Assembly: GCA_002238865.1 (NCBI GenBank)
Contig: MPNE01000011.1
Location: 1 to 64,000 of the forward strand
DNA from: Gemmatimonadetes bacterium bin94
GTDB lineage: Bacteria; Gemmatimonadota; Gemmatimonadetes; Longimicrobiales; Gaopeijiaceae
Direction of reading: 5' to 3'
DNA: 64,000 nt
Shown here one piece after another: positions 1 through 64,000 of the stretch (position 1 is its first letter; each line of letters starts with the position of its first letter). The translations under genes were made by a program, and so were the position numbers. The notes below the pieces were generated by a model. It saw only the letters and a list, made by a program, of their open reading frames with translations, searched no databases and was not told the DNA's origin.

Positions 1-230
1 GGGGCTGGCACTCGTTGCGGCGCAAGTTCGCCAGCGACCTCATGGACCAGCCGCTCAAGGTCCTCTGCGACCTCGGAGGCTGGAAGACCGCCAAGACGGT
101 GCTCCAGTGTTATCAGCGAGCCGACGAAGGACAGCTTCGGACGGCTCTGGAAGCTCGCCGCCGCGGTTCGCGACTGTCGCCGAGAATAGCGGGAGTCAAT
201 CAGCGGGAATCCGGGCTTCCGAACATGTAA
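1..230 (+). CDS. Tyrosine recombinase/integrase, C-terminal fragment (5' end outside window)
   Basis: The reading frame is open from the first base and ends at a TGA at 228-230. It reads GWHSLRRKFASDL and then LGGWKTAKTVLQCYQRAD. The first stretch matches the conserved H-x-x-R box of tyrosine recombinases. The second matches the region around the second His/Trp and the nucleophilic Tyr (LG-W...TVLQCY). These enzymes cut and rejoin DNA through a 3'-phosphotyrosine. Only about the last 75 residues are visible, so family and target site cannot be told. It lies next to a toxin-antitoxin locus, a common pairing in genomic islands or integrated elements. No att-like repeat was seen nearby. Confidence 0.8.
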   Translation, partial: GWHSLRRKFASDLMDQPLKVLCDLGGWKTAKTVLQCYQRADEGQLRTALEARRRGSRLSPRIAGVNQRESGLPNM

Positions 231-301
231 CCCCAACGACCACAGAAAGATACAAACATGATGCCGCATGCCGTAACGTCAGGGTCCGGGCGGCAGGACT
301 T

Positions 302-679
302 TCACGCCGACATCGTGGACACATCGTAGAGCGGGATGCGCTCGTCCCGCGTGATCAGGATCAGGTCTTCCGCCTGCGCCTGCGACACCAGCATCCTGTC
401 GAACGGGTCGCGGTGGTGCATCGGCAGGACCGCCGCCCGCTCCGCATGACGAAACGTCAGCGGCAGGTGCACCATCTGCTTCTCCTCGACGAGGGCGGCC
501 AGGTTGGGCGGCGCGACAAGGTGGCCCTTGGCCTTCTTTATGGCGATCTCCCACCCCGAAACCGCGCTGACGAACACCTCGTTTCGAGGATCGGCGATGG
601 CGGCGCGAGCCTGCTCGGCAAGAACATCCCAGTCGGACACCCACCAGAGGAAGGCGTGCGTATCCAGCAGGAGTCGCAT
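302..679 (-). CDS. VapC-type PIN-domain ribonuclease toxin
   Basis: A 125-residue single PIN domain. PIN toxins are Mg-dependent RNases that cleave tRNA, rRNA or mRNA when free of their antitoxin. The acidic active-site set is complete: D6 (LLLDTHAFLWW), E44 (SGWEIAIKK), D91/D94 (HHRDPFDRM) and D112 (LITRDERI). Length is normal for VapC. The start ATG at 679 lies 2 bp after the antitoxin stop codon (682-684), the usual antitoxin-toxin order with coupled translation. The toxin looks intact and active although the upstream antitoxin frame is broken, which is hard to reconcile with viability unless the break is an error or is corrected. Confidence 0.9.
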   Translation of the reverse strand: MRLLLDTHAFLWWVSDWDVLAEQARAAIADPRNEVFVSAVSGWEIAIKKAKGHLVAPPNLAALVEEKQMVHLPLTFRHAERAAVLPMHHRDPFDRMLVSQAQAEDLILITRDERIPLYDVSTMSA

Positions 680-681
680 CG

Positions 682-995
682 CTACTCGTCACCCGGGGAC
701 AGCTTCGAATTCTCGAACATCGCGATGATCTCGTCATCTTCGCTGTCGAAGTCCGGACCGATCCGGATCTGCCCCTCCAGGCCGCCCGGCTCCCGTGGCT
801 CCGCGCGCCCCTCCTTCGGGGGGGGCCGCAGGCACGGGGGGGCCGCCCCGGCTCCCGGGCTCGGCGCCGCTCCTCATGCGGGGTGAGCCGCAGCCACGGG
901 CGACCCGCTCTGCAGATCACGACGTCCTCTCCTTCCCAAGCGAGCCTGGCCAGACGAGAAAGCTGTGACTTGGCTTCGTGCATGTTGACTCTCAT
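682..995 (-). pseudogene. Phd/YefM-type antitoxin, frameshifted in a poly-C run
   Basis: The N-terminal part (from ATG 995) reads MRVNMHEAKSQLSRLARLAWEGEDVVICRAG when read on the minus strand, typical of Phd/YefM/VapB DNA-binding antitoxins that repress their operon and neutralise the toxin. The expected C-terminal half, with LEGQIRIGPDFDSEDDEIIA and an acidic toxin-binding tail, is in another frame and ends at 682. The frames join if the 8-nt G run at 818-825 (C8 on the coding strand) had one more base. A second 7-G run lies at 836-842. With nine C the product would be about 104 residues, normal for the family. This may be a sequencing or assembly indel, a decayed gene or a slippage switch. 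Confidence 0.75.
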
Positions 996-1022
996 GACTC
1001 GTCGCTTCTCTGCTCAGAAATT

Positions 1023-1044
1023 AGCTCAGCTAGACTTAGCTAAG
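1023..1044. promoter_or_regulatory. Palindromic candidate operator upstream of the antitoxin-toxin pair
   Basis: CTTAGCTAAG at 1035-1044 is a perfect 10-bp palindrome, and a related half (TTAGCTCAGCTAGA) sits just beside it at 1021-1034. The site lies 28-50 bp upstream of the antitoxin start at 995 in a locally AT-rich patch. Phd/VapB-type antitoxins usually bind such palindromes over their own promoter. Binding here is inferred. Confidence 0.4.
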
Positions 1045-1117
1045 CGTTAACCATAGCCCTATACACCATTTGCAACAAGGGTGCCTCACGGATCGGCTAC
1101 CGGCGTGGCGTCAAGCC

Positions 1118-2437
1118 TCACCCACCCAGATCCACCACCCGCAGATTGCGCCAGCGCACCTTGATCCCGCCACCGTCGTGGATTTGCAGCGCGATCGAGC
1201 CGTCGGCCTCGCCGATCTTATCGTCCTCGAAGTCAACCATCCGTGTCCCGTTCAGCCATGTCGTGACCCGGTCGCCCACGGCACGTACCCGCAGGGTGTT
1301 CCAGTCGCCCATGCGAAGCGAAGCGTCAAGTGCAGGATCGGGCTGGACGAGCCATCCCCGGCCGTACGATTCGTAGATGCCGCCGGTGAAGAGGCCCGGC
1401 GGCGCCACCTCCGCCTGCCAGCCGCTGACCGTCGTGCCCTCGACGCTGGAGCGGAAGAACACGCCGCTGTTGCCGTCCGCCTCCTGCATGAAGTCGACGG
1501 TGAGGTCGAAGTCGCGGTAGGTCGCTTCGGTGGTGAGGTAGCCGTACTGCGCGTCGGGGCCGCTCTCGCAGACGAGTTCGCCGTCCTCGACGTACCACTG
1601 CTCCGTGCCATGCACCGTCCATCCGTCGAGGTCCTCGCCGTTGAAGAGAGACACCGGCTCCAGCGGCAGGATCCTGATGCTGCGGTAGAAGACGTTGCGG
1701 CCATGGTCCTGCAGCCCGATCGGGCCCGAGGCCGCGCGCCCGTATTGCGGGAAAAGCGCGAACTTGCTCGCCGCGACGAGGGCCTCCCATTCGGGCGACC
1801 CGAGCTCGTATTCCACCGTCCTGGTGCCGTTCAACCAGTGCTCGACATGGTTGTTCACGATGCGGATGCGGGCGCTGTTCCACTCGCCGGGGCCGTGCAG
1901 GGTCGTCTCGCCCGATGCGTGCAGGTCGTAGTTGTCGCCGGTGAGGTGGGTGTTCATGTCCATCGTGCCCATCGCGATGTACGCGGGGTCGTCGAGCACC
2001 TGGTACTCGGGCGCGTTGTGCCAGATCTCCGCGCCCTCCTCCTCGATCACCCGGTAGAGCACCCCGCTGTTCGCCACCTCCGAGAGCATGAAGTCGAACT
2101 TGAGGTCGAAGTCCGAGAAGGACTCGGTGGTGACGATGTCTCCGCCGATCGCGATGTCGGGATCCGTGCTGGTCGCGCCGACGACCAACATTCCGTCGAC
2201 GACCGCCCACCCGGTGTCGGGGAACGCTTCCTGGTTGTAGCCGCGCCATCCGGCAGTCGACTCGCCGTCGAAGAGGAGGCGCCAGCCGGCGGCCTGCTCG
2301 GCTTCGGTAAGGGTGTTGGCGTCGGCGGGAGCGTCGGCGGTGCCCGCGTCCGCGCCGGGGACGGGTTGGCTGTCGGAGTCCGCGGAGCAGGCTGCGGCGA
2401 GCAGAAAAACCAGGGAAAGCGGAAGCACTCTACGCAT
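1118..2437 (-). CDS. Lipoprotein with two DUF1080 (3-keto-disaccharide hydrolase-type) domains
   Basis: A 439-residue protein starting at ATG 2437, which overlaps the stop of the upstream oxidoreductase as TGATG, implying translational coupling. The N-terminus is a lipoprotein signal (MRRVLPLSLVFLLAAACS, lipobox AAAC). Two concanavalin-like DUF1080 domains follow, roughly residues 48-250 and 255-437. Each begins with a FNGEDLDGW-like motif (WRLLFDGESTAGW, VSLFNGEDLDGW) and contains F-R/Y-R and WHNAPEYQ-type strands. Known DUF1080 members act on 3-keto-glycosides or bind carbohydrates. The partner gene is a Gfo/Idh/MocA oxidoreductase, which can make 3-keto sugars, so the pair may process glycosides at the cell surface. 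Substrate unknown. Confidence 0.85.
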   Translation of the reverse strand: MRRVLPLSLVFLLAAACSADSDSQPVPGADAGTADAPADANTLTEAEQAAGWRLLFDGESTAGWRGYNQEAFPDTGWAVVDGMLVVGATSTDPDIAIGGDIVTTESFSDFDLKFDFMLSEVANSGVLYRVIEEEGAEIWHNAPEYQVLDDPAYIAMGTMDMNTHLTGDNYDLHASGETTLHGPGEWNSARIRIVNNHVEHWLNGTRTVEYELGSPEWEALVAASKFALFPQYGRAASGPIGLQDHGRNVFYRSIRILPLEPVSLFNGEDLDGWTVHGTEQWYVEDGELVCESGPDAQYGYLTTEATYRDFDLTVDFMQEADGNSGVFFRSSVEGTTVSGWQAEVAPPGLFTGGIYESYGRGWLVQPDPALDASLRMGDWNTLRVRAVGDRVTTWLNGTRMVDFEDDKIGEADGSIALQIHDGGGIKVRWRNLRVVDLGG

Positions 2438-3888
2438 CAGACGAGCCTCATGGCATCGGGGTCCCAGCGCACGATCCGGTCCTCGAAGTAGCTGAGGTTG
2501 CAGGCCAGCGCCGGGGCAGCCGCCCGAAGGCCGAAGACCGCGTCCTCCTGCACCGGAGGCCCGCCCCGGATTGCCTGGAAGAAGTTGTAGAAGTGGTCGA
2601 CGTGGGCTCCGCGGTAGCCACGCTCGACCTCGTAGCGGACCTCGGCCGGGGGCAGCATGCGGACCCGTGCGGGGAGGCCGTCCTCGCCCGCGGCCGCTTC
2701 GGCCATCTTCTCCTGCGAGAAGGCGTCCATCGGGTCCACGGCGACGTTCTTGCGCAGCACCACATCGGTCCACGTCACGTCCATGGCGCCTTCGCTCCCC
2801 ACCAGACGGAGGAAGGTGCTCCCTGAAGTTCCGTCCACGAAGTTGACGCGGAGCGACAGGTTGAAGCCGGGGTGCGTGTCCGACTCGGGGTAGTCGAACA
2901 TGCCCAGCAGCACGTCGGGCACCTCGCGGCCGTCCTCCCAGTAGCGGAGCCCGCCAGCGGCCTGAATGCGCTCGGGCCCGCGCGAGCTGACGACGAAGTG
3001 GAGGCTGGAGAAGAGGTGGACGAAGAGGTCGCCGGCGACTCCGGTCCCGTAGTCGCGGTAGTTGCGCCAGCGAAAGATGCGGAGCGGGTCGTAGGGGCGG
3101 TCGGGCGCCGAGCCCAGGAAGCGCTTCCAGTCGACCGTCTCCTCGGAAGCCTCCGCTGGAATGGGGTACTGCCACGCGCCGATCGGATCGTTGCGCGCCC
3201 AGAAGCCCTCGGCGTAGTTGAGTTCGCCGATCGCGCCGGACTCGTACAGCTCCCTGGCCTTCTCGTTGCCGAGCGAACTCATCCCCTGGCTGCCGACCTG
3301 GAAGACCCGCCCCGATTCCTCCTGGGCGCGGACCAGGTCGTGGCCTTCGCCGATCGTATGGACCATCGGCTTCTCGCAGTACGCGGCCTTGCCGGCCCTG
3401 AGCGCCGCAATCGAGATCGGCTGGTGCCAGTGGTCGGGCGTGCCCACGATCACCGCGTCGACGTCGTCGCGGGCCAGCACCTCGTTGTAGTCGCGTGTGG
3501 TGAAGAGCCCGGCGCCGTAGCGCTCGCGGGCGGCGTCGAGGCGGCCGTCGAAGACATCGCACGCGGCCACCAGCTCCACCCCGGGGATGCGGAGCGCGGT
3601 CGATACGTCCGCCATCCCCATCCCGCCTGCACCGATCACCGCGAGGCCGACGCGGTCCGAAGGGGCGATTTGTCCGCGTGGCGTCCCTCGGGCCAGCGTG
3701 TGGCGGACGGGTGCCGATCCACTGGTGGGCGCCTGCGCGGATGGGCCTGGACTGGCGGACGCGTCCTTGGCCGAAAGCAGCGAGGGAATTCCGGCGGCGA
3801 GCGCCGAGCCGGCGGCTACGGACTTGACGAAGCTCCTCCGGCTACTGGCGTTGGGGCGTTCGGGGTTGGACCTTGTTGTTTCACTCAT
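2437..3888 (-). CDS. Exported Gfo/Idh/MocA family NAD(P)-dependent oxidoreductase
   Basis: A 483-residue protein. The N-terminus carries a twin-arginine signal (SSRRSFVKSVAAGSALAAG, RR at about residues 17-18), so it is probably folded with its nucleotide and exported by Tat. The Rossmann motif GLAVIGAGGMG and the EKP motif (AYCEKPMVHT) are typical of the family. The C-terminal half is the alpha/beta dimerisation and substrate domain. Family members oxidise or reduce sugars and inositols. The downstream DUF1080 lipoprotein gene is coupled by a TGATG overlap. The start ATG at 3888 was chosen because the ATG at 3900 adds only four residues. No strong ribosome binding site is visible for either. 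Confidence 0.88.
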   Translation of the reverse strand: MSETTRSNPERPNASSRRSFVKSVAAGSALAAGIPSLLSAKDASASPGPSAQAPTSGSAPVRHTLARGTPRGQIAPSDRVGLAVIGAGGMGMADVSTALRIPGVELVAACDVFDGRLDAARERYGAGLFTTRDYNEVLARDDVDAVIVGTPDHWHQPISIAALRAGKAAYCEKPMVHTIGEGHDLVRAQEESGRVFQVGSQGMSSLGNEKARELYESGAIGELNYAEGFWARNDPIGAWQYPIPAEASEETVDWKRFLGSAPDRPYDPLRIFRWRNYRDYGTGVAGDLFVHLFSSLHFVVSSRGPERIQAAGGLRYWEDGREVPDVLLGMFDYPESDTHPGFNLSLRVNFVDGTSGSTFLRLVGSEGAMDVTWTDVVLRKNVAVDPMDAFSQEKMAEAAAGEDGLPARVRMLPPAEVRYEVERGYRGAHVDHFYNFFQAIRGGPPVQEDAVFGLRAAAPALACNLSYFEDRIVRWDPDAMRLV

Positions 3889-4056
3889 GATTCGGTGCAC
3901 TTGGGAGTCATTTTTGGGGGCGATGCGTCCCGTGGTTGGCCTGACAACCTAAGTGCGTGCCGATGACGACAGCAAAGGAAGGGGGACAAAGTGCGGAGAT
4001 CCGGGAGAGCGCGAATACCTCGGTGCCGATCCGCTAAGGCCACGCCTCGACGGACG

Positions 4057-4644
4057 ATGACCGCCCTCTTGCCGCTGGTCGTATTCGGGGCCGTCGGCCT
4101 CGCGTGCGCCCCGCCCGCGGCCGACGACCCCGTGCGCGTCGTCGTCGAAACCGAAATGGGCGCCTTCGAGCTGGATGTCGACATCGACCGGGCCCCGGTC
4201 ACGGCGGCCAACTTCCTGCGCTACGTCGACGGCGGACACTACGACGGCGGCGTCTTCCACAGGACGGTGCACGAGGACAACCAGCCGAACGATTCCATCC
4301 GGATCGCGGTCATTCAGGGCGGCCGGAACCGGGACGCCACGGTCGAATCCTTCCCCCCCATCGCGCTGGAGCGCACCCGCGAGACCGGGATACTGCACAC
4401 CGACGGGGCTGTCTCGATGGCACGGGGTGGGCCCGACACTGCCACGCACAGCTTCTTCATCTGTGTCGGGGACCAGCCGTCGCTCGACTTCGGCGGGATG
4501 CGCAACCCCGACGGACAGGGGTTCGCGGCGTTCGGCAGTGTTGTGGAAGGGATCGACGTGGTGCGCGCGATCCATCGGGCGCCGTACGAAGCTCAGGCGC
4601 TGACGCCCCCGGTTGGGATTGTGAGGGTGTACCGCAAGGGGTGA
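4057..4644 (+). CDS. Cyclophilin-type peptidyl-prolyl cis-trans isomerase lipoprotein
   Basis: A 195-residue protein with a short lipoprotein signal (MTALLPLVVFGAVGLAC), then a cyclophilin domain from about residue 28 to the end. Recognisable blocks are ETEMGAFELDVDIDRAPVTA, NFLRYVDGGHYDGGVFHRTV (with the catalytic Arg in FHR), IQGG, and SFFICVGDQPSLDFGG. Cyclophilins speed proline isomerisation. This one would act on proteins on the periplasmic face of a membrane. The start at 4057 was preferred over an upstream in-frame ATG at 3991 because it places the signal peptide at the N-terminus. It is transcribed divergently from the oxidoreductase pair. Confidence 0.9.
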   Translation: MTALLPLVVFGAVGLACAPPAADDPVRVVVETEMGAFELDVDIDRAPVTAANFLRYVDGGHYDGGVFHRTVHEDNQPNDSIRIAVIQGGRNRDATVESFPPIALERTRETGILHTDGAVSMARGGPDTATHSFFICVGDQPSLDFGGMRNPDGQGFAAFGSVVEGIDVVRAIHRAPYEAQALTPPVGIVRVYRKG

Positions 4645-4654
4645 CGGGACGGCG

Positions 4655-6175
4655 CTACCCCGGCGGCCCTCCCGGCGGTGGTTCCCCGAGCACGAAATCG
4701 CGGCGGTGGTACTGCGTGCCGCGCTTCACGGTGAGCTCGACCGTGCGTAGGCTGGCAGGCCCCGCCAACGGGTCCTCCCGCAGGAACGCGATGTTGGCGA
4801 ACTTGCCGGGCTGCAGGGTCCCGATCTCGGCCTCCAGCCCCAGCGCGACGGCGCCGTGGAACGTTGCCGCGCGGATGACGTCCATCATGGGCATTCCCGC
4901 GTCTTCGTGCAGCAGGCGGATCTCGTCGAACAGCGCCGGGAAGGTGGAGTCGGGCGGGGTCATCCTGTCCGTGCCGGCGGAGATCATGACACCGGCTTCG
5001 TACGCTCGCCGGGTGAGGGCCACCGCCTCGGAGGCGCCGCATCTGGGTCGCACACCACGCCGTCGCCGGTCCACGGGGGGGTCGTCGGGGGGGTGGCGGC
5101 CTGCCTCCGCACTGTCGGCGGCCTCGTCCGCGGCGGCCGCGCTGTCTGCCACAGCCTGCCGCCTCTCCATCTCGATGAAGATCCCCAGCGTCGCGTCGAG
5201 AACGGTCCCGTTCCGCCTCATCACGGCGAACACCGAGTCCACCGCCGGGTCGCTCAGGTCGACCTCGACAAACCCGGAGCGCCGTCCCTCCTGACCCTCC
5301 TGGAAGACGTCGTCGGGGATCGCGGCGCTGCCTACGTCGCAGACATGAGACATGGAGCGCACACCCGCCATCGCCACCTCGAGCGCGCGTGCCGGTCCCA
5401 CGTGAACGTGCGCCCAGACGGGGATGTCCTGCCTGCGGGCCTCTGCCGCGATTTCGGCCAGCAGGACCCCGTCGATCGCGGCGTACGTCTTGATCCCGGT
5501 CGCCCACGTCCCCCTCGCCAGCGTCACGGCTTCGGCCAGGTCGGTCCCGCTCGTGACGGTCTGCATCCACGAAACCGCCCCGGGCGTCTCCCCGGCCGCG
5601 GACGAGACCGTGCGGGGATCGGTGAAGAACTCCGGCCCCGCCATGAGCGCCGAGAACTTCAGATCCGGGGCGTCGATCTCCTTCACCAGGGAAGCACGCT
5701 GCAGGTCCATGAGCGAGCGGACGTCGCCGGCCATGTCACGCGCCGTCGTGATCCCGCCGAACAGGTATCGGTTGAGGATGAACCCCGCCCGCTCGCGGCT
5801 GGCCATGGTGGCCACGTGCGTGTGCGACTCGACGAGGCCGGGGATCGCGAACCAGGAGCTCGCATCCACAAGGTCGGCGCCTTCCAACAACGCGTCCGTC
5901 AGTTCCGCGACCGGCACGATCGCTTCGATCCGCTCCCCGTCGACCACGATCGCCATGGCGTCCCGCGCCGCCGCCCCCGTCCCGTCGATCACCGTCGGGC
6001 CCCGGAAGATGATCCGGCCGGGCGTATCCTGCGCCCCGGGCGTCGCGCCCTGCGCCGCCTGGTCCGCGACCGGTCCAGTCCAGGCGCCGGCTTCCGCCGC
6101 AACAACGGCCCCCGCCAGGGTGGAGGCTCCCGCCAACCCGGCCACGATGGCACACTTGCTGCCCCAGTTGATCAT
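4655..6175 (-). CDS. Exported amidohydrolase (imidazolonepropionase-like)
   Basis: A 506-residue metal-dependent hydrolase with an N-terminal signal (MINWGSKCAIVAGLAGASTLAG). The beta-sandwich start (GPTVIDGTGAAARDAMAIVVDGERI) is followed by the metal-binding H-x-H in PGLVESHTHV (about residues 118-120). Later ligands lie in AHVHVG and SMSHVCD, and the active-site Asp in SAGTD. Substrates of this group range from peptides to pesticides, so none can be named. Oddity: between about residues 355 and 385 the protein is Arg/Pro-rich (PPDDPPVDRRRRGVRPRCGA) and lies over two 7-G runs (5076-5082, 5088-5094). The neighbouring frame there reads WTGDGVVCDPDA, which fits the family better, suggesting a compensating pair of indels. 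Confidence 0.85.
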   Translation of the reverse strand: MINWGSKCAIVAGLAGASTLAGAVVAAEAGAWTGPVADQAAQGATPGAQDTPGRIIFRGPTVIDGTGAAARDAMAIVVDGERIEAIVPVAELTDALLEGADLVDASSWFAIPGLVESHTHVATMASRERAGFILNRYLFGGITTARDMAGDVRSLMDLQRASLVKEIDAPDLKFSALMAGPEFFTDPRTVSSAAGETPGAVSWMQTVTSGTDLAEAVTLARGTWATGIKTYAAIDGVLLAEIAAEARRQDIPVWAHVHVGPARALEVAMAGVRSMSHVCDVGSAAIPDDVFQEGQEGRRSGFVEVDLSDPAVDSVFAVMRRNGTVLDATLGIFIEMERRQAVADSAAAADEAADSAEAGRHPPDDPPVDRRRRGVRPRCGASEAVALTRRAYEAGVMISAGTDRMTPPDSTFPALFDEIRLLHEDAGMPMMDVIRAATFHGAVALGLEAEIGTLQPGKFANIAFLREDPLAGPASLRTVELTVKRGTQYHRRDFVLGEPPPGGPPG

Positions 6176-6199
6176 TCGACCGCCTTGCTTGGCCCCGAA

Positions 6200-8038
6200 T
6201 CACCCCGGCCCCGGGGACTCCATCCGCAGATCCAGCGTCCTGTGGGGCGACGCGGGGTCCATGGTAAGGATCCTCACGCGATCGGGATAGAGGTCGGCGA
6301 GACTCGGCGAGGCTCTGAGCGCGCCCCGATCGACGTCCTCGTCCTTGCCCAGTACCACCAGCTCGACAGGCAAGTCGGCGGGCAGCCAGCACACTCTGTA
6401 GAAACCGGATGGGCTGGTCTCTTCCTCCCAGCGGACCCGCTGTCCTTCAAAGTCGAAGGTGCTCGGATCCCGGACTTCAGCGAAGAGCCGAGCCTCGTGC
6501 GCTTTCGTGAGCAAGTGAAGCGTCGCGTCCTTGACCGGAGCCCCGTTTTCGTCCGTCACCCTGCCGGTAAGAACGCCGGTTCTCCAGGCTGTCCGGCGAT
6601 CTGCGGTGATCAGGGGGGTAGCGGGCGGACCATCCCGCCCGCAAACATCGGCAAGGACGGCGCTCATTGAGGGTGCCTGGAAACCGATCTCCACCAGACT
6701 GGTTGTGGTCGGTCCCACTTCGACCTCGGCGCGCTCCGGCTCGTACCACAACTGCTGCAGATACGGATGTGTGAATTGCAGTTCGTAGGTCCCGATACCC
6801 AGATGGTCCAGCTCGAAACGTCCTGACGCATCTGTCACGGTCTCGGTGCCGGATCCCTCCACGTATACGAGCGCACCGGGCAGTCCGGCTCCCAGCGAGT
6901 CCAGGACCGTGCCCACCACGCGGCGCCCCCGCTCGCCTTCAAAGACCACGCCCTCGTCGCCGTGGACGCGAAGGACCTCCCCGTGCGTCATCGCGACGCC
7001 TTCCAGGGTAGGTACCAATCGGCCCGTCAGAGGGTGCTCTTCCGCGCCGGCGTTGAACATCCGGATGTGCCACGACGTCACGATCCAGGTTCCGTTGGGG
7101 AGGGCGCGGAAGCGTACCGTCCCGCCGGGAGAGGCGTCCATCAGCCACTGGGGCACAGGAAGATTCACGTAGCGGAAGTCCACACGCTGAAGCACCGCCG
7201 TCGCCGCGTCCAGCCAGAGCGTTCCCGCAATATCCGCCACATCCCGGTTCGGCACCGGTTCGAATTCCAGTCCGACGAGTTCGCTCCCCGCGGAACGGAT
7301 CCGCAAGCAGTGCGTATCGAGGAACGAATCGGAGAGAAGGACCCCGGCGTCCGGAGCCCAGAACTCCGACCCCTCCGCCGACAGACGTGCGAATCCTCCG
7401 TAGACGAGAGAGTCGGCGGAGCGAGCGACGTACGGCACGGGAACGAGGCTCTGTGCGTAGGCTCGGTCCTCGAACTCCACCCTTCGTCCCCGTTCGTCCA
7501 GCAACCGCTTGATCCCCAGCATCTCGTACCGGTAGAGTCCCCGCTCCTGTGTCCAGTTCGCCGCAGCCAGTGCCTTGCTTGCCTCGTCCCATACCCTGGC
7601 GACGGCGAGCCCCTCTTCGGGACGCACCTGGCACCTGGGGCCAACGGCGGCCTGGATACCCTCCAGCGACAGCGCTTCAACGGGCGCGGAGATTGGAACT
7701 GTCAGCGTGTCACCGGTGGAGATGCTGAAGAACGCCGAGAATGTCGTTGCGTACCCGATGCGTTCAGCACGTACCCGGTACTCGCCAGGTTCGGGTGCCC
7801 GCAACTCGAACAGGCCGGTCGCGCCGCGCGTCAGGACCTGTTCGACGGGGCGATCGCCACGGTCCATCAGGGAGATCATCGCTCCCGTAATTCCCGCGTC
7901 GTCGGCAGCGTCAACAAGGCTGCCGCGTACCACCTGGCCCTGGATGGCCGGCGCCACAGCCGCCTGCAGAACGACCCAGGCAATCGGCAGAACGATCCAG
8001 GCAACCGGCAGACCGACCCTGATTCCGTTGGCTCGCAT
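6200..8038 (-). CDS. Exported protein with carboxypeptidase-regulatory-like domains
   Basis: A 612-residue protein from ATG 8038 with a hydrophobic N-terminus (VAWIVLPIAWVVLQAAVAPAI). An Ig-like carboxypeptidase regulatory domain follows (QVVRGSLVDAADDAGITGAMI...GEYRVRAERIGY). A central uncharacterised region (about residues 120-390) contains RCQVRPEEGLAVARVWDEA. Two further regulatory-like repeats are at about 395-490 (GRRVVGTVLDSLGAGLPGAL) and 505-600 (TGVLTGRVTDENGAPVKDA). Such repeats are common in TonB-dependent receptors and surface proteins of this bacterial group, but no TonB plug or barrel is present. It shares its strand with the propeller gene upstream. An ATG at 8128 is possible, but it would put about 30 residues before the hydrophobic segment. 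Function unknown. Confidence 0.75.
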   Translation of the reverse strand: MRANGIRVGLPVAWIVLPIAWVVLQAAVAPAIQGQVVRGSLVDAADDAGITGAMISLMDRGDRPVEQVLTRGATGLFELRAPEPGEYRVRAERIGYATTFSAFFSISTGDTLTVPISAPVEALSLEGIQAAVGPRCQVRPEEGLAVARVWDEASKALAAANWTQERGLYRYEMLGIKRLLDERGRRVEFEDRAYAQSLVPVPYVARSADSLVYGGFARLSAEGSEFWAPDAGVLLSDSFLDTHCLRIRSAGSELVGLEFEPVPNRDVADIAGTLWLDAATAVLQRVDFRYVNLPVPQWLMDASPGGTVRFRALPNGTWIVTSWHIRMFNAGAEEHPLTGRLVPTLEGVAMTHGEVLRVHGDEGVVFEGERGRRVVGTVLDSLGAGLPGALVYVEGSGTETVTDASGRFELDHLGIGTYELQFTHPYLQQLWYEPERAEVEVGPTTTSLVEIGFQAPSMSAVLADVCGRDGPPATPLITADRRTAWRTGVLTGRVTDENGAPVKDATLHLLTKAHEARLFAEVRDPSTFDFEGQRVRWEEETSPSGFYRVCWLPADLPVELVVLGKDEDVDRGALRASPSLADLYPDRVRILTMDPASPHRTLDLRMESPGPG

Positions 8039-8161
8039 GGCCCTACCCCCGCTTCCAGGCGCTTTGTCGACGAAGATCCTCGTCGGCCTGTTCCATGGTA
8101 AAACCCGGTGCGGAGGAATGTTCCCCAAGCGGAGGCTGGGTGCGGAAGGGGGGCTGGCCCG

Positions 8162-9463
8162 CTACCGCACCTCCGCCGGCAATCTTCTGACCACGATGGT
8201 CGGCACGTCGAATTCGTCGCGCTCCACGTAGGCGGCGAGCCCGTCGGGTCCGAAGGCGGCAGGCATCTCGGCCGGGGGCAGCGTGCCCGCATACTCTCCG
8301 GCCGCATCGAATACGTCGATCGGGCCGGCGTTGTCCCAGGGATCCTCGCCCCGGCGCTGGATCCACAGCGCCCCGTTCCAGGTTGCCTTCAGGCCGCGCA
8401 CGACGGGGATCTCCTCGAAGAAGTCGCGCTTTTCGAGCGCGTCCCTGACCGCATCCATCATGCCCGAGGGCACCAGGGCACCCAGGTCGGCCATGGGCCC
8501 GCCTGCGTTCGCGGACTCTTCGTCGAATTGCCGGAGCTCTTCCTCGATCATCGCCGCCCGGATCCCGCGGGTCACGCCTTCGGGCTGGATGGGCCGGCTC
8601 AGCACGCTCACGGCCGCTCCATCCCTGCCAACCAGCTCGATCGAGTACGCCGAGGAATCGGAATAGGCGATCGTGCCGTCAGGGAGCACGTCCCAGATGA
8701 GTTGCGGCTCGAAGAATCTCCCCTCGCCCACGATCATTTCGGCCATCCTCGACGGGTCCATGGCGGTTTCAACGGTCATGGGGGCCGCAGGGCCATCCTC
8801 GGGCGGCGACCAGGCCTGCAGGATCCGCGTCGCGGAGACCATGTCACCGCCGAGGTCGACGCGCTCAAGCCCCCGGTCGTCGATCCCGGGCTCTTCGTCC
8901 GCGCCGGTCGCCTGTGCAATCATTCCCGAGATCCGGGACAGCCCCCCCGGCGCACCCTGCGCGAGCAGCGCGCCACCATCGGGATCGGGCCTGATCGCGC
9001 CCCGCACGGATGAGAATCCGGCCATTGGGCCATGGCCGTCGCTCATCTTCACGAACCGCAGCAGCTCTCCATCCGGATCGAAGAGCTGGTAGGCGTTGTG
9101 CCCCATATCCGCGACAGCGAAGCGTCCATCGCGCCAGACCACCTGCGCCATCGGGATGTTGAACTCTCCGGGCCCACCTCCCTGACGCCCCACGGTCCTG
9201 ACCAGCTCGCCGTTCCCGTCGATGACCGCGACCTGGAACAACTGGGGATCCAGGACGTACAGATTGCCCGATCCGTCGAACGCCAGGTCCGTGGGAGTGC
9301 TGAACTGGGCCCAATCGGGCGCGGTGGCGCCGCCCGCGCGGTAGACCTCCGCAAAGTCTGCGGGCAGCGGCCTGTCCTGCCCGCCGGCAGGGGGTGCGGC
9401 CGCGCTCGACGCCGAGAGCAGCGCGGTCGCGAGGGACAGTATCCGGATGGTTGAATCGTTCAC
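8162..9463 (-). CDS. Exported six-bladed beta-propeller (NHL-like) protein
   Basis: A 433-residue protein with an N-terminal signal (ILSLATALLSASSAAAPPAGG). Repeated strands such as PTDLAFDGSGNLYVLDPQLFQVAVIDGNGE, RQGGGPGEFNIPMAQVVWRDGRFAVAD and WDVLPDGTIAYSDSSAYSIE show an NHL/6-bladed propeller fold. No catalytic motif is visible. It may bind ligand or protein at the cell surface. It lies upstream of the regulatory-domain protein on the same strand with a 123-bp gap. Related proteins are often annotated only as 6-bladed beta-propeller. Confidence 0.75.
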   Translation of the reverse strand: MNDSTIRILSLATALLSASSAAAPPAGGQDRPLPADFAEVYRAGGATAPDWAQFSTPTDLAFDGSGNLYVLDPQLFQVAVIDGNGELVRTVGRQGGGPGEFNIPMAQVVWRDGRFAVADMGHNAYQLFDPDGELLRFVKMSDGHGPMAGFSSVRGAIRPDPDGGALLAQGAPGGLSRISGMIAQATGADEEPGIDDRGLERVDLGGDMVSATRILQAWSPPEDGPAAPMTVETAMDPSRMAEMIVGEGRFFEPQLIWDVLPDGTIAYSDSSAYSIELVGRDGAAVSVLSRPIQPEGVTRGIRAAMIEEELRQFDEESANAGGPMADLGALVPSGMMDAVRDALEKRDFFEEIPVVRGLKATWNGALWIQRRGEDPWDNAGPIDVFDAAGEYAGTLPPAEMPAAFGPDGLAAYVERDEFDVPTIVVRRLPAEVR

Positions 9464-9606
9464 TTAAGGTCCTCCCCTGGAAGAATGGCCCGAGCACGCC
9501 CGCCCGTCGGGTATTGAATGGTATACGTGCAATCTGGCGTGCCGCCTTCAGCAAGTTGTCATCGACCATCGGCAACAGCCGGCACGCGGTGCCGACCGAA
9601 CCCCGC

Positions 9607-9636
9607 TTTCGCCAGCGGGAACAAATGGCGTATTAT
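9607..9636 (+). promoter_or_regulatory. Weak promoter-like pair before accA
   Basis: TTTCGC (9607-9612) and TATTAT (9631-9636) are separated by 18 bp, in the only AT-rich patch between the divergent propeller gene and accA. The -10 is a good match and the -35 is poor. Transcription from here is inferred and would leave a leader of roughly 80 nt before the TTG start at 9721. Confidence 0.3.
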
Positions 9637-9720
9637 TCGGATTACCCCGTTGAGGTCGGATGGGTGCCGGGCAGCGAGTTGCCTGGAGTGCATCCAGCCC
9701 AACCTTGTGAGGAGCATACG

Positions 9721-10692
9721 TTGTCGTCCGCCGCACATCTCGCTTTCGAGCGGGACATTGTCGAAATAGAAGATCAGATTTCCCGGCTGCGGGAGATGGC
9801 TGCGAAGCGCGGCCTGGACGTTGCTGACGAGCTGCGTGTGCTGACCGCCAAGCTCGATGTCCTCCGCGACGAGACCTACCGCAATCTGACGCCGATGGAG
9901 CAGGTCCAGGTGGCCCGCCACCCCCGCCGCCCGTACACCCTGGACTACATCGACGGAATCTTCACCGACTGGTTCGAACTCAGGGGGGACCGGTGCTTCC
10001 GCAACGACGAGGCCATCGTCGGCGGGTGGGCCCGGCTGGACGACAAGTCGGTCATGGTGATCGGGCACCAGAAGGGCCGGGACATGAAGGAAAACCTTCG
10101 CCGCAACTTCGGGATGCCGCATCCGGAGGGGTATCGCAAGGCGCTCCGGCTGATGAAAATGGCCGCCAAGTTCGGACGGCCGGTGGTCACGCTCATCGAT
10201 ACCCCGGGCGCCTACCCCGGTTTCGGAGCCGAAGAGCGGGGCCAGGCGGAGGCGATCGCCACCAACCTCCGCGAGATGGCGCGCCTTCGCATCCCGACCA
10301 TCTCGGTCGTGATCGGGGAAGGTGGGTCCGGAGGTGCGCTGGCCCTCGGGGTCACGGACCGGATCCTCCTCCTTGAGCACGCGATCTACTCGGTGATTTC
10401 CCCGGAAGGGTGCGCCGCCATCCTCTGGCGTTCCGCCGACGAGCGGGAAAAGGCGGCCCAATCGCTGCGGCTCACGTCGACCGACCTCCTGGCGCTGGGC
10501 GTCGCGGACGAGGTCGTCGCCGAGCCCCCGGGGGGTGCCCACGCGGACCCCGACTCGACCATGGCGGCGCTGGGCGAGGCCCTGACCCGAAACCTGCGCG
10601 AACTTGCAGCCGTGGACGCCGACCGCCTCGTGACCGAGCGATGGGCGAAGTACGAGGCGCTCGGCACCTGGACCGAGCGGGACGGCGAGTAG
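9721..10692 (+). CDS. accA: Acetyl-CoA carboxylase carboxyltransferase subunit alpha
   Basis: Catalyses, with AccD, transfer of the carboxyl group from biotin to acetyl-CoA to make malonyl-CoA, the first committed step of fatty acid synthesis in the cytoplasm. The product is 323 residues, matching the usual length near 320. Family blocks are present: LAFERDIVEIEDQI at the start, RHPRRPYTLDYID, MVIGHQKGRDMKENLRRNFG, VTLIDTPGAYPGFGAEERGQ, IGEGGSGGALALGV and YSVISPEGCAAILW. A TTG start at 9721 is chosen because a strong AGGAG lies at 9710-9714 and the protein then begins where family members begin. An ATG at 9625 would add a non-homologous 32-residue leader. It heads a long co-directional gene run. 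Confidence 0.95.
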   Translation: MSSAAHLAFERDIVEIEDQISRLREMAAKRGLDVADELRVLTAKLDVLRDETYRNLTPMEQVQVARHPRRPYTLDYIDGIFTDWFELRGDRCFRNDEAIVGGWARLDDKSVMVIGHQKGRDMKENLRRNFGMPHPEGYRKALRLMKMAAKFGRPVVTLIDTPGAYPGFGAEERGQAEAIATNLREMARLRIPTISVVIGEGGSGGALALGVTDRILLLEHAIYSVISPEGCAAILWRSADEREKAAQSLRLTSTDLLALGVADEVVAEPPGGAHADPDSTMAALGEALTRNLRELAAVDADRLVTERWAKYEALGTWTERDGE

Positions 10693-10693
10693 C

Positions 10694-11530
10694 GTGGCCG
10701 GTTTCGCGGAGGTGAGTTTCAAGGGGACGCGCCGGGCGTACTACACTTTCGACGCGCTGGACCTCGCGCCGGGTGACCGTGTCATCGTGCAGGCCGACCG
10801 GGGCGAGGATCTGGGGCGGGTCACCGCGCTGGGCAGCATCGCCGAGCGAAAATGTTCGTCGTCGTCAGGGTGCTCGACCCCCGCGCCCACGCTGAGGGTG
10901 ATCCGCCGTGCCATCGCGGACGAGATCCGGCGTGCCGAGCACAAGCAGGACGACGAGGCGCGGGTGCGCGGAGAGACCCGGAAACATGTGGCGCGCCATC
11001 GCCTGAAGATGAAGGTCACCGAGACCGAATGGCAGTTCGATCGCAAGAAGCTGATCATCTACTTCACCGCCGAGAAGCGGGTGGACTTCCGCGCGCTCGT
11101 GCGCGACCTGGCGCAGGCGTTCCGCACCCGCATCGAGCTCAAGCAGATCGGTGTGCGGGACGAGGCCGCGCTGCTCGGGGGCGTGGGGCGGTGCGGGCGT
11201 GAGCTGTGCTGTTCCACCTGGCTGCCCGCGCTCAAGCCCGTCAGCCTCCAACTCGCCAAGGACCAGCGACTGTCGCTCAATCCGGCGCAGATTTCGGGGT
11301 GTTGCGGCCGCCTCATGTGCTGTCTCGTGTACGAGCACGACAGCTACGTGGAGGAGCGCCGGAAGTATCCCCGCGAGGGGAAGAAGATCAAGACGTCGCT
11401 CGGAGAGGAGACTGTCGTCAACATCAACATCTTCACGAAGATGATCACCCTGCGGCGCGACGAAGGCGGCCAGCGGGTGGTCGGCAAGGAGGACTTGAAA
11501 AGGGAGATCTCGACCCTTTCGAGGAGGTGA
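10694..11530 (+). CDS. PSP1 domain protein, RicT/YaaT-like
   Basis: A 278-residue protein with a GTG start 1 bp after the accA stop. The PSP1 domain covers about residues 60-200. It has the Cys clusters expected for the family: GRCGRELCCSTWLP and SGCCGRLMCCLVYE. In Bacillus the homologue RicT, with RicA and RicF, forms an Fe-S-binding complex that affects RNA processing by RNase Y, sporulation and biofilm formation. In other phyla the gene is common but little studied. An extra pair of Cys (RKCSSSSGCS, about residue 53) precedes the domain. The C-terminus carries the usual ETVVNINIFTKMITL strand. No RicA or RicF homologue is in the window. Confidence 0.88.
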   Translation: MAGFAEVSFKGTRRAYYTFDALDLAPGDRVIVQADRGEDLGRVTALGSIAERKCSSSSGCSTPAPTLRVIRRAIADEIRRAEHKQDDEARVRGETRKHVARHRLKMKVTETEWQFDRKKLIIYFTAEKRVDFRALVRDLAQAFRTRIELKQIGVRDEAALLGGVGRCGRELCCSTWLPALKPVSLQLAKDQRLSLNPAQISGCCGRLMCCLVYEHDSYVEERRKYPREGKKIKTSLGEETVVNINIFTKMITLRRDEGGQRVVGKEDLKREISTLSRR

Positions 11531-11534
11531 CTTC

Positions 11535-13334
11535 GTGCACGCAACCATACGTTCCCCCGTCCGGGGCTGTGCTGCGTTGGCCGTGTATGTCACGGTTGCC
11601 GGCTGCGCCGAGTCCGCGCCCCCGCCGGCCGACACGGGCCCGGCCGAACTCGCGGCGGTCGCCGAGGATGTGTGGCAGCGCCAGCTGGAAGTCGATCTGC
11701 GTGCCCGGGCCCGCGAAGGCCTGCGCCTGGAGCGGCTCCCGATCCCGACACTCGATCGAGCGGAGGCCGACGCCGAATTCAGCCGCAGCGTCCTCGATCG
11801 GCTCGAAGCGATCGACAGCGATGCGCTCGGGGTGCAGGACAGGCTCACCCGGGAGGTGCTTCAGCGGCGGGCATCGCTCGACATCGAGGGGCTTGATCAC
11901 TACTGGGTCATCACCAACGTGCTTACCCCCTATTCGTCCCCGATCGGGGGCTTCCGGGCGCTCTTCGCGATGGTGCCGGTGGACGATGCGCGGGGCCGAG
12001 AGGACTACCTGACGCTGCTGTCGCAGGTGCCGGAAGCGGTGGGTTTCGTTGAAGCGCTCGCGCGGGGGCAGATGGAACGGGGTGTCGTCGTGCCCGAACC
12101 CAACATGGACGCCGTGGTCGGGATTGTTCGTGCGAACGCCGCCCCGTTTGACGACGGTCCCTTCGCGGTGGCGTCGGCGCGCCTCGGGGCGGAGGGCGAC
12201 GGGAGCACCCCGGGGGGAGATGCGGCGGCATTTCTCGCCGCGGCCGCCGGCATCGTGGACGGGGAGATCAACCCCGCGCTGCAGCGCCTTGGCGACTTCC
12301 TGGACGGCGAGTACCGGGAGGCCGCGCCAGCCGAGGTGGGGCTGTCCCGGCAACCGGGTGGAGAGGCCGCGTACCGCTACCTGGTGCGGGTGCATACGAC
12401 CATGGACATCACGCCCGAGGAGATCCATCGGATCGGCCTGCAGAACGTCGCGGAACTGGAAGACCAGATGCTGGCGGTTCAGGCCCGTATCGGCTTCGAA
12501 GGCTCGATCGACGACTTCAGACGCCACATCCCCACCAATCCGGCGTACTTTCCCGAATCGGTGGAAGAGGTGAAGATGCGGCTCGAAACGCCGTCGTGGG
12601 AGTTCTTCGAGCAGGCGGACGAACTGTTCCTGACGAAGCCCGAGGCCCCCTTCGCCGCCCGCCGCCTGGACCCGGCCCTCGAAGGCTCCCAGACCTTCGG
12701 CTACTACAATCCGCCGACTCCGACCGACCCGGTCGGCTACTACAACTTCAACGGCTCCGACCTGGATCAGCGCAGCTGGCTGACGTACAAGGGGATCTCC
12801 TTCCACGAGCTCTTCCCGGGGCACCACTTCCACATCACCCGGCAGTACGCAAACACCGACCTGCCTGCCGTGCGCCGCAACGCGCTGCACACCGCGTACA
12901 CGGAAGGGTGGGGGATGTACTCGACCTTCCTGGGCATCGATTCGGGCTTTCTGGCGGACGATCCCCTGGGCGAGTACGGTGCATACATGATGGAGATCTT
13001 CGTTGCCACCCGGCTGGTTGTGGACACGGGGATGAACCTGCTGGGATGGACGCTCGAAGAGGGCCGGCAGTACATGCGCGACCACATCTTCGACTCCGAG
13101 ACCCAGATCGCGACCGAATCCCTGCGCTATTCGACCGACATGTGGGGCCAGGCGCTCGGGTACCAGATGGGGAAACGGGCCATCCTCGACCTTCGGCGGA
13201 GGGCGGAAGCCGCCCTCGGGGACGACTTTGATCTCCGCCGCTTTCACGAGGCCGTGCTGGCCCCCGGTTCACTGCCGATCGAAGTGCTGCAGAGTCACAT
13301 CGACCGTTTCATCGAAGAGGAGCGCGCGACGTAG
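11535..13334 (+). CDS. DUF885 family lipoprotein, putative zinc-type peptidase
   Basis: A 599-residue protein starting at GTG 11535, with a strong GAGGAGGT ribosome binding site overlapping the end of the preceding gene. The N-terminus is a lipoprotein signal ending AGC (about residue 24). The DUF885 domain fills the rest and contains the signature SFHELFPGHHFH (about residues 422-433), a HExxxGHH-type metal site, and TEGWGMYS downstream. DUF885 proteins are thought to be M32-like metallopeptidases, but activity is rarely shown. The location implies action in the periplasm or outer membrane, perhaps supplying peptides alongside the M20 enzyme encoded 2 bp downstream. Confidence 0.88.
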   Translation: MHATIRSPVRGCAALAVYVTVAGCAESAPPPADTGPAELAAVAEDVWQRQLEVDLRARAREGLRLERLPIPTLDRAEADAEFSRSVLDRLEAIDSDALGVQDRLTREVLQRRASLDIEGLDHYWVITNVLTPYSSPIGGFRALFAMVPVDDARGREDYLTLLSQVPEAVGFVEALARGQMERGVVVPEPNMDAVVGIVRANAAPFDDGPFAVASARLGAEGDGSTPGGDAAAFLAAAAGIVDGEINPALQRLGDFLDGEYREAAPAEVGLSRQPGGEAAYRYLVRVHTTMDITPEEIHRIGLQNVAELEDQMLAVQARIGFEGSIDDFRRHIPTNPAYFPESVEEVKMRLETPSWEFFEQADELFLTKPEAPFAARRLDPALEGSQTFGYYNPPTPTDPVGYYNFNGSDLDQRSWLTYKGISFHELFPGHHFHITRQYANTDLPAVRRNALHTAYTEGWGMYSTFLGIDSGFLADDPLGEYGAYMMEIFVATRLVVDTGMNLLGWTLEEGRQYMRDHIFDSETQIATESLRYSTDMWGQALGYQMGKRAILDLRRRAEAALGDDFDLRRFHEAVLAPGSLPIEVLQSHIDRFIEEERAT

Positions 13335-13336
13335 CC

Positions 13337-14914
13337 ATGATCCCTTCCGTCCAGGCACTGCGGGCCGGGTGCGTCGCCATCGCGCTCGCCGCCGGGTTCC
13401 TCGTCCCCCCGGCCCCCCTCGCAGCCCAGTCCGGCGCCGACCTCGCGCAGGCGTACCGGCAGAGCCACGAGGCCGAGATCGTCCGTGACTTCGCCGAGCT
13501 GCTGACCTACCCGAACCGCGCTCGCGACACCGAAGACATTACCCGGGCCGCGCTCTTCATCCGCGACCGCCTGCGCGAAGCGGGTGCCGACTCGGAGCTG
13601 CTCACCCTCGACGGTGTGGCGCCCCTCGTCTACGGCGAGCTGAACACGCCTGGCGCCACGCGCACGCTGGGCATCTATGTGCACTATGACGGGCAGCCGG
13701 TGGATCCGGCCAACTGGACGCATCCTCCCTTCGAACCCACCCTCTACTCCGCCTCGATGGAAGCGGGCGGCGAGCCCATCCCGTTCCCCGCGCCGGGCGA
13801 GGGCGTGGACCCGAACTGGCGCATCTACGCGCGTTCCGCCGGCGACGACAAGGCGCCCATCGCGGCGGTCCTTACCGTGCTGGACGCGTTTCGCGAAGGG
13901 GGCGTGACGCCCACCTCGAACCTGGTGTTCTTCTTCGACGGCGAAGAGGAGGCGGGTTCGCGCAACCTGGGCCGCTACATGGAAATGCGCGCCGGGAAGC
14001 TCGACGAGATTGACATCTGGCTCTTCTTCGACGGGCCCGCGCACCAGAGCGGGAGGCCGCAGCTGACGTTCGGGGTGCGCGGCTCGATGGGGATGGAGGT
14101 GACGGTATACGGGGCCACCCGCAACCTGCACTCCGGCCACTACGGCAACTGGACGCCCGACACCGGCAGCATCCTCGCGCACCTCTTGGCTTCGATGAAG
14201 GACCGGGACGGCAACGTGCTGGTCGAAGGCTGGTACGACACCGCCGACCCCATCGGCGACGAGGAACGCGCGGCGCTGGAATCGATCCCGGACGTCGACC
14301 CGCAGCTGCGCCGGGAACTCGGGCTGGCGTGGACCGAGGGCGAGCCCGCGACGATCGCCGAGAGGCTGCTCCTTCCCGCGCTCAACGTCCGCGGCATCAC
14401 CAGCGGCAACACGGGGGCGCTGGCCCGCAACGTCATCCCCAACACGGCGGTGGCCGCGCTGGGTATCCGCCTGGTAAAGGGGAACGAACCCGCTCACCTG
14501 CGCCAGCTCGTTGTAGACCACATCGAGAAGCAGGGCTTTCATGTCGTGTCGGAAGACCCCGACATGGAGACGCGCCTTCGGTACCCGCGCATTGCAAAGG
14601 TGACGGGCGGGGGCGGGTCGCCGGCGGCCCGCACGGGCATGGCCAACAGCTACGTGCAGCAGGTGATCGGGGCGGCTTCGCGGGCCGCCGACCGCGCCTT
14701 CGGGCCCGGTTCCCTGGTGCTGGCCCCCGGGATGGGCGGCACGCTGCCGCTGCACCTCTTCACCGATGTCGCGGGGAAGCCCGCGATCGTGGTTCCGGTG
14801 GCCAATCATGACAACAACCAGCACGCCCCCGACGAGAACCTTCGCATCGGCAACCTCTGGTACGCGATCGACCTCTACGCCGCGCTGCTGACGATGCCGG
14901 GGGGCGTGTCGTGA
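13337..14914 (+). CDS. Exported M20 family metallopeptidase
   Basis: A 525-residue di-zinc peptidase with a cleavable signal (about residues 1-31, ending PLAAQ). M20 metal ligands are visible: His in YVHYDGQPVD (about 115), the bridging Asp in SAGDDKAPI (about 170), and the Glu pair in DGEEEAGS (about 203). A dimerisation domain with RNLHSGHYGNW follows. M20 enzymes remove amino acids from peptides or acylated amino acids. It follows the DUF885 gene by 2 bp and overlaps the next gene by 4 bp (GTGA), so it is translated in one operon with the ABC transporter and may feed it. Confidence 0.9.
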   Translation: MIPSVQALRAGCVAIALAAGFLVPPAPLAAQSGADLAQAYRQSHEAEIVRDFAELLTYPNRARDTEDITRAALFIRDRLREAGADSELLTLDGVAPLVYGELNTPGATRTLGIYVHYDGQPVDPANWTHPPFEPTLYSASMEAGGEPIPFPAPGEGVDPNWRIYARSAGDDKAPIAAVLTVLDAFREGGVTPTSNLVFFFDGEEEAGSRNLGRYMEMRAGKLDEIDIWLFFDGPAHQSGRPQLTFGVRGSMGMEVTVYGATRNLHSGHYGNWTPDTGSILAHLLASMKDRDGNVLVEGWYDTADPIGDEERAALESIPDVDPQLRRELGLAWTEGEPATIAERLLLPALNVRGITSGNTGALARNVIPNTAVAALGIRLVKGNEPAHLRQLVVDHIEKQGFHVVSEDPDMETRLRYPRIAKVTGGGGSPAARTGMANSYVQQVIGAASRAADRAFGPGSLVLAPGMGGTLPLHLFTDVAGKPAIVVPVANHDNNQHAPDENLRIGNLWYAIDLYAALLTMPGGVS

Positions 14915-16071
14915 CGGATCTGGGCGTGCCCGAAGCGGTGCGCGACACCGGCGGCGCCATAACGTCGACAGCCTCCGACAACCATGCGCACGTGGAGTTC
15001 GAGGGGGTCAGCAAGAGCTACGACGGGCGCACGCTGGTGGTGGAGGGTCTCGACCTCGGCGTCCGCAGGGGCGAGTTCGTCACCCTTCTGGGTCCTTCGG
15101 GGTCGGGGAAGACCACGATCCTGATGATGTTGGCGGGCTTTCAGACCCCCACGTCCGGAATCATCCGCATCGATGGCCGCTCTGTGCAGGATCTGCCGCC
15201 GCGCAGGCGCGGGATCGGGATGGTCTTTCAGAACTATGCCCTCTTCCCCCACATGACCGTCGGCCAGAACCTCGCGTTCCCGCTTGAAGTGCGGGGCATG
15301 GCGCTCGAACAGCGGGAAGAGCGGGTCGAGCGGGCCCTGGCGCTTGTGCGGCTGGAAGGTCTGGCGGATCGCCGGCCGGGACAGCTGTCCGGCGGGCAGC
15401 AGCAGAGGGTGGCGATCGCGCGCGCCCTGGTCTTCGAGCCGAGCCTGGTGCTGATGGACGAGCCCCTGGGTGCGCTGGACCGGAGCCTGCGGGAGGAGAT
15501 GCAGTACGAGATCCGCCGGATCCACCGGCAGCTGGGGGTTACGGTGGTCTACGTCACCCACGATCAGCAGGAGGCGATGGTCATGTCGGATCGCATCGCC
15601 GTGCTGAAAGAGGGCGTCATCGAGCAGATGGCGCCCCCCGAGACGCTGTACGAGGAGCCTGAGCGCGCTTTCGTCGCGCGGTTCATCGGCGAGAACAACC
15701 GGCTCCACGGGCGGGTCGTCACGGTGAACGGCGGACTGTGCGACGTGGAGACGGGCCGGGAGCGGATCCGCGCGTTGCAGATCACCGACTGCGAGCCGGG
15801 CGACCAGGTCACGCTGTCGATTCGCCCGGAGCGGGTAGCGGTGAACCCCGAGCCCGGGGTGTACGGCAATCAGGTCGGCGGCACCGTGCGGGATCTGGCG
15901 TTTCTGGGCGATCATCTGCGCGTACGCCTGGACGCGTGCGAGCGCCAGGATTTCGTCGCCAAGATCCCCAACATCGTGGGGCATGGCGGCATACTGGTCG
16001 GTGACACCGTGCGCATCGGGTGGACGGTTACCGACTGTCGGGTTCTCGACTACGAAAGGAAAGACGATTGA
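14911..16071 (+). CDS. ABC transporter ATP-binding protein, spermidine/putrescine (PotA) type
   Basis: A 386-residue ATPase. Walker A is GPSGSGKTT (about 61-69), the signature is LSGGQQQRV (about 160), Walker B is LVLMDEPLG (about 181-189), and the switch His is in YVTHDQQEAM. A C-terminal TOBE-type domain (NRLHGRVVTVNG and onward) is typical of PotA and other importers of this class. The GTG start overlaps the M20 stop by 4 bp. It energises uptake through the two permeases encoded at 17219-19316. The substrate may be a polyamine or another small cation. Sequence alone does not settle it. Confidence 0.92.
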   Translation: MTDLGVPEAVRDTGGAITSTASDNHAHVEFEGVSKSYDGRTLVVEGLDLGVRRGEFVTLLGPSGSGKTTILMMLAGFQTPTSGIIRIDGRSVQDLPPRRRGIGMVFQNYALFPHMTVGQNLAFPLEVRGMALEQREERVERALALVRLEGLADRRPGQLSGGQQQRVAIARALVFEPSLVLMDEPLGALDRSLREEMQYEIRRIHRQLGVTVVYVTHDQQEAMVMSDRIAVLKEGVIEQMAPPETLYEEPERAFVARFIGENNRLHGRVVTVNGGLCDVETGRERIRALQITDCEPGDQVTLSIRPERVAVNPEPGVYGNQVGGTVRDLAFLGDHLRVRLDACERQDFVAKIPNIVGHGGILVGDTVRIGWTVTDCRVLDYERKDD

Positions 16072-17216
16072 ACAGATCGATCAGTGACAGTCTCTGGCGG
16101 ACCCTGGTTTCCCGGTGCGGGCGGCCGGGCGCCAGCTGCGCGCTCGGCGCCCTTGCCCTGCTGGCCATTGCCATGCCCGCTCCCTGGGACAAGGCCGCCG
16201 GCCAGACGGTCACAACCGTTTCCTGGGGCGGCTCCTACGCGCGGGCCGTGAACGAGGGCATCAACATTCCGTTCACCGCGGCGACCGGGATTCGGGTGAA
16301 TGTGGAGGACTACAACGGCGGGCTGGCCCAGATCCGCGCTCAGGTGGACGTCGGCAACATCCATTGGGACGTGGTGGACCTCGAGATCGCCGACGCGGTG
16401 AGAGGGTGCGACGAGGGGCTGCTGGAACTGATCGACATCAACACGATGCCCGCCGGACCCGATGGGACACCCGCCGCCGATGACTTCATCCTCGAGAGCC
16501 AGACCGAATGCGGCGTCGGGGCCGTGTTCTGGTCGACCGTGTACGCCTACAATGCGGACAATATCCCCGGCGAGAAGCCCACGACGATCGAGGACTTTTT
16601 CGACCTCGAAGCGTTCCCGGGCCGGCGGGGAATGCGGCGCGTCCCGCAGGTGAACCTCGAATTCGCGCTGATGGCCGACGGAGTGCCCCTCGACCAGGTC
16701 TACGCAGTCCTGGACACGCCCGAGGGGCTGAACCGGGCTTTCCGCAAGCTCGAAACGATCAAGGATCAGGTGATCTGGTGGGAGGCCGGAGCGCAGCCGC
16801 CCCAGATGCTGGCCGATGGCGAAGTCGTCATGAGCACGGCATACAATGGACGCATTTTCAATGCACAAGTTCTGGAAGACCAGCCGTTCGTGATCGTGTG
16901 GGACGGGCAGCTCCTCGATGTCGGTCAGATCGGGATCGTCGCCGGCACTCCGAGGCTGGAAGCGGCGTTGCGCTACATCGCCTTTGCGACGAGCGCGCAG
17001 TCGCAGGCCGCGGTCGGACGTCGGATCTCCTATTCTCCCACCCGCAGATCCGGGGCGCCGCTGGTGACGACCCACGTCGAAGCGGGCGTGGACATGGCGC
17101 CTCACCTGCCCGCGAGTCCTGGCAACGTGGACCGGGCGCTGCGGTACGACTGGGAGTGGTGGGTCGACAACCAGGATGAGCTGAACGAGAGATTCAGCGC
17201 CTGGCTGGTACGCTGA
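16068..17216 (+). CDS. Periplasmic solute-binding protein of the polyamine-type ABC importer
   Basis: A 382-residue protein. A TTG start at 16068 is proposed: it overlaps the ATPase stop (TTGA) and is preceded by AAAGGAAAG. The N-terminus has a signal (LGALALLAIAMPAPWDKAAG, cleavage near residue 47). The mature part opens with TVTTVSWGGSYARAVNEGI, the usual start of PotD/YdcS-like family 1 binding proteins, and includes DVVDLEIADAVRGCDEGLL and a late QSQAAVGRRISYSPTRR. It would capture substrate in the periplasm and deliver it to the permeases. An ATG at 16020 lies within the ATPase gene and would delay the signal peptide, so it is less likely. Confidence 0.88.
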   Translation: MNRSISDSLWRTLVSRCGRPGASCALGALALLAIAMPAPWDKAAGQTVTTVSWGGSYARAVNEGINIPFTAATGIRVNVEDYNGGLAQIRAQVDVGNIHWDVVDLEIADAVRGCDEGLLELIDINTMPAGPDGTPAADDFILESQTECGVGAVFWSTVYAYNADNIPGEKPTTIEDFFDLEAFPGRRGMRRVPQVNLEFALMADGVPLDQVYAVLDTPEGLNRAFRKLETIKDQVIWWEAGAQPPQMLADGEVVMSTAYNGRIFNAQVLEDQPFVIVWDGQLLDVGQIGIVAGTPRLEAALRYIAFATSAQSQAAVGRRISYSPTRRSGAPLVTTHVEAGVDMAPHLPASPGNVDRALRYDWEWWVDNQDELNERFSAWLVR

Positions 17217-17218
17217 CA

Positions 17219-18424
17219 ATGACGGACGCGGCGCAGTCGCTGAGACGGGAGCGGCTGCGGGCGTTGGGCCTGGTCCTGCCGTTGCTGTTGTTCGTCGGCG
17301 TGACCTTCATCGCCCCGCTGGGGACCATGCTCATGCGGAGCGTGCACGATCCCGTTGTGGCGGACGCCCTGCCCGAGACGCTGGCATCGCTGGGCGAGTG
17401 GACCGGCGAAGGGCTGCCGCCCGACGCCGCCTACGAGGCGATTGCACGAGAGTTGGTGCTGGCGCGGGAGGAAAGGACCCTGGGGCAGGTGGCGGGGCGG
17501 GTAAACCGGGTGGAGAGCGGGTTGCGCGGCGTTGTCACCCGCAGCGCCCGGGGGCTTGGCGACGTGACCGAGGGCCCGTGGCGGGAAGTGATGGTTGCAA
17601 TCGACTCGGCATGGGCGGATCCGGGCACATGGCACGCGATCCGCGCCACCGGTCAGCGCTTTACCGCGCGGCACTACCTCAACGCCCTCGACATGCAGCA
17701 GTTGCCCGACGGCTCGGTCGCGCGACAACCCGAAGACAGGCGCATCTACCTGCCGCTGCTCTGGCGCACGCTGATCGTGAGTGCGGGAATCACGTTGTTG
17801 TGCCTGCTCCTGGGCTACCCGATCGCCCATTTGATCGCCCACGCACCGCCGCGCAGGGCCAACGTCCTCCTGGTGCTTGTCCTGGTGCCCTTCTGGACCT
17901 CGTTGCTGGTGCGCACCACCGCCTGGATCGTGTTGTTGCAGACACAGGGCGTCATCAACGACCTGCTCGTCTCTGCGGGGTTGGTCGGCGACGACGGTCG
18001 CCTGGCAATGATCTACAACATGACCGGCACGATCATCGCCATGACCCACGTGCTACTGCCCTTCATGGTCCTGCCGCTGTACTCGGTCATGCGGGCGATC
18101 CCGGGCCGGTACATGGACGCGGCGGCATCTCTCGGCGCCACGCCGACGCAGGCTTTCCGCCGCGTGTATTGGCCGCAGACCCTGCCCGGGGTCGGCGCGG
18201 GCTCGCTCCTCGTCTTCATCCTCGCGATCGGGTACTACATCACCCCCGCGCTGGTGGGGGGGAGCAGCGGCCAGCTCATCTCCAACATGGTCGCCTACCA
18301 CATGCAGACGTCGCTCAACTGGGGTCTGGCGGGGGCGCTGGGCGGGATTCTGCTTGCGGGAGTCCTCGTGCTCTATATGCTCTATGACCGGCTCGTGGGC
18401 ATCGAGCGTCTGAGTCTGGGATGA
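17219..18424 (+). CDS. ABC transporter permease, PotB-like
   Basis: A 401-residue inner-membrane permease. There is one N-terminal membrane segment (LGLVLPLLLFVGVTFIAP, about 17-34), then a long soluble insert (about 45-175), then five or so segments from about 185. The EAA-type cytoplasmic loop, which contacts the ATPase, is seen in MDAAASLGATPTQAFRRVYWPQTLPG (about 298-322). The soluble insert of roughly 130 residues between the first two segments is longer than in classical PotB. The start is 2 bp after the binding-protein stop. Confidence 0.9.
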   Translation: MTDAAQSLRRERLRALGLVLPLLLFVGVTFIAPLGTMLMRSVHDPVVADALPETLASLGEWTGEGLPPDAAYEAIARELVLAREERTLGQVAGRVNRVESGLRGVVTRSARGLGDVTEGPWREVMVAIDSAWADPGTWHAIRATGQRFTARHYLNALDMQQLPDGSVARQPEDRRIYLPLLWRTLIVSAGITLLCLLLGYPIAHLIAHAPPRRANVLLVLVLVPFWTSLLVRTTAWIVLLQTQGVINDLLVSAGLVGDDGRLAMIYNMTGTIIAMTHVLLPFMVLPLYSVMRAIPGRYMDAAASLGATPTQAFRRVYWPQTLPGVGAGSLLVFILAIGYYITPALVGGSSGQLISNMVAYHMQTSLNWGLAGALGGILLAGVLVLYMLYDRLVGIERLSLG

Positions 18425-18434
18425 GGGGGCGGCG

Positions 18435-19316
18435 ATGAACCCTGGCGCACTCGCCAGCGGCCAGGCCCCGCGCCGCCGGATGGCCGGCGGCATCCCACGG
18501 GACCGTCTGGTTCGTTTCGCCTACCTGGCCTTCTGCACCGTGGTATTCGTCTTCCTGGTGGCGCCGATCCTGGTGATCGTGCCGCTGAGCTTCAACGCGG
18601 AGCCGTACTTCACATTCACCGAGGGGATGCTGCGCTTCGATCCGGAAGCCTATTCGCTGCGGTGGTACCGCGAGGTCTACGAGAGCGAGGCGTGGCGGGG
18701 AAGCCTGGTGAACAGCCTGGTCATCGGTGCGTTCGCGACCATCCTCGCCACGGTGCTCGGCACGTTGGCCGCGCTGGGACTCGCGAGCCCCGCCATGCCC
18801 GCCCGCCGCCTCGTCATGGGCCTCCTCATCTCGCCCATGGTGACTCCGGTGATCATCTCCGCCGCCGGGATGTTCTTCTTCTACTCGAGCATAGGGCTCG
18901 GCCAGACCCATCTCGGCCTGATCCTGGCCCATACCGCCCTTGGCATCCCCTTCGTGGTCATCACCGTGACGGCCACCCTGTCCGGCTTCGACCGCAACCT
19001 CACCCGGGCCGCCGCTTCGCTGGGAGCCGGGCCCATGATCGCCTTCCGCAAGGTACAGCTCCCCCTTATCGCGCCGGGAGTCCTTTCGGGAGCCCTCTTC
19101 GCATTCGCCACCTCGTTCGACGAAGTCGTGGTGGTGCTGTTCATGGCGGGGATCGAGCAGCGCACCATCCCCCGCCAGATGTGGGCCGGCATCCGGGAGC
19201 AGATCAGTCCGGCGATCCTCGCGGTGGCCACCTTCCTGATCGCGTTCGCGGTGGTTCTGCTGGCCACGGTGGCGTGGCTGAGGCGGCGGGGCGGATCGCC
19301 GCGTCCGAACCGATAG
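18435..19316 (+). CDS. ABC transporter permease, PotC-like
   Basis: A 293-residue permease with six predicted membrane segments. The first is FAYLAFCTVVFVFLVAPILV, and the last is FLIAFAVVLLATVAWL near the end. The EAA loop reads RAAASLGAGPMIAFRKVQLPLIAPG (about 195-219). With the PotB-like protein it forms the membrane channel of the importer. It is 10 bp downstream of the first permease and closes the run. The order ATPase, binding protein, permease, permease is typical for a complete import operon. Confidence 0.92.
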   Translation: MNPGALASGQAPRRRMAGGIPRDRLVRFAYLAFCTVVFVFLVAPILVIVPLSFNAEPYFTFTEGMLRFDPEAYSLRWYREVYESEAWRGSLVNSLVIGAFATILATVLGTLAALGLASPAMPARRLVMGLLISPMVTPVIISAAGMFFFYSSIGLGQTHLGLILAHTALGIPFVVITVTATLSGFDRNLTRAAASLGAGPMIAFRKVQLPLIAPGVLSGALFAFATSFDEVVVVLFMAGIEQRTIPRQMWAGIREQISPAILAVATFLIAFAVVLLATVAWLRRRGGSPRPNR

Positions 19317-19339
19317 GGAACACCACCCCGCCCATCACT

Positions 19340-19795
19340 TCAGTTGTTCGGCGCCCCCTCCTCGATCCAGGTCCGGATCAGCGCGATCTCTTCCTCGGGG
19401 ACCGGGTCACCCTCCTCGGGCATGGTCCCGTCGACGATCATGTCGAGGAGGAAGCTGTTGGCGGGGTCTCCCGCCTCGATGACGGTGCCGAACTCCGACC
19501 CGGCCATGATCTTTTCGTACTCGAGGAGGTTCAGACTGACCTCGGTGCGCACGTCTCCGTTCTCGTCGGCCGCGCCGTGGCACTTGGCGCAGCGCTGCTG
19601 GAAGATGGGAAGGATGTCCTCGGCGAAGCTGACGGTGTCGGGTGCGGACGATGGCGGGCCCGCGGCGGTTTTCGCTTCGGGGCCGGGCCCGGTAACGGAC
19701 TGGGCGCCGATAACCGCCAGGCTGGCCAAAAGGGCCGCCGTGACGAGAGTTGAGAGCGCAAAACGGCTAGTGCGATGGGATGATTCGATTCTCAT
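19340..19795 (-). CDS. Exported cytochrome c-type single-domain protein
   Basis: A 151-residue protein with a signal sequence (about 1-32). The heme-binding motif CAKCH (residues 69-73) sits in SFAEDILPIFQQRCAKCHGA. A likely axial Met lies in DGTMPEEGDPVPEEEIALI. This resembles the planctomycete-type cytochrome C (PSCyt1-like) domain, normally the first part of large DUF1553/DUF1549 proteins. Here it stands alone. Such proteins carry electrons or bind small ligands in the periplasm. It lies 16 bp downstream of the EF-hand protein gene on the same strand, so the two are probably cotranscribed. The gene ends face the permease gene. Confidence 0.82.
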   Translation of the reverse strand: MRIESSHRTSRFALSTLVTAALLASLAVIGAQSVTGPGPEAKTAAGPPSSAPDTVSFAEDILPIFQQRCAKCHGAADENGDVRTEVSLNLLEYEKIMAGSEFGTVIEAGDPANSFLLDMIVDGTMPEEGDPVPEEEIALIRTWIEEGAPNN

Positions 19796-19811
19796 GGGAG
19801 TTCCGGGGTGG

Positions 19812-20465
19812 TCAGCCCAACCCTTCGGCCTCCTTCATGAGCCGCAAGTGCGTCGCCGCCTGTTCGAGGCCGCCTTCGCCCTCGCCCCAGGACACGCGCC
19901 CGTTGCCATCGGCATCGGTGCCGGAGAGAATGGCCTGCGTCATCGCGGCGATCTCCTCGGCGAGCGCCTTGGCCGCCGCCATGTCGGTTGCACTGGCCAC
20001 GGCCGCCGCCTTCTCGGCAACGGACTCGGCCCACGTCGCCACGTTCTGACAGGCGGTCCCCACATGGTTGGAGTGGGCCTTGACGGCGTCGGACGCGTCG
20101 TCCGATCCGCCGGCCATCCCGATGTGCTGGGCACAACCGCCGGCGGCCCTGGCGAGTCCGTATCCCTTGCCGGGTCCTCTCTCGGAGGTCGAGGGGTCGA
20201 TGGCGTGCAGGACATGGGTAATGTGCCTCTGGATCCCGGCGAGGTCTTCGGATCCCGCGGCGAGTCCCGCGTGCTGGGCCGCGACCTCGGCCTCGGCCTG
20301 AGCGGCCGCGAGAAGTCCCATGTTGTCCGGCGTGCCGTTGAACATGTCGCCGACGTGGCCGATGTGGCGGTGGGCCGCGCTCTGGGCCGAAGCGGTGTCG
20401 GGCACCGTGCCCGCAAGAACGGCGGTCGCAAGCGCGGCCGCAATCAGAAGTCTCGGGTTCGCCAT
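19812..20465 (-). CDS. Exported protein of unknown function with an EF-hand calcium loop
   Basis: A 217-residue protein. The ATG at 20465 is preferred over one at 20471 because AAGGAG then lies at normal spacing. A signal peptide ends near ASAQS. The mature part is Ala/His-rich and helical (HRHIGHVGDMFNG, QRHITHVLHAIDPST, KAHSNHVGTACQNVATWAES). Near the C-terminus, DADGNGRVSWGE (about 185-196) fits the canonical EF-hand loop, with ligands at positions 1, 3, 5, 7, 9 and 12. Repeated H-x-x-H spacing could bind metal or heme. No family is recognised. Its downstream partner is a c-type cytochrome. Confidence 0.75.
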   Translation of the reverse strand: MANPRLLIAAALATAVLAGTVPDTASAQSAAHRHIGHVGDMFNGTPDNMGLLAAAQAEAEVAAQHAGLAAGSEDLAGIQRHITHVLHAIDPSTSERGPGKGYGLARAAGGCAQHIGMAGGSDDASDAVKAHSNHVGTACQNVATWAESVAEKAAAVASATDMAAAKALAEEIAAMTQAILSGTDADGNGRVSWGEGEGGLEQAATHLRLMKEAEGLG

Positions 20466-20654
20466 GGTCATTCTCCTTCGGAGTGGTGGCAGTCGGTAAG
20501 AAGTCGTGCAAAACTACCCGGCCGCGAAAAGGTACGCATCTTTGCGGGGTGGAGCCAGAGGTTGTTTATCGTCACCTGTCGCCATCCGGGCCGGATCGCT
20601 AGACTGGCCACTCACCGATGGCTGACCCGTCCCCTCCCGCACCCGGACCGCGCC

Positions 20655-21518
20655 ATGTTCCCGTCCCGATCGCGCATCGTGCCGCCCACGCTCATCCTGG
20701 CCCTGGCCCTCGCCTTCGGATGCTCCGCACCGGAACAGTCCGCCGATGGGGCGTCCGATGCCGCGCCCGGGTCGTCCGATGCCGTGTCCGAGGCATCCGG
20801 TGCCCCGGCCCCGGATGCTGCTTCCCTCGTGCAATTGCTCGCGGACGGCCAGGTCCTCTTCGGGATCTTCCCGGGTCCCTCGACCCGCGAGCAGGGTGCC
20901 CTCATGGGCCAGAACCGCGACCTCGACTTCGTTTTCTACTCCCTGGAGTCAGGTCCTTTTGACATCATGTCAACCAGAGTTTACATGGAGGGCATCGCGG
21001 AGGGGTCCGGGACGGATGCCGCGCATCCTCTCGTGCTGAGGGTGCCACCCATCCGCAGCGGCGCGGAGCAGGCCGCGGCCAACGTCGCCGAAGCCCTGGA
21101 CGCCGGCGTGGCGGCGATCGTCTTCCCGCATGTGGAGTCTGCCGAGGACGCCGCCGTCGCGGTCTCGGTGATGGGCGCAGAGCTGTGGCCCGGCAACCCG
21201 GACGGCACCCTTCTCGGCTTCCTGATCGTCGAGGATCGGAGCGGCGTCGAGCAGGTGGACGAGATTGTCGCCACGCCGGGCGTGAGCGTGGTCTTCGCGG
21301 GGCCGGGGGATCTTCGCAGGGCCTACGAGGGGGACATGGAGGCGGTCGAGGGGGCGATCCAGGAGGTGCTGGCCGCCTGCCGGCGCCACGGCGTCCCGTG
21401 CGGGATAACGGCCGGGGTTGACGACATCGCGGAGCGGATCGCCCAGGGTTTCCGCGTATTCATTGTGAGCGACGCGGCTGCCGTGCCGGTGGGAAGGGTG
21501 GCGGCGGGGCGTGGATAG
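20655..21518 (+). CDS. Lipoprotein with an HpcH/HpaI aldolase/citrate lyase-like fold
   Basis: A 287-residue protein with a lipoprotein signal (LILALALAFGCS) and an Asp/Ala/Ser-rich linker. From about residue 55 it matches the HpcH/HpaI barrel: VLFGIFPGPSTREQ, DLDFVFYSLESG, LVLRVPPIRSGA, ALDAGVAAIVFPHVESAEDA, FLIVEDRSGVEQVDEI and VSVVFAGPGDLRRAY. Acidic residues at the metal positions (SLES, VED) remain. Family members cleave or form 2-keto-3-deoxy acids using pyruvate enolates and normally work in the cytoplasm, so a lipid-anchored form is odd. It may be a binding protein or an exported lyase. The start ATG 20655 is the first that gives a leading signal. Confidence 0.8.
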   Translation: MFPSRSRIVPPTLILALALAFGCSAPEQSADGASDAAPGSSDAVSEASGAPAPDAASLVQLLADGQVLFGIFPGPSTREQGALMGQNRDLDFVFYSLESGPFDIMSTRVYMEGIAEGSGTDAAHPLVLRVPPIRSGAEQAAANVAEALDAGVAAIVFPHVESAEDAAVAVSVMGAELWPGNPDGTLLGFLIVEDRSGVEQVDEIVATPGVSVVFAGPGDLRRAYEGDMEAVEGAIQEVLAACRRHGVPCGITAGVDDIAERIAQGFRVFIVSDAAAVPVGRVAAGRG

Positions 21519-21558
21519 CATGGACACTCCAACAGAGATGACACGAGAGATGACCCGG

Positions 21559-24177
21559 ATGATTCGATACAGTCGCTGGAATGCAGTCGGCAGAGCGGTG
21601 TACCTCTTCCTGGCCCTCGCGGCCATCGCCCCCGCACAAGCCACCGCCCAAACCACCCCAATCCCCTCCCCGGAGGAGTTTTTCGGCCACCGGATGGGTG
21701 CCGACCGCCAGCTCGCGCGCTGGGACAGGCTCGTCGAGTACTATGAACTCATCGGCGAACGGAGCGACCGCGTCCAGGTCGTGCACATGGGCCCGTCCAC
21801 GCTGGGCGAACCCTTCCTGTCGATCTTCATCTCGGCTCCCGAAAACCTCGCCCGGCTCGACGACTACAAGCGCATGAACGCGGTTCTGCAGGATCCCCGC
21901 GGGCACTCCCGGGACGAGATCGACGCCGCGATCTCCGACGGCAAGGTCGTCTTCGTCCAGTCCTACGCGCTTCACTCCACCGAGGTCGCGGCGAGCCAGG
22001 CGGCCGCGGAGATCGTCTACCTCTTCGCCACGCGCGACGACGACGAGGTCCACCAGATCCTCGACAACACCGTCTCGATCCTCATCCCGGCCTTCAACCC
22101 CGACGGGGTCGGCATCGTCAACGAGTGGTACGACCGCTGGGTCGGCACCGAGTACGAGGGCGCGAGCCCGCCGGAGCTCTACCACCACTACATCGGCCAC
22201 GACAACAACCGTGACGCGTTCATGCAGAACACGGTGGAGTCGTACTACGGCGCCGAGATCATGTTCCGGGAGTGGGTCCCGCAGGCGTACATCGACCATC
22301 ACCAGATGGGAGCCTACACCGCGCGCATCTACCTTCCGCCCTACGCGGAGCCGATCCGTCCCGAGGGCGATCCGCTCGTTTGGCGAGAGATGTCCTGGTA
22401 CGGCGCGCACATGGCCTACAAGATGGAGGAGGCGGGCCTGGAGGGCACGGTGAACGCGGCGATCTACTCCGGTTGGGGGCACTTCGGCTTCCACTGGATC
22501 ACCCCCTTCCACAACATCGCCGGCATGCTTACCGAGTCGGCCAGCGCCCGGCTGGCGACGCCGCTCTATGTGCACCCGGACCAGCTGCGCGGCTCCCGCC
22601 AGCTCCCCGAGTACGAGGCCCAGACGACCTTCCCGAACCCGTGGCCGGGTGGATGGTGGCGCGTTCGCGACATTGTGGACCGGCAGATCGTCGCGACGTT
22701 CTCGCCGCTCGAGATCGCGGCCAAGAACCGCGAGACCGTACTGCGCAACGCGTACAACAAGTCGAGCCGGCAGATCCGGCGCGGCTTGGAGGGCGAAGTC
22801 AAGGCGTTCGTCATCCCGGCGGAGCAGCACGACCCGCTCACCATGGCCAAGATGGTCAACAAGCTGCTGCTGCAGGGCATCACGGTGGAACGTTCGGGCG
22901 ACGGCTTCACCCACGAGGGCCACGTGTACGGCGCAGGCAGCTACGTGGTGTCGATGGCGCAGCCGAAGCGCGGCGTCATCCGCTGGCTCCTGGGCCGGAC
23001 CTACTATCCGGACAACAGCTACACGAGGACCGCCGAGGGCAACCCGATCCGCCCCTACGACATGTCCGCCGACGTGATCGCGGAGTTCATGGGGGTGAGG
23101 GTGGACCCGGCGGGCACGGCGGTGGAGGCTCCCCTGACGGTGGTGTCCGGCCAGATCGAGCCTGCGGGAATGGTGGCCCCGTCGGCGCCGCATGGCTACG
23201 TGATCGACGGCACCCTCAACGACGCCTTCAAGGCGGTCAACCACCTCTTCGCGGCTGGGGCTGCCGTGCGGCGCGTCACCGAAGACGGCGCGGGCGCGAG
23301 GCGCGGCGACTTCGTGGTCGGAGCCGGCGCGGGCGCGGACGCGCTGGCCGAAATCGCCGCGGAGACCGGAGTCGACTTCGCCGCGCTCGACGGCGAGGCT
23401 ACCGGGATCAGCCACCCCGTCGCGCGGCAACGGATCGGCATGTACCAGCGCTTCTACGGCGGCAACATGGACGAGGGCTGGACGCGGTGGCTGCTGGAGG
23501 ACTTCGGCTTCGCCTACACGAGCCTCTTCGACGACGGGATCCTGGAAGGCGACCTGCACGAGAAGTGGGACGTGATCATCCTGCCCGCCGACTCGAAACA
23601 GATGATGATGGGACCCACGGGTGGCGGCGGGGGCGGTCGCGGTGCCGATCCCGCAGGCACGCCGCCCGACTACCGGAGCGGCTTCGGTGACGCGGGCGTG
23701 CAGGCGCTCGAGGCATTCGTGGAAGACGGGGGCACGCTGGTCACCTTCGCGCAGGCCGGCGACCTGGTGCTGGATGAGTTCAACGTGCCCGTGCGCAACG
23801 CCGTCGCAGGCATGTGGGGGAACGACTTCTGGGCCCCCGGTTCGACCCTGAAGGTCACGGTGGACACCTCGAGCCCGTTCGGCTACGGCATGCCCGGGGA
23901 TGCGCTCGCAGCCTACCTCGCGGGGGGACAGGTCTACGAGACGGTCCCGGGGGCGCGCAGCTCGGACGTGCGCCGCGTCGTGACCTACATCGACCGCGAC
24001 CTCCTCCAGAGCGGGTGGCTGCTCGGCGAAGAGGCGATCGCCAACAAGGCCGCCATGGTCACGGTCGCGCACGGCGAGGGCACGATCGTCATGATCGGCT
24101 TCCGCGCCCAGCACCGCGCGCAGACGCACGGCACCTACAAGCTGTTCTTCAACGCGCTGGTGGAGCGGGGCGGATGA
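21559..24177 (+). CDS. Exported M14 family zinc carboxypeptidase
   Basis: An 872-residue protein from ATG 21559, with a signal (AVYLFLALAAIAPAQATAQ). The M14 domain spans about residues 45-380. Zinc ligands are H139 and E142 in ALHSTEVAASQ and a His in YIDHHQMG (247/248). The substrate-binding NPDG is in IPAFNPDGVGIVNEW. The catalytic Glu is E326 in GMLTESASARL. The long C-terminal part (about 400-870) is of unknown fold, with a Gly-rich loop (MMMGPTGGGGGGRGAD) and a glutamine-amidotransferase-like section (GVQALEAFVEDGGTLVTFAQAGD). Such enzymes trim C-terminal residues from peptides or peptidoglycan. Its 3' end overlaps the convergent phosphatase gene by 29 bp. An ATG at 21520 is an alternative start. 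Confidence 0.88.
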   Translation: MIRYSRWNAVGRAVYLFLALAAIAPAQATAQTTPIPSPEEFFGHRMGADRQLARWDRLVEYYELIGERSDRVQVVHMGPSTLGEPFLSIFISAPENLARLDDYKRMNAVLQDPRGHSRDEIDAAISDGKVVFVQSYALHSTEVAASQAAAEIVYLFATRDDDEVHQILDNTVSILIPAFNPDGVGIVNEWYDRWVGTEYEGASPPELYHHYIGHDNNRDAFMQNTVESYYGAEIMFREWVPQAYIDHHQMGAYTARIYLPPYAEPIRPEGDPLVWREMSWYGAHMAYKMEEAGLEGTVNAAIYSGWGHFGFHWITPFHNIAGMLTESASARLATPLYVHPDQLRGSRQLPEYEAQTTFPNPWPGGWWRVRDIVDRQIVATFSPLEIAAKNRETVLRNAYNKSSRQIRRGLEGEVKAFVIPAEQHDPLTMAKMVNKLLLQGITVERSGDGFTHEGHVYGAGSYVVSMAQPKRGVIRWLLGRTYYPDNSYTRTAEGNPIRPYDMSADVIAEFMGVRVDPAGTAVEAPLTVVSGQIEPAGMVAPSAPHGYVIDGTLNDAFKAVNHLFAAGAAVRRVTEDGAGARRGDFVVGAGAGADALAEIAAETGVDFAALDGEATGISHPVARQRIGMYQRFYGGNMDEGWTRWLLEDFGFAYTSLFDDGILEGDLHEKWDVIILPADSKQMMMGPTGGGGGGRGADPAGTPPDYRSGFGDAGVQALEAFVEDGGTLVTFAQAGDLVLDEFNVPVRNAVAGMWGNDFWAPGSTLKVTVDTSSPFGYGMPGDALAAYLAGGQVYETVPGARSSDVRRVVTYIDRDLLQSGWLLGEEAIANKAAMVTVAHGEGTIVMIGFRAQHRAQTHGTYKLFFNALVERGG

Positions 24178-24967
24178 CTTGCCTCAACCCCTTCAGCCGC
24201 TGCGCCGAATTCGCGGCGATCACCGAGCCGGCGGTCGTGTCCAGCGCCCCGCCCTCGATCCGCTCGACGACCCCGCCCGCCTCGGTCACGAGCAGGATCC
24301 CCGCGCCGAAGTCCCACGGCGCAAGGCGCGACTCCCAGAACCCGTCCAGGATGCCGTTGGCGACGTAGGCGAGGTCGATCGCGGCCGCTCCGGTCCGCCG
24401 CACCCCGGAGGTGTGCCGCAGCGCCCGGTCGAGTTCGCGCAGGTAGGGGCCCATCGCGTCGTGGGCCTTGAAGGGGAAGCCCGTGCCGAGGAGGAAGCGG
24501 TCCAGCCTGACCGTGCGGCTGACGTGGATCCGCGAGCCGTTCTCGAAGGCTCCCCGCTCCCTTGCGGCGGTCCACACCTTGCCGAGCGCCTGGGCGTGCA
24601 CCGCCGCCGCGACGGGTTCCCTGCCGTCCCACACCGCCACGGAGGCTGCGTGGAAGGGGTGGCCGTGCAGGAAATTGGTCGTGCCGTCGAGCGGGTCCAC
24701 GAGCCAGGTGTACGCGGTCCCGGGTGCGCCGTCGCGGCCGCCGCCGTCCTCTTCCGCGAGGATGGCGTGGTGCGGATGCCGCGTGGCGATCACGGCCATC
24801 GCGGCTTCCTGGGCCGCAATGTCGACATCGGACACGAAGTCGCTCGACGTGGTCTTCTCGTTCACCCACCGTTCACCGCCCCGGCGGGAGGCGTCGCGGT
24901 GGATCAGCGCGGCCACCCGGGCGGCTTCCATCGCAGTGTCCAGCAGGCGGTCGACTCGCTCGCGCAT
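24149..24967 (-). CDS. Inositol monophosphatase family phosphatase
   Basis: A 272-residue Mg-dependent phosphatase. Metal and catalytic motifs are ILAEEDGG (Glu ligand), WLVDPLDGTTNFLHG (about 88-102) and APWDFGAGILLVTEAGG (about 215-231). The family includes SuhB-type inositol-1-phosphatases and phosphatases for PAP, histidinol phosphate and fructose 1,6-bisphosphate. The exact substrate cannot be told. It acts in the cytoplasm. It is convergent with, and overlaps, the M14 peptidase gene. The overlap (24149-24177) encodes the last residues of both. Confidence 0.9.
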   Translation of the reverse strand: MRERVDRLLDTAMEAARVAALIHRDASRRGGERWVNEKTTSSDFVSDVDIAAQEAAMAVIATRHPHHAILAEEDGGGRDGAPGTAYTWLVDPLDGTTNFLHGHPFHAASVAVWDGREPVAAAVHAQALGKVWTAARERGAFENGSRIHVSRTVRLDRFLLGTGFPFKAHDAMGPYLRELDRALRHTSGVRRTGAAAIDLAYVANGILDGFWESRLAPWDFGAGILLVTEAGGVVERIEGGALDTTAGSVIAANSAQRLKGLRQVIRPAPPAR

Positions 24968-25096
24968 CGGAGATACCGTGGCATCTGGTTGGAGAACAGG
25001 GCCCCGGGTAGCCCGGAAGGGTCGAACTCGCGGCCACGCTACGCTAACTTAGCATGCGAAAAGCGGGAGTCCCCAATCGAGCTACGTCCAATCCCC

Positions 25097-26155
25097 ATGC
25101 CCCAGCGCAAGCGCATCTATTCCGGCATCCAGCCCACCGCAGTGATGACGATCGGGAACTACTTCGGGGCCGTGCAGAACTGGGTGCGCCTCCAGGACGA
25201 GTGCGATTGCGTCTACTGCGTCGTGGACCTCCACGCCATGATTGCCACCCACGACGCCGGAGAGCTTCGGTACGCGTCGAAGGAGATGTTCGTCAGTCTG
25301 CTGGCGGCGGGGATCGACCCGGACCGGACCACCGTGTACATCCAGTCGACCGTCCCGGAGCAGACGGAACTGTGCTGGATGCTCGCCACCCTCACGTCGC
25401 TGGGGGATCTCAGCCGCATGACGCAGTTCAAGGAGAAGTCCGCTCTGCTCAAGGGCGGACACGCCGGCGACGAAAGCGCCTTCGTTTCGGCGGGCCTTCT
25501 CTTCTACCCCGTCCTGCAGGCGGCGGACATCCTCGCGTACCGGACCGACTGCGTTCCCGTCGGGCAGGATCAGTCCCAGCACCTCGAGCTGAGCCGGGGG
25601 ATCGCGCGGCGGTTCAACTCCCGCTTCGGGTACCTCTTCCCCGAGCCGGAGACGCTTCATGCGCCGATCACCAAGGTTCTTTCGACCGCCGATCCCAGCC
25701 GCAAGATGAGCAAGAGTCTCGGTCCCAGGCACTACATCGGCCTGTTCGAGGAGGAGGATTCGATACGGAAGAAGATCCGCTCGGCGGTAACGGACTCGGG
25801 TCGCCCGGGCCAGGGGGCCGGTGCCGACGCCGAAGACCCGCGGGACCGCCGGGCCAGTCCGGGGATCGAAAACCTGCTGACCCTGCTGGCCGCTTGCGGT
25901 CACGAGGACGACGCCCGGCAGATGCGCGAAGACTACTTCTCGGGTACGTTGCGATATGTGAACCTGAAGGGCCTGACCGCGGACGCGCTGGTGGCGCTCA
26001 CCGGCGAGATGCGCGACCGCAGGGCCGAGATCCTCCGTCGCGAAACGGATCTGGACGGCCGGATCAAGGCCATGGCCGAACGGGCCCGATCCATGGCGGG
26101 CGAAACGCTGGCGCTTGCCAGGGACAAGATGGGCATGTTCTCGCCCCCCACCTGA
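25097..26155 (+). CDS. trpS: Tryptophanyl-tRNA synthetase
   Basis: A 352-residue class I aminoacyl-tRNA synthetase that charges tRNA-Trp. The start is ATG 25097. The HIGH-like motif is TIGNYFG (about 18-24), and KMSKS is in SRKMSKSLGPRHY (about 205). GQDQSQHLELSR and ADILAYRTDCVPVG are typical of bacterial TrpRS. A short Gly/Asp-rich insertion (GRPGQGAGADAEDPRDRR, about 235-252) lies just after the catalytic domain. It is probably a loop. A strong hairpin follows the gene. Confidence 0.96.
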   Translation: MPQRKRIYSGIQPTAVMTIGNYFGAVQNWVRLQDECDCVYCVVDLHAMIATHDAGELRYASKEMFVSLLAAGIDPDRTTVYIQSTVPEQTELCWMLATLTSLGDLSRMTQFKEKSALLKGGHAGDESAFVSAGLLFYPVLQAADILAYRTDCVPVGQDQSQHLELSRGIARRFNSRFGYLFPEPETLHAPITKVLSTADPSRKMSKSLGPRHYIGLFEEEDSIRKKIRSAVTDSGRPGQGAGADAEDPRDRRASPGIENLLTLLAACGHEDDARQMREDYFSGTLRYVNLKGLTADALVALTGEMRDRRAEILRRETDLDGRIKAMAERARSMAGETLALARDKMGMFSPPT

Positions 26156-26167
26156 AATGCTGCTACA

Positions 26168-26197
26168 GGGCGTCCGCCGCGTGGCCGCGGCGGACCC
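26168..26197 (+). terminator. Strong GC hairpin after trpS
   Basis: GTCCGCCGCG (26172-26181) and CGCGGCGGAC (26186-26195) form a perfect 10-bp stem with a TGGC loop. Flanking G/C pairs could extend it past a one-base bulge. Only a weak TTC run follows, so it may be an intrinsic terminator of low efficiency or an RNA end stabiliser between trpS and the next gene. Confidence 0.55.
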
Positions 26198-26212
26198 TTC
26201 ACCTTCAACCCC

Positions 26213-26227
26213 AGGAGAAGTCCCATC
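26213..26227 (+). promoter_or_regulatory. AGGAG ribosome binding site pointing to an ATC start
   Basis: AGGAG at 26213-26217 lies 7 nt before ATC at 26225, in frame with the following gene, but 25 nt before the first ATG (26243). Spacing strongly favours initiation at ATC, a rare but known bacterial start codon. Confidence 0.5.
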
Positions 26228-27139
26228 GACATCAGCGGAGTCATGATCCCGACGACCACCCCCTTCGACCCCGTTACGGGCGAGGTCGACCTGGTGGCTC
26301 TGCGGGAGAACGTGAAGAAGTGGGCGCCGACGGGCATTCGCGGCCTGGTCATCGGTGGCTCCACCGGCGAAGCCGTTTTCCTGGACGAGGATGAGCGCAC
26401 ATCGTCGTGGAGTGTCGTCAGGCAGAGCGTCCCGGACGACATGCTGCTGGTGGCGGGAACGGGGGCCGAGTCGCTGCGGACGACGCTCCACCTCACCCGG
26501 CTGGCCGCCGCACAGGGGTTCGACGCCGTGCTCGTGCAGCCGCCGGCCTTCTACCGGGGCGCAATGACTCCCGCCGTTGTCCGCGACCACTACACGGCCG
26601 TCGCCGACGGCGCGGACGTACCCGTGATCCTGTACCAGGTGCCGACGCGCTTCAGCACCCTGGACTTTCCCGCCGGCCTGATCGCGGAGCTGTCGGCGCA
26701 CGAGAACATCATCGGGATCAAGGACTCGCGCGGGAAGCTGGAAACGATCGGCGAGCTGGTGACCCAATGCGTGGATGGCTTCCAGGTTCTCGTCGGAAGC
26801 GGCAGCCTCCTCTACGCCTCGCTGGAACTCGGCGCTGTGGGCGGGATTCTCGGCGTTGCCAACCTTGCACCCCGGGAGTCCGCCCGCATCCACGAACTTT
26901 TCGTGGCGGGAGACAGGGCGGGCGCGGGTGCATTGCAGGAGCGTGTAGGGCCGCTGCACAACGCGGTCGTGGGCGGCATGGGCGTGGCCGGGGTCAAGTG
27001 TGGCCTCGACCTGCTCGGCTATCACGGCGGCGTCCCGCGCCCCCCGCTGAAGCCGCTTCCGGAAAGCCGCCGTGGAGAGGTGGCGGAGCACCTCGCCGCC
27101 GCCGGCGTTGTTCCCGGCCGCGCCGTGGCGCACGCGTGA
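26225..27139 (+). CDS. Dihydrodipicolinate synthase/N-acetylneuraminate lyase family aldolase
   Basis: A 304-residue (beta/alpha)8 class I aldolase if started at ATC 26225, giving IDISGVMIPTTTPFDP, which matches how family members begin (xxxGVxxPxxTPF). Starting at ATG 26243 would cut the first strand. Active-site residues are the Thr pair region GGSTGEA, Tyr in VPVILYQVPTRF, with the Arg that binds the substrate carboxylate, and the Schiff-base Lys in IIGIKDSRG. DapA makes 4-hydroxytetrahydrodipicolinate for lysine and peptidoglycan. Other members cleave sialic acid or 4-hydroxy-2-oxoglutarate. The housekeeping setting (trpS, purA) fits DapA, but I cannot prove it. The stop overlaps a possible GTG start for purA. 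Confidence 0.85.
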   Translation: MDISGVMIPTTTPFDPVTGEVDLVALRENVKKWAPTGIRGLVIGGSTGEAVFLDEDERTSSWSVVRQSVPDDMLLVAGTGAESLRTTLHLTRLAAAQGFDAVLVQPPAFYRGAMTPAVVRDHYTAVADGADVPVILYQVPTRFSTLDFPAGLIAELSAHENIIGIKDSRGKLETIGELVTQCVDGFQVLVGSGSLLYASLELGAVGGILGVANLAPRESARIHELFVAGDRAGAGALQERVGPLHNAVVGGMGVAGVKCGLDLLGYHGGVPRPPLKPLPESRRGEVAEHLAAAGVVPGRAVAHA

Positions 27140-27150
27140 CCGTTCCCTCC

Positions 27151-28440
27151 ATGGAAACGAAAGCGCTGACCGCTTCATGCACCGTTGTCGTCGGGTGCCA
27201 GTGGGGTGACGAAGGCAAGGGCAAGGTCGTAGATGTGCTGGCCGGCAGTGCCGATCTGATCGCGCGCTACCAGGGAGGCGCCAACGCGGGGCACACTGTG
27301 CACGTGGGGGACCACCTGGTCGTGCTGCACCAGGTCCCATCGGGCGTGCTGCACCCCGACAAGCGGTGCCTGCTCGGCAACGGTGTCGTACTCGACGTGA
27401 GCCAGTTCTTCACCGAAATCGACGGGTTGGCGGAGCGCGGCGTGGACCCCGGTGGCCGGATCGGCGTCAGCACCCGCGCTCACGTCGTCTTCCCGTACCA
27501 CAAGGCGCTCGATCTCGCCGCGGAAAAGGTCGCGCACCGCAAGATCGGCACGACGGGGCGCGGGATCGGGCCCGCGTACGAGGCCAAGACGGGGCGGCGG
27601 GGCGTGCGAATCGCCGACCTCCTGGACCGCGCGCGGGGAGTGAACCGGGTGGAGCGCGCGATCGAATGGGCCAGGGCGCGGCTCCGCGAACTGGGGGCGG
27701 ACCCCGACCTGGCCGGGACCGTGGAGGACGCGCTTGCGCTGACCGGCCGGTTGGCGCCCGTGGCGACCGATGTGGGTGATGAGATCGCCGGGGCGCTCGC
27801 GGCGGGCAAGCGGGTTCTGCTCGAGGGCGCGCAGGGCACGGCGCTGGATGTCGATCACGGCACGTACCCGTTCGTGACATCGTCGAACACGACCGCGGGC
27901 GCGGCGGCGGTGGGGGCGGGGATCGGTCCCACCGCGATCGATTCGGTCGTCGGCGTAGTGAAGGCGTACACGACCCGGGTCGGCAACGGCCCCCTTCCGA
28001 CGGCCTTCGATGCCGCGATGGACGAGCGCGTCCGCGAAATCGGCGCCGAGTTCGGCGCGACGACCGGCCGCCCGCGCCGGTGCGGCTGGTTCGACGCCGT
28101 GCTGGCTTCCTACGCCGCGCGGGTCAACGGCCTTACCGGAATCGCCGTCACCAAGCTGGACGTGCTGGATACGCTCTCCGAGTTGAAGATCGCCACCGGG
28201 TACCGCATCAACGGCGAGGTGCGCACCCTCTTCCCGGCCGGCGTGTGGGAGTTGGAGAACGCCGAGCCCGTCTACGAAGTGATGCCCGGGTGGGAGACCC
28301 CGACAACCGGGGCGCGCTCGCTGAGCGACCTTCCCGCGAACGCCCGCGCGTACCTGAGCCGGATCGAAGAGCTGGTCGGCACGCCGATCGCCATGGTGTC
28401 GGTCGGGACGCGCCGCAGCCAGGTGATTCGGGAGCCGTAA
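27151..28440 (+). CDS. purA: Adenylosuccinate synthetase
   Basis: A 429-residue enzyme that joins IMP and aspartate with GTP to make adenylosuccinate, the first step from IMP to AMP. Landmarks: VVVGCQWGDEGKGKVVDVL (P-loop-like, about 12-30), YQGGANAGHTVHVG, KIGTTGRGIGPAYEAKTGRRGVR, LLEGAQGTALDVDHGTYPFVTSSNTTAG and TTGRPRRCGWFDAV. Length is normal. ATG 27151 is used. A GTG at 27136, overlapping the previous stop, would add five residues and cannot be excluded. Confidence 0.96.
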   Translation: METKALTASCTVVVGCQWGDEGKGKVVDVLAGSADLIARYQGGANAGHTVHVGDHLVVLHQVPSGVLHPDKRCLLGNGVVLDVSQFFTEIDGLAERGVDPGGRIGVSTRAHVVFPYHKALDLAAEKVAHRKIGTTGRGIGPAYEAKTGRRGVRIADLLDRARGVNRVERAIEWARARLRELGADPDLAGTVEDALALTGRLAPVATDVGDEIAGALAAGKRVLLEGAQGTALDVDHGTYPFVTSSNTTAGAAAVGAGIGPTAIDSVVGVVKAYTTRVGNGPLPTAFDAAMDERVREIGAEFGATTGRPRRCGWFDAVLASYAARVNGLTGIAVTKLDVLDTLSELKIATGYRINGEVRTLFPAGVWELENAEPVYEVMPGWETPTTGARSLSDLPANARAYLSRIEELVGTPIAMVSVGTRRSQVIREP

Positions 28441-28450
28441 GGGGCTGTCA

Positions 28451-28479
28451 TTGAATCCCACGGTCTCAATAGCTATGCT
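28451..28479 (+). promoter_or_regulatory. Sigma70-like promoter for ffh
   Basis: TTGAAT (28451-28456) and TATGCT (28474-28479) are separated by exactly 17 bp and lie in an AT-rich patch 34 bp before the ffh start at 28513. This is the best promoter-like match noticed in the window. It would drive the ffh-rpsP-rimM-trmD run. Confidence 0.6.
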
Positions 28480-28512
28480 TAAAAGCTGTACCGCATTCAT
28501 TGCGGACTGTAG

Positions 28513-29817
28513 ATGTTTGAAGACCTGAGCAGGAAGCTGGACGGGGTTCTGCGGCGATTTCGCCAACGCGGACTTCTGACGGAACCGATGATCCGGGAAG
28601 GGCTGCGCGAGGTGCGCCGCGCTCTCCTGGAAGCCGACGTCAACTTCAGGGTCACCCGAACATTCCTGAAGCGCGTTCAGGAAAAGGCGATGGGCGAACG
28701 GGTGCTGAAATCCGTGTCGCCCGGCCAGCAGATCGTGAAGATCGTCCACGACGAGCTGGCGTTGTTGATCGGTGCCGACGATGAGGTAGAGCTGCAGTGG
28801 TCGCCGGCACCCCCGACGGTCATCATGCTGGTGGGACTGCAGGGCTCGGGGAAGACCTCGACCGCGGCCAAGCTGGCAAAGCGGCTCAAGCGGCAGGGCA
28901 GGGCCGGTCTTCTCGCCGCCTGCGACCTCTACCGTCCCGCGGCGGTGGACCAGTTGCGGGTGCTTGGCGGGCAGGTCGGAGTCCCGGTCCACAACGAGGA
29001 CGGGGCCACGGATCCGGTCGAGGTCGCCGGGGGAGCCCACCGCAGGGCCCGGCAGATGAAGGCCGGGGTTCTCATTGTGGACACGGCGGGGCGGCTCCAG
29101 ATCGACGAGCCCCTCATGGACGAGTTGGCGCGCCTCAAGGAGGTGCTCAAGCCGCGCGAGATCCTTCTGGTCGCCGACGCCATGACCGGGCAGGAGGCGG
29201 TGCGGATCGCCCAGGGCTTCGACCGTGTTCTGGGCCTGACCGGCTTCGTCCTGACCAAGATGGACGGGGACGCGCGAGGTGGTGCGGCTCTCTCGATCCG
29301 CGGGGTGACGGGAAGGGCACTCAAGTTCATCGGCACGGGCGAGGGCGTCGACGCGCTCGAAGCGGTCGACCCTCAGCGGATCGCCGGCCGCATCCTCCAG
29401 AAGGGGGACGTCGTCGGGCTGGTGGAGCGGGCCCAGGCCGTGGTGGACTCCGGGGAGGCCGAAGCGCTCCACAACAAGGTTCTCGGGAAGGGCCGCTTCA
29501 CCCTCGAGGATTTCCTCGTCGCCATGCGGCAGGTGCAGCGAATGGGTCCCCTGGACCAGCTGTTGAAGATGATCCCGGGGATGTCCCGCAGCCTCCCCGT
29601 GGGGGAAATTGATCCAAGGAAGATGAAGCACATCGAGGCGATCATCCTTTCGATGACGCCCGAGGAACGGCGCCGGCCCGAGATCCTGAACGGGTCGCGC
29701 AGGAAGCGGATCGCCCGCGGCAGCGGCCGGCCCGTCTCCGAGGTGAACCGGCTGATGAAACGGTTCACCGAAATGGAAGTAATGCTGAAGCAGATGAAGG
29801 GGCTGACGCCCCGCTAG
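28513..29817 (+). CDS. ffh: Signal recognition particle GTPase
   Basis: A 434-residue SRP54 homologue that binds signal sequences on ribosomes and, with 4.5S RNA and FtsY, targets proteins to the membrane. The N domain is MFEDLSRKLDGVLRRFRQRG. The GTPase P-loop is GLQGSGKTSTAAKLA (about 107-121), with DTAGRLQID, TKMDGDARGGAALS and GTGEGVDALEAVDP. The M domain from about 300 contains MRQVQRMGPLDQLLKMIPGM and SRRKRIARGSGR. It is complete and starts the conserved translation/secretion cluster. Confidence 0.97.
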   Translation: MFEDLSRKLDGVLRRFRQRGLLTEPMIREGLREVRRALLEADVNFRVTRTFLKRVQEKAMGERVLKSVSPGQQIVKIVHDELALLIGADDEVELQWSPAPPTVIMLVGLQGSGKTSTAAKLAKRLKRQGRAGLLAACDLYRPAAVDQLRVLGGQVGVPVHNEDGATDPVEVAGGAHRRARQMKAGVLIVDTAGRLQIDEPLMDELARLKEVLKPREILLVADAMTGQEAVRIAQGFDRVLGLTGFVLTKMDGDARGGAALSIRGVTGRALKFIGTGEGVDALEAVDPQRIAGRILQKGDVVGLVERAQAVVDSGEAEALHNKVLGKGRFTLEDFLVAMRQVQRMGPLDQLLKMIPGMSRSLPVGEIDPRKMKHIEAIILSMTPEERRRPEILNGSRRKRIARGSGRPVSEVNRLMKRFTEMEVMLKQMKGLTPR

Positions 29818-29827
29818 TGATCGTAAA

Positions 29828-29861
29828 GCCGGGCGCAGGCCCGGCAGGGGCGCAAGGCCCC
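29828..29861 (+). promoter_or_regulatory. Tandem GC hairpins in the ffh-rpsP spacer
   Basis: Two adjacent perfect stems: 29828-29834 with 29839-29845 (7 bp, GCAG loop) and 29847-29851 with 29857-29861 (5 bp, GCAAG loop). They are followed by GAGGCAACACTC and the ribosome binding region of rpsP (CAAGGAAAA). The spacer is 72 nt. No T run follows, so this is not a standard terminator. It may be a ribosomal-protein leader, an RNA-processing site or a stability element. No known riboswitch consensus was matched. Confidence 0.45.
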
Positions 29862-29889
29862 GAGGCAACACTCAATCCGGCAAGGAAAA

Positions 29890-30318
29890 ATGTCCGTAAA
29901 GATTCGCCTCCGGCGGATGGGAAAGAAGAAGCAGCCCCACTACCGCATCGTCGTCGCTGACAGCCGGTCCCCCCGGGACGGGCGGTTTGTCGAGAACCTG
30001 GGTTACTACAACCCGATCCCGAACCCGGCTCGCCTGGTCGTCGACCTGACGCGTGTGGACTACTGGCTCGGGGAGGGCGCCATTGTGTCCCCCACAGTGG
30101 GGAACCTGGTGACGAAGGCCAGGTCTGGTGGCGACGACACCGTCGCACTGGGCGAGGCGGCGGCCGCCGCGTCCGATGGCGGCTCCGACGACGCTGTGGC
30201 CGTTGCCGAGGACGACGGTGCGGGCGCGGTCGCCGAAGACGACAATGCCGCAGTGGCGGCTGCCGAGGACGACGGTACCGAAGCGCCGGCCGCCGAAGCC
30301 GCAGCCGAATCGGCGTAG
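29890..30318 (+). CDS. rpsP: 30S ribosomal protein S16 with an acidic C-terminal extension
   Basis: A 142-residue S16, a small-subunit assembly protein. The first 80 or so residues are standard ([55 protein letters not shown]). The remaining 60 residues are an Ala/Asp/Glu/Gly-rich tail with three AEDD repeats, unlike the short end of most S16 proteins, though tails of this sort occur in some phyla. The gap to rimM (78 bp) lacks the KH-domain gene often found there. Confidence 0.96.
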
Positions 30319-30396
30319 AGCGGTGCACCCCGCGTCGCGCTGCTCGGCGGTGAGGCGCCCGCCGGTCCAGTGTTCCGCCAAGTGGGGTTTCAGAGT

Positions 30397-30939
30397 GTGA
30401 CCGAGGGCGGAAATCCCCCTTTTCTGATCGTAGGCCACATCAACAAGGCGCACGGGAGGAAGGGCGAACTCTTCGTCTGGTCGTTGACCGACTACCCCGG
30501 GAGTCACTTTGTTCCCGGGGTCGTTCATTTTCCGGGCGACGAGAGCGGCGAAAAGCCGTCGGCCAGCCTCGGCCGGCTCACCATTGAATCCGTCCGGCCC
30601 TACCGCAAGGGCTTTCTGACCAGGTTCGCCGGCGTCGACGACCGCGACGCGGCCGAGGGTCTGCGGGGCAGGTACCTGCTGCGCCCCTTTGACGCGATCG
30701 ACGAACCGGACGAGGGCGAGATCTTCTATCACGAACTCCTCGGCTCCACCGTCGTGCACAGGGACGGCGCCGAGCTCGGGGTGGTGCGGGAGGTCTATCC
30801 GCTCCGGCCTGCTGACCTGCTCGCCGTCGCCGGTCCCCAGGGCGACATCATGCTTCCGTTCATCCCGGAAATGGTCGTCGAGGTCGACCGGGAGCGGCGC
30901 CGGGTCGTGGTCGACCCGCCGGAGGGATTGCTGCCGTGA
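30397..30939 (+). CDS. rimM: Ribosome maturation factor RimM
   Basis: A 180-residue factor that binds S19 in the maturing 30S head. The N-terminal beta-barrel (FLIVGHINKAHGRKGELFVWSLTDYP) and the C-terminal PRC-barrel (GEIFYHELLGSTVVHRDGAELGVVREVY, then DIMLPFIPEMVVEVDRERR) are both present. GTG 30397 is preferred since it places the conserved barrel near residue 8. A GTG at 30370 would add nine residues. Its stop overlaps the trmD start. Confidence 0.92.
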   Translation: MTEGGNPPFLIVGHINKAHGRKGELFVWSLTDYPGSHFVPGVVHFPGDESGEKPSASLGRLTIESVRPYRKGFLTRFAGVDDRDAAEGLRGRYLLRPFDAIDEPDEGEIFYHELLGSTVVHRDGAELGVVREVYPLRPADLLAVAGPQGDIMLPFIPEMVVEVDRERRRVVVDPPEGLLP

Positions 30940-31598
30940 TGCGGATCAACATCGTGACCATCTTCCCGGCGATCTTCTCCGCACCTCTGGAAGCAAGCAT
31001 CCCGGGGAGGGCGGCGCGGTCAAGCCTGGTGGCCTACCGGGTGATCGACCTTCGCGACTACACCCACGACAGGCATCGGACGGTCGACGATCTGCCGTAC
31101 GGAGGGGGCGCGGGGATGGTCATGAAGCCCGAACCCTTCTTCGAAGCGATCGCCGACTTGAGCCCGCGGGGACCGGTCGTGCTCATGTCGGCCCGGGGGC
31201 GCCGCTTCCGTCACGACGATGCGGTCCGCCTCTCGCTGGAGCCCGAAGTCACCCTCCTCTGCGGACACTACAAGGACGTTGATCAGCGGGTGGCCGACCA
31301 TCTGGCAACGGAAGAGCTGTCCATCGGCGATTTCGTCGTGTCGGGCGGAGAGGTGGCGGCGCTCGCCGTCACGGACGCCGTCGTGCGGCTGCTGCCCGGG
31401 GCTCTCGGCGACCACGAGTCCGCGTCTTCGGATTCCTTCTACGATGGCGACGCGGTATCCGCTCCGTCGTACACGAGGCCGGCCGAGTACCGGGGAATGT
31501 CCGTGCCGGAGGTGCTCCGTAGCGGGGACCACCGCCGGATCGAGGCGTGGCGCCAGGGGGAGTCGGAACGGCTTACCCGGGATCGGCGGCGTTCGTAG
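30936..31598 (+). CDS. trmD: tRNA (guanine-37-N1)-methyltransferase
   Basis: A 220-residue SPOUT-fold enzyme that methylates G37 of tRNAs, preventing frameshifts. Motifs: MRINIVTIFPAIF, VDDLPYGGGAGMVMKPEP, LLCGHYKDVDQRV (knot), SIGDFVVSGGEVAAL and SAPSYTRPAEYRGMSVPEVL. The start is GTG 30936 (or ATG 30939), overlapping the rimM stop. The 3' end overlaps a convergent small gene by 26 bp. Confidence 0.96.
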   Translation: MMRINIVTIFPAIFSAPLEASIPGRAARSSLVAYRVIDLRDYTHDRHRTVDDLPYGGGAGMVMKPEPFFEAIADLSPRGPVVLMSARGRRFRHDDAVRLSLEPEVTLLCGHYKDVDQRVADHLATEELSIGDFVVSGGEVAALAVTDAVVRLLPGALGDHESASSDSFYDGDAVSAPSYTRPAEYRGMSVPEVLRSGDHRRIEAWRQGESERLTRDRRRS

Positions 31599-32016
31599 GC
31601 GGCGCCGTCGCCGCCGGGTCCGGCAGCGATTGCCTTCGATTCACGCTGAATTGGAATTGGGTCCGCCACGAGCCGGGTCCCCGGATGGCAACCTGATTGC
31701 GCGCGCGCGCCGCTTGGGTCCCAACAAAGACAATGGTATTGGAGCAGCCGATGGTTGCGCGGTGCGACCTCTTCCTCGGCGACTCCAGGGTCATGGATTG
31801 CCAGGTCCGGCTCCCCGATACGATCGTGGTGGCCAATCTGCACCGGAGCACGAGGGGAGGTTCGGGGCTGTGGGAGTGCTCGTGAACGGATTGCGGGGCA
31901 GGCGGGGGAGCCGCGTCGTGGCTGCCTGAGGTCGCTGCCAGGGTCGCTCCGGCACCGGCGACCGCGCTTGCCAGAATGAGTCCGATTGCCATCAGGTCGG
32001 TGTCAGCTCGCTTCAT
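31573..32016 (-). CDS. Small exported or membrane-anchored protein of unknown function
   Basis: A 147-residue protein from ATG 32016. GGAGG is well spaced upstream (7 nt before the ATG). The N-terminus MKRADTDLMAIGLILASAVAGAGATLAAT is a signal or anchor. A His/Pro-rich stretch (APPPAPQSVHEHSHSPEPP) follows. A possible small beta domain has two Cys (LVLRCRLATTIVSGSRTWQS and RATIGCSNTIVFVG) and ends in a Pro/Ala tail. No family is recognised. The gene is inserted head-on between trmD and rplS, normally adjacent, and its 3' end overlaps trmD by 26 bp. GC and codon use are somewhat less biased than in the neighbours. The ribosome binding site and the signal support it as a real gene. Confidence 0.55.
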   Translation of the reverse strand: MKRADTDLMAIGLILASAVAGAGATLAATSGSHDAAPPPAPQSVHEHSHSPEPPLVLRCRLATTIVSGSRTWQSMTLESPRKRSHRATIGCSNTIVFVGTQAARARNQVAIRGPGSWRTQFQFSVNRRQSLPDPAATAPPTNAADPG

Positions 32017-32135
32017 TCTCCTGCCTCCGCGGTCCAGGGTGTCATTGCAGTGATCATGAGACGTCACACGAACTCGCAGGGTTGCCGGGACCGCCCACGA
32101 GTTCGGGCTCACTTGTCGTTGGACAACACTCAGGC

Positions 32136-32164
32136 TTCCAATAACCGGCAATGCTGCCTATCTT
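32136..32164 (+). promoter_or_regulatory. Candidate promoter for rplS
   Basis: TTCCAA (32136-32141) and TATCTT (32159-32164) are 17 bp apart, about 60 bp before the rplS start at 32225. The opposite-strand gene just upstream means rplS cannot be read from trmD and needs its own promoter. The match is modest. Confidence 0.4.
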
Positions 32165-32224
32165 TTCAGGCTGCCAAGCACAGAGTCGCAGAACGGAAAC
32201 GGTTACGAAACGAGGGGCCCGGCC

Positions 32225-32584
32225 ATGGCGGACGTCCTCCACCAGCTCGATATGGAACACGCGCGGAACGATCTTCCCGACTTCGCGCCCGGTGACACCA
32301 TCAAGGTCCTGTACCGGGTCCGCGAAGGACAGAAGGAGCGGATCCAGGTCTTCGAAGGCGTCTGCCTGGGACGGCGGGGCTCGGGGATGGGTGAAACCTT
32401 CACCGTCCGCAAGCTCTCCGGAGGAGTCGGCGTGGAACGCGTGTTCCCGGTGAACGCACCAACGGTCGGAGGCGTCGAGGTCGTCAGGCGGGGACGGGTG
32501 CGCCGGGCAAAGCTCTACTACCTCCGCGGCTTGCGCGGAAAAGCCGCTCGGATCAAGGAAAAGCGGGTCCCCAGACCGCACTAG
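32225..32584 (+). CDS. rplS: 50S ribosomal protein L19
   Basis: A 119-residue large-subunit protein at the 30S-50S interface. Family blocks: [53 protein letters not shown] and [21 protein letters not shown]. Length and sequence are ordinary. It is followed 54 bp later by rnhB. Confidence 0.97.
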
Positions 32585-32638
32585 TGGGCGTCGGCGTGAG
32601 CGGCCGGTTGTTCCTGGTGTGCTCCGTCTGAGCGTCGG

Positions 32639-33250
32639 GTGCCTCTGGACTATGAGCGCCCGTTCTGGGATCGGCGTCTTTCACACGTGGCGGGCGTGGA
32701 CGAGGTGGGGCGCGGGCCGATTGCCGGGCCGGTGGTGGCGGCGGCTGTGATCCTTTCGGAGGGCGTGTCCATCGAGGGTGCGGCGGACTCGAAGTTGCTG
32801 ACACCCGAGGCCCGGGCCGAGATCGCGGAAGAGATTCACGCACGAGCCGCGGCCGTGGCATTGGGAGCGGCGTCGGTTACCGAGATCGACCGGATCAACA
32901 TTCTGCGCGCCACCACCCGGGCCATGAGGCGTGCCCTGAAACGTCTTCCCGTGAAGCCGGACCATGTCGTGGTGGACGGGCTGCCGGTGCTGGGTCTGGG
33001 GTGCAAGCACGATGCCGTGATCGGTGGAGACGGCGTTGTCCACTCGGTCGCCTGCGCGTCGATCGTGGCCAAGGTCTGCCGCGACCGGCTCATGAGGCGG
33101 CTTGCACCGCGGTACCCGGGCTACGGGTGGGAGCGGAACATGGGATACGCCACCCGGCGCCACAAGGAAGCCGTGCGAGACGCGGGGCTGACGCCTCACC
33201 ACCGCACCACCTTCGGGCTGTTGCAACTGGAGTTGTCGCTGGAGGGGTAG
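32639..33250 (+). CDS. rnhB: Ribonuclease HII
   Basis: A 203-residue enzyme that removes ribonucleotides and RNA from RNA-DNA hybrids in the cytoplasm. The catalytic DEDD set is visible: Asp and Glu in VAGVDEVGRGPIAGPVV, Asp in HVVVDGLPV, and Asp in ASIVAKVCRDRLM. GYGWERNMGYATRRH is typical. A GTG start at 32639 is used: it begins just upstream of the first conserved strand. Confidence 0.94.
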   Translation: MPLDYERPFWDRRLSHVAGVDEVGRGPIAGPVVAAAVILSEGVSIEGAADSKLLTPEARAEIAEEIHARAAAVALGAASVTEIDRINILRATTRAMRRALKRLPVKPDHVVVDGLPVLGLGCKHDAVIGGDGVVHSVACASIVAKVCRDRLMRRLAPRYPGYGWERNMGYATRRHKEAVRDAGLTPHHRTTFGLLQLELSLEG

Positions 33251-33322
33251 TCGAGTGCCCGCGGCGTGCAGCGGGCCGACGAAGGACATGCCCGTGGCGC
33301 CGCCCGTGGTTATTTTTCCCGC

Positions 33323-33395
<73 letters not shown>

Positions 33396-33451
33396 TTGGG
33401 ACATGCTCGTGACCATGTCGTCTCCCTCGACGCCCCACGCCAGGAGCCCCC

Positions 33452-34531
33452 ATGACCGTCGCGCCATCTGCCCGCCCCTGCGCGGGCCGCCCCGCCGCCC
33501 ATCCGCGCCCCCGCCCGGCGCTCCTCACGGCTGCGCTGTCCTCCCTGCTTCTTCTTGCGGCCCCCGCGTGCGCGCAAACCTCCCGCACGTTCGGCGACGA
33601 CCCCGGTCTGGACCGGCTCGTGGCCGAGGTTGCGCGGCTGGCCGAACACGCCCAGGGCACGGTCGGCGTTGCGGCGTACCACCTCGAGACGGGACGCGGG
33701 TTTACCCTTCACGGCGACGAGCCCTTCCCGATGGCGAGCACCTACAAGGTTCCGATCGCGGTGCAGATCCTGACCATGGTGGACCGGGGCGAGATATCGC
33801 TTCGGGAGATGGTCGAGGTGGAGCAGGGCGACGTCTACCTGACGGCGAGCGCCATCAGCGACCTTCTGGACGACCCGGGGCTGGAAATCTCGATTCACAA
33901 CCTGCTCGAGCTGATGCTCCTGATCAGCGACAACATCGCGACCGACGTGCTCATGCGTGAGGCCGGGGGCTCGGGTGCCGTGACCGCGCGCATGGCCGAG
34001 GTGGGGATCGGCGGGATCCGCGTGGATCGCCCGACCTGGGCCCTGATCGCCAACTGGCTGGGGCACCCGGATGTGCGCGAGGACGACCAGATCGCCCCGG
34101 ACGACTTCCGCCGGATCCTCGAAGGCGAGCGGACGGACGAGGCCATGGCGGCCAACGACGCCGTCTTCAACAGCGACCCGCGAGACACCGCGACGCCCGC
34201 AGCCATGTCCGCGCTGCTTCAGAAAGTCTGGAACCGCGAGATCCTGTCGGAGGAAAGCTCCGCGCTTCTCATCGACATCATGTACCGTTGCCAGACCGGA
34301 GCCGGGCGGCTCAAGGGAGTGCTCCCGCCGGGGACCGCGGTCGCACACAAGACCGGGACGATCGGACAGACGACCAACGACGTGGGCATCATCGATCTGC
34401 CGGGCGGCGCGGGTCATGTGGTGACGGTCGTTTATGTCAAGGAATCGCAGGTCGAGATCGCGGACCGGGAACCCGTGATCGCCCAGATCGCCCGTGCGAT
34501 CCACGACTACTTCGTGTTCAACCGTGGCTGA
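33452..34531 (+). CDS. Class A beta-lactamase-like serine hydrolase, exported
   Basis: A 359-residue protein with a long, Arg/Pro-rich N-terminus and a signal (ALLTAALSSLLLLAAPACAQ). Class A landmarks: nucleophile S96-T-Y-K99 (PMASTYKVPIAVQ), S159-D-N161 (LLISDNIATDVL), DPRDTATPAAMSALL of the omega-loop end, and K300-T-G (AHKTGTIGQ). The omega-loop acidic residue needed for deacylation (Glu166 in standard numbering) does not align cleanly: DEAMAANDAVFN has a Glu, but with about one extra residue before the Asn. So it may be a true beta-lactamase or a related D-Ala-D-Ala-type enzyme. A lipobox-like APACA is also present. It is followed with overlap by another serine hydrolase. Confidence 0.85.
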   Translation: MTVAPSARPCAGRPAAHPRPRPALLTAALSSLLLLAAPACAQTSRTFGDDPGLDRLVAEVARLAEHAQGTVGVAAYHLETGRGFTLHGDEPFPMASTYKVPIAVQILTMVDRGEISLREMVEVEQGDVYLTASAISDLLDDPGLEISIHNLLELMLLISDNIATDVLMREAGGSGAVTARMAEVGIGGIRVDRPTWALIANWLGHPDVREDDQIAPDDFRRILEGERTDEAMAANDAVFNSDPRDTATPAAMSALLQKVWNREILSEESSALLIDIMYRCQTGAGRLKGVLPPGTAVAHKTGTIGQTTNDVGIIDLPGGAGHVVTVVYVKESQVEIADREPVIAQIARAIHDYFVFNRG

Positions 34532-36044
34532 TATTCGGCGGGGTTTCCTGGCCTTTCTCGTCCTCCTGTTCGTTCTCGCGCCGGCGGCCAGGGCCCAGCC
34601 CGCGCCGCTCCAGGGGTTGGACGACTACATCACGGCGGCGATGAAAGCGTGGGGCGTCCCGGGTTTGGCCCTCGCCGTGGTCAGGGATGACGAGGTCGTT
34701 CACGCGCGGGGCTACGGCGTGCGCGATGTCGCGAGCGGAGCGCCCGTCGACGAGCACACCCTCTTCGCCGTGGGCTCGACATCGAAGGCGTTCACCGCAA
34801 CCGCGCTGGGACTTCTGGTCGACGAAGGCCGCCTGAGTTGGGACGACCGGGTGATCGACCATATCCCCTGGTTCGAGATGCACGATCCCTACGCGACCCG
34901 GGAACTGACCGTCCGGGACCTTCTCACCCACCGGAGTGGCCTCGCGCGCGGCGATGCGGTCTGGTACAACTGGCCGTACGGCCGCCTGGAGATCATCCGG
35001 CGCATCCGCCATCTGGAGCCGACCCGGAGTTTTCGCGGCGCGTGGCAGTACCAGAACCTGATGTTCCTGACTGCGGGAGAGGTCGTCGCGGCGGTCTCGG
35101 GGCAGACGTGGGACGATTTCATCGACCAACGCATCTTCACTCCCCTGGGAATGGACCGAAGCGTCACGTCCACTGATGAACTGGGACGGTTCGAGAACGT
35201 CGCGACGCCACATGTCCGTGTGGATGGCGCGGCCTCGCCGGTGGCGCACAAGAATATTGACAACGTGGGTCCGGCGGGGTCGATCTACTCGAGCGTGTCG
35301 CAGATGGCCCGCTGGCTCGGGCTCCACATGGCCGGCGGGGTACACGATGGCGTGCGGCTCGTGAGCGACAGCGTCATGGCCGAGATGCACAGACCGCAGA
35401 TGCTGATCCAGGCCGACGCGCCCGAGAACAGCCTGCACGCCCGCGACGCCCCCATGAACTTCAATGCATACGGGCTGGCGTGGTGGATCATCGACTACAG
35501 CGGGCGCAAGGTCGTCGACCACGGAGGGGGGATCGACGGGATGAGGGCGCACATCGCCTTCATGCCCGAGGAGGGTGTCGGGATGGTGGCCTTGTCCAAC
35601 GCGCGCCCCAACAACCTCATCGTGGCGCTGATGTACCAGGTGTTCGACCGTTTTGTCCGCCAGAACGGGTCCGAAATGGCGGACTGGAGTGCCCTGATGC
35701 TGGCTGAACAGAAGGAAAGCGCCGCCCGCGCTGCCGAGGCGCGCCGGAACCGTGATGCAACCCGTGCGCGAAGGACCGAGCCCTCGCGGCCGCTCGCGGA
35801 ATACGCGGGCCGTTACGGGCACGAATACTACGGGTCGGTGGAGATCACGCACGACCGGGAAGCACTCCGGTTGAGCATGGGAGGCAAGACCACGGGCCGA
35901 ATGGAGCACTGGCACTACGACGTTTTCAGAGTATTGCCCGACAATCCTGCCCATTCAGAGATGTTCATCGTCTTCACCATTGGCGCGGCGGGAGTCGTTG
36001 ACGTGCTCGAGATCGAGGGGTTGGGGACGTTTGCGCGGCAGTGA
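34524..36044 (+). CDS. Exported S12/class C beta-lactamase-type serine hydrolase (first of a pair)
   Basis: A 506-residue protein with GTG start 34524, inside the end of the previous gene (8-bp overlap). Signal FLAFLVLLFVLAPAARAQ. Catalytic motifs are S85-T-S-K88 (VGSTSKAFTATALG), Y176-Q-N178 (WQYQNLMFLTAGEVV) and H333GGG (VVDHGGGIDGMRAHIAF). A DUF3471-like C-terminal domain starts near 425 (LAEYAGRYGHEYYGSVEI). Family members hydrolyse D-amino-acid peptides, esters or amides. Antibiotic hydrolysis is only one option. It is nearly adjacent to a second, similar enzyme (see 36052), suggesting tandem duplication. Confidence 0.9.
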   Translation: MADIRRGFLAFLVLLFVLAPAARAQPAPLQGLDDYITAAMKAWGVPGLALAVVRDDEVVHARGYGVRDVASGAPVDEHTLFAVGSTSKAFTATALGLLVDEGRLSWDDRVIDHIPWFEMHDPYATRELTVRDLLTHRSGLARGDAVWYNWPYGRLEIIRRIRHLEPTRSFRGAWQYQNLMFLTAGEVVAAVSGQTWDDFIDQRIFTPLGMDRSVTSTDELGRFENVATPHVRVDGAASPVAHKNIDNVGPAGSIYSSVSQMARWLGLHMAGGVHDGVRLVSDSVMAEMHRPQMLIQADAPENSLHARDAPMNFNAYGLAWWIIDYSGRKVVDHGGGIDGMRAHIAFMPEEGVGMVALSNARPNNLIVALMYQVFDRFVRQNGSEMADWSALMLAEQKESAARAAEARRNRDATRARRTEPSRPLAEYAGRYGHEYYGSVEITHDREALRLSMGGKTTGRMEHWHYDVFRVLPDNPAHSEMFIVFTIGAAGVVDVLEIEGLGTFARQ

Positions 36045-36051
36045 GAAAGGG

Positions 36052-37695
36052 GTGATTCCGTCTGCGGTGGCCATCGCCGCCGTTCTGGCTATTGCGCCGC
36101 CCGCGGTTGCACAGCAAACAGCCGTAGCGGCGACTTCGGCGTCTCGGGCACCGGCGACAAGGGCGCCCACCACCGGTGCGCAGGACACGCTGGCCGGGCT
36201 CGAAGCGTACATCCGCGAATCGATGCCGGATTGGGACGTTCCCGGGCTCGCGGTGGCGGTCGTCTACAACGACGAGGTCGTCTTCGCCGAGGGCTTCGGA
36301 GTGAAGGAGATGGGGAGGGACGATCCCGTCGACGCGCACACCCTCTTCCAGATCGGTTCCGTCACCAAGTCGTTTGCGGCCGGGGCCATCGGGGCGCTGG
36401 TGGACGACGGACTGGTCGGCTGGGACGATCCGGCCGTGAAGCACCTGCCCTGGTTCCGGGTCAGGGATCCCTGGGTCACGCGGGAGATGACGGTTCGCGA
36501 CCTGTTGGCCCACCGTTCGGGAATGCCGGGAGACGCGTATCCGGTGCTGGCGGTCATGGACGCGCGTCAGGCGGCCGAACGCCTCCGGCTCCCGGAGAAC
36601 CAGGCGCCGCTGCGGCAGGGCTTCCGGTACAGCAACCAGGCGTACGGAGTCGCGGGCCTGATCGTCGAGGCGGTGACCGGGGTGAGCTGGGGCCATTGGG
36701 TCAGGGAGCGGCTCCTGCTGCCGCTCGAGATGCACGAGAGCGGGACCAGCCCCTACGACGTGTGGGACGGTCCTTACGTGGCGTCGACGTTCCTGGGCGT
36801 CGCACCGGCGGGCAGGGTGAGCATCGACGACGCGCCGGGCCGCAACGTCGCCATGCCCCACGGCGTGGACCGCAACGGGGAGCGGCGGGTACTTCCGTGG
36901 CAATCGTACGACAACATGCAGGCCGCGGGGAGCGTGGTGTCCAACGTCGCCGACCTCGCGAACTGGATGCGCATGCACGTCAGGCGTGGCTTCTTCAACG
37001 GGGAGTTCGTGCTTGAGGATTCGACCGTTTCGGAAATGCACGCGCCCCAGGTGGCGACCGAGCACACTTTTGTCTTCGCCGACGACCATGCGGGCGCCTA
37101 CGGGATGGGTTGGACCCGGGCCACCTTCCACGACCGCCTCCATCTTTCCCACGGCGGTGGGATCTTCGGGTTCCCCGCGTACGTGGCCATGCTGCCCGAA
37201 GTCGGCGCGGGGGTGGCGGTCCTGGCCAACGGCAGCATGTGGACGCCCTACTACCCGCATCAGGAGATCGCGGCGTGGGTCTTCGCGCGCCTCCTCGGCG
37301 TCGAGCCGCGCGACTGGCACGGCGAGATCATGGCTCGCACCGGGATCATACACGCCCAGGTGGAGGAGGCGCTCGCTGCTCAGGACGCGGCCCGAATCCC
37401 CGGGACGCGTCCTTCCCTGTCACTGGAAGACTACCCGGGCACGTACGAGGACGCGTACGGCTCCGGGCCGGTCACGGTGGCGCTTTCGGACGGTCGCCTG
37501 GTCCTTCACTTTGATGGACCGGGTGCATTCAGGGGTGACATGGAGCACTGGCATCACGATGTATTCCGCCTGTACTTCGATGGCGGGGACGGGCAGGCCT
37601 ACGGGAGCTCGTTCGTCACCTTCACCATCGGCTCGGACGGGGGCATCGATCGCATGGACCTCGGATTCATGGGTGAGTACAGGAAGGCCGGGTGA
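36052..37695 (+). CDS. Exported S12/class C beta-lactamase-type serine hydrolase (second of a pair)
   Basis: A 547-residue protein. GTG 36052 is used, giving VIPSAVAIAAVLAIAPPAVAQ as signal. TTG 36031 (inside the previous gene) is an alternative. Motifs: S103-V-T-K106 (IGSVTKSFAAGAIG), Y193-S-N (FRYSNQAYGVAGLIV), H367GGG (LSHGGGIFGFPAYV), and a C-terminal DUF3471-type domain (LSLEDYPGTYEDAYGSGPVTV, DMEHWHHDVFR). It shares with its neighbour the segment DWDVPGLAVAVVYNDEVV, the spacing of all motifs and the late MEHWHYDVF, so the pair arose by duplication. The stop overlaps the next start (TGATG). Confidence 0.9.
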   Translation: MIPSAVAIAAVLAIAPPAVAQQTAVAATSASRAPATRAPTTGAQDTLAGLEAYIRESMPDWDVPGLAVAVVYNDEVVFAEGFGVKEMGRDDPVDAHTLFQIGSVTKSFAAGAIGALVDDGLVGWDDPAVKHLPWFRVRDPWVTREMTVRDLLAHRSGMPGDAYPVLAVMDARQAAERLRLPENQAPLRQGFRYSNQAYGVAGLIVEAVTGVSWGHWVRERLLLPLEMHESGTSPYDVWDGPYVASTFLGVAPAGRVSIDDAPGRNVAMPHGVDRNGERRVLPWQSYDNMQAAGSVVSNVADLANWMRMHVRRGFFNGEFVLEDSTVSEMHAPQVATEHTFVFADDHAGAYGMGWTRATFHDRLHLSHGGGIFGFPAYVAMLPEVGAGVAVLANGSMWTPYYPHQEIAAWVFARLLGVEPRDWHGEIMARTGIIHAQVEEALAAQDAARIPGTRPSLSLEDYPGTYEDAYGSGPVTVALSDGRLVLHFDGPGAFRGDMEHWHHDVFRLYFDGGDGQAYGSSFVTFTIGSDGGIDRMDLGFMGEYRKAG

Positions 37696-38810
37696 TGCGC
37701 AAGTCCCTGCGGTCGCCCGCCTGGCCCGACCTGGCTCCGTGTGCGGACCTTGCGCCGCCTGCGGCCCTGGCCTTGCTTGCGGCCCTCGCCTTGCACGCGA
37801 CTGCATGCTCGGGGGGTGGGGAAGGCACGTCCGTGACCCCTCCGGATCCCCCACCCCCGCCCGTGGAGCCGCCGACGCGGCCGGTACCCTGCACCTTCGC
37901 GAACGCCACGTGCCAGGAACGGGTCGAGATCGCGAGCGGACTGTTCCTCCCGGCCTACAGCACGCACCTGCTCTCGGAAACACACGCCTCGGTAACCCGG
38001 GGGCTGATCGTCATTCACGGAAACGCCCGCGACCCCGACAACTACTTTCTGAGCGGATTGAATGCCGTGGCACGAGGGGGCGTCTCCGGCAGCACGGCGG
38101 TCGTCGCGCCCTACTTCCAGACCGACGATGACGCCCCGGAGTCGGACGAACCCTTCTGGTCCAGTCCGGGATGGAAGCGGGGGAACCTGTCCAGACCCGA
38201 GGGCCCGTCGCCGCGGGTCAGCTCCTACGCGGCGATCGACCGGATCGTCGAGGAGTTCCTGGACGTGGCCCGCTTCCCGGCAATTCGCGACATCGTGGTG
38301 ACCGGTCATTCCGCCGGCGGGCAGGTCGTGCATCGCTACGCGGCGTCGAGTACGGTGCAGGAGGAGGCGCGCGACGGTGTCACCTTCCGCTACGTGGTGG
38401 CCAATCCGTCCACATACCTGTATCCGGGGCCCGAGCGCGAGAACGAGGCGGGGAACTTTGCGGTCCCGGGGGGCGGCTGCGATGACTACGACGAATGGCA
38501 CTATGGTCTGCTGGACCGCAATACCTGGGCCGAACGTCTGGAGCCGGACACCATCCGGGCACTGTTGTCGCGCCGGGATGTGCGCATTCTGGTGGGTGAC
38601 GCCGATACCTTGAGTGCGTCCCTCGACGTGAACTGTGGCGCCAATCTCCAGGGCCCGAACCGCTACGTTCGCGGACGCACCATCGTGCGCTTCATGGATG
38701 CCCTGTTCGTGGGCCACGCCCATCGGGAAATGATCGTGCCGGGCGTGGGGCACTCCAACCGGTCGATGTGGCTGTCGAGCGTCGGACAGGAGTCGCTCTT
38801 CGGGAATTAG
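37695..38810 (+). CDS. Alpha/beta hydrolase lipoprotein
   Basis: A 371-residue protein with a lipoprotein signal (ALALLAALALHATACS) and a Pro-rich linker (PPDPPPPPVEPPTRPV). The nucleophile elbow is GHSAGG with Ser206 (VVTGHSAGGQVVHRYA). An Asp in ILVGDADTLSAS and a His in IVPGVGHSNRSMW are plausible triad partners. An early block (RGLIVIHGNARDPDNYF) supplies an oxyanion HG turn. A substrate cannot be named (ester or peptide). It closes a four-gene block of exported serine enzymes. Cys pairs (PCTFANATC, GGGCDDYDE/NCGAN) may form disulphides. Confidence 0.85.
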   Translation: MRKSLRSPAWPDLAPCADLAPPAALALLAALALHATACSGGGEGTSVTPPDPPPPPVEPPTRPVPCTFANATCQERVEIASGLFLPAYSTHLLSETHASVTRGLIVIHGNARDPDNYFLSGLNAVARGGVSGSTAVVAPYFQTDDDAPESDEPFWSSPGWKRGNLSRPEGPSPRVSSYAAIDRIVEEFLDVARFPAIRDIVVTGHSAGGQVVHRYAASSTVQEEARDGVTFRYVVANPSTYLYPGPERENEAGNFAVPGGGCDDYDEWHYGLLDRNTWAERLEPDTIRALLSRRDVRILVGDADTLSASLDVNCGANLQGPNRYVRGRTIVRFMDALFVGHAHREMIVPGVGHSNRSMWLSSVGQESLFGN

Positions 38811-38925
38811 CAGGGTCTCGCCGCAAAACGACCGGGTGCGCCCTGCCGGTCTGGAACCGGGCGGATTCCCGCGCGAGGTCCTGGAACGGGAACCTGGATC
38901 CTTGCCGGAATAGCCGTGTAGACGG

Positions 38926-38954
38926 TTGACGAATCCTTCCAGGGTTTATCTTTG
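38926..38954 (+). promoter_or_regulatory. Promoter-like sequence upstream of the autotransporter gene
   Basis: TTGACG (38926-38931) matches a -35. Downstream, TATCTTTG (38947-38954) gives either a -10 TATCTT with 15-bp spacing or the TAnnTTTG box known from Bacteroidetes promoters. The site is about 90 bp before the ATG. A 5-bp hairpin GACTC/GAGTC (39028-39041) covers the GGAG ribosome binding site and may limit translation. Confidence 0.4.
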
Positions 38955-39045
38955 AAGTCATACGGTCCCCGATGAGCGGGTTTGAGCGGGCCGACCTTCC
39001 ACGGCCGGGCCGGTCAAGGCGCCCGCCGACTCAGCGGAGTCTTGA

Positions 39046-42000
39046 ATGCGAAACTTCATTTCGTGTGCCATTGCGAGCGTGCTTTTCATTGCGGCGACAG
39101 GGGTGCGCGCGCAAGTCCCCGGGGTTGCGGTCGGGGCGGGGGATGGTGGGGTGTTGGGGGGGGGGGGGGCGGGGGGGGCTGGCGTCCCGGCGACGTTGTC
39201 GATGGACACCGACGCGGAACAGCCGTTGAGCACGACATTCACGGTCAACTTCCGTTTTTCGAAATCCGTGAGCGACTTCGCTCTTAATGACATCCGTGTC
39301 ACCAACGGCACATTGGGAGATCGGTTAAGGGGAACCGGCAGGCTCTACACGGTCGAAGTCACGCCGAAGAGCGACTTCGACGGGCTCGTGAACGTAGAGG
39401 TACGCAGCAACGCTGTGGATGACGGCAATCCCGAAACCGACACGGATTTCGAGGTGGACACAAGGGCTCCCAGGTTCGTGGACGCAACCATCGATGAGGT
39501 GACCCTCGTCATCACATACGACGAGGACCTGGACCGGACATCGGAACCGGAAACCACGGACTATACGGTCCGAGTGGAAAACAGCGTCGGCGTCTTTCTT
39601 CTCAGGGCGGATGTCCGTGGCGACGAGGTGACCCTGATTCTCAGAGACCCCGTGTCGAAGGGCGACCGTGTCACTCTGGATTATGTGCCTCCGACCAGCA
39701 ACCCGCTCCAGGATGAACTGGGCAACGAAGCCGTGGAACTCGACCGCGAACCGGTCACCAATAACACCCTGACTGGGGAAGACCTTCCGAGCAAGCCCAG
39801 GAACCTGAGGGCGACCGCCGACGGCAGGACCAGAATCGACCTGGACTGGGACGCGCCGTCCGATGATGGTGGTTTCGACATCATCGGCTACCGGATCGAG
39901 TCCTCGCGTACCGGCAGCAGCGGTAGTTGGGACGATCTGGTAGACGACACGGAAAGTACCAGGACCACGTACACAGACACCGGACTCGATGCGGGGACCA
40001 GGTGGTTCTACCGGGTATCGGCAATCAATCGCGAAGGCGAAGGTCCGCCCTCCGATATTGCCGACGCCACGACCGACGGCGGGGTGCCCAGCGCCGTGCG
40101 CAACCTGACGGCCACCGAGAACGGACAGTTGCGCATCGACCTTTCGTGGGACGAGCCGAGCTACGATGGTGGCGGCATCAGCGGCTACCTCATCGAGGTG
40201 TCGACCAACAGGGGCAGTGCCTGGTCCGATCTGGAGGTCAACACGCGCTCTACGAGCACCACGTATTCGCACACGGGACTGACCGGCGGAACGACGCGGC
40301 ACTACCGGGTGTCGGCAATCAGCTCCGCGGGCACGGGCGATGCCTCCAACGTTGCCAGCGCGACCACCGACATCGGCCCGCCGAGTGCGCCGGTGAGCCT
40401 GAGCGCGGTGGCGCTGAGCGAGTCGCGAATCCAGCTGTCCTGGGGGCCGCCGACCAACGACGGGGGTGCCCGGATCACCGGGTACCGGATCGATGAATCT
40501 CGCACGGGTGGGACAGTGTGGACGACCCTGGTCGGGAACACGCGTTCCACGTCCATGACGTACACGCACGGCGATCTTCCGCCCGGGACCACCCGCACCT
40601 ACAGGGTAGCGGCGATCAATTCGCAGGGCACGGGCGTGTATTCCAGGAGGGCGAGCGCCACCACGAGGGCCACCGTCCCAAGTGCGCCCACCAGCCTGAC
40701 CGCGTCAGCAAGCGGGCAGACCCGGATCAACCTGTCCTGGCGGGCTCCCCTCCTGGACGGGGGCGCTCGCATCACGGGGTACCGGATCGAGTTCTCGCCC
40801 ACGGGGACGTCTGCGTGGACGGTGCTCGTGCCCAACACATCATCCTTCTCCACTACCTACACGCACCGTGGCCTTGCCCCTGCCACCACCCGGTACTACC
40901 GCGTGTTCGCGATCAACTCGGTGGGGCACAGCGAGGCATCGAACATTGCCAACGCCAAAACGGATGCCACGGTTCCCGGCGCGCCGACCCGCCTTTCGGC
41001 TGCTGCTCGCGGACAGAACCAGATCGACCTGTCCTGGGTGGCGCCCGCCAGCGACGGCGGCGCGCCGATCACAGGGTACCGGATCGAGAGTTCCACCAAC
41101 GGCACAACCTTTACGACGCTGCGGAGCAACACCAACTCTCCCGCCACCACATTCCCCCACACGGGCCTGGCTCCCGCCACGCGGCTGTTCTACCGGGTAT
41201 ACGCGATCAACAGCGCCGGCCGGAGCCCGGCTTCGAACATCGCCAACGCCACGACCGACGCGACCGTTCCGACCGCTCCAACAAGCCTCTCGGCCACGGC
41301 CAGCGGCACGTCGCAGATCGACCTGTCGTGGCAGGCGCCCTCGTTCGATGGCGGGGCCCGCATTTCCGGGTACAGAATCGACGTTGCCGATAGTGGAGGC
41401 GGGCCCTGGGCGGCGTTGGTCGCCAATACGCGGTCCGGTTCGACCAGCTATTCCCACACGGGATTGGCTCCGGCCAGCACCCGCTACTACCGTGTGTCCG
41501 CGATCAACTCGGTGGGGAGGAGCCCGGAGTCCGGTGTTGCTAACGCCACCACGGACGCGACCGTTCCCGACGCGCCCACAAACCTGATGGCGACGGCGAC
41601 CGAGCCTACCCGGATCGACCTTGTCTGGGCCGCTCCGGCGTATGACGGGGGAGCACCCGTAAGCAGCTACCGTATCGAAATCTCGGTGGACGGTGCCGCA
41701 TGGAGCGATCTGGCGGCATCGACGGGGGTGACCTCTACCGCCTACGGGCACACGGGCCTGAAGCCGGGGAGCACGCGCCACTATCGGGTTTCGGCGATCA
41801 ACGTCGCGGGCACCGGCGTGCCTTCGAACGTCGCGTCCGCGACCACCGACGATCCCAGGGACCGCGCCGGACGCGTGAACAGGGAAGTGCTCTCGCACGC
41901 GGCCGCAGCCATGACGTCGAGCACGTTCTCGGCGATTGCGGGCCGGGTCGAGTCGTTCGCCGACAGCGATCCCTTTGGCAGGCGGGTTCAGATGGGAGGC

Positions 42001-43260
42001 TTCTCGTCACTGGGCGCGGCCTCGGCGCTGCAGTCCGGAATGTCCGGGCTCGGAAACCGCGGATTCGGCGGCACCGACCTGGATGCCCGTCGGCTGCTGG
42101 ACGGAGCCTCCTTCCTGATCCCGCTTGGCGGCGACTCGCCGAGTCAGATCGGTTCCGGCATGCCCGCCCTGGCGACCTGGGGGAGCGGCCAGTATCACAA
42201 CATGTCGCGGCCTCGCGGGGGTCTGGTCGACTGGGAAGGCAATATGCTCAGCTTGCACGCGGGCGCGGATGTCCGGTTGCGGCCGCATGTCCTGGCCGGG
42301 TTGGTGGCTACGCGGTCCACGGGAGATTTCGACTTCACCGACAAGACCGGCGAGACGGACGTGGCGGGCACCTACGCCAGCCGGATGACCAGCATCAACC
42401 CCTACGTTGCGGGATTCCTGGGCCGGGTGGACATAACCGGATGGGCCACGGGTGGATACGGTTGGGGGAGTATCGAGATCGAGGATGAACGGAAGGAGTT
42501 GCGGTCGAGCAAAGTCAGCATCTTGAACGGGGGCGCGGGTGGCGTCGGCGATCTGCTCGCGAGCGGGAACGCGGCGTTGCGTCTGAAGGCCGAGGGCTGG
42601 CTCGCTCGAGTCGATGTGGAGGGCGCTGAGGAAATCGACTCGGTGACTCTGGACATGGGCCGGGCGCGGGTCGCCCTGGAGTGGAAACAAGGGTACCGGT
42701 TCGCCTCGGGACACGAGATGGCGGTCCTGCTCGAAGGAGGATTGCGCTACGATTCCGGTGACGGACCCACCGGTTCCGGAATGGAGTTTGGGGGAGGACT
42801 TCGGTACGTCAGTCCGCAGGGTGGCCTGACGCTGGAGGGCCGCGGCAGGCTGCTCGCGACCGGGCACCTGGGGTATGAGGAGTGGGGTGTCAGCGGGCTC
42901 GTCCAGTTCGACACGCACGGACGTGGCGAGGGCCTGTCGGTGAGAATGGTCCCGACGTGGGGAGAGGCGTCGAGCGGTGTTCAGGCGCTTTGGGACCGGG
43001 GTGTGAGCGGAATGCCGCACGGCGGCTTCACCCCGGCGCGAGGCCGGCTCAACACCGAAGTGGAATACGGGCTGCGCAACTTTGCCGGCACACCCTACGG
43101 CCGCTTCTACATCGTGGACGGCGGAGACCGCGCCTTCGGCAGTGGGGTTCGCTACGAAATCACCCGCGTGATGGATCTGCGCCTGGAGGGTACGCGCCGG
43201 CAGAGCGCCATCGGCACCGCGCGGCACGGTCTCACCATGAGAGGGCTGTGGAAATTCTAG
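39046..43260 (+). CDS. Autotransporter adhesin-like protein with seven FN3 repeats
   Basis: A 1404-residue protein. Signal peptide about 1-23 (ISCAIASVLFIAATGVRAQ), then a Gly-rich linker coded by poly-G, then Ig-like modules (LSMDTDAEQPLSTTFTVNFRFS and VDATIDEVTLVITYDEDL, about 50-245). Seven fibronectin type III domains of about 97-98 residues follow (about 249-938). Most open with the pattern VPxAPxxLxA, then IDLSWxAPxxDGGAxIxGYRI and end RYYRVxAINSxGxSxxSNIAxATTD. The last 370 or so residues are an autotransporter-type beta-barrel ending in WKF, the usual outer-membrane signature. The FN3 array is thus exposed on the surface and may bind host or neighbour molecules. Slippage in the G tract would switch it off. 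No protease motif is seen. Confidence 0.9.
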   Translation: MRNFISCAIASVLFIAATGVRAQVPGVAVGAGDGGVLGGGGAGGAGVPATLSMDTDAEQPLSTTFTVNFRFSKSVSDFALNDIRVTNGTLGDRLRGTGRLYTVEVTPKSDFDGLVNVEVRSNAVDDGNPETDTDFEVDTRAPRFVDATIDEVTLVITYDEDLDRTSEPETTDYTVRVENSVGVFLLRADVRGDEVTLILRDPVSKGDRVTLDYVPPTSNPLQDELGNEAVELDREPVTNNTLTGEDLPSKPRNLRATADGRTRIDLDWDAPSDDGGFDIIGYRIESSRTGSSGSWDDLVDDTESTRTTYTDTGLDAGTRWFYRVSAINREGEGPPSDIADATTDGGVPSAVRNLTATENGQLRIDLSWDEPSYDGGGISGYLIEVSTNRGSAWSDLEVNTRSTSTTYSHTGLTGGTTRHYRVSAISSAGTGDASNVASATTDIGPPSAPVSLSAVALSESRIQLSWGPPTNDGGARITGYRIDESRTGGTVWTTLVGNTRSTSMTYTHGDLPPGTTRTYRVAAINSQGTGVYSRRASATTRATVPSAPTSLTASASGQTRINLSWRAPLLDGGARITGYRIEFSPTGTSAWTVLVPNTSSFSTTYTHRGLAPATTRYYRVFAINSVGHSEASNIANAKTDATVPGAPTRLSAAARGQNQIDLSWVAPASDGGAPITGYRIESSTNGTTFTTLRSNTNSPATTFPHTGLAPATRLFYRVYAINSAGRSPASNIANATTDATVPTAPTSLSATASGTSQIDLSWQAPSFDGGARISGYRIDVADSGGGPWAALVANTRSGSTSYSHTGLAPASTRYYRVSAINSVGRSPESGVANATTDATVPDAPTNLMATATEPTRIDLVWAAPAYDGGAPVSSYRIEISVDGAAWSDLAASTGVTSTAYGHTGLKPGSTRHYRVSAINVAGTGVPSNVASATTDDPRDRAGRVNREVLSHAAAAMTSSTFSAIAGRVESFADSDPFGRRVQMGGFSSLGAASALQSGMSGLGNRGFGGTDLDARRLLDGASFLIPLGGDSPSQIGSGMPALATWGSGQYHNMSRPRGGLVDWEGNMLSLHAGADVRLRPHVLAGLVATRSTGDFDFTDKTGETDVAGTYASRMTSINPYVAGFLGRVDITGWATGGYGWGSIEIEDERKELRSSKVSILNGGAGGVGDLLASGNAALRLKAEGWLARVDVEGAEEIDSVTLDMGRARVALEWKQGYRFASGHEMAVLLEGGLRYDSGDGPTGSGMEFGGGLRYVSPQGGLTLEGRGRLLATGHLGYEEWGVSGLVQFDTHGRGEGLSVRMVPTWGEASSGVQALWDRGVSGMPHGGFTPARGRLNTEVEYGLRNFAGTPYGRFYIVDGGDRAFGSGVRYEITRVMDLRLEGTRRQSAIGTARHGLTMRGLWKF
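39156..39178 (+). repeat. Poly-G tract (G14, C, G8) inside the autotransporter gene
   Basis: Fourteen G (39156-39169), one C, then eight G (39171-39178), coding GGGG-A-GG in the linker after the signal peptide. A change of one G would shift the frame for the remaining 1360 residues. Further G-rich sequence precedes it (39121-39150). Confidence 0.9.
39784..41860 (+). repeat. Seven tandem FN3-coding repeats, about 290 bp each
   Basis: Successive units start near 39784, 40084, 40378, 40675, 40972, 41269 and 41566. Units 4 to 7 are the most alike in protein, especially their linker (ATTDATVPxAPTxL). DNA identity is moderate, so copy number could change by recombination but the array is not recent. 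Confidence 0.75.
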
Positions 43261-46200
43261 TTGCCGGGACGCCAGTGCCCGACCGACAGGGTGTCCGTCT
43301 TCATGATGTCCGGGTTGACCCAGTAGTACGGCCCGAACGACCGTGCCGAGGGCCATAGCTCGTCCAGCGTGGTAGCGTCGTACAGGACTCCGTCCTTCAT
43401 GACCAGGTCGATGTCGAGCGTGTTTTCGATGTCGTCCAGCGGGTTGGCATCGAGGATGACGAGGTCGGCGTACTTGCCGGTGGCAATGCTCCCCAGCTGA
43501 TCCTCCAGGCCGAGGTATCGTGCCCCGTGCAGGCTCGCGACCTCGAGGGCGCCCAGCGGTCCCAGGGCTTCCGCGTACGCCCACACCTCCCAGTGCGAAG
43601 CGGGCCCGTGCTGCTGCCCGTGCGATCCGATCACCCCGTAGCCTCCCTCCGCGATGACGTCGGCCATCCCCTCGGCGACGATCGCGAAGCCGTAGTCGGA
43701 CTCCGGACGCAGGTTGCGCCTTCGCGCATGCGGGATCAGGTGACGCCAGGGCAGCCACTGCCGGAGCTTGTCGTCGAGCCAGGTGTCGTCACGCTGGAAG
43801 AAATACTCTTCGGTCCATGGCGAGGACCCCCCCACGACGACCGTGGGCGAGTAGTAGAAACCGGCCTGGCCGAGAAAGCGCGACACGTCGGAGTAGACGG
43901 GGAACTGGACGAGGGCGTGCTCGAAGCCGGCGTGGCCATCCATCACCAGTCCGATGTTGTGCGAAAGATCGAAGTTGCCGCCCTCGGATGTCGCCACCAT
44001 GCCCCTGGTGCGTGCCGCGTCCACCAGCCACTGCGCGCGGCGCCGGTTCGGCTGCAGGTACTGCTTGATGCTCTCCGCTCCCCAGCTCTGCAGCCGGGCC
44101 ACCTGATTGTCGGCCTCCTCGGGCGAGTCCACGTCCGCCTTGAACGGATCGTCGCCGGCGGTCAGCGTCTCGCCCGTTGCGTAGATGCGCGGGCCCACCA
44201 TCCGGCCTGCCTGCACAAGGTCCTTGGTGCTCCAGGTGTTGACCGACGATGCGGCCGGGTCCCGGGTCGTGGTTACGCCGTACGCCAGGTAGACGCCATG
44301 CTCGAAGCCGCGCTCGGGAATCATGCCCATTGATTGGCGGTTGTGGTGCCCGTGCATGTCGATCCAACCCGGAATGACGGTTTTTCCGGTGCCGTCAATG
44401 ATCCGATCGGCCCCCGAGATGTCGCATTCGCCGACGCACGCGATCCGTCCGCCGACGGTCACGACATCGCCCCGCTCGACCACGCCGGCCTCGTCGAGGG
44501 TGATGATGCGGGCGCCGGTGATGGCGACGGAACCCTCGGGCAGGTTGCGGGGAACATCGAGGCGCAGATGGGTGACCGACGTCTCCCCTGTGCCCAGGTC
44601 GTGGGTGGCGTAACGGGTGCCGCCCCCGAACTCCAGGGTGGAACTGTCACGCCAGCGGGGAAACAGTCCCCCCCGGGTCGTAAGCCGTTCGACCGGAAGG
44701 CGCCCACCCATGCGCGCAATCGCGGGAAGCGCGTCGGCGGAACGCGCGGGAGGAACGGGCGCCACGAAGACGTCTCCCACGGTCACAAAGGCCACCCTCG
44801 CCGCGTCGGGCGAGGCGACCGCTTCCCACGTCGCCGGCAACTCGACGTGTTCACGCCGGTCCGCGCCGTCGGAGGTCACGGAGACGAGCACGCCGTCGCT
44901 GGCGAAGTAGATCCGCCCGTCGCTGGCGTAGGTGGCAACGGGCACAGCGATGCCGAAGCCGCCGGGAACACGGGCCACAGGCGTGCCCGGTCCGCGGACT
45001 TCGCCGTCCGCGGCGAAGCGCACCAGGTCATGCCATGGGTTGTCGGCCGGAGTGCGTCCGCGCGCGGTGGCACCCGATCCCCGCGCCACCAGGATCTCGC
45101 TGCCGTCGGGACTCCACACCGGGTTCATGTACTCGCCAGGCCGGTCGGAGACGCGCCGGGGCTGCCCGCCGCCGCCGGGGACGCGCCACAGGTGCCCCCC
45201 ATCGGCCCAGTCGAAGGTGGTGAAGGCGACGGAGGCGCCGTCCGGAGACCAGACCGGAGCGTACTCGAAGGTGGGGAAATCCTCCGGTGTCAGCCGGCGA
45301 GGCTCGCCACCGGCGGCGTCGCGCAGCCAGAGCTTGCCGATTGCCTCGAACACGACCGTTTGCCCGTCGGGGGAGGCGGTCGGCCACCGGAGGAAGCGCG
45401 CGTCGAAGGAATCGTCGGGAATGCTGCGCGTGCTGTGGGCCATTTCGGAGATGGTGCGCTCGACACGGGCGCTGAAGGGGATGGTCCCCACCTCGCCGGT
45501 GGCCGGATCGAGCACGCGGATGCCACCACCCTGGGACAGGTAGATTCGGGTTCCCGCGGCGTCCCATGTGAGGCGGGGCAGGATCGGTCCCGCCCTTGTT
45601 ATTTCCTGTGTCATGTCCCATTCGACCGGGTCCATGATCAGCCGCTCGGTCCCCGTGTCCAGATCGCGCAGCCAGAGCCCGGTCCGTGGGCCGAAGACGT
45701 GGCCCCGGTATTCCAGAACGCCGTCGGGTATCCGCCGTCCGAAGGCCAGGAACCGCCCGTCGGGGGACACTTCGGGTGCGAATGCACCGCCGCTGGTCAT
45801 GCGGCCCTGCTGCTGCGACTGGCCGGAGGTGATCGGCGTGACGTGTCCGGTCGCCAGTTCGAGTCGGCGGATCTGAAAGTCTCCCTTCGACGAATCCTGT
45901 CCCCCGAATGGCAGGATCGAGCCCACGAACTGGTGGAAGTAGAGGTAGCGCCCGTCCCGCGAGACGGAAGACCATCCGGGCATCTCGGTGGTGTAGGGGA
46001 CCAGTTCGATACCGGTTCCACCGTCCCGGTGATACATGAACAGCCCGTAGGAGAAGAGCCCTCCCGCCGACATGTCGGTCTGCCGGACGACCAGGTAATC
46101 GCCATCCGGGAGCCACACGGGCTCCGCCGCGCGGATGTTGATGTCCGTGAAGACCGGTTGGGGATCCGAGCCGTCGGCTCCCATGATCCACAGGTTGTTC

Positions 46201-46607
46201 TGGCCGTTCCGGTCGGATATGAACGCGATCTCGGAGCCGTCGGGCGAGAAGACGGGGTGAATGTTCAGTGCGAGACCGGAGTCCTGCGTGATGCTGGTCG
46301 CCTCGCCGCCGCCGGCCGGCATTCGGTAGATGTGACCGAGGAGGTCGAAGACGAGCCAGGCCCCGTCGGGGGATATGTCGACGGACATCCAGGTGCCCTC
46401 GGTCGTCGTAAACCCGATTTCGCGGGTCTCGCCACGGGGCTGGGTGATGTCCCAATCGGCGGGAGCGTTCTGGGCGGCGACGGGGGTGGCCATGGTGGAG
46501 ATGGCGAGGGCCTGGGTGGAGATGGCGAGGGCCACCAGGGCGATGGTGCGGACCATGGCGGTCGCGAGGCGGTGGGCGGGGGGCGGCGCAATAGGTGACC
46601 GGGTCAC
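43257..46607 (-). CDS. Exported amidohydrolase fused to an N-terminal TolB-like beta-propeller
   Basis: A 1116-residue protein from GTG 46607, with AAGGAGG six bases upstream. Signal (ALVALAISTQALAISTMATPVAAQ), then WD40/PD40-type propeller repeats (VFSPDGSEIAFISDRNGQNNLWIMGADGSDPQP; VWSPDGSEILVARGSG) from about 50 to 660. An amidohydrolase domain (about 685-1080) carries the metal motif DMHGHH (about 749) and ISTLD-like start GARIITLDEAG. The last metal-domain strand ends GKYADLVILDANPL. Such fusions are frequent in this bacterial group, and substrates are unknown though peptide-like compounds are suspected. It is convergent with the autotransporter gene, overlapping its stop by 4 bp. Confidence 0.88.
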   Translation of the reverse strand: MTRSPIAPPPAHRLATAMVRTIALVALAISTQALAISTMATPVAAQNAPADWDITQPRGETREIGFTTTEGTWMSVDISPDGAWLVFDLLGHIYRMPAGGGEATSITQDSGLALNIHPVFSPDGSEIAFISDRNGQNNLWIMGADGSDPQPVFTDINIRAAEPVWLPDGDYLVVRQTDMSAGGLFSYGLFMYHRDGGTGIELVPYTTEMPGWSSVSRDGRYLYFHQFVGSILPFGGQDSSKGDFQIRRLELATGHVTPITSGQSQQQGRMTSGGAFAPEVSPDGRFLAFGRRIPDGVLEYRGHVFGPRTGLWLRDLDTGTERLIMDPVEWDMTQEITRAGPILPRLTWDAAGTRIYLSQGGGIRVLDPATGEVGTIPFSARVERTISEMAHSTRSIPDDSFDARFLRWPTASPDGQTVVFEAIGKLWLRDAAGGEPRRLTPEDFPTFEYAPVWSPDGASVAFTTFDWADGGHLWRVPGGGGQPRRVSDRPGEYMNPVWSPDGSEILVARGSGATARGRTPADNPWHDLVRFAADGEVRGPGTPVARVPGGFGIAVPVATYASDGRIYFASDGVLVSVTSDGADRREHVELPATWEAVASPDAARVAFVTVGDVFVAPVPPARSADALPAIARMGGRLPVERLTTRGGLFPRWRDSSTLEFGGGTRYATHDLGTGETSVTHLRLDVPRNLPEGSVAITGARIITLDEAGVVERGDVVTVGGRIACVGECDISGADRIIDGTGKTVIPGWIDMHGHHNRQSMGMIPERGFEHGVYLAYGVTTTRDPAASSVNTWSTKDLVQAGRMVGPRIYATGETLTAGDDPFKADVDSPEEADNQVARLQSWGAESIKQYLQPNRRRAQWLVDAARTRGMVATSEGGNFDLSHNIGLVMDGHAGFEHALVQFPVYSDVSRFLGQAGFYYSPTVVVGGSSPWTEEYFFQRDDTWLDDKLRQWLPWRHLIPHARRRNLRPESDYGFAIVAEGMADVIAEGGYGVIGSHGQQHGPASHWEVWAYAEALGPLGALEVASLHGARYLGLEDQLGSIATGKYADLVILDANPLDDIENTLDIDLVMKDGVLYDATTLDELWPSARSFGPYYWVNPDIMKTDTLSVGHWRPGN

Positions 46608-46786
46608 GTGATGCCTCCTTGTGTGGACGAGGGCCGGAAAATGTCGCATGTGCGGTGGGGTGGGGCGAGGGTGTGGTCCGGGATTGGCGGTCCGTGGCAG
46701 AAGGCCCCTGTCGGGTTTGCGCTCGGCACCCCAACTTACCAGTCGCCTCTCACGCCACTGCAGCAGTCAGGATGGAGTCACCGAAG

Positions 46787-49507
46787 ATGACCGGACAAGA
46801 GAAGACCCCCCCAAGCGCTTCTTTCGCCCAAACCTGCGAACGACCTCGCCCCTTTGCGCTCTTCGCACTCATCGCGCTCTGGGCCATCGCGCTGCCCGCG
46901 GGGACCCTCCGCGCGCAGGACGCCGCCTCGACCGCCACGCAGGATCCGCCCAGCGCGGCCGCCGCGGTTCTTTCGGCGCAGGGGTGGGTGGAGCCGCCGG
47001 CTGAAATTGCGGACGCGGTGCTGGCGCCCCGGTATCTGAACGTGACGCTGAACCAGGCAAGTCCCGACGGGCGGTGGTTCCTCAACGTGGTTGGCGACGG
47101 GCCGGTCACGATGGACCGCTTTTCGCGCCCCTTCGACGAGTTGGGCGGCCAGTTCCTGGAGCCCCAGGCGAATCGTCACCGCAACCTGTCGATCCGCAGC
47201 TCCGCGGGGTTGCAGGTGATCTCGGCCTCCGACGGCTCGGTCACCGACATCGAGGTTCCAGGCGGCGCGCGCGTGTCGGCGGCCCAGTGGTCGCCCGACG
47301 GGTCCGGCCTTGCCTTCTACGTCCACACCGACGACGAAACGCACATTTACGTGGCCGATCCGGAGAGCGGCGACTCTCGCCGGATCACGCGCGACCCCGT
47401 GCTGGCCACCATGGTCACCAACTTCGAGTGGACCTCGAACGGCGCAGAGATTGCAACCGTGCTGGTTCCGGAAGACCGTCCCGGGCGGCCCATGGAGCCC
47501 ACCGTCCCCGCGGGTCCCGAGATCAAGCAGACCGAGGACGGCAAGAATGTCCTCAGGACCTACGCCAGCCTGATGGCGACGCCGTACGACGAGTCGCTGC
47601 TGCAGTGGCACGTCACCGGGCAGCTGGCCACAATCGCCGTCGACAACCGGGACGTCACCCGGGTCGGCGACCCGGCCATGCTCCGGAGCTTCGACTTCTC
47701 GCCCGACGGCCGGCACGCACGCGTGACGACGATGCAGGAGCCGTTCAGCTACGTCGTCCCGGTGACCAGCTTCGGTCGCGTCGAGGAGATCTGGGACCGC
47801 GAAGGCAACGTGCTCGCCGAGATAGCCGAGACCGAACTGAACACGGGCATCCGGGGAGCCCCGTCGGCACCGGGCGTTGCTGGCGACGAGGAGGAGGCGG
47901 ACCGGCGTCAGATCAGGTGGCGTGAAGACGGAGCGGGCCTGACCTTCCTGCAGATGGAGCCGGCTCCCGAGGAAGAGGAGGGGGACGAGGCCGCGGCCGA
48001 GGAGGAGGATGAGGAGGCGGACGGGCGCCGAATGGACCGGGTCATGCTGTGGTCGGCGCCCTTCGGGGAAGACGACACGACCGTTCTCTACGAGAGCAAC
48101 CGGCGGATGGCGAACCACCGCTACTCGGCGGACTACGGCTGGCTCTTCGTCACCCGGAGACCCGGCGGCGATGGCGGTGGGAGGGGCTTCGGCGGCGGGG
48201 GTGGCGGCGGCACGGTCACCGAGTACGCTGTCCGGCTGGACGACCCGGAGACACGCTACACGATCAGCGAGTGGGATTCCGACGAGTTCTACGCCAACCC
48301 CGGCTCGCTTCTGATGGACAACGGCCAGGCCGGTGGCGGCGGTGGGGCCTTTCGCTTTGGAGGTGGCGGCGCGTTGGCCGGCACGCACTTCGTGGAGGTC
48401 GTCGGGGAGGACGGCGGCGAGTCCGTCTTCCTCATGGGCACCCGCTACAACGAAGACCCTCTGGCCGAGTCTCCGATCAGCTTCCTGGACCGGGTCGCGC
48501 TGCGCACCGGCGATCGCGAGAGGGTCTACGAGAGCTCGAACGACGGCGAATACGAGCGCATCACCAGGGTGCTGGATGCGGACGCCGGCAGGTTCGTGGT
48601 GCATCGCGAATCTCCGACCGAGGTCGGGCAGTCGTTCCTCGTAGACGGCGGGGCACGCTCGCAACTGACCCAAAACGTCGACTACTCGCCCGATCTGACC
48701 AACGCACCACGCCAGCGCTTCACGGTCGAGCGCCCGGACGGGTTCCGCTTCCTGGTCAATGTCACAATGCCGCCGGACTTCGTGGAGGGCGAAGAACGAC
48801 CCGCGATGTTCTGGTTCTACCCGCGGGAATACGAGGATCAGGAGTCGTACGACGAGCGCGGACGCACCTTCAACAAGAACGCGTTCCCCAACTTCGGCAC
48901 CCGCTCGATCGAATACCTGATCCGGCTGGGGTATGTCGTGGTCGAACCCGACGCGCCGATCGTGGGCGAAGCGGGGCGCATGAACAACAACTATCAGCAC
49001 GATCTGCGCAACAATCTCGCGGCGGTCATCGACGAGCTGGACGCACGGGGGATCATCGACCGGCGCAGGCTCGGTCTTGGCGGGCACTCGTACGGTGCAT
49101 TCGGAACCGTCAACGCGATGGTGCACACACCGTTCTTCAAGGCCGGGATCGCGGGGGACGGCAACTACAACCGGACCTTTACCCCGCTGGGCTTCCAGTC
49201 CGAGCGCAGGCACTTCTGGGATGCTCGCGAGGTGTACCTCGGGATGTCGCCGTTCGTGTATGCGAACAACCTGACCGGCGCTCTCCTGATGTACCACGGC
49301 ATGCACGACCAGAACGTGGGCACCGCACCCGACCACTCGCCGCGGCTGTTCCACGCCCTGAACGGGCTCGGCAAGGAAGCCGCAATGTACCTGTACCCCT
49401 TCGAGGACCACGGTCCCGCGACAAGGGAGACGTTGCTCGACCTGTGGGCGCGGTGGACCGCCTGGCTCGAGGTTCACCTTGCAGAGGAGACCAGGCCGGT
49501 CACCTGA
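46787..49507 (+). CDS. Exported prolyl oligopeptidase family (S9) serine peptidase
   Basis: A 906-residue protein. ATG 46787 is favoured by GGAG eight bases upstream. ATG 46772 is an alternative. Signal FALFALIALWAIALPAGTLRAQ. A propeller with WSPDGSGLAFYVHTDDETHIYVAD and acidic (EEEEGDEAAAEEEDEEADG) and Gly-rich (GGRGFGGGGGGG, GQAGGGGGAFRFGGGG) loops fills about 60-640. The alpha/beta-hydrolase domain has the triad S768 (GLGGHSYGAFG), D841 (YHGMHDQNVG) and H875 (PFEDHGPAT). It cleaves peptides in the periplasm. GC-rich insert loops are unusual but in frame. It is divergent from the amidohydrolase fusion gene. Confidence 0.9.
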   Translation: MTGQEKTPPSASFAQTCERPRPFALFALIALWAIALPAGTLRAQDAASTATQDPPSAAAAVLSAQGWVEPPAEIADAVLAPRYLNVTLNQASPDGRWFLNVVGDGPVTMDRFSRPFDELGGQFLEPQANRHRNLSIRSSAGLQVISASDGSVTDIEVPGGARVSAAQWSPDGSGLAFYVHTDDETHIYVADPESGDSRRITRDPVLATMVTNFEWTSNGAEIATVLVPEDRPGRPMEPTVPAGPEIKQTEDGKNVLRTYASLMATPYDESLLQWHVTGQLATIAVDNRDVTRVGDPAMLRSFDFSPDGRHARVTTMQEPFSYVVPVTSFGRVEEIWDREGNVLAEIAETELNTGIRGAPSAPGVAGDEEEADRRQIRWREDGAGLTFLQMEPAPEEEEGDEAAAEEEDEEADGRRMDRVMLWSAPFGEDDTTVLYESNRRMANHRYSADYGWLFVTRRPGGDGGGRGFGGGGGGGTVTEYAVRLDDPETRYTISEWDSDEFYANPGSLLMDNGQAGGGGGAFRFGGGGALAGTHFVEVVGEDGGESVFLMGTRYNEDPLAESPISFLDRVALRTGDRERVYESSNDGEYERITRVLDADAGRFVVHRESPTEVGQSFLVDGGARSQLTQNVDYSPDLTNAPRQRFTVERPDGFRFLVNVTMPPDFVEGEERPAMFWFYPREYEDQESYDERGRTFNKNAFPNFGTRSIEYLIRLGYVVVEPDAPIVGEAGRMNNNYQHDLRNNLAAVIDELDARGIIDRRRLGLGGHSYGAFGTVNAMVHTPFFKAGIAGDGNYNRTFTPLGFQSERRHFWDAREVYLGMSPFVYANNLTGALLMYHGMHDQNVGTAPDHSPRLFHALNGLGKEAAMYLYPFEDHGPATRETLLDLWARWTAWLEVHLAEETRPVT

Positions 49508-49533
49508 GGACCGGGCCGACAAGCGGGAGCTAC

Positions 49534-50289
49534 ATGAGCGACGAGACGTTTCCCGGGAACATCGTTGAGCCGCTGACACCGCCGCGCCGGGCCACACTGG
49601 CGGAGTATCTCTCTCGTCCCGGCCGGCCGGAGAGCGCCATGTCCATCGGCGAGGTGCAGGGGTTCCTGTTCTCGGTCGCCGCGTCCCCCGACCTGGTGCA
49701 GCCGTCGGAGTGGTACCCGGTCGTCTTCGGCGGTGAATTGCCCACCTTCGAGGACGGCAAGCAGGCCGAGGGGATCATGGGGGCGCTGCTGTCGCTGTAC
49801 AACGTCATCAACGACGATGTGCGCGAGGGCGGTGGGAGATTGCCCGACGAGGTGAAGGTCCGCGACGACATGCTGGCGAACATGGAGCACGATTCGCCGC
49901 TTTCCGAGTGGTCACGCGGGTTCATCGAGGGTCACCTCTGGCTGCAGGAAACCTGGAAGCCGTTCGAGGGCAGTCTGGCCGACGAATTCATGGACGTGTT
50001 GTGGATATTGGGTTTTTTCGCCACCGGTCCGATTGCGGAAGCGATGATGGAGGAGTTGGGGGATCCGGAGCGGCCGCTGGAGGTCGTCGTCAGGGAGACG
50101 TGTGACGAGTTTGCCAGGGCCGCTTCGATCTATGCGATGATCGGCGTGCATCTGCAGGACCGTCAACGGGAACGCAAACGGGCACGCCCGGCGGAGAGGG
50201 ATTTCGTTCGTCCCGGCCGCAATGATCCCTGCTCATGCGGGAGCCTCAAGAAATACAAGAAGTGCTGCGGGCGGATCGCGCTGGCGTAG
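49534..50289 (+). CDS. UPF0149 family protein with a C-terminal SEC-C zinc motif
   Basis: A 251-residue protein. The UPF0149 (YecA/YgfB-like) helical domain is seen in MSIGEVQGFLFSVAASPDLVQPSEW and LSEWSRGFIEGHLWLQETWK (about 35-180). After a basic linker, the SEC-C motif GRNDPCSCGSLKKYKKCCG (about 226-244) has the C-x-C-x8-CC zinc ligands as in SecA tails. SEC-C domains bind zinc and often ribosomes or SecB. YecA-like proteins are linked to ribosome-associated chaperoning. Start ATG 49534, 26 bp after the S9 peptidase stop. Confidence 0.88.
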   Translation: MSDETFPGNIVEPLTPPRRATLAEYLSRPGRPESAMSIGEVQGFLFSVAASPDLVQPSEWYPVVFGGELPTFEDGKQAEGIMGALLSLYNVINDDVREGGGRLPDEVKVRDDMLANMEHDSPLSEWSRGFIEGHLWLQETWKPFEGSLADEFMDVLWILGFFATGPIAEAMMEELGDPERPLEVVVRETCDEFARAASIYAMIGVHLQDRQRERKRARPAERDFVRPGRNDPCSCGSLKKYKKCCGRIALA

Positions 50290-50365
50290 GGGCGGGCGAT
50301 GCCGCCGGCTGCCGCGCACCGACCCGGCGCTTTGTGATCGGCGGGAGAGCGCGGGGAGCAGTCCG

Positions 50366-51556
<1,191 letters not shown>

Positions 51557-51605
51557 GGGGAGGTGAGGCCCACAACTGGCGCGAAAACCAGTTGTTGATG
51601 AGGTA

Positions 51606-51928
51606 TCAGAGTGCAATGTCCCGAAGCTGCTTGGCAATGAACGCATTCATGGACATTCTCCGACCACTCGCTTTGGTGGCCAGGATGCGGTGGAGGTCGG
51701 GGTCGACACGGACCAGGATCCGACCGGAATATGGCTTGCTGGGTTCCCTCCCCGTCTCTTCGCAGAACTCAAGGTAGTCGTCCACAGCCGTCGCATCGAC
51801 GCCTTCAGCTCGCCCACCGACCGACCTTCGAAGTTGATTCCGTCCCTTGTGTTGACGACGTGACCGGCGAAGAACTCGTATTCGTCGTCGTACTCGAAGA
51901 CGCCTGTGTAGCCCCTGTACTCAATCAT
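51606..51928 (-). pseudogene. HicB-type antitoxin, frameshifted
   Basis: From ATG 51928 the minus strand reads MIEYRGYTGVFEYDDEYEFF and DGINFEGRSVGELKASM, the partially degraded RNase-like fold of HicB. From about 51800 on, the rest of a normal HicB is in another frame (VDDYLEFCEETGREPSKPYSGR, then RILVRVDPDLHRILATKASG and MSMNAFIAKQLRDIAL) and stops at 51606. The span is 323 bp, one base short of a whole number of codons, so a single missing base near 51790-51812 splits the gene. HicB neutralises the mRNA interferase HicA. No intact HicA is adjacent. Just upstream, a frame ending WPDGHPRPECGKGLVRRMRR and then RFLERAGVEG has its TGA overlapping this ATG and may be a HicA remnant. Confidence 0.7.
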
Positions 51929-52016
51929 CCTTCGACTCCTGCTCTTTCCAGGAAACGGCGCATGCGCCTGACCAGGCCCTTTCCGCATTCCGGACGGGGG
52001 TGGCCATCCGGCCAAC

Positions 52017-53312
52017 CTACCCCGCGACGATCTTCCAGATCTTCCCGCGCAACGAATCACTCACGTAGACCGACCCATCCGGCCCGACTGCGACCCCTGT
52101 CGGCCGGTTGTCGGCCTGGTTGGACGAGGTGATCTGTCCACCCGCGAAGCCATCCGCAAAGATCGACCAGTCGCCGGTGGGAGCGTCCCCTTCGAAGGGT
52201 ATCCACACGACGTTGTAGCCGGCCTGGAAGGGCGACCGGTTCCACGATCCGTGGAATGCGACGAACGCGCCGTTGCGGTAGGGCTCGGGGAAGGACTCGC
52301 TCGCGGAAAACGCCATGGCGTTGGGCGCCCAGTGGGCGGGCAGGCCGATCGCGGGCATGTCCATGTCGGCGCACAAGCCCACCTCGACTCCGTCGCCGCC
52401 GTACTCGGGCGCGAGGACCTTCCGGTTGTTGGCCGGGTCGTGAAAGCAGTAGGGCCATCCGAAATCGGCACCCTGGCGGATGACGCCGAACTCCTCGGAG
52501 GGCTTTTCCGATCCGTCCGGGTCGCTGAAAAACGCGGGCCAGAGCTGCCGAAGCTGGTCCCGGCCGTGGATCACGGCGTACAGCTCCCCCGAGCCGGGGT
52601 GCACCGCGATCGCTCCCGCATTGCGCACGCCGGACGCGAATCGCTCGCCGTCCGCTTGCGTCTGGCCGACCTGGTCGGTCGAGAAGCGCCAGATGCCCGC
52701 CCGGGTTTCCAGCTCGCGGCAGGGATTCTTGCCCGCCGCGCCGGGCGTTCGCGGGATGGCCTGGCAGGCGTTGGACGGAGAGCCGATGCCGACGAACACG
52801 CTGCCGTCGGGGTGACGGGCGATGCTCTTCGACGCGTGGTTGCGATCGCTCGGCAGACCGTCGACAATCGTCTCGGGCGCCCCGGCGGGTGTCAGGGAGC
52901 CGGGGGCGATCGAATAGCGCAACACGGCGTTGTCCGTAGCGAAGTAGAGGACTCCGTCGCCAAGTGCGATGCCGGAGCCGCCATTGTCGCCCCATGACTC
53001 CGTCTGGTCGGCTCGGCCGTCCCCGTCGAAGTCCCGCAGCGCGACCACGCCGCCGCGCTGATTGCCCCGGTTGCGCACGGCTACGAACACGTCGCCGTTG
53101 GAGGCGACCGCCAGCTGCCGTGCGGCACCGACGCCCGGGTGGTACACGCGGGCGCAGAGTCCGGTCGGCACCGTGATCGTCGGGTCGCAAAGGGGGTCGG
53201 CGGGAACCTCGTTCGGGACTTCCGGCTGGCTGGGCTCCGCGTCACCGCACGCGACGGCCGTGGTCAGCAGAAGCCCGGTCAACAGGCTCCGGGATGATGT
53301 GCTCTTCCTCAT
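52017..53312 (-). CDS. PQQ-dependent sugar dehydrogenase-like (GSDH family) lipoprotein
   Basis: A 431-residue protein from ATG 53312 with GGAGG upstream. The lipoprotein signal is SLLTGLLLTTAVAC. The soluble glucose dehydrogenase-type six-bladed propeller follows: GARQLAVASNGDVFVAV-like start, SDRNHASKSIARHPDGSVFVGIGSPSN (His region that binds PQQ in this fold), FASGVRNAGAIAVHPGSGELYAV, and GADFGWPYCFHDP. Repeated Cys (DPTITVPTGLCARV, NACQAI, NPCREL, YCFHD, LCADMD) may form disulphides. Members oxidise aldoses with PQQ, but many family members are not proven enzymes. It shares its strand with the binding lipoprotein 16 bp upstream. Confidence 0.85.
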   Translation of the reverse strand: MRKSTSSRSLLTGLLLTTAVACGDAEPSQPEVPNEVPADPLCDPTITVPTGLCARVYHPGVGAARQLAVASNGDVFVAVRNRGNQRGGVVALRDFDGDGRADQTESWGDNGGSGIALGDGVLYFATDNAVLRYSIAPGSLTPAGAPETIVDGLPSDRNHASKSIARHPDGSVFVGIGSPSNACQAIPRTPGAAGKNPCRELETRAGIWRFSTDQVGQTQADGERFASGVRNAGAIAVHPGSGELYAVIHGRDQLRQLWPAFFSDPDGSEKPSEEFGVIRQGADFGWPYCFHDPANNRKVLAPEYGGDGVEVGLCADMDMPAIGLPAHWAPNAMAFSASESFPEPYRNGAFVAFHGSWNRSPFQAGYNVVWIPFEGDAPTGDWSIFADGFAGGQITSSNQADNRPTGVAVGPDGSVYVSDSLRGKIWKIVAG

Positions 53313-53328
53313 GGTGCCTCCGTCTGTC

Positions 53329-54561
53329 CTAACGCGCACACGGCTCCGCGTCCGCAACGGATGCCGGGTGAATGATGCGAAGGGCCAGGCCGCCCTGGCC
53401 ATCGTCCTGCCATTGTACCTGGAGACCCGCCAGGGCACGCTGCGCGCCGGCCTGATCGTCGCCCAGCGGGAATACGGCGAACGGGCCCAGTACGGTTTCG
53501 GTCGAAACGCTGAAGAGGTGATCCCGGATGGCAGCCGGGTCGAGGGTTCCCGTGGCGGCAAGAGCGGTCTCCATGGCGCTGGCGAGGAGTTCCACCGCAC
53601 CGAACCCGCCGGCAGGGTGATAGCCGGGAAGCAAGCCGTGAGCTGCGACAAAGCGCTCCACGAACGTCTCGCTGTCGGCGATGGACCCCGATGTGCGTAT
53701 GGTCGACAGCCAGGGCGAGTTGCCGGCGACGCACCGCGCGAGGTCGCCGACATCGTCGATGAAGTCGGGCTCGGCGGGTCCGAGGTTCAGGCTCACCACA
53801 AGGGGCTCGTAACCGACTGCGTCTACCGCTTTGGTCAGTTCAACCGCATCCGCATAGTAGCCTCCGCCGATGAAAAGGTCGCCTCCGGCGTCTCTGGCCG
53901 CCGTCGCCAGAGCCTCATGGTCCGCCTGGCCCACCGCGTAGGATTGGTCCATCACGATGTCGAGGCCGTGGACGCGGGCCGCCTCTCGCACACCTTCGGC
54001 CACCGATGCCGGGAACTGGGTGTCCTCGTAGATCAGGGCGACCGTGCCGGCTCCAAGCTGCGCAGCAACTTCGACCGAGCCCTGAAGGTAGGTGGGACCG
54101 GGGTTCAACATCTGTACGCTCCAGCTGCGGCCTTGCCCGGCCCATATCTCGGGCGCCGCGGCCATCGGCGCGATCAGCGGCCACCCCGCGGCCTCGGTGA
54201 CGGTGACCACTGCGTCGGTGATGGGACTGGTATAGGGACCGAGCAGCGCGTGAATCGTGTCGGCCGCGATGAACTCCCGGTAGATGCCCGCGCTCGTCTC
54301 GGCGTCGCTGGCGTCGTCACGGAGCACAAGGCGTACCTCCCTTCCGTCGATCCCCCCTCTCTCGTTCAGCATTTCGACGCCCAGACGGTAGCCGCGGGCC
54401 ATCTCGCCGGCCAGATGGGCGTGCCGGCCCGTCTCGGAATAGGCGGCCGCGATCACGATGGGTCCGGGATCGAGCGGGGGGCCGAGGGATTCGTCGCACC
54501 CGCCGAGAGCGAGTCCGAGAAGGCAGGAGAGAGCCGGAATTGCGGGACGAATGCCGGACAT
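53329..54561 (-). CDS. Periplasmic binding lipoprotein, branched-chain amino acid (LivJ) type
   Basis: A 410-residue protein from ATG 54561 with GGGAGG upstream and a lipoprotein signal (CLLGLALGGC). Type I binding-protein fold: IVIAAAYSETGRHAHLAGEMARGYRLGVEMLNERGGIDGREV, LLGPYTSPITDAVVTVTEAAGWPLIAPMAAAPEIW and GTVALIYEDTQFPASVAEGV. It may sense or bind amino acids, amides or urea. No matching permease or ATPase is adjacent, so it could serve a distant transporter or a sensor. The PQQ-type dehydrogenase gene follows within 16 bp. Confidence 0.87.
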   Translation of the reverse strand: MSGIRPAIPALSCLLGLALGGCDESLGPPLDPGPIVIAAAYSETGRHAHLAGEMARGYRLGVEMLNERGGIDGREVRLVLRDDASDAETSAGIYREFIAADTIHALLGPYTSPITDAVVTVTEAAGWPLIAPMAAAPEIWAGQGRSWSVQMLNPGPTYLQGSVEVAAQLGAGTVALIYEDTQFPASVAEGVREAARVHGLDIVMDQSYAVGQADHEALATAARDAGGDLFIGGGYYADAVELTKAVDAVGYEPLVVSLNLGPAEPDFIDDVGDLARCVAGNSPWLSTIRTSGSIADSETFVERFVAAHGLLPGYHPAGGFGAVELLASAMETALAATGTLDPAAIRDHLFSVSTETVLGPFAVFPLGDDQAGAQRALAGLQVQWQDDGQGGLALRIIHPASVADAEPCAR

Positions 54562-54679
54562 GACGGAACCTCCCGAGTATCTTCGAGTGCCGGGCGCGCC
54601 AAGCCGTGGGTGGCTTGTAGATTCATCCCGCGGATGCGAACCTGAGCCGGACGTGCCCTTCAACGAGCCACGAGTGCCC

Positions 54680-55789
54680 ATGAATGGACCAAATCTATAC
54701 AAAACTGTGCGGGACTCCACGTGTCTTGTGCTGCTTGCCATCGTCACGACGGTCGGGGGGTTGCCTGCGCAGACCACGTCCGGCAACCCCTACCGGGCAA
54801 CCCTGGGCTGGGAGAAGCTCCCCGAGGGCCGCACGCTCGGCATCGTCAGCGGTGTCATTCCGGACCCGGACGGCGAGCACCTGTGGATTCTCGACCGTTG
54901 CGGCGCCAACCAGTGCGCCGGAACCGAACTGGACCCGATCCTGAAGTTCGACCTCGACGGCAACCTGGTGGACAGCTTCGGGGCCGGGATGTTCGCCTTC
55001 CCACACGGCTTCGCCCTCGACGCGGACGGCTTCCTCTGGGTCACGGAGGGCGGTGCGCACGGCGACGCGCGCGCCGCGCTGGGCGAGTCGATGGGCATGG
55101 GGCACCAGGTCATCAAGCTCACGCGCCGGGGCGAAGAGGTGATGCGGATCGGCGAGGCGGGCGTGCACGGCAACGACGAGGCGCACTTCAACGGCCCATC
55201 CGGCGTCGCGATCGCCCCGAACGGCGACATCTGGATCGCGGACGGCCACCGCGGCGGCAACAACCGAATCGTCAGGCTCGCGAGCGACGGGACGTTCATC
55301 AGTGCGGTCGGCGGCGGGGTCGGTTCGGAGAGCCGCGAGCCCGGCCGCTTCAGCGATCCCCACGACATCAAGATCGACTCCCGCGGCCGCGTCTACGTCG
55401 CCGACCGGGGCAACAGCCGCATCCAGGTCTTCGGGCCCGAGGGCGACCTCCTCTACATCTGGACCCAGTACGGCAAGCCCAGCGGCCTCTTCATCGACGG
55501 CAACGACATCCTCTACGCGGGCGACGGCCTCTCGGGCGACCTGCGCACCGGCCCCCCCGACCCCTGGCGCAGCAACTTCGGCTGGGAGAAGGGCATCCGC
55601 ATCGGCGACCTCAGGACCGAGCAGGCCTGGGTCACCCACTTCATCCCCCAGCACGACGTGAATATCGGCCCGGGGATCGAGTTCCTCGGCGTCGATTTCG
55701 AGGGCAACATCTACGCCGGCGAGATCAACCGCATGCGCCTCGTGAGGTACGTGCCCGTACGGCCGCTCTCGTTCGGGGGACGGCGGTAG
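54680..55789 (+). CDS. Exported NHL-repeat beta-propeller protein
   Basis: A 369-residue protein with a signal (LVLLAIVTTVGGLPAQ). NHL repeats are clear: FAFPHGFALDADGFLWVTEGG, FNGPSGVAIAPNGDIWIADGHRGGNNRIVRL, FSDPHDIKIDSRGRVYVADRGNSRIQVF and IEFLGVDFEGNIYAGEI. The LDRCGANQCAG pair may form a disulphide. Related proteins include peptidyl-alpha-hydroxyglycine lyase-like propellers, but copper or zinc ligands are not obvious here. Role unknown. It is divergent from the binding lipoprotein gene. Confidence 0.85.
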   Translation: MNGPNLYKTVRDSTCLVLLAIVTTVGGLPAQTTSGNPYRATLGWEKLPEGRTLGIVSGVIPDPDGEHLWILDRCGANQCAGTELDPILKFDLDGNLVDSFGAGMFAFPHGFALDADGFLWVTEGGAHGDARAALGESMGMGHQVIKLTRRGEEVMRIGEAGVHGNDEAHFNGPSGVAIAPNGDIWIADGHRGGNNRIVRLASDGTFISAVGGGVGSESREPGRFSDPHDIKIDSRGRVYVADRGNSRIQVFGPEGDLLYIWTQYGKPSGLFIDGNDILYAGDGLSGDLRTGPPDPWRSNFGWEKGIRIGDLRTEQAWVTHFIPQHDVNIGPGIEFLGVDFEGNIYAGEINRMRLVRYVPVRPLSFGGRR

Positions 55790-55831
55790 GCAGCGGAAGC
55801 CCGCGCGGGGCCCCGGCGAGAACGTCTCCCG

Positions 55832-56446
55832 TCAGCGCGCCACCGAGAACGGCGTCGTGGCGACCTGGTCGTCCCACCACACCGTGAACACGCCGCCGTC
55901 CTGCGTCATGTTCATGAAGGCGATGACGAGCTGGTCGGCCGCCATCCCGATCGTGTCGACATCCATTCTCGTGCGAAGGACATCCCGGTCCGGCGTGTAC
56001 TCGTACGCGCCCCACAACCCGTCGGGGTTGTCCTCGCGATAGGCGTTCTTCACCCCCCACGTGGTGAAGATCAGCGTCCATTCGGTTTCGCTCAGTTCGG
56101 CGAAGATGCTGTACTCTCCGGCGGGCAGCCGCTGGTCGCCGAACATCAGGTCCGTCTCGGTCATGAAGCGGGTGGACTGATCGGCACCCATCCGCCACAC
56201 TGGAGCCCCGCGCAGAAATGCCTGGCCGTATTCGTCGCCCGACCCGAAGAGGTCGCGGCCGCGGAGTATCGGCCGGCCGTAGGACACCGTGATCCACGAT
56301 CCCTCATAGCGGCCGTTCTCGTTGTAGGCGCCACCGACCTGGGTGGCGGCCTCACCGCGGGGACTGGCGGGCCGTTGCTGGGCCTCGAGCGTGCTGGCGA
56401 ACGCGAGCATGAGGACGAGGCACGCGAATGGGCGAGTGACGTTCAT
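55832..56446 (-). CDS. DUF2911 family exported protein
   Basis: A 204-residue protein with a signal (ACLVLMLAFASTLEAQ). The DUF2911 domain runs from about 35 on: GSWITVSYGRPILRGRDLFG, WRMGADQSTRFMTETDLMFGDQRLPAGEYSIFAELSETEWTLIF and VFTVWWDDQVATTPF. Family members are small beta-rich proteins of unknown role found in Bacteroidetes, Gemmatimonadota and relatives. It is convergent with the NHL gene and lies divergently from the methyltransferase. Confidence 0.88.
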   Translation of the reverse strand: MNVTRPFACLVLMLAFASTLEAQQRPASPRGEAATQVGGAYNENGRYEGSWITVSYGRPILRGRDLFGSGDEYGQAFLRGAPVWRMGADQSTRFMTETDLMFGDQRLPAGEYSIFAELSETEWTLIFTTWGVKNAYREDNPDGLWGAYEYTPDRDVLRTRMDVDTIGMAADQLVIAFMNMTQDGGVFTVWWDDQVATTPFSVAR

Positions 56447-56488
56447 CGATGTCTCCTGCGAGGTGTGTGTGGGCGCAGGGGAAGATCA

Positions 56489-56517
56489 TTGCACGTGTTG
56501 CACACCAATCCTACCTT
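56489..56517 (+). promoter_or_regulatory. Candidate promoter for the methyltransferase gene
   Basis: TTGCAC (56489-56494) and TACCTT (56512-56517) are 17 bp apart in the AT-richer spacer between the divergent DUF2911 and methyltransferase genes. A leader of about 85 nt would result. Confidence 0.4.
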
Positions 56518-56605
56518 GCGGGCTCGAATGTTCAGAGGAATTGGATAATGGAAGAGTTGTGCTCCGATGGCTACCTGCAGGTGCTTTCGGGAGCAATGAC
56601 CAAGG

Positions 56606-57607
56606 GTGAGTGACGGGCACGATCGGCCCTCGGCCAGGCTGGGAGCCCCCTGGATCCTGAGACAGATTCTCGGCCGGGCCATCCTCCCTCAACATGTCCT
56701 CGGCTGGATGCGGCGCCGGCGCCTCCACCGCCGCGTCCCGACCGTTCATGCGAACGCCCAGTTGCGGCTGTACAACCGCATGCTGCCCGGCGACTTCCTT
56801 CACTACGGGTATTTCGACGACCCCGGCCAACGTCCCGAGACGGTGAGCTTCGAGGACCTCTACCGGGCCCAGCTTCGCTACGCCGGGAAGCTGGCGGCCC
56901 TCATCGACCGTCCGGAGGCGCCGGTGCTGGACGCGGGCTCGGGCATGGGAGGGATGCTCGGGCTCCTGCGTTCCTCGGGGCACGACGTGACCGGCCTCAC
57001 GCCGGATCGTCACCAGGCCGAGTACATCAGACGCAACTATCCCGGCGTGCCTCTCCTGCGTTGCCGCTTCGAAGACACATGCGTTGACAAATTCAGGGCA
57101 CATTTTGGCCCAGTTATCCATTCTGAGTCGATTCAATACATGGATCCGGATGGGGTATTTGCTGTCATGGGACAGATTCTGGCCCCAAATGGCACGTGGA
57201 TCGTGGCAGACTACTTCCGCGACGGCGGGGACGTCCCGGCCGGCGGAGCCCTCCGCGACCCGGGCGCGGCGACATCCGCCCCGAAGCGAAACCGCTCCGG
57301 CTGGAGGATGAGTTCCTTCCGCCGACGGCTGCGGGAACACGGCTTCGAGGTCGTCCACGAAACGGACATCACCGCCAACGTGCTTCCTACTCTCGGCTTC
57401 GCACACCTGCTGGCCAACCGCATCGGCCTTCCCGCGATCGACTTCGCGCACGACAAGCTCCGCGCAAAAAGTCCGGCGTTGCATTACGTTCTCGAAAACG
57501 TGGCCGACCGGGCCCGCCACGCCGCCGCGAGGAGTGCGGCCGTGCTGGACCCCACCGGCTTCGCGACCCACAAACGCTATGTCCTGATGAGCATGCACAG
57601 GAATTGA
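56606..57607 (+). CDS. Class I SAM-dependent methyltransferase
   Basis: A 333-residue protein with GTG start 56606, the first possible start after an in-frame stop at 56597. The SAM-binding motif I is VLDAGSGMGGMLGLL (about 112-126). Further strands are GHDVTGLTPDRHQAEYIR and FGPVIHSESIQYM, then ILAPNGTWIVADYF. The basic N-terminus (WMRRRRLHRRV) may contact a membrane or nucleic acid. The fold resembles cyclopropane-fatty-acid synthase and sterol or tocopherol methyltransferases (FLHYGYFDDPG). Substrate unknown. An AT-rich stretch at 57080-57190 differs from the gene's usual GC, hinting at a recombined patch. Confidence 0.85.
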   Translation: MSDGHDRPSARLGAPWILRQILGRAILPQHVLGWMRRRRLHRRVPTVHANAQLRLYNRMLPGDFLHYGYFDDPGQRPETVSFEDLYRAQLRYAGKLAALIDRPEAPVLDAGSGMGGMLGLLRSSGHDVTGLTPDRHQAEYIRRNYPGVPLLRCRFEDTCVDKFRAHFGPVIHSESIQYMDPDGVFAVMGQILAPNGTWIVADYFRDGGDVPAGGALRDPGAATSAPKRNRSGWRMSSFRRRLREHGFEVVHETDITANVLPTLGFAHLLANRIGLPAIDFAHDKLRAKSPALHYVLENVADRARHAAARSAAVLDPTGFATHKRYVLMSMHRN

Positions 57608-57621
57608 GAAGGAGGAGAGAG

Positions 57622-58842
57622 ATGTTCCGGAGCACCGCAGATTCCGGGAGAGGCCCGGCCGCTGCCCGGCCGGTTGAGTTGGCAGGCGTCGCCGGCGTTT
57701 CTGCCGTCGCGCGCCCTTTGGCTGCCGCCGGTCCCCTGGCTGTTGCCGGCACGCTTGCCGCTGCCTGCCTCGTGACGGTCGTATTCGGGGCTCCGCCCCC
57801 GCTTCTTGCCCAGGACGTGACGGTCACGGACTACCAGCCGCGCAACACGCTCGTCGTCCCCGAGAACCCGGTCACCCGCGCGCGCTTCCCGTTCGTCGAC
57901 ATTCACGGGCACCAGAACGCCGGGCGCATGTCGGCCGCCGATGTGGACCGGCTGGTGGCCGAAATGGACGAACTCAACATGGCCGTCATGGTCAACCTGT
58001 CCGGTGGCAGTGGAGAAGGGCTTGCGCGGGGGCTCGCGAACATGGCCGGACGGCATCCGGGGCGCTTTGTCTTCTTTGCCAATGCCGACTTCCGGGGTGT
58101 CGGCGAACCGGGGTGGGGCGAACGTGCGGCCGCGCAACTAGAAGAGGACGTGCGGAGCGGTGCGTCGGGCCTCAAGATCTTCAAGGGCCTGGGCATGACC
58201 AACCGGGACACGGATGGCAACCGGATTGCAGTGGACGACCCCCGGATGGCGCCGCTGTGGGAGAAGGCCGGTGAGCTGGGAATCCCCGTGCTCATCCACT
58301 CGGCGGATCCGGCGGAGTTCTGGCAGCCCCACGACCGGTTCAACGAACGGTGGCTCGAACTAAGGCTCCGGCCGAGGCGCATTCGACCCCCGGGGCAGTT
58401 TCCGCCCTTCGAGCAGATCATGGGCGAGCAACACGACCTGTTTCGGGCTCATCCCAACACGAACTTCATCGCCGCGCACCTCGGGTGGTTCGGGCACGAC
58501 CTGGCGCGACTGGGCACGCTCCTTGACGAGATCCCGAACATGCACGTGGGGCTGGGCGCCGTCGTCTACGAACTGGGGCGCCAGCCCCGCTTCGCACGGC
58601 AGTGGCTGACGCAGTACCAGGACCGCGTGCTGATGGGGAAGGACTCCTACAACCAGGAGGAGTTCCACACCTACTTCCGAGTCTTCGAAACCGCCGACGA
58701 GTACTTCGACTACTACCGGCGCTATCACGCGTTCTGGCAGATGTACGGACTGGACCTGCCGGACGAGGTGCTGCGCAAGATCTACTACGAGAACGCGGTG
58801 CGGCTCGTTCCGGCCATCGACGGGAGCCTGTTCTCCGGCTGA
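57622..58842 (+). CDS. Exported amidohydrolase 2 (ACMSD-like) family protein
   Basis: A 406-residue protein with a strong AAGGAGGAG before ATG 57622. The N-terminus is Ala-rich with an atypical long signal (AVAGTLAAACLVTVVFGAPPPLLAQ). The metal motif is FVDIHGHQN (about 92-100). Other blocks are GLKIFKGLGM, IPVLIHSADPAEFWQP (second His site), FIAAHLGWFGHDLARL, and RVLMGKDSY near the catalytic Asp position. Family members are decarboxylases or hydrolases of aromatic acids and lactones. It precedes exported AKR and amidase genes, suggesting a joint catabolic role. Confidence 0.87.
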   Translation: MFRSTADSGRGPAAARPVELAGVAGVSAVARPLAAAGPLAVAGTLAAACLVTVVFGAPPPLLAQDVTVTDYQPRNTLVVPENPVTRARFPFVDIHGHQNAGRMSAADVDRLVAEMDELNMAVMVNLSGGSGEGLARGLANMAGRHPGRFVFFANADFRGVGEPGWGERAAAQLEEDVRSGASGLKIFKGLGMTNRDTDGNRIAVDDPRMAPLWEKAGELGIPVLIHSADPAEFWQPHDRFNERWLELRLRPRRIRPPGQFPPFEQIMGEQHDLFRAHPNTNFIAAHLGWFGHDLARLGTLLDEIPNMHVGLGAVVYELGRQPRFARQWLTQYQDRVLMGKDSYNQEEFHTYFRVFETADEYFDYYRRYHAFWQMYGLDLPDEVLRKIYYENAVRLVPAIDGSLFSG

Positions 58843-58994
58843 AGCTCGTGAAGGCGATCTGGTACGAATCGACGGGCCCGTCAACACCAAAGCCTTCTTG
58901 CCTGTCATTGAATTGCGTGGGGACGCGACCCTGCGCACCTTGACCACTCGCCGGCCGCAGGTGGCCGGCATTTCCACCCGGGAGGACTCTGCAG

Positions 58995-59951
58995 ATGTTG
59001 ACTCGACGTGACTGGCTCCGCTCCACCGCCGCCGCCGGCGCGGCACTATCGCTCCATCCACGCGTGCTCCGTGCGCTGTCCGCACAGGAGATGATGACCC
59101 GGGCCATTCCGTCGACCGGCGAGCAGTTGCCGATCGTGGGGCTGGGGAGTTCGGCGACCTTTTCCCGGGTGGCTCGGGGTGACGACGTGACGCAGCTGCG
59201 GGATGTGCTGAGCACGTTCGTCGAGAATGGTGGAACGGTCTTCGACACGGCGCCCAGCTACGGGACCTCCGAAGAAGTCGCCGGACGGCTTGCGGGCGAC
59301 CTGGGGATCACGGACCGCATCTTCTGGGCGACCAAGGTCAACGTTGCCCGGCGCGGGGGTGGCGGGGCGGATCCCGCCGCGGCGCGGGCCCAGATCGAGC
59401 GTTCCTTCGAGTACTTCGGCGTGGATGTTATGGACCTGATGCAGGTGCACAACCTGGGGGACATGCCCACACAGATGCCCATCATCGAGGAGTTGAAGGC
59501 CGAGGGCCGCATTCGCTACATAGGCACCACGCTCACCCCGCGGGGTCCCCAGTACGAGGGGCTGATGCAGGCCATGCGCGACTACCCGCTGGACTTCATC
59601 GGCGTGGACTACGCGGTGGACAACACCGACGCCGCGGACGAGGTCCTGCCCCTGGCGCAGGAGAGGGGGATCGGCGTGCTGGTCTACGTGCCGTTTGGCC
59701 GCACACGGCTCTGGTCGCGGGTAGGCGACCGTGAGGTCCCCGATTGGGCGCGCGAGTTCGACGCCAACAGCTGGGCCCAGTTCTTCATCAAGTTCGCCGC
59801 GGCCCATCCTGCCGTGACGTGTGTGACCCCGGCCACCAGCAACGCCGAGCACATGATCGACAATCTCGGCGCCGGCATGGGGCGTCTGCCCAACGAGGAC
59901 CAGCAGCAGCGGATGATCGAGTTCGTGGACGCGCTGCCGCAGGCTGGATGA
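58995..59951 (+). CDS. Tat-exported aldo/keto reductase
   Basis: A 318-residue protein with a twin-arginine signal (MLTRRDWLRSTAAAGAALSLHP). The AKR barrel carries the tetrad: Asp and Tyr in VFDTAPSYG, Lys in FWATKVNV and His in LMQVHNLGD. NAD(P) binding is expected near the C-terminus (TPATSNAEHM). Such reductases are normally cytoplasmic. The Tat signal implies that the folded protein, perhaps with its cofactor, is moved to the periplasm. It lies 152 bp after the amidohydrolase gene and 13 bp before the amidase gene. Confidence 0.88.
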   Translation: MLTRRDWLRSTAAAGAALSLHPRVLRALSAQEMMTRAIPSTGEQLPIVGLGSSATFSRVARGDDVTQLRDVLSTFVENGGTVFDTAPSYGTSEEVAGRLAGDLGITDRIFWATKVNVARRGGGGADPAAARAQIERSFEYFGVDVMDLMQVHNLGDMPTQMPIIEELKAEGRIRYIGTTLTPRGPQYEGLMQAMRDYPLDFIGVDYAVDNTDAADEVLPLAQERGIGVLVYVPFGRTRLWSRVGDREVPDWAREFDANSWAQFFIKFAAAHPAVTCVTPATSNAEHMIDNLGAGMGRLPNEDQQQRMIEFVDALPQAG

Positions 59952-59964
59952 CCTGGAGGACAAC

Positions 59965-61608
59965 ATGATCGATCGCCGTCGCTTTATCGGAACCTCGATC
60001 GCCGGTGGCGCGGCCGCCGCGCTCGGCACGTCGGCGTGTGCGCCCGATTCTCCCGATCGTGGGACGGCCGGGGGGGCAGGAGGGGCCGGCGGCACCCAAC
60101 CGGGCGCCTTCGAGCTGGATGAGGCCACCGTCGCCGACCTGCAGGCCGCGATGGAGTCCGGTGAGCGCTCTGCGCGTTCGATCACGCAGCTGTACCTGGA
60201 CCGGATAGCGGCGCTGGACCGACAGGGACCAGAGCTCAGGTCCGTCATCGAGACCAACCCCGAAGCGCTGGAGATCGCCGACCAGCTGGACGAGGAGCGG
60301 CGCGCGAACGGCCCCCGCGGCCCGCTTCACGGCATCCCGGTCGCGCTGAAGGACAACCTGGATACGCATGACCGGATGACCACGACGGCCGGGTCGCTCG
60401 CGCTGGAGGGGTCGATCCCGCCGCAGGATTCCTTCGTCGCGCAGCGACTGCGCGAAGCCGGCGCGATCATCCTGGCCAAGCTGAACATGAGCGAGTGGGC
60501 GTACTTCCGGGGAGAACGCGCGAGCAGCGGCTGGAGCGCACGCGGCGGCCAGTGCAGGATGCCCTATGCGCTCGACCGCAACCCGTGCGGGTCGAGTTCG
60601 GGGTCGGGAGTGGCCGCGTCTGCAAACCTTTCGGCGCTGACCGTCGGCACCGAGACCGGCGGTTCGATCATGTGCCCCTCGTCCACCAACGGCATCGTGG
60701 GGATCAAGCCGACGGTGGGCCTGTGGAGCCGCTCCGGCATCATCCCCATCTCCCATTCCCAGGACACGGCCGGGCCGATGTGCCGCACGGTGCGCGACGC
60801 GGCGGTGCTGCTGGGTCCGGTGACCGGTGTCGACCCCCGCGACCCGGCGACGGCCGCCAGCGAGGGCAATTCGCACGCCGACTACACGCAGTTCCTCGAC
60901 GCCGGGGGACTACAGGGGGTCCGGATCGGCGTGGCGAGGAGCTTTTCGGGCTTTGCGCCCGAGGTGTGGGAGCTGTTCGACGAGGCCGTCGACGCCATGC
61001 GCGAGGCCGGTGCGACTCTTGTGGATCCGGCCAACCTGCCCGATGCGGCGTGGAATGACGAACAGCCGCTCCTGGTGCTGGAGTACGAGTTCAAGGCGAA
61101 CCTGAACGCCTATCTCGCCAGCCTGGGTCCGAGTGCCCCGGTCAAGACCCTGGCCGAGGTCATCGATTTCAACGAGCGTAACGCCGAGCTGGAGATGCCC
61201 CACTTCGGGCAGCAGCGGCTGACCGCCTCCGAAGCGCGGGGACCCCTCACCGACCAGGTGTACCTGGACGCGGTCGAGAGCATCCAGCGCGGCAACCGGG
61301 AGGACGGAATCGACGCGCTGATGGACGAGCACGACCTCGATGCCATCGTGGCTCCCACGCGGGGTCTGGCGTGGAAGACCGACCACATCCTGGGCGATTC
61401 GCTGGGCGGCGGGTCCAGCGCGGGTCCGGCCGCCATTGCCGGCTACCCCGACATCACGGTGCCGATGGGGTTCGTGTCGGGACTGCCGGCAGGTGTTTCG
61501 TTCTTCGGACGCAGGTGGAGCGAGCCCGCGCTGCTGCGGATCGCGTACGCGTACGAGCAGGCGACGAACCACCGGGCGGCGCCGACATTCGCGGAGACGC
61601 TGGGGTAG
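59965..61608 (+). CDS. Exported amidase-signature family enzyme
   Basis: A 547-residue protein with a Tat-type N-terminus (MIDRRRFIGTSIAGGAAAALGTSAC, also a lipobox-like SAC). The Ser-cisSer-Lys triad of the family is visible: K129 (PVALKDNLDT), cis-Ser in CGSSSGSGVAASA (about 210-212) and nucleophile S234 (GTETGGSIMCPSS). Amidases of this group cleave amides such as those of fatty acids, aryl compounds or peptides. It may release products handled by the adjacent AKR and amidohydrolase. The last stretch (TFAETLG) is typical. Confidence 0.9.
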   Translation: MIDRRRFIGTSIAGGAAAALGTSACAPDSPDRGTAGGAGGAGGTQPGAFELDEATVADLQAAMESGERSARSITQLYLDRIAALDRQGPELRSVIETNPEALEIADQLDEERRANGPRGPLHGIPVALKDNLDTHDRMTTTAGSLALEGSIPPQDSFVAQRLREAGAIILAKLNMSEWAYFRGERASSGWSARGGQCRMPYALDRNPCGSSSGSGVAASANLSALTVGTETGGSIMCPSSTNGIVGIKPTVGLWSRSGIIPISHSQDTAGPMCRTVRDAAVLLGPVTGVDPRDPATAASEGNSHADYTQFLDAGGLQGVRIGVARSFSGFAPEVWELFDEAVDAMREAGATLVDPANLPDAAWNDEQPLLVLEYEFKANLNAYLASLGPSAPVKTLAEVIDFNERNAELEMPHFGQQRLTASEARGPLTDQVYLDAVESIQRGNREDGIDALMDEHDLDAIVAPTRGLAWKTDHILGDSLGGGSSAGPAAIAGYPDITVPMGFVSGLPAGVSFFGRRWSEPALLRIAYAYEQATNHRAAPTFAETLG

Positions 61609-61665
61609 ACGGCGCGAGCGAACGCGGGCTGCGGCCCTGCAATGCAACAGGGACCCGGCTGCCCC

Positions 61666-62448
61666 TCAGGCCGCGGTGAACCCCGTCACCCGGCGGATCG
61701 TGCCATCGGGATCGGCCCGAATGTGGTTGAACCCCTTCATGGGTCCGCCCGGCCCGCTCGTCCGCCACCCCACCAACGCCTCGCCCCGGCAGATCCGCAC
61801 ATCTCCGGTGTGCTCGAGTGAGTACCCCGGCATGTACATGTGACAGTTGGCAATGTGCATGGAGAGCAAACCGATGCCTGTCAAACCGGTCCAGTCGTCG
61901 CGGAAGGTGACGTCTTCGGCGCAGCACCGGTGCAGTGCCGCGAGGCGTGCTTCCGCGTCCTGCTCGTTCCACGCGGCGATCCAGTCGGGCAATGTGCGCT
62001 CCAATCCGGCCGCCAGATCGATCCGGTTTGCCTTCAGGTCGAGCTTGCTGAGCTGAAAGCGCCATCCACCTTCCTGCTGATGCACCTCTTCCCCGGACGA
62101 CAGGCCGGAATGGCGAAGGTCCACCCAACATCCCGCGCCGTCGGGCCGCACAAGGAACTCCACGAGAGTCGATCCTGCAGGCATCTTGTCTTCTCCCTCG
62201 CCGGATTCGACTCCCCAGGTAACCCCGAGGCGGCGCGCTTGCACGTCCAGCGTCACGACCTCGCCGGCGAGCACGATGCGGTAGTTGGGGAAGGCCGCCC
62301 GGAACGGACTGCCGGTGCGCGCCTCGAAGGTGACCTCGCCCTCCATCCAGGCCGATAAGCGTTCGGGGTCGGTGAGTATGCGCCACACCGTCTCGGGGCT
62401 GGCGTCGATCGCGACCGAGAGGTCGATCGCTGTTGATTTGTTGGCCAC
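61666..62448 (-). CDS. SRPBCC (AHSA1-like) domain fused to a SnoaL/NTF2-like domain
   Basis: A 260-residue cytoplasmic protein. GTG 62448 follows AGGAG by six bases and gives VANKSTAIDLSVAIDASPETVWRILTDPERLSAWM, the usual start of AHSA1/SRPBCC domains that bind hydrophobic ligands. From about 165 the sequence (WIAAWNEQDAEARLAALHRCCAEDVTFRDDWTG) matches SnoaL-like NTF2 folds. No catalytic site is evident. The fusion may sense or bind a small ligand. Longer starts would run into the divergent gene. Confidence 0.85.
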   Translation of the reverse strand: MANKSTAIDLSVAIDASPETVWRILTDPERLSAWMEGEVTFEARTGSPFRAAFPNYRIVLAGEVVTLDVQARRLGVTWGVESGEGEDKMPAGSTLVEFLVRPDGAGCWVDLRHSGLSSGEEVHQQEGGWRFQLSKLDLKANRIDLAAGLERTLPDWIAAWNEQDAEARLAALHRCCAEDVTFRDDWTGLTGIGLLSMHIANCHMYMPGYSLEHTGDVRICRGEALVGWRTSGPGGPMKGFNHIRADPDGTIRRVTGFTAA

Positions 62449-62590
62449 GTCTGTCTCCTGTTTTGCCGGTGAAACGGCGCAGACAAATCCGGTCTCGGCA
62501 AGTGCGCCGCTGGAAACCGGTTGCCGGGCCCTCGCGTCCGGTATACCGTCATGCGGCTTGCAGACTACGACCCACGTCAACGGGAGACAA

Positions 62591-63031
62591 ATGATGGAGC
62601 ATTTGCGGAACATCGGCGGGGCGGTGCTGGGTTGGGTGGTCATGTTTGCCGGCGTTGTGCTCCTGATGTCGGGACTCTGGATGGTTCTGGGAGCCGAACG
62701 GGCGTTTCAGCCGCAGAGTTGGGATATCTCGGGGGCGTGGATCCTGGGCTCGATCGTTGTCGGATTGCTGGCGGCGATCCCGGGGGGCTTCGTTTGCGGG
62801 AAGGTCGCGGCTGACAAACGGGGTGTGTGGATGCTGGTTGTCCTGGTGGTGATCCTGGGTGTGGCCAGCGCATTGCCCGAGATGCCTGCTGCCGAGGGCA
62901 TGCGGCCCGAGAATATCGGCATGACGGAGGCGATGATGTCCGCCGTGCAGCCGAAGTGGCTCGCGTGGCTCAATCCCGTGCTCGGGGCCGTGGGTGCTCT
63001 CCTCGGCGCGCGCATGGCCGGGAACGGCTAG
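62591..63031 (+). CDS. Small integral membrane protein of unknown function
   Basis: A 146-residue protein from ATG 62591 (GGGAG four bases upstream). Four hydrophobic segments are seen: GAVLGWVVMFAGVVLLMSGLWMVL, AWILGSIVVGLLAAIPGGFVCG, VWMLVVLVVILGVASALP and WLNPVLGAVGALLGARM. Nothing beyond membrane topology is recognisable. It is followed 49 bp later by the MATE transporter gene and may be cotranscribed. Confidence 0.75.
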   Translation: MMEHLRNIGGAVLGWVVMFAGVVLLMSGLWMVLGAERAFQPQSWDISGAWILGSIVVGLLAAIPGGFVCGKVAADKRGVWMLVVLVVILGVASALPEMPAAEGMRPENIGMTEAMMSAVQPKWLAWLNPVLGAVGALLGARMAGNG

Positions 63032-63080
63032 GCGGCCGACTACATATCGTCATGCAATGCCGGGTGAGGCGTAACGCCCC

Positions 63081-64000
63081 GTGACCCGGCCCGCCGGCAA
63101 ATCCTTCGACCGCTCCATCGTCGAAGGGCCCATCGGCCCCGCCGTCTGGAAGCTGGCCTGGCCCACGATGCTGCAAAACGTCATCGGCGGCCTTCAGGGC
63201 ATCGTCGACCACGCCATGGTGGGGAACTTCGTCGGCTATACCGGCAACGCGGCCATCGGCGTGTCGTGGCAGATCTTCCTGGTGGTTCAGGTCTTCATTG
63301 GATCGCTATTCACGGGGATGGGGGTTCTGGTCGCGCGTTTCGCGGGCAGAAACGAGCCCGAAATAGTAAACAAAGTTGTTTACCAAGCGTTTCTAACGGC
63401 CCTGTTGCTTTCGGTGGGGATCCTGGCGCCGCTCGGCTATTTTCTGGCGCCAACGCTGCTGGACCTCGTCAACGCCGCCCCTGCGGTACAGGCCGAGGCA
63501 CTGCCGTACATCCGGACCCTGTTCATCTTCAGCTTCGGCATGATGGTGTTCTTCATGCTGGGCGGGGCGCTGCGTTCGGCCGGTGACGCCCGCACCCCGC
63601 TCCGACTCGGCATCTGGATGACCGTGCTCAACCTGGTCCTGAACGTGATCCTGATCCGGGGCCTGGGTCCCATTCCCGCGTTCGGCACCCTCGGAGCCGC
63701 CATGGGCACCGTCATCGCGGCCGGCATCATGGCGTTGGTCTCGGCGTATTTCCTCTTCAGCGGGCGCTGGGTGATCCGCCTCCATCGGGGCATCGACTGG
63801 CGTCCCGACCCGGCGATCATCCGGCAACTCTTCAGATTCGGTCTGCCGACGGGGATCCAGGGCGTCGCCATGAACATCGGGGGCGTCGTCCTGCTGCGGT
63901 TCATCGGGTCGCTCGCGAGCAGCGCCGAAGCACAGGCGGCGTACTCGGTCGGCTACGGGCAGCTGTTCTCGCTCGTCACTTGGACGTCGGTGGGACTGAT
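63081..64000 (+). CDS. MATE family multidrug/sodium antiporter, N-terminal part (runs off the window)
   Basis: From GTG 63081 the frame is open to the window end (306 residues). The start (FDRSIVEGPIGPAVWKLAWPTMLQNVIGGLQGIVDHAMVG) and LSVGILAPLGYFLAPTLL, RTLFIFSFGMMVFFMLGGALRSAGDARTP and LFRFGLPTGIQGVAMNIGGVV are typical of MATE exporters, which extrude cationic drugs against Na or H gradients. The first six or seven membrane segments are visible and the rest lies outside. A short AT-rich patch with an 18-bp inverted repeat (63366-63383) lies within it. Confidence 0.9.
   Translation, partial: MTRPAGKSFDRSIVEGPIGPAVWKLAWPTMLQNVIGGLQGIVDHAMVGNFVGYTGNAAIGVSWQIFLVVQVFIGSLFTGMGVLVARFAGRNEPEIVNKVVYQAFLTALLLSVGILAPLGYFLAPTLLDLVNAAPAVQAEALPYIRTLFIFSFGMMVFFMLGGALRSAGDARTPLRLGIWMTVLNLVLNVILIRGLGPIPAFGTLGAAMGTVIAAGIMALVSAYFLFSGRWVIRLHRGIDWRPDPAIIRQLFRFGLPTGIQGVAMNIGGVVLLRFIGSLASSAEAQAAYSVGYGQLFSLVTWTSVGL

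Follow-up and report, generated by a model that had tools for sequence, protein, structure and literature searches.

A G-rich glycine spacer behind the signal peptide of a predicted fibronectin type III autotransporter, with an assembled G-run probably lengthened in part by false base calls

The window, the whole 64-kb stretch of DNA analysed here, contains a tract assembled as 14 G, one C and 8 G within the gene of a predicted surface autotransporter with fibronectin type III (FN3) domains. Judging from homologous sequences, some members of the genus genuinely possess a variable Gly spacer encoded mostly by G. The window tract is probably, by a cautious estimate, such a real G-rich Gly spacer in which false G calls have inflated the run at least in part; the chance that the true run comprises at least 10 Gs is put slightly below even. 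The region would be a flexible Gly-coding and naturally G-rich spacer that links the signal peptide to the first Ig-like domain, and decayed read ends, in which no signal is written as G, would have been assembled so as to lengthen the run. The spacer would then be a linker with a drifting number of Gly residues, and not a proven switch. The features of the gene are as follows.

39046..43260, plus strand: open reading frame (ORF) of 1404 aa with a signal peptide, a Gly-rich spacer, Ig-like domains, seven FN3 domains and a C-terminal autotransporter-like domain (translation, Pfam; homologues in the genus)
39046..39114, plus strand: signal-peptide codons MRNFISCAIASVLFIAATGVRAQ (read from the translation; homologues with the same leader type)
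39115..39192, plus strand: Gly-rich spacer VPGVAVGAGDGGVLGGGGAGGAGVPA, 67% G (GGG in 10 of 12 Gly codons versus 24% in the remaining gene)
39156..39169, plus strand: G14 run as assembled (sequence)
39171..39178, plus strand: G8 run as assembled, one C after G14 (sequence)
39211..39429, plus strand: Big_12 bacterial Ig-like domain (Pfam PF19078, E 3.3e-11)
39454..39696, plus strand: SWM_repeat domain (Pfam PF13753, E 1e-11)
39781..41850, plus strand: seven FN3 domains, approximate limits (Pfam PF00041, seven stretches, E 2.6e-87)
41851..43257, plus strand: predicted C-terminal translocator, a long helix and then an autotransporter-type outer-membrane beta-barrel, last residue Phe (homologue alignment, AlphaFold2, Foldseek)

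The first-pass annotation had described the gene as that of a surface autotransporter, and this description held: the Pfam scan of the ORF reported no autotransporter family, yet the predicted C-terminal fold best matches autotransporter translocators. The C-terminal 469 aa were modelled by AlphaFold2 with an alignment of about 21-22 homologues, which gave a long helix and an outer-membrane barrel (mean pLDDT 66.6), with lower confidence over the final third of the barrel. The best PDB matches of this model in Foldseek were the translocators of Hbp, BrkA, AIDA-I, EspP, NalP and EstA, with a probability of 1.00. In view of the modelled helix and barrel, the translocator matches and the terminal Phe, the product is predicted to be an FN3-passenger autotransporter, at reduced confidence in the last third of the barrel. 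The signal peptide, surface passenger and C-terminal translocator barrel that mark type V secretion would correspond to the leader, the FN3 passenger and the predicted barrel, respectively.

In the assembled sequence, positions 39156-39169 are G14, 39170 is C and 39171-39178 are G8, exactly as had been reported for the stretch right after the signal-peptide codons. G14 is the longest homopolymer of the window, and no other 40-base stretch in the 64 kb is two-thirds G. Under a first-order Markov model derived from the window, G or C runs of at least 14 are expected 0.008 times per 64 kb, or about 0.5 times per 4.4 Mb. The tract occupies codons 37-45 of the 1404-codon ORF on the plus strand, in frame and directly 3' of the signal-peptide codons, and the ORF is intact across it, so the assembled length was rightly called the ON frame. 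Computed changes of G14 by -2, -1, +1 and +2 gave products of 79, 60, 80 and 61 aa, respectively, all ending before every FN3 domain; this bears out the earlier claim of truncation by a one-base change (60 aa at -1, 80 aa at +1), and on these computed products a unit change would switch the product ON or OFF, as at a contingency locus.

This gene architecture fits the reading of the window run as a genuine slipped-strand contingency tract that switches the autotransporter. Slippage of G14 by one or two bases in either direction would shift the frame after the signal peptide and end the product at 60-80 aa (OFF), whereas changes of three would leave it ON with one Gly gained or lost. In Campylobacter, genes are switched by tracts of at least 8 G (PMC6321876). 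We nevertheless regard this reading as rather unlikely: most runs of this assembly look false, and the observed ON frame would arise by chance in one case out of three, or in every case if the errors are substitutions. An argument for the exact run length from the intact frame was dropped, since substitutions never shift the frame.

The corresponding site in relatives informs on how much of the run is real. A G-rich spacer was found at the equivalent position in homologues whose leader is of the same type. The homologue in G021, a congener assembled as a single contig, reads GGTGATGGGGGGGGGCGGGGGGCGTCC there, that is, G9-C-G6; the longest G-run at the site is G7 in G017, G5 in G007 and G001, and G4 in a paralogue from the same genome as the window, and in many relatives the runs are merely 3-5 long. 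Across species, the longest run ranges from 3 to 9, which is compatible with tract variation and does not prove it. Among the Gly codons of the spacer, GGG accounts for 10 of 12 in the window gene and for 7 of 9 in the G021 homologue; in the remainder of those genes its share is 22-24%. The linker had been proposed to tolerate a changed Gly number, and the relatives agree with this: the spacer at this site varies in length among them and is naturally G-rich. Since the site is G-rich in relatives, and G9-C-G6 in a single-contig genome, part of the window run is very likely real. The G-rich, length-variable site also speaks for a switch; however, no OFF-phase homologue of the window gene was seen among the homologues. 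A scan of genome contigs for homologues returned distant FN3 matches only and no close relative.

The run may alternatively be real and serve purely as a flexible Gly spacer, in which slippage is rare or purged and switching is unused. The spacer reads as in-frame Gly in the G-rich homologues examined, which is what this reading expects, as are the short runs of many relatives. G-runs of such length, however, count among the most unstable DNA sequences in the bacteria studied so far, and the almost exclusive use of GGG codons exceeds the needs of a spacer; we consider this reading quite improbable.

How far can the assembled length of the run be trusted? The metagenome-assembled genome (MAG) that contains the window (4.42 Mb, 83 contigs, 97.5% complete) was found to have 78 G-runs of at least 11, some of them 30-56 G long. 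Congeners of similar size have 0 to 87 such runs, with 1 and 12 in two single-contig ones and 0 in two others, and the count rises with contig number over 23 congeners (Spearman 0.68, p 3e-4). Of 52 G-run clusters, 21 are found no more than 250 bp from a contig end, versus 0.5 expected. Contig ends that share the same sequence (the pairs C22/C24, C50/C69 and C13/C71) were compared by pairwise alignment, an all-against-all BLAST of the tract regions being swamped by G-on-G matches. The two copies were near-perfectly identical outside the G-shifted part, and the differences were almost all from A, C or T to G, with 35 changes to G in one copy versus 5 in the opposite direction; in C50 these changes were observed to be denser nearer the run. 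For such other runs of the MAG, the same sequence exists elsewhere in a clean form with non-G bases.

Conserved genes show a related pattern. Four of them contain G/C runs in the MAG with a net length difference not divisible by 3, and are run-free and of constant length in the congeners (4-5 compared per gene; the gene names reflect a reading of the translations, and not family-model results). In an AGCS-type symporter, all congeners have NEAGQGSAPIAHSAAK within a 153-nt stretch, and the MAG has NEA, a G15 run and a C-rich stretch within 155 nt. The corresponding stretch of a GltD-like oxidoreductase is 108 nt in all congeners versus 139 nt with G12 in the MAG, that of a third conserved enzyme is 135 nt versus 182 nt, and that of a DUF1592-like gene is 105 nt versus 197 nt, the last including a degenerate tandem copy. 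These frameshifted genes are likely to be assembly errors, and would look like pseudogenes in an annotation.

Conserved MAG genes with G/C runs and net frameshifts: L102 6029-6043, L104 6025-6036, L113 6044-6079, L115 6021-6033

The interior runs of the MAG are affected as well. Where coding frames were readable on both sides, 2 of 8 interior runs kept the frame, which is the chance expectation, and the flanks of interior runs have a median G fraction of 0.46-0.48 versus 0.33-0.35 for congener tracts. Many G-runs of this MAG, including many interior ones, thus look false in the sequence comparisons. At four MAG loci (L084, L112 9835-9845, L115 and L116), a G-run lies between two tandem copies of one sequence, and one copy is G-shifted in L084 and L115; decayed reads appear to have been assembled into spurious tandem repeats here. 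Within the window, positions 768-900 form a GC-rich segment that contains repeated hairpin-like blocks as well as runs of G8 and G7. In two-colour sequencing, no signal is called as G, and from the error pattern we infer such dark-base decay as the cause of the false runs. Poly-G artefacts of two-channel instruments have been described (PMC8484467).

As the assembly is full of false G-runs, the length of the window tract is not trustworthy without re-sequencing. The G-rich variable spacer and the many false-looking runs were both observed, and we infer that the window run is among those affected. The G fraction beside the tract is 0.55 upstream and 0.43 downstream. Against an artefact stand the mid-contig position of G14-C-G8, at 39 kb of the 103-kb contig C30 and so away from a contig end, the intact frame, and the absence of a degenerate tandem copy, which was scanned for at the tract. 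A further copy of this locus, with which the tract could be compared, does not exist. The phase-variation switch proposed in the first-pass annotation is therefore retained in part: the G-rich, length-variable Gly spacer in relatives and the clean G-tracts in surface-protein genes of the genus agree with it, whereas the true 14+8 length and the switching itself are unsupported, and most comparable runs of the assembly are artefact-like.

The clean G-tracts of relatives were found at two kinds of position. G009, like G021 a congener with few contigs, has 18 tracts of at least 10 G. Plug-domain receptor genes account for six of these, and four of the six are located in the leader or next to it; such genes would be expected to hold about 3.6% of the tracts (p about 3e-5, with an estimated gene length). 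One of the G009 leader tracts corresponds to GGGAGGGAGG, with no run, in the two close congener orthologues with readable leaders, and is thus lineage-specific. On their sequences, these TonB-dependent receptors are candidates for phase variation. In G021, tracts of G15, G13 and G10 lie between -35-like and -10-like boxes. G15 is placed between TTGACA and TAGACT; G13 and G10 are placed between TTGCGA and TACC-type boxes, in promoters related in sequence that precede the genes of two small Cys-rich secreted proteins, themselves related. This arrangement resembles that of the meningococcal porA promoter (PMC3639595).

G009, six TonB-dependent receptor genes that each carry a clean G10-G12 tract, all readable in frame: L172 4015-4025, L173 4003-4013, L197 3040-3051, L207 2982-2991, L198 2951-2961, L200 3028-3038
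G021, tracts of G15, G13 and G10 between -35-like and -10-like boxes: L160 3996-4010, L161 4024-4036 and L169 4036-4045, respectively

Both sets of tracts lend the switch in the window gene some plausibility by analogy, and they would themselves be better candidates for phase variation than the window tract. It appears unlikely that, as a broader reading would have it, this high-GC uncultured genus varies its surface through G-tracts in reading frames (autotransporter spacers and TonB-receptor leaders) and in promoter spacers, with the window gene included. Some of the G009 and G021 tracts lie outside receptor-leader or promoter positions, and variation in tract length inside a population was not seen. 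One of these, a G22 in the single-contig G021 (L163 3999-4020), is apparently located between two gene ends, and not at a gene start, and is not explained by a switch. In G018, the sequence examined at the site matching a G021 promoter tract (L281) stops inside the G-run.

What would either outcome mean? We know of no report of G-tract contingency loci for this lineage, and a literature search on phase variation in Gemmatimonadota found nothing relevant. If the run is real, it would be a further case of the known translational phase variation by simple sequences, and slippage-driven surface variation would extend to an uncultured lineage, in which it could be read directly in metagenome long reads. 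If it is false, it warns that poly-G runs of short-read high-GC MAGs can mimic contingency loci, so that catalogues of tracts compiled from such MAGs have to be verified against congeners; here, the G-shifted flanks and the conserved-gene comparison revealed the false runs.

Compared with known systems, the window protein shares with classical type Va-like autotransporters (Hbp, EspP, NalP, AIDA-I and EstA) a signal peptide, a surface passenger and a predicted C-terminal helix with an outer-membrane barrel. It differs from them in that its passenger consists of Ig-like and FN3 domains and in that the Pfam scan gave no autotransporter family; the classical barrel has 12 strands, whereas the barrel region of the model is longer, with a low-confidence last part. 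As in the poly-G contingency loci of Campylobacter and Neisseria, a G-run on the coding strand lies near the 5' end of a surface-protein gene, and a one-base change would truncate the product. Unlike those loci, the window tract is interrupted by a C, its length is taken from an assembly in which many G-runs are false, and its slippage and switching are putative. In the poly-G artefacts of two-channel Illumina sequencing, false G calls rise toward the read end, and the runs of this MAG likewise cluster at contig ends.
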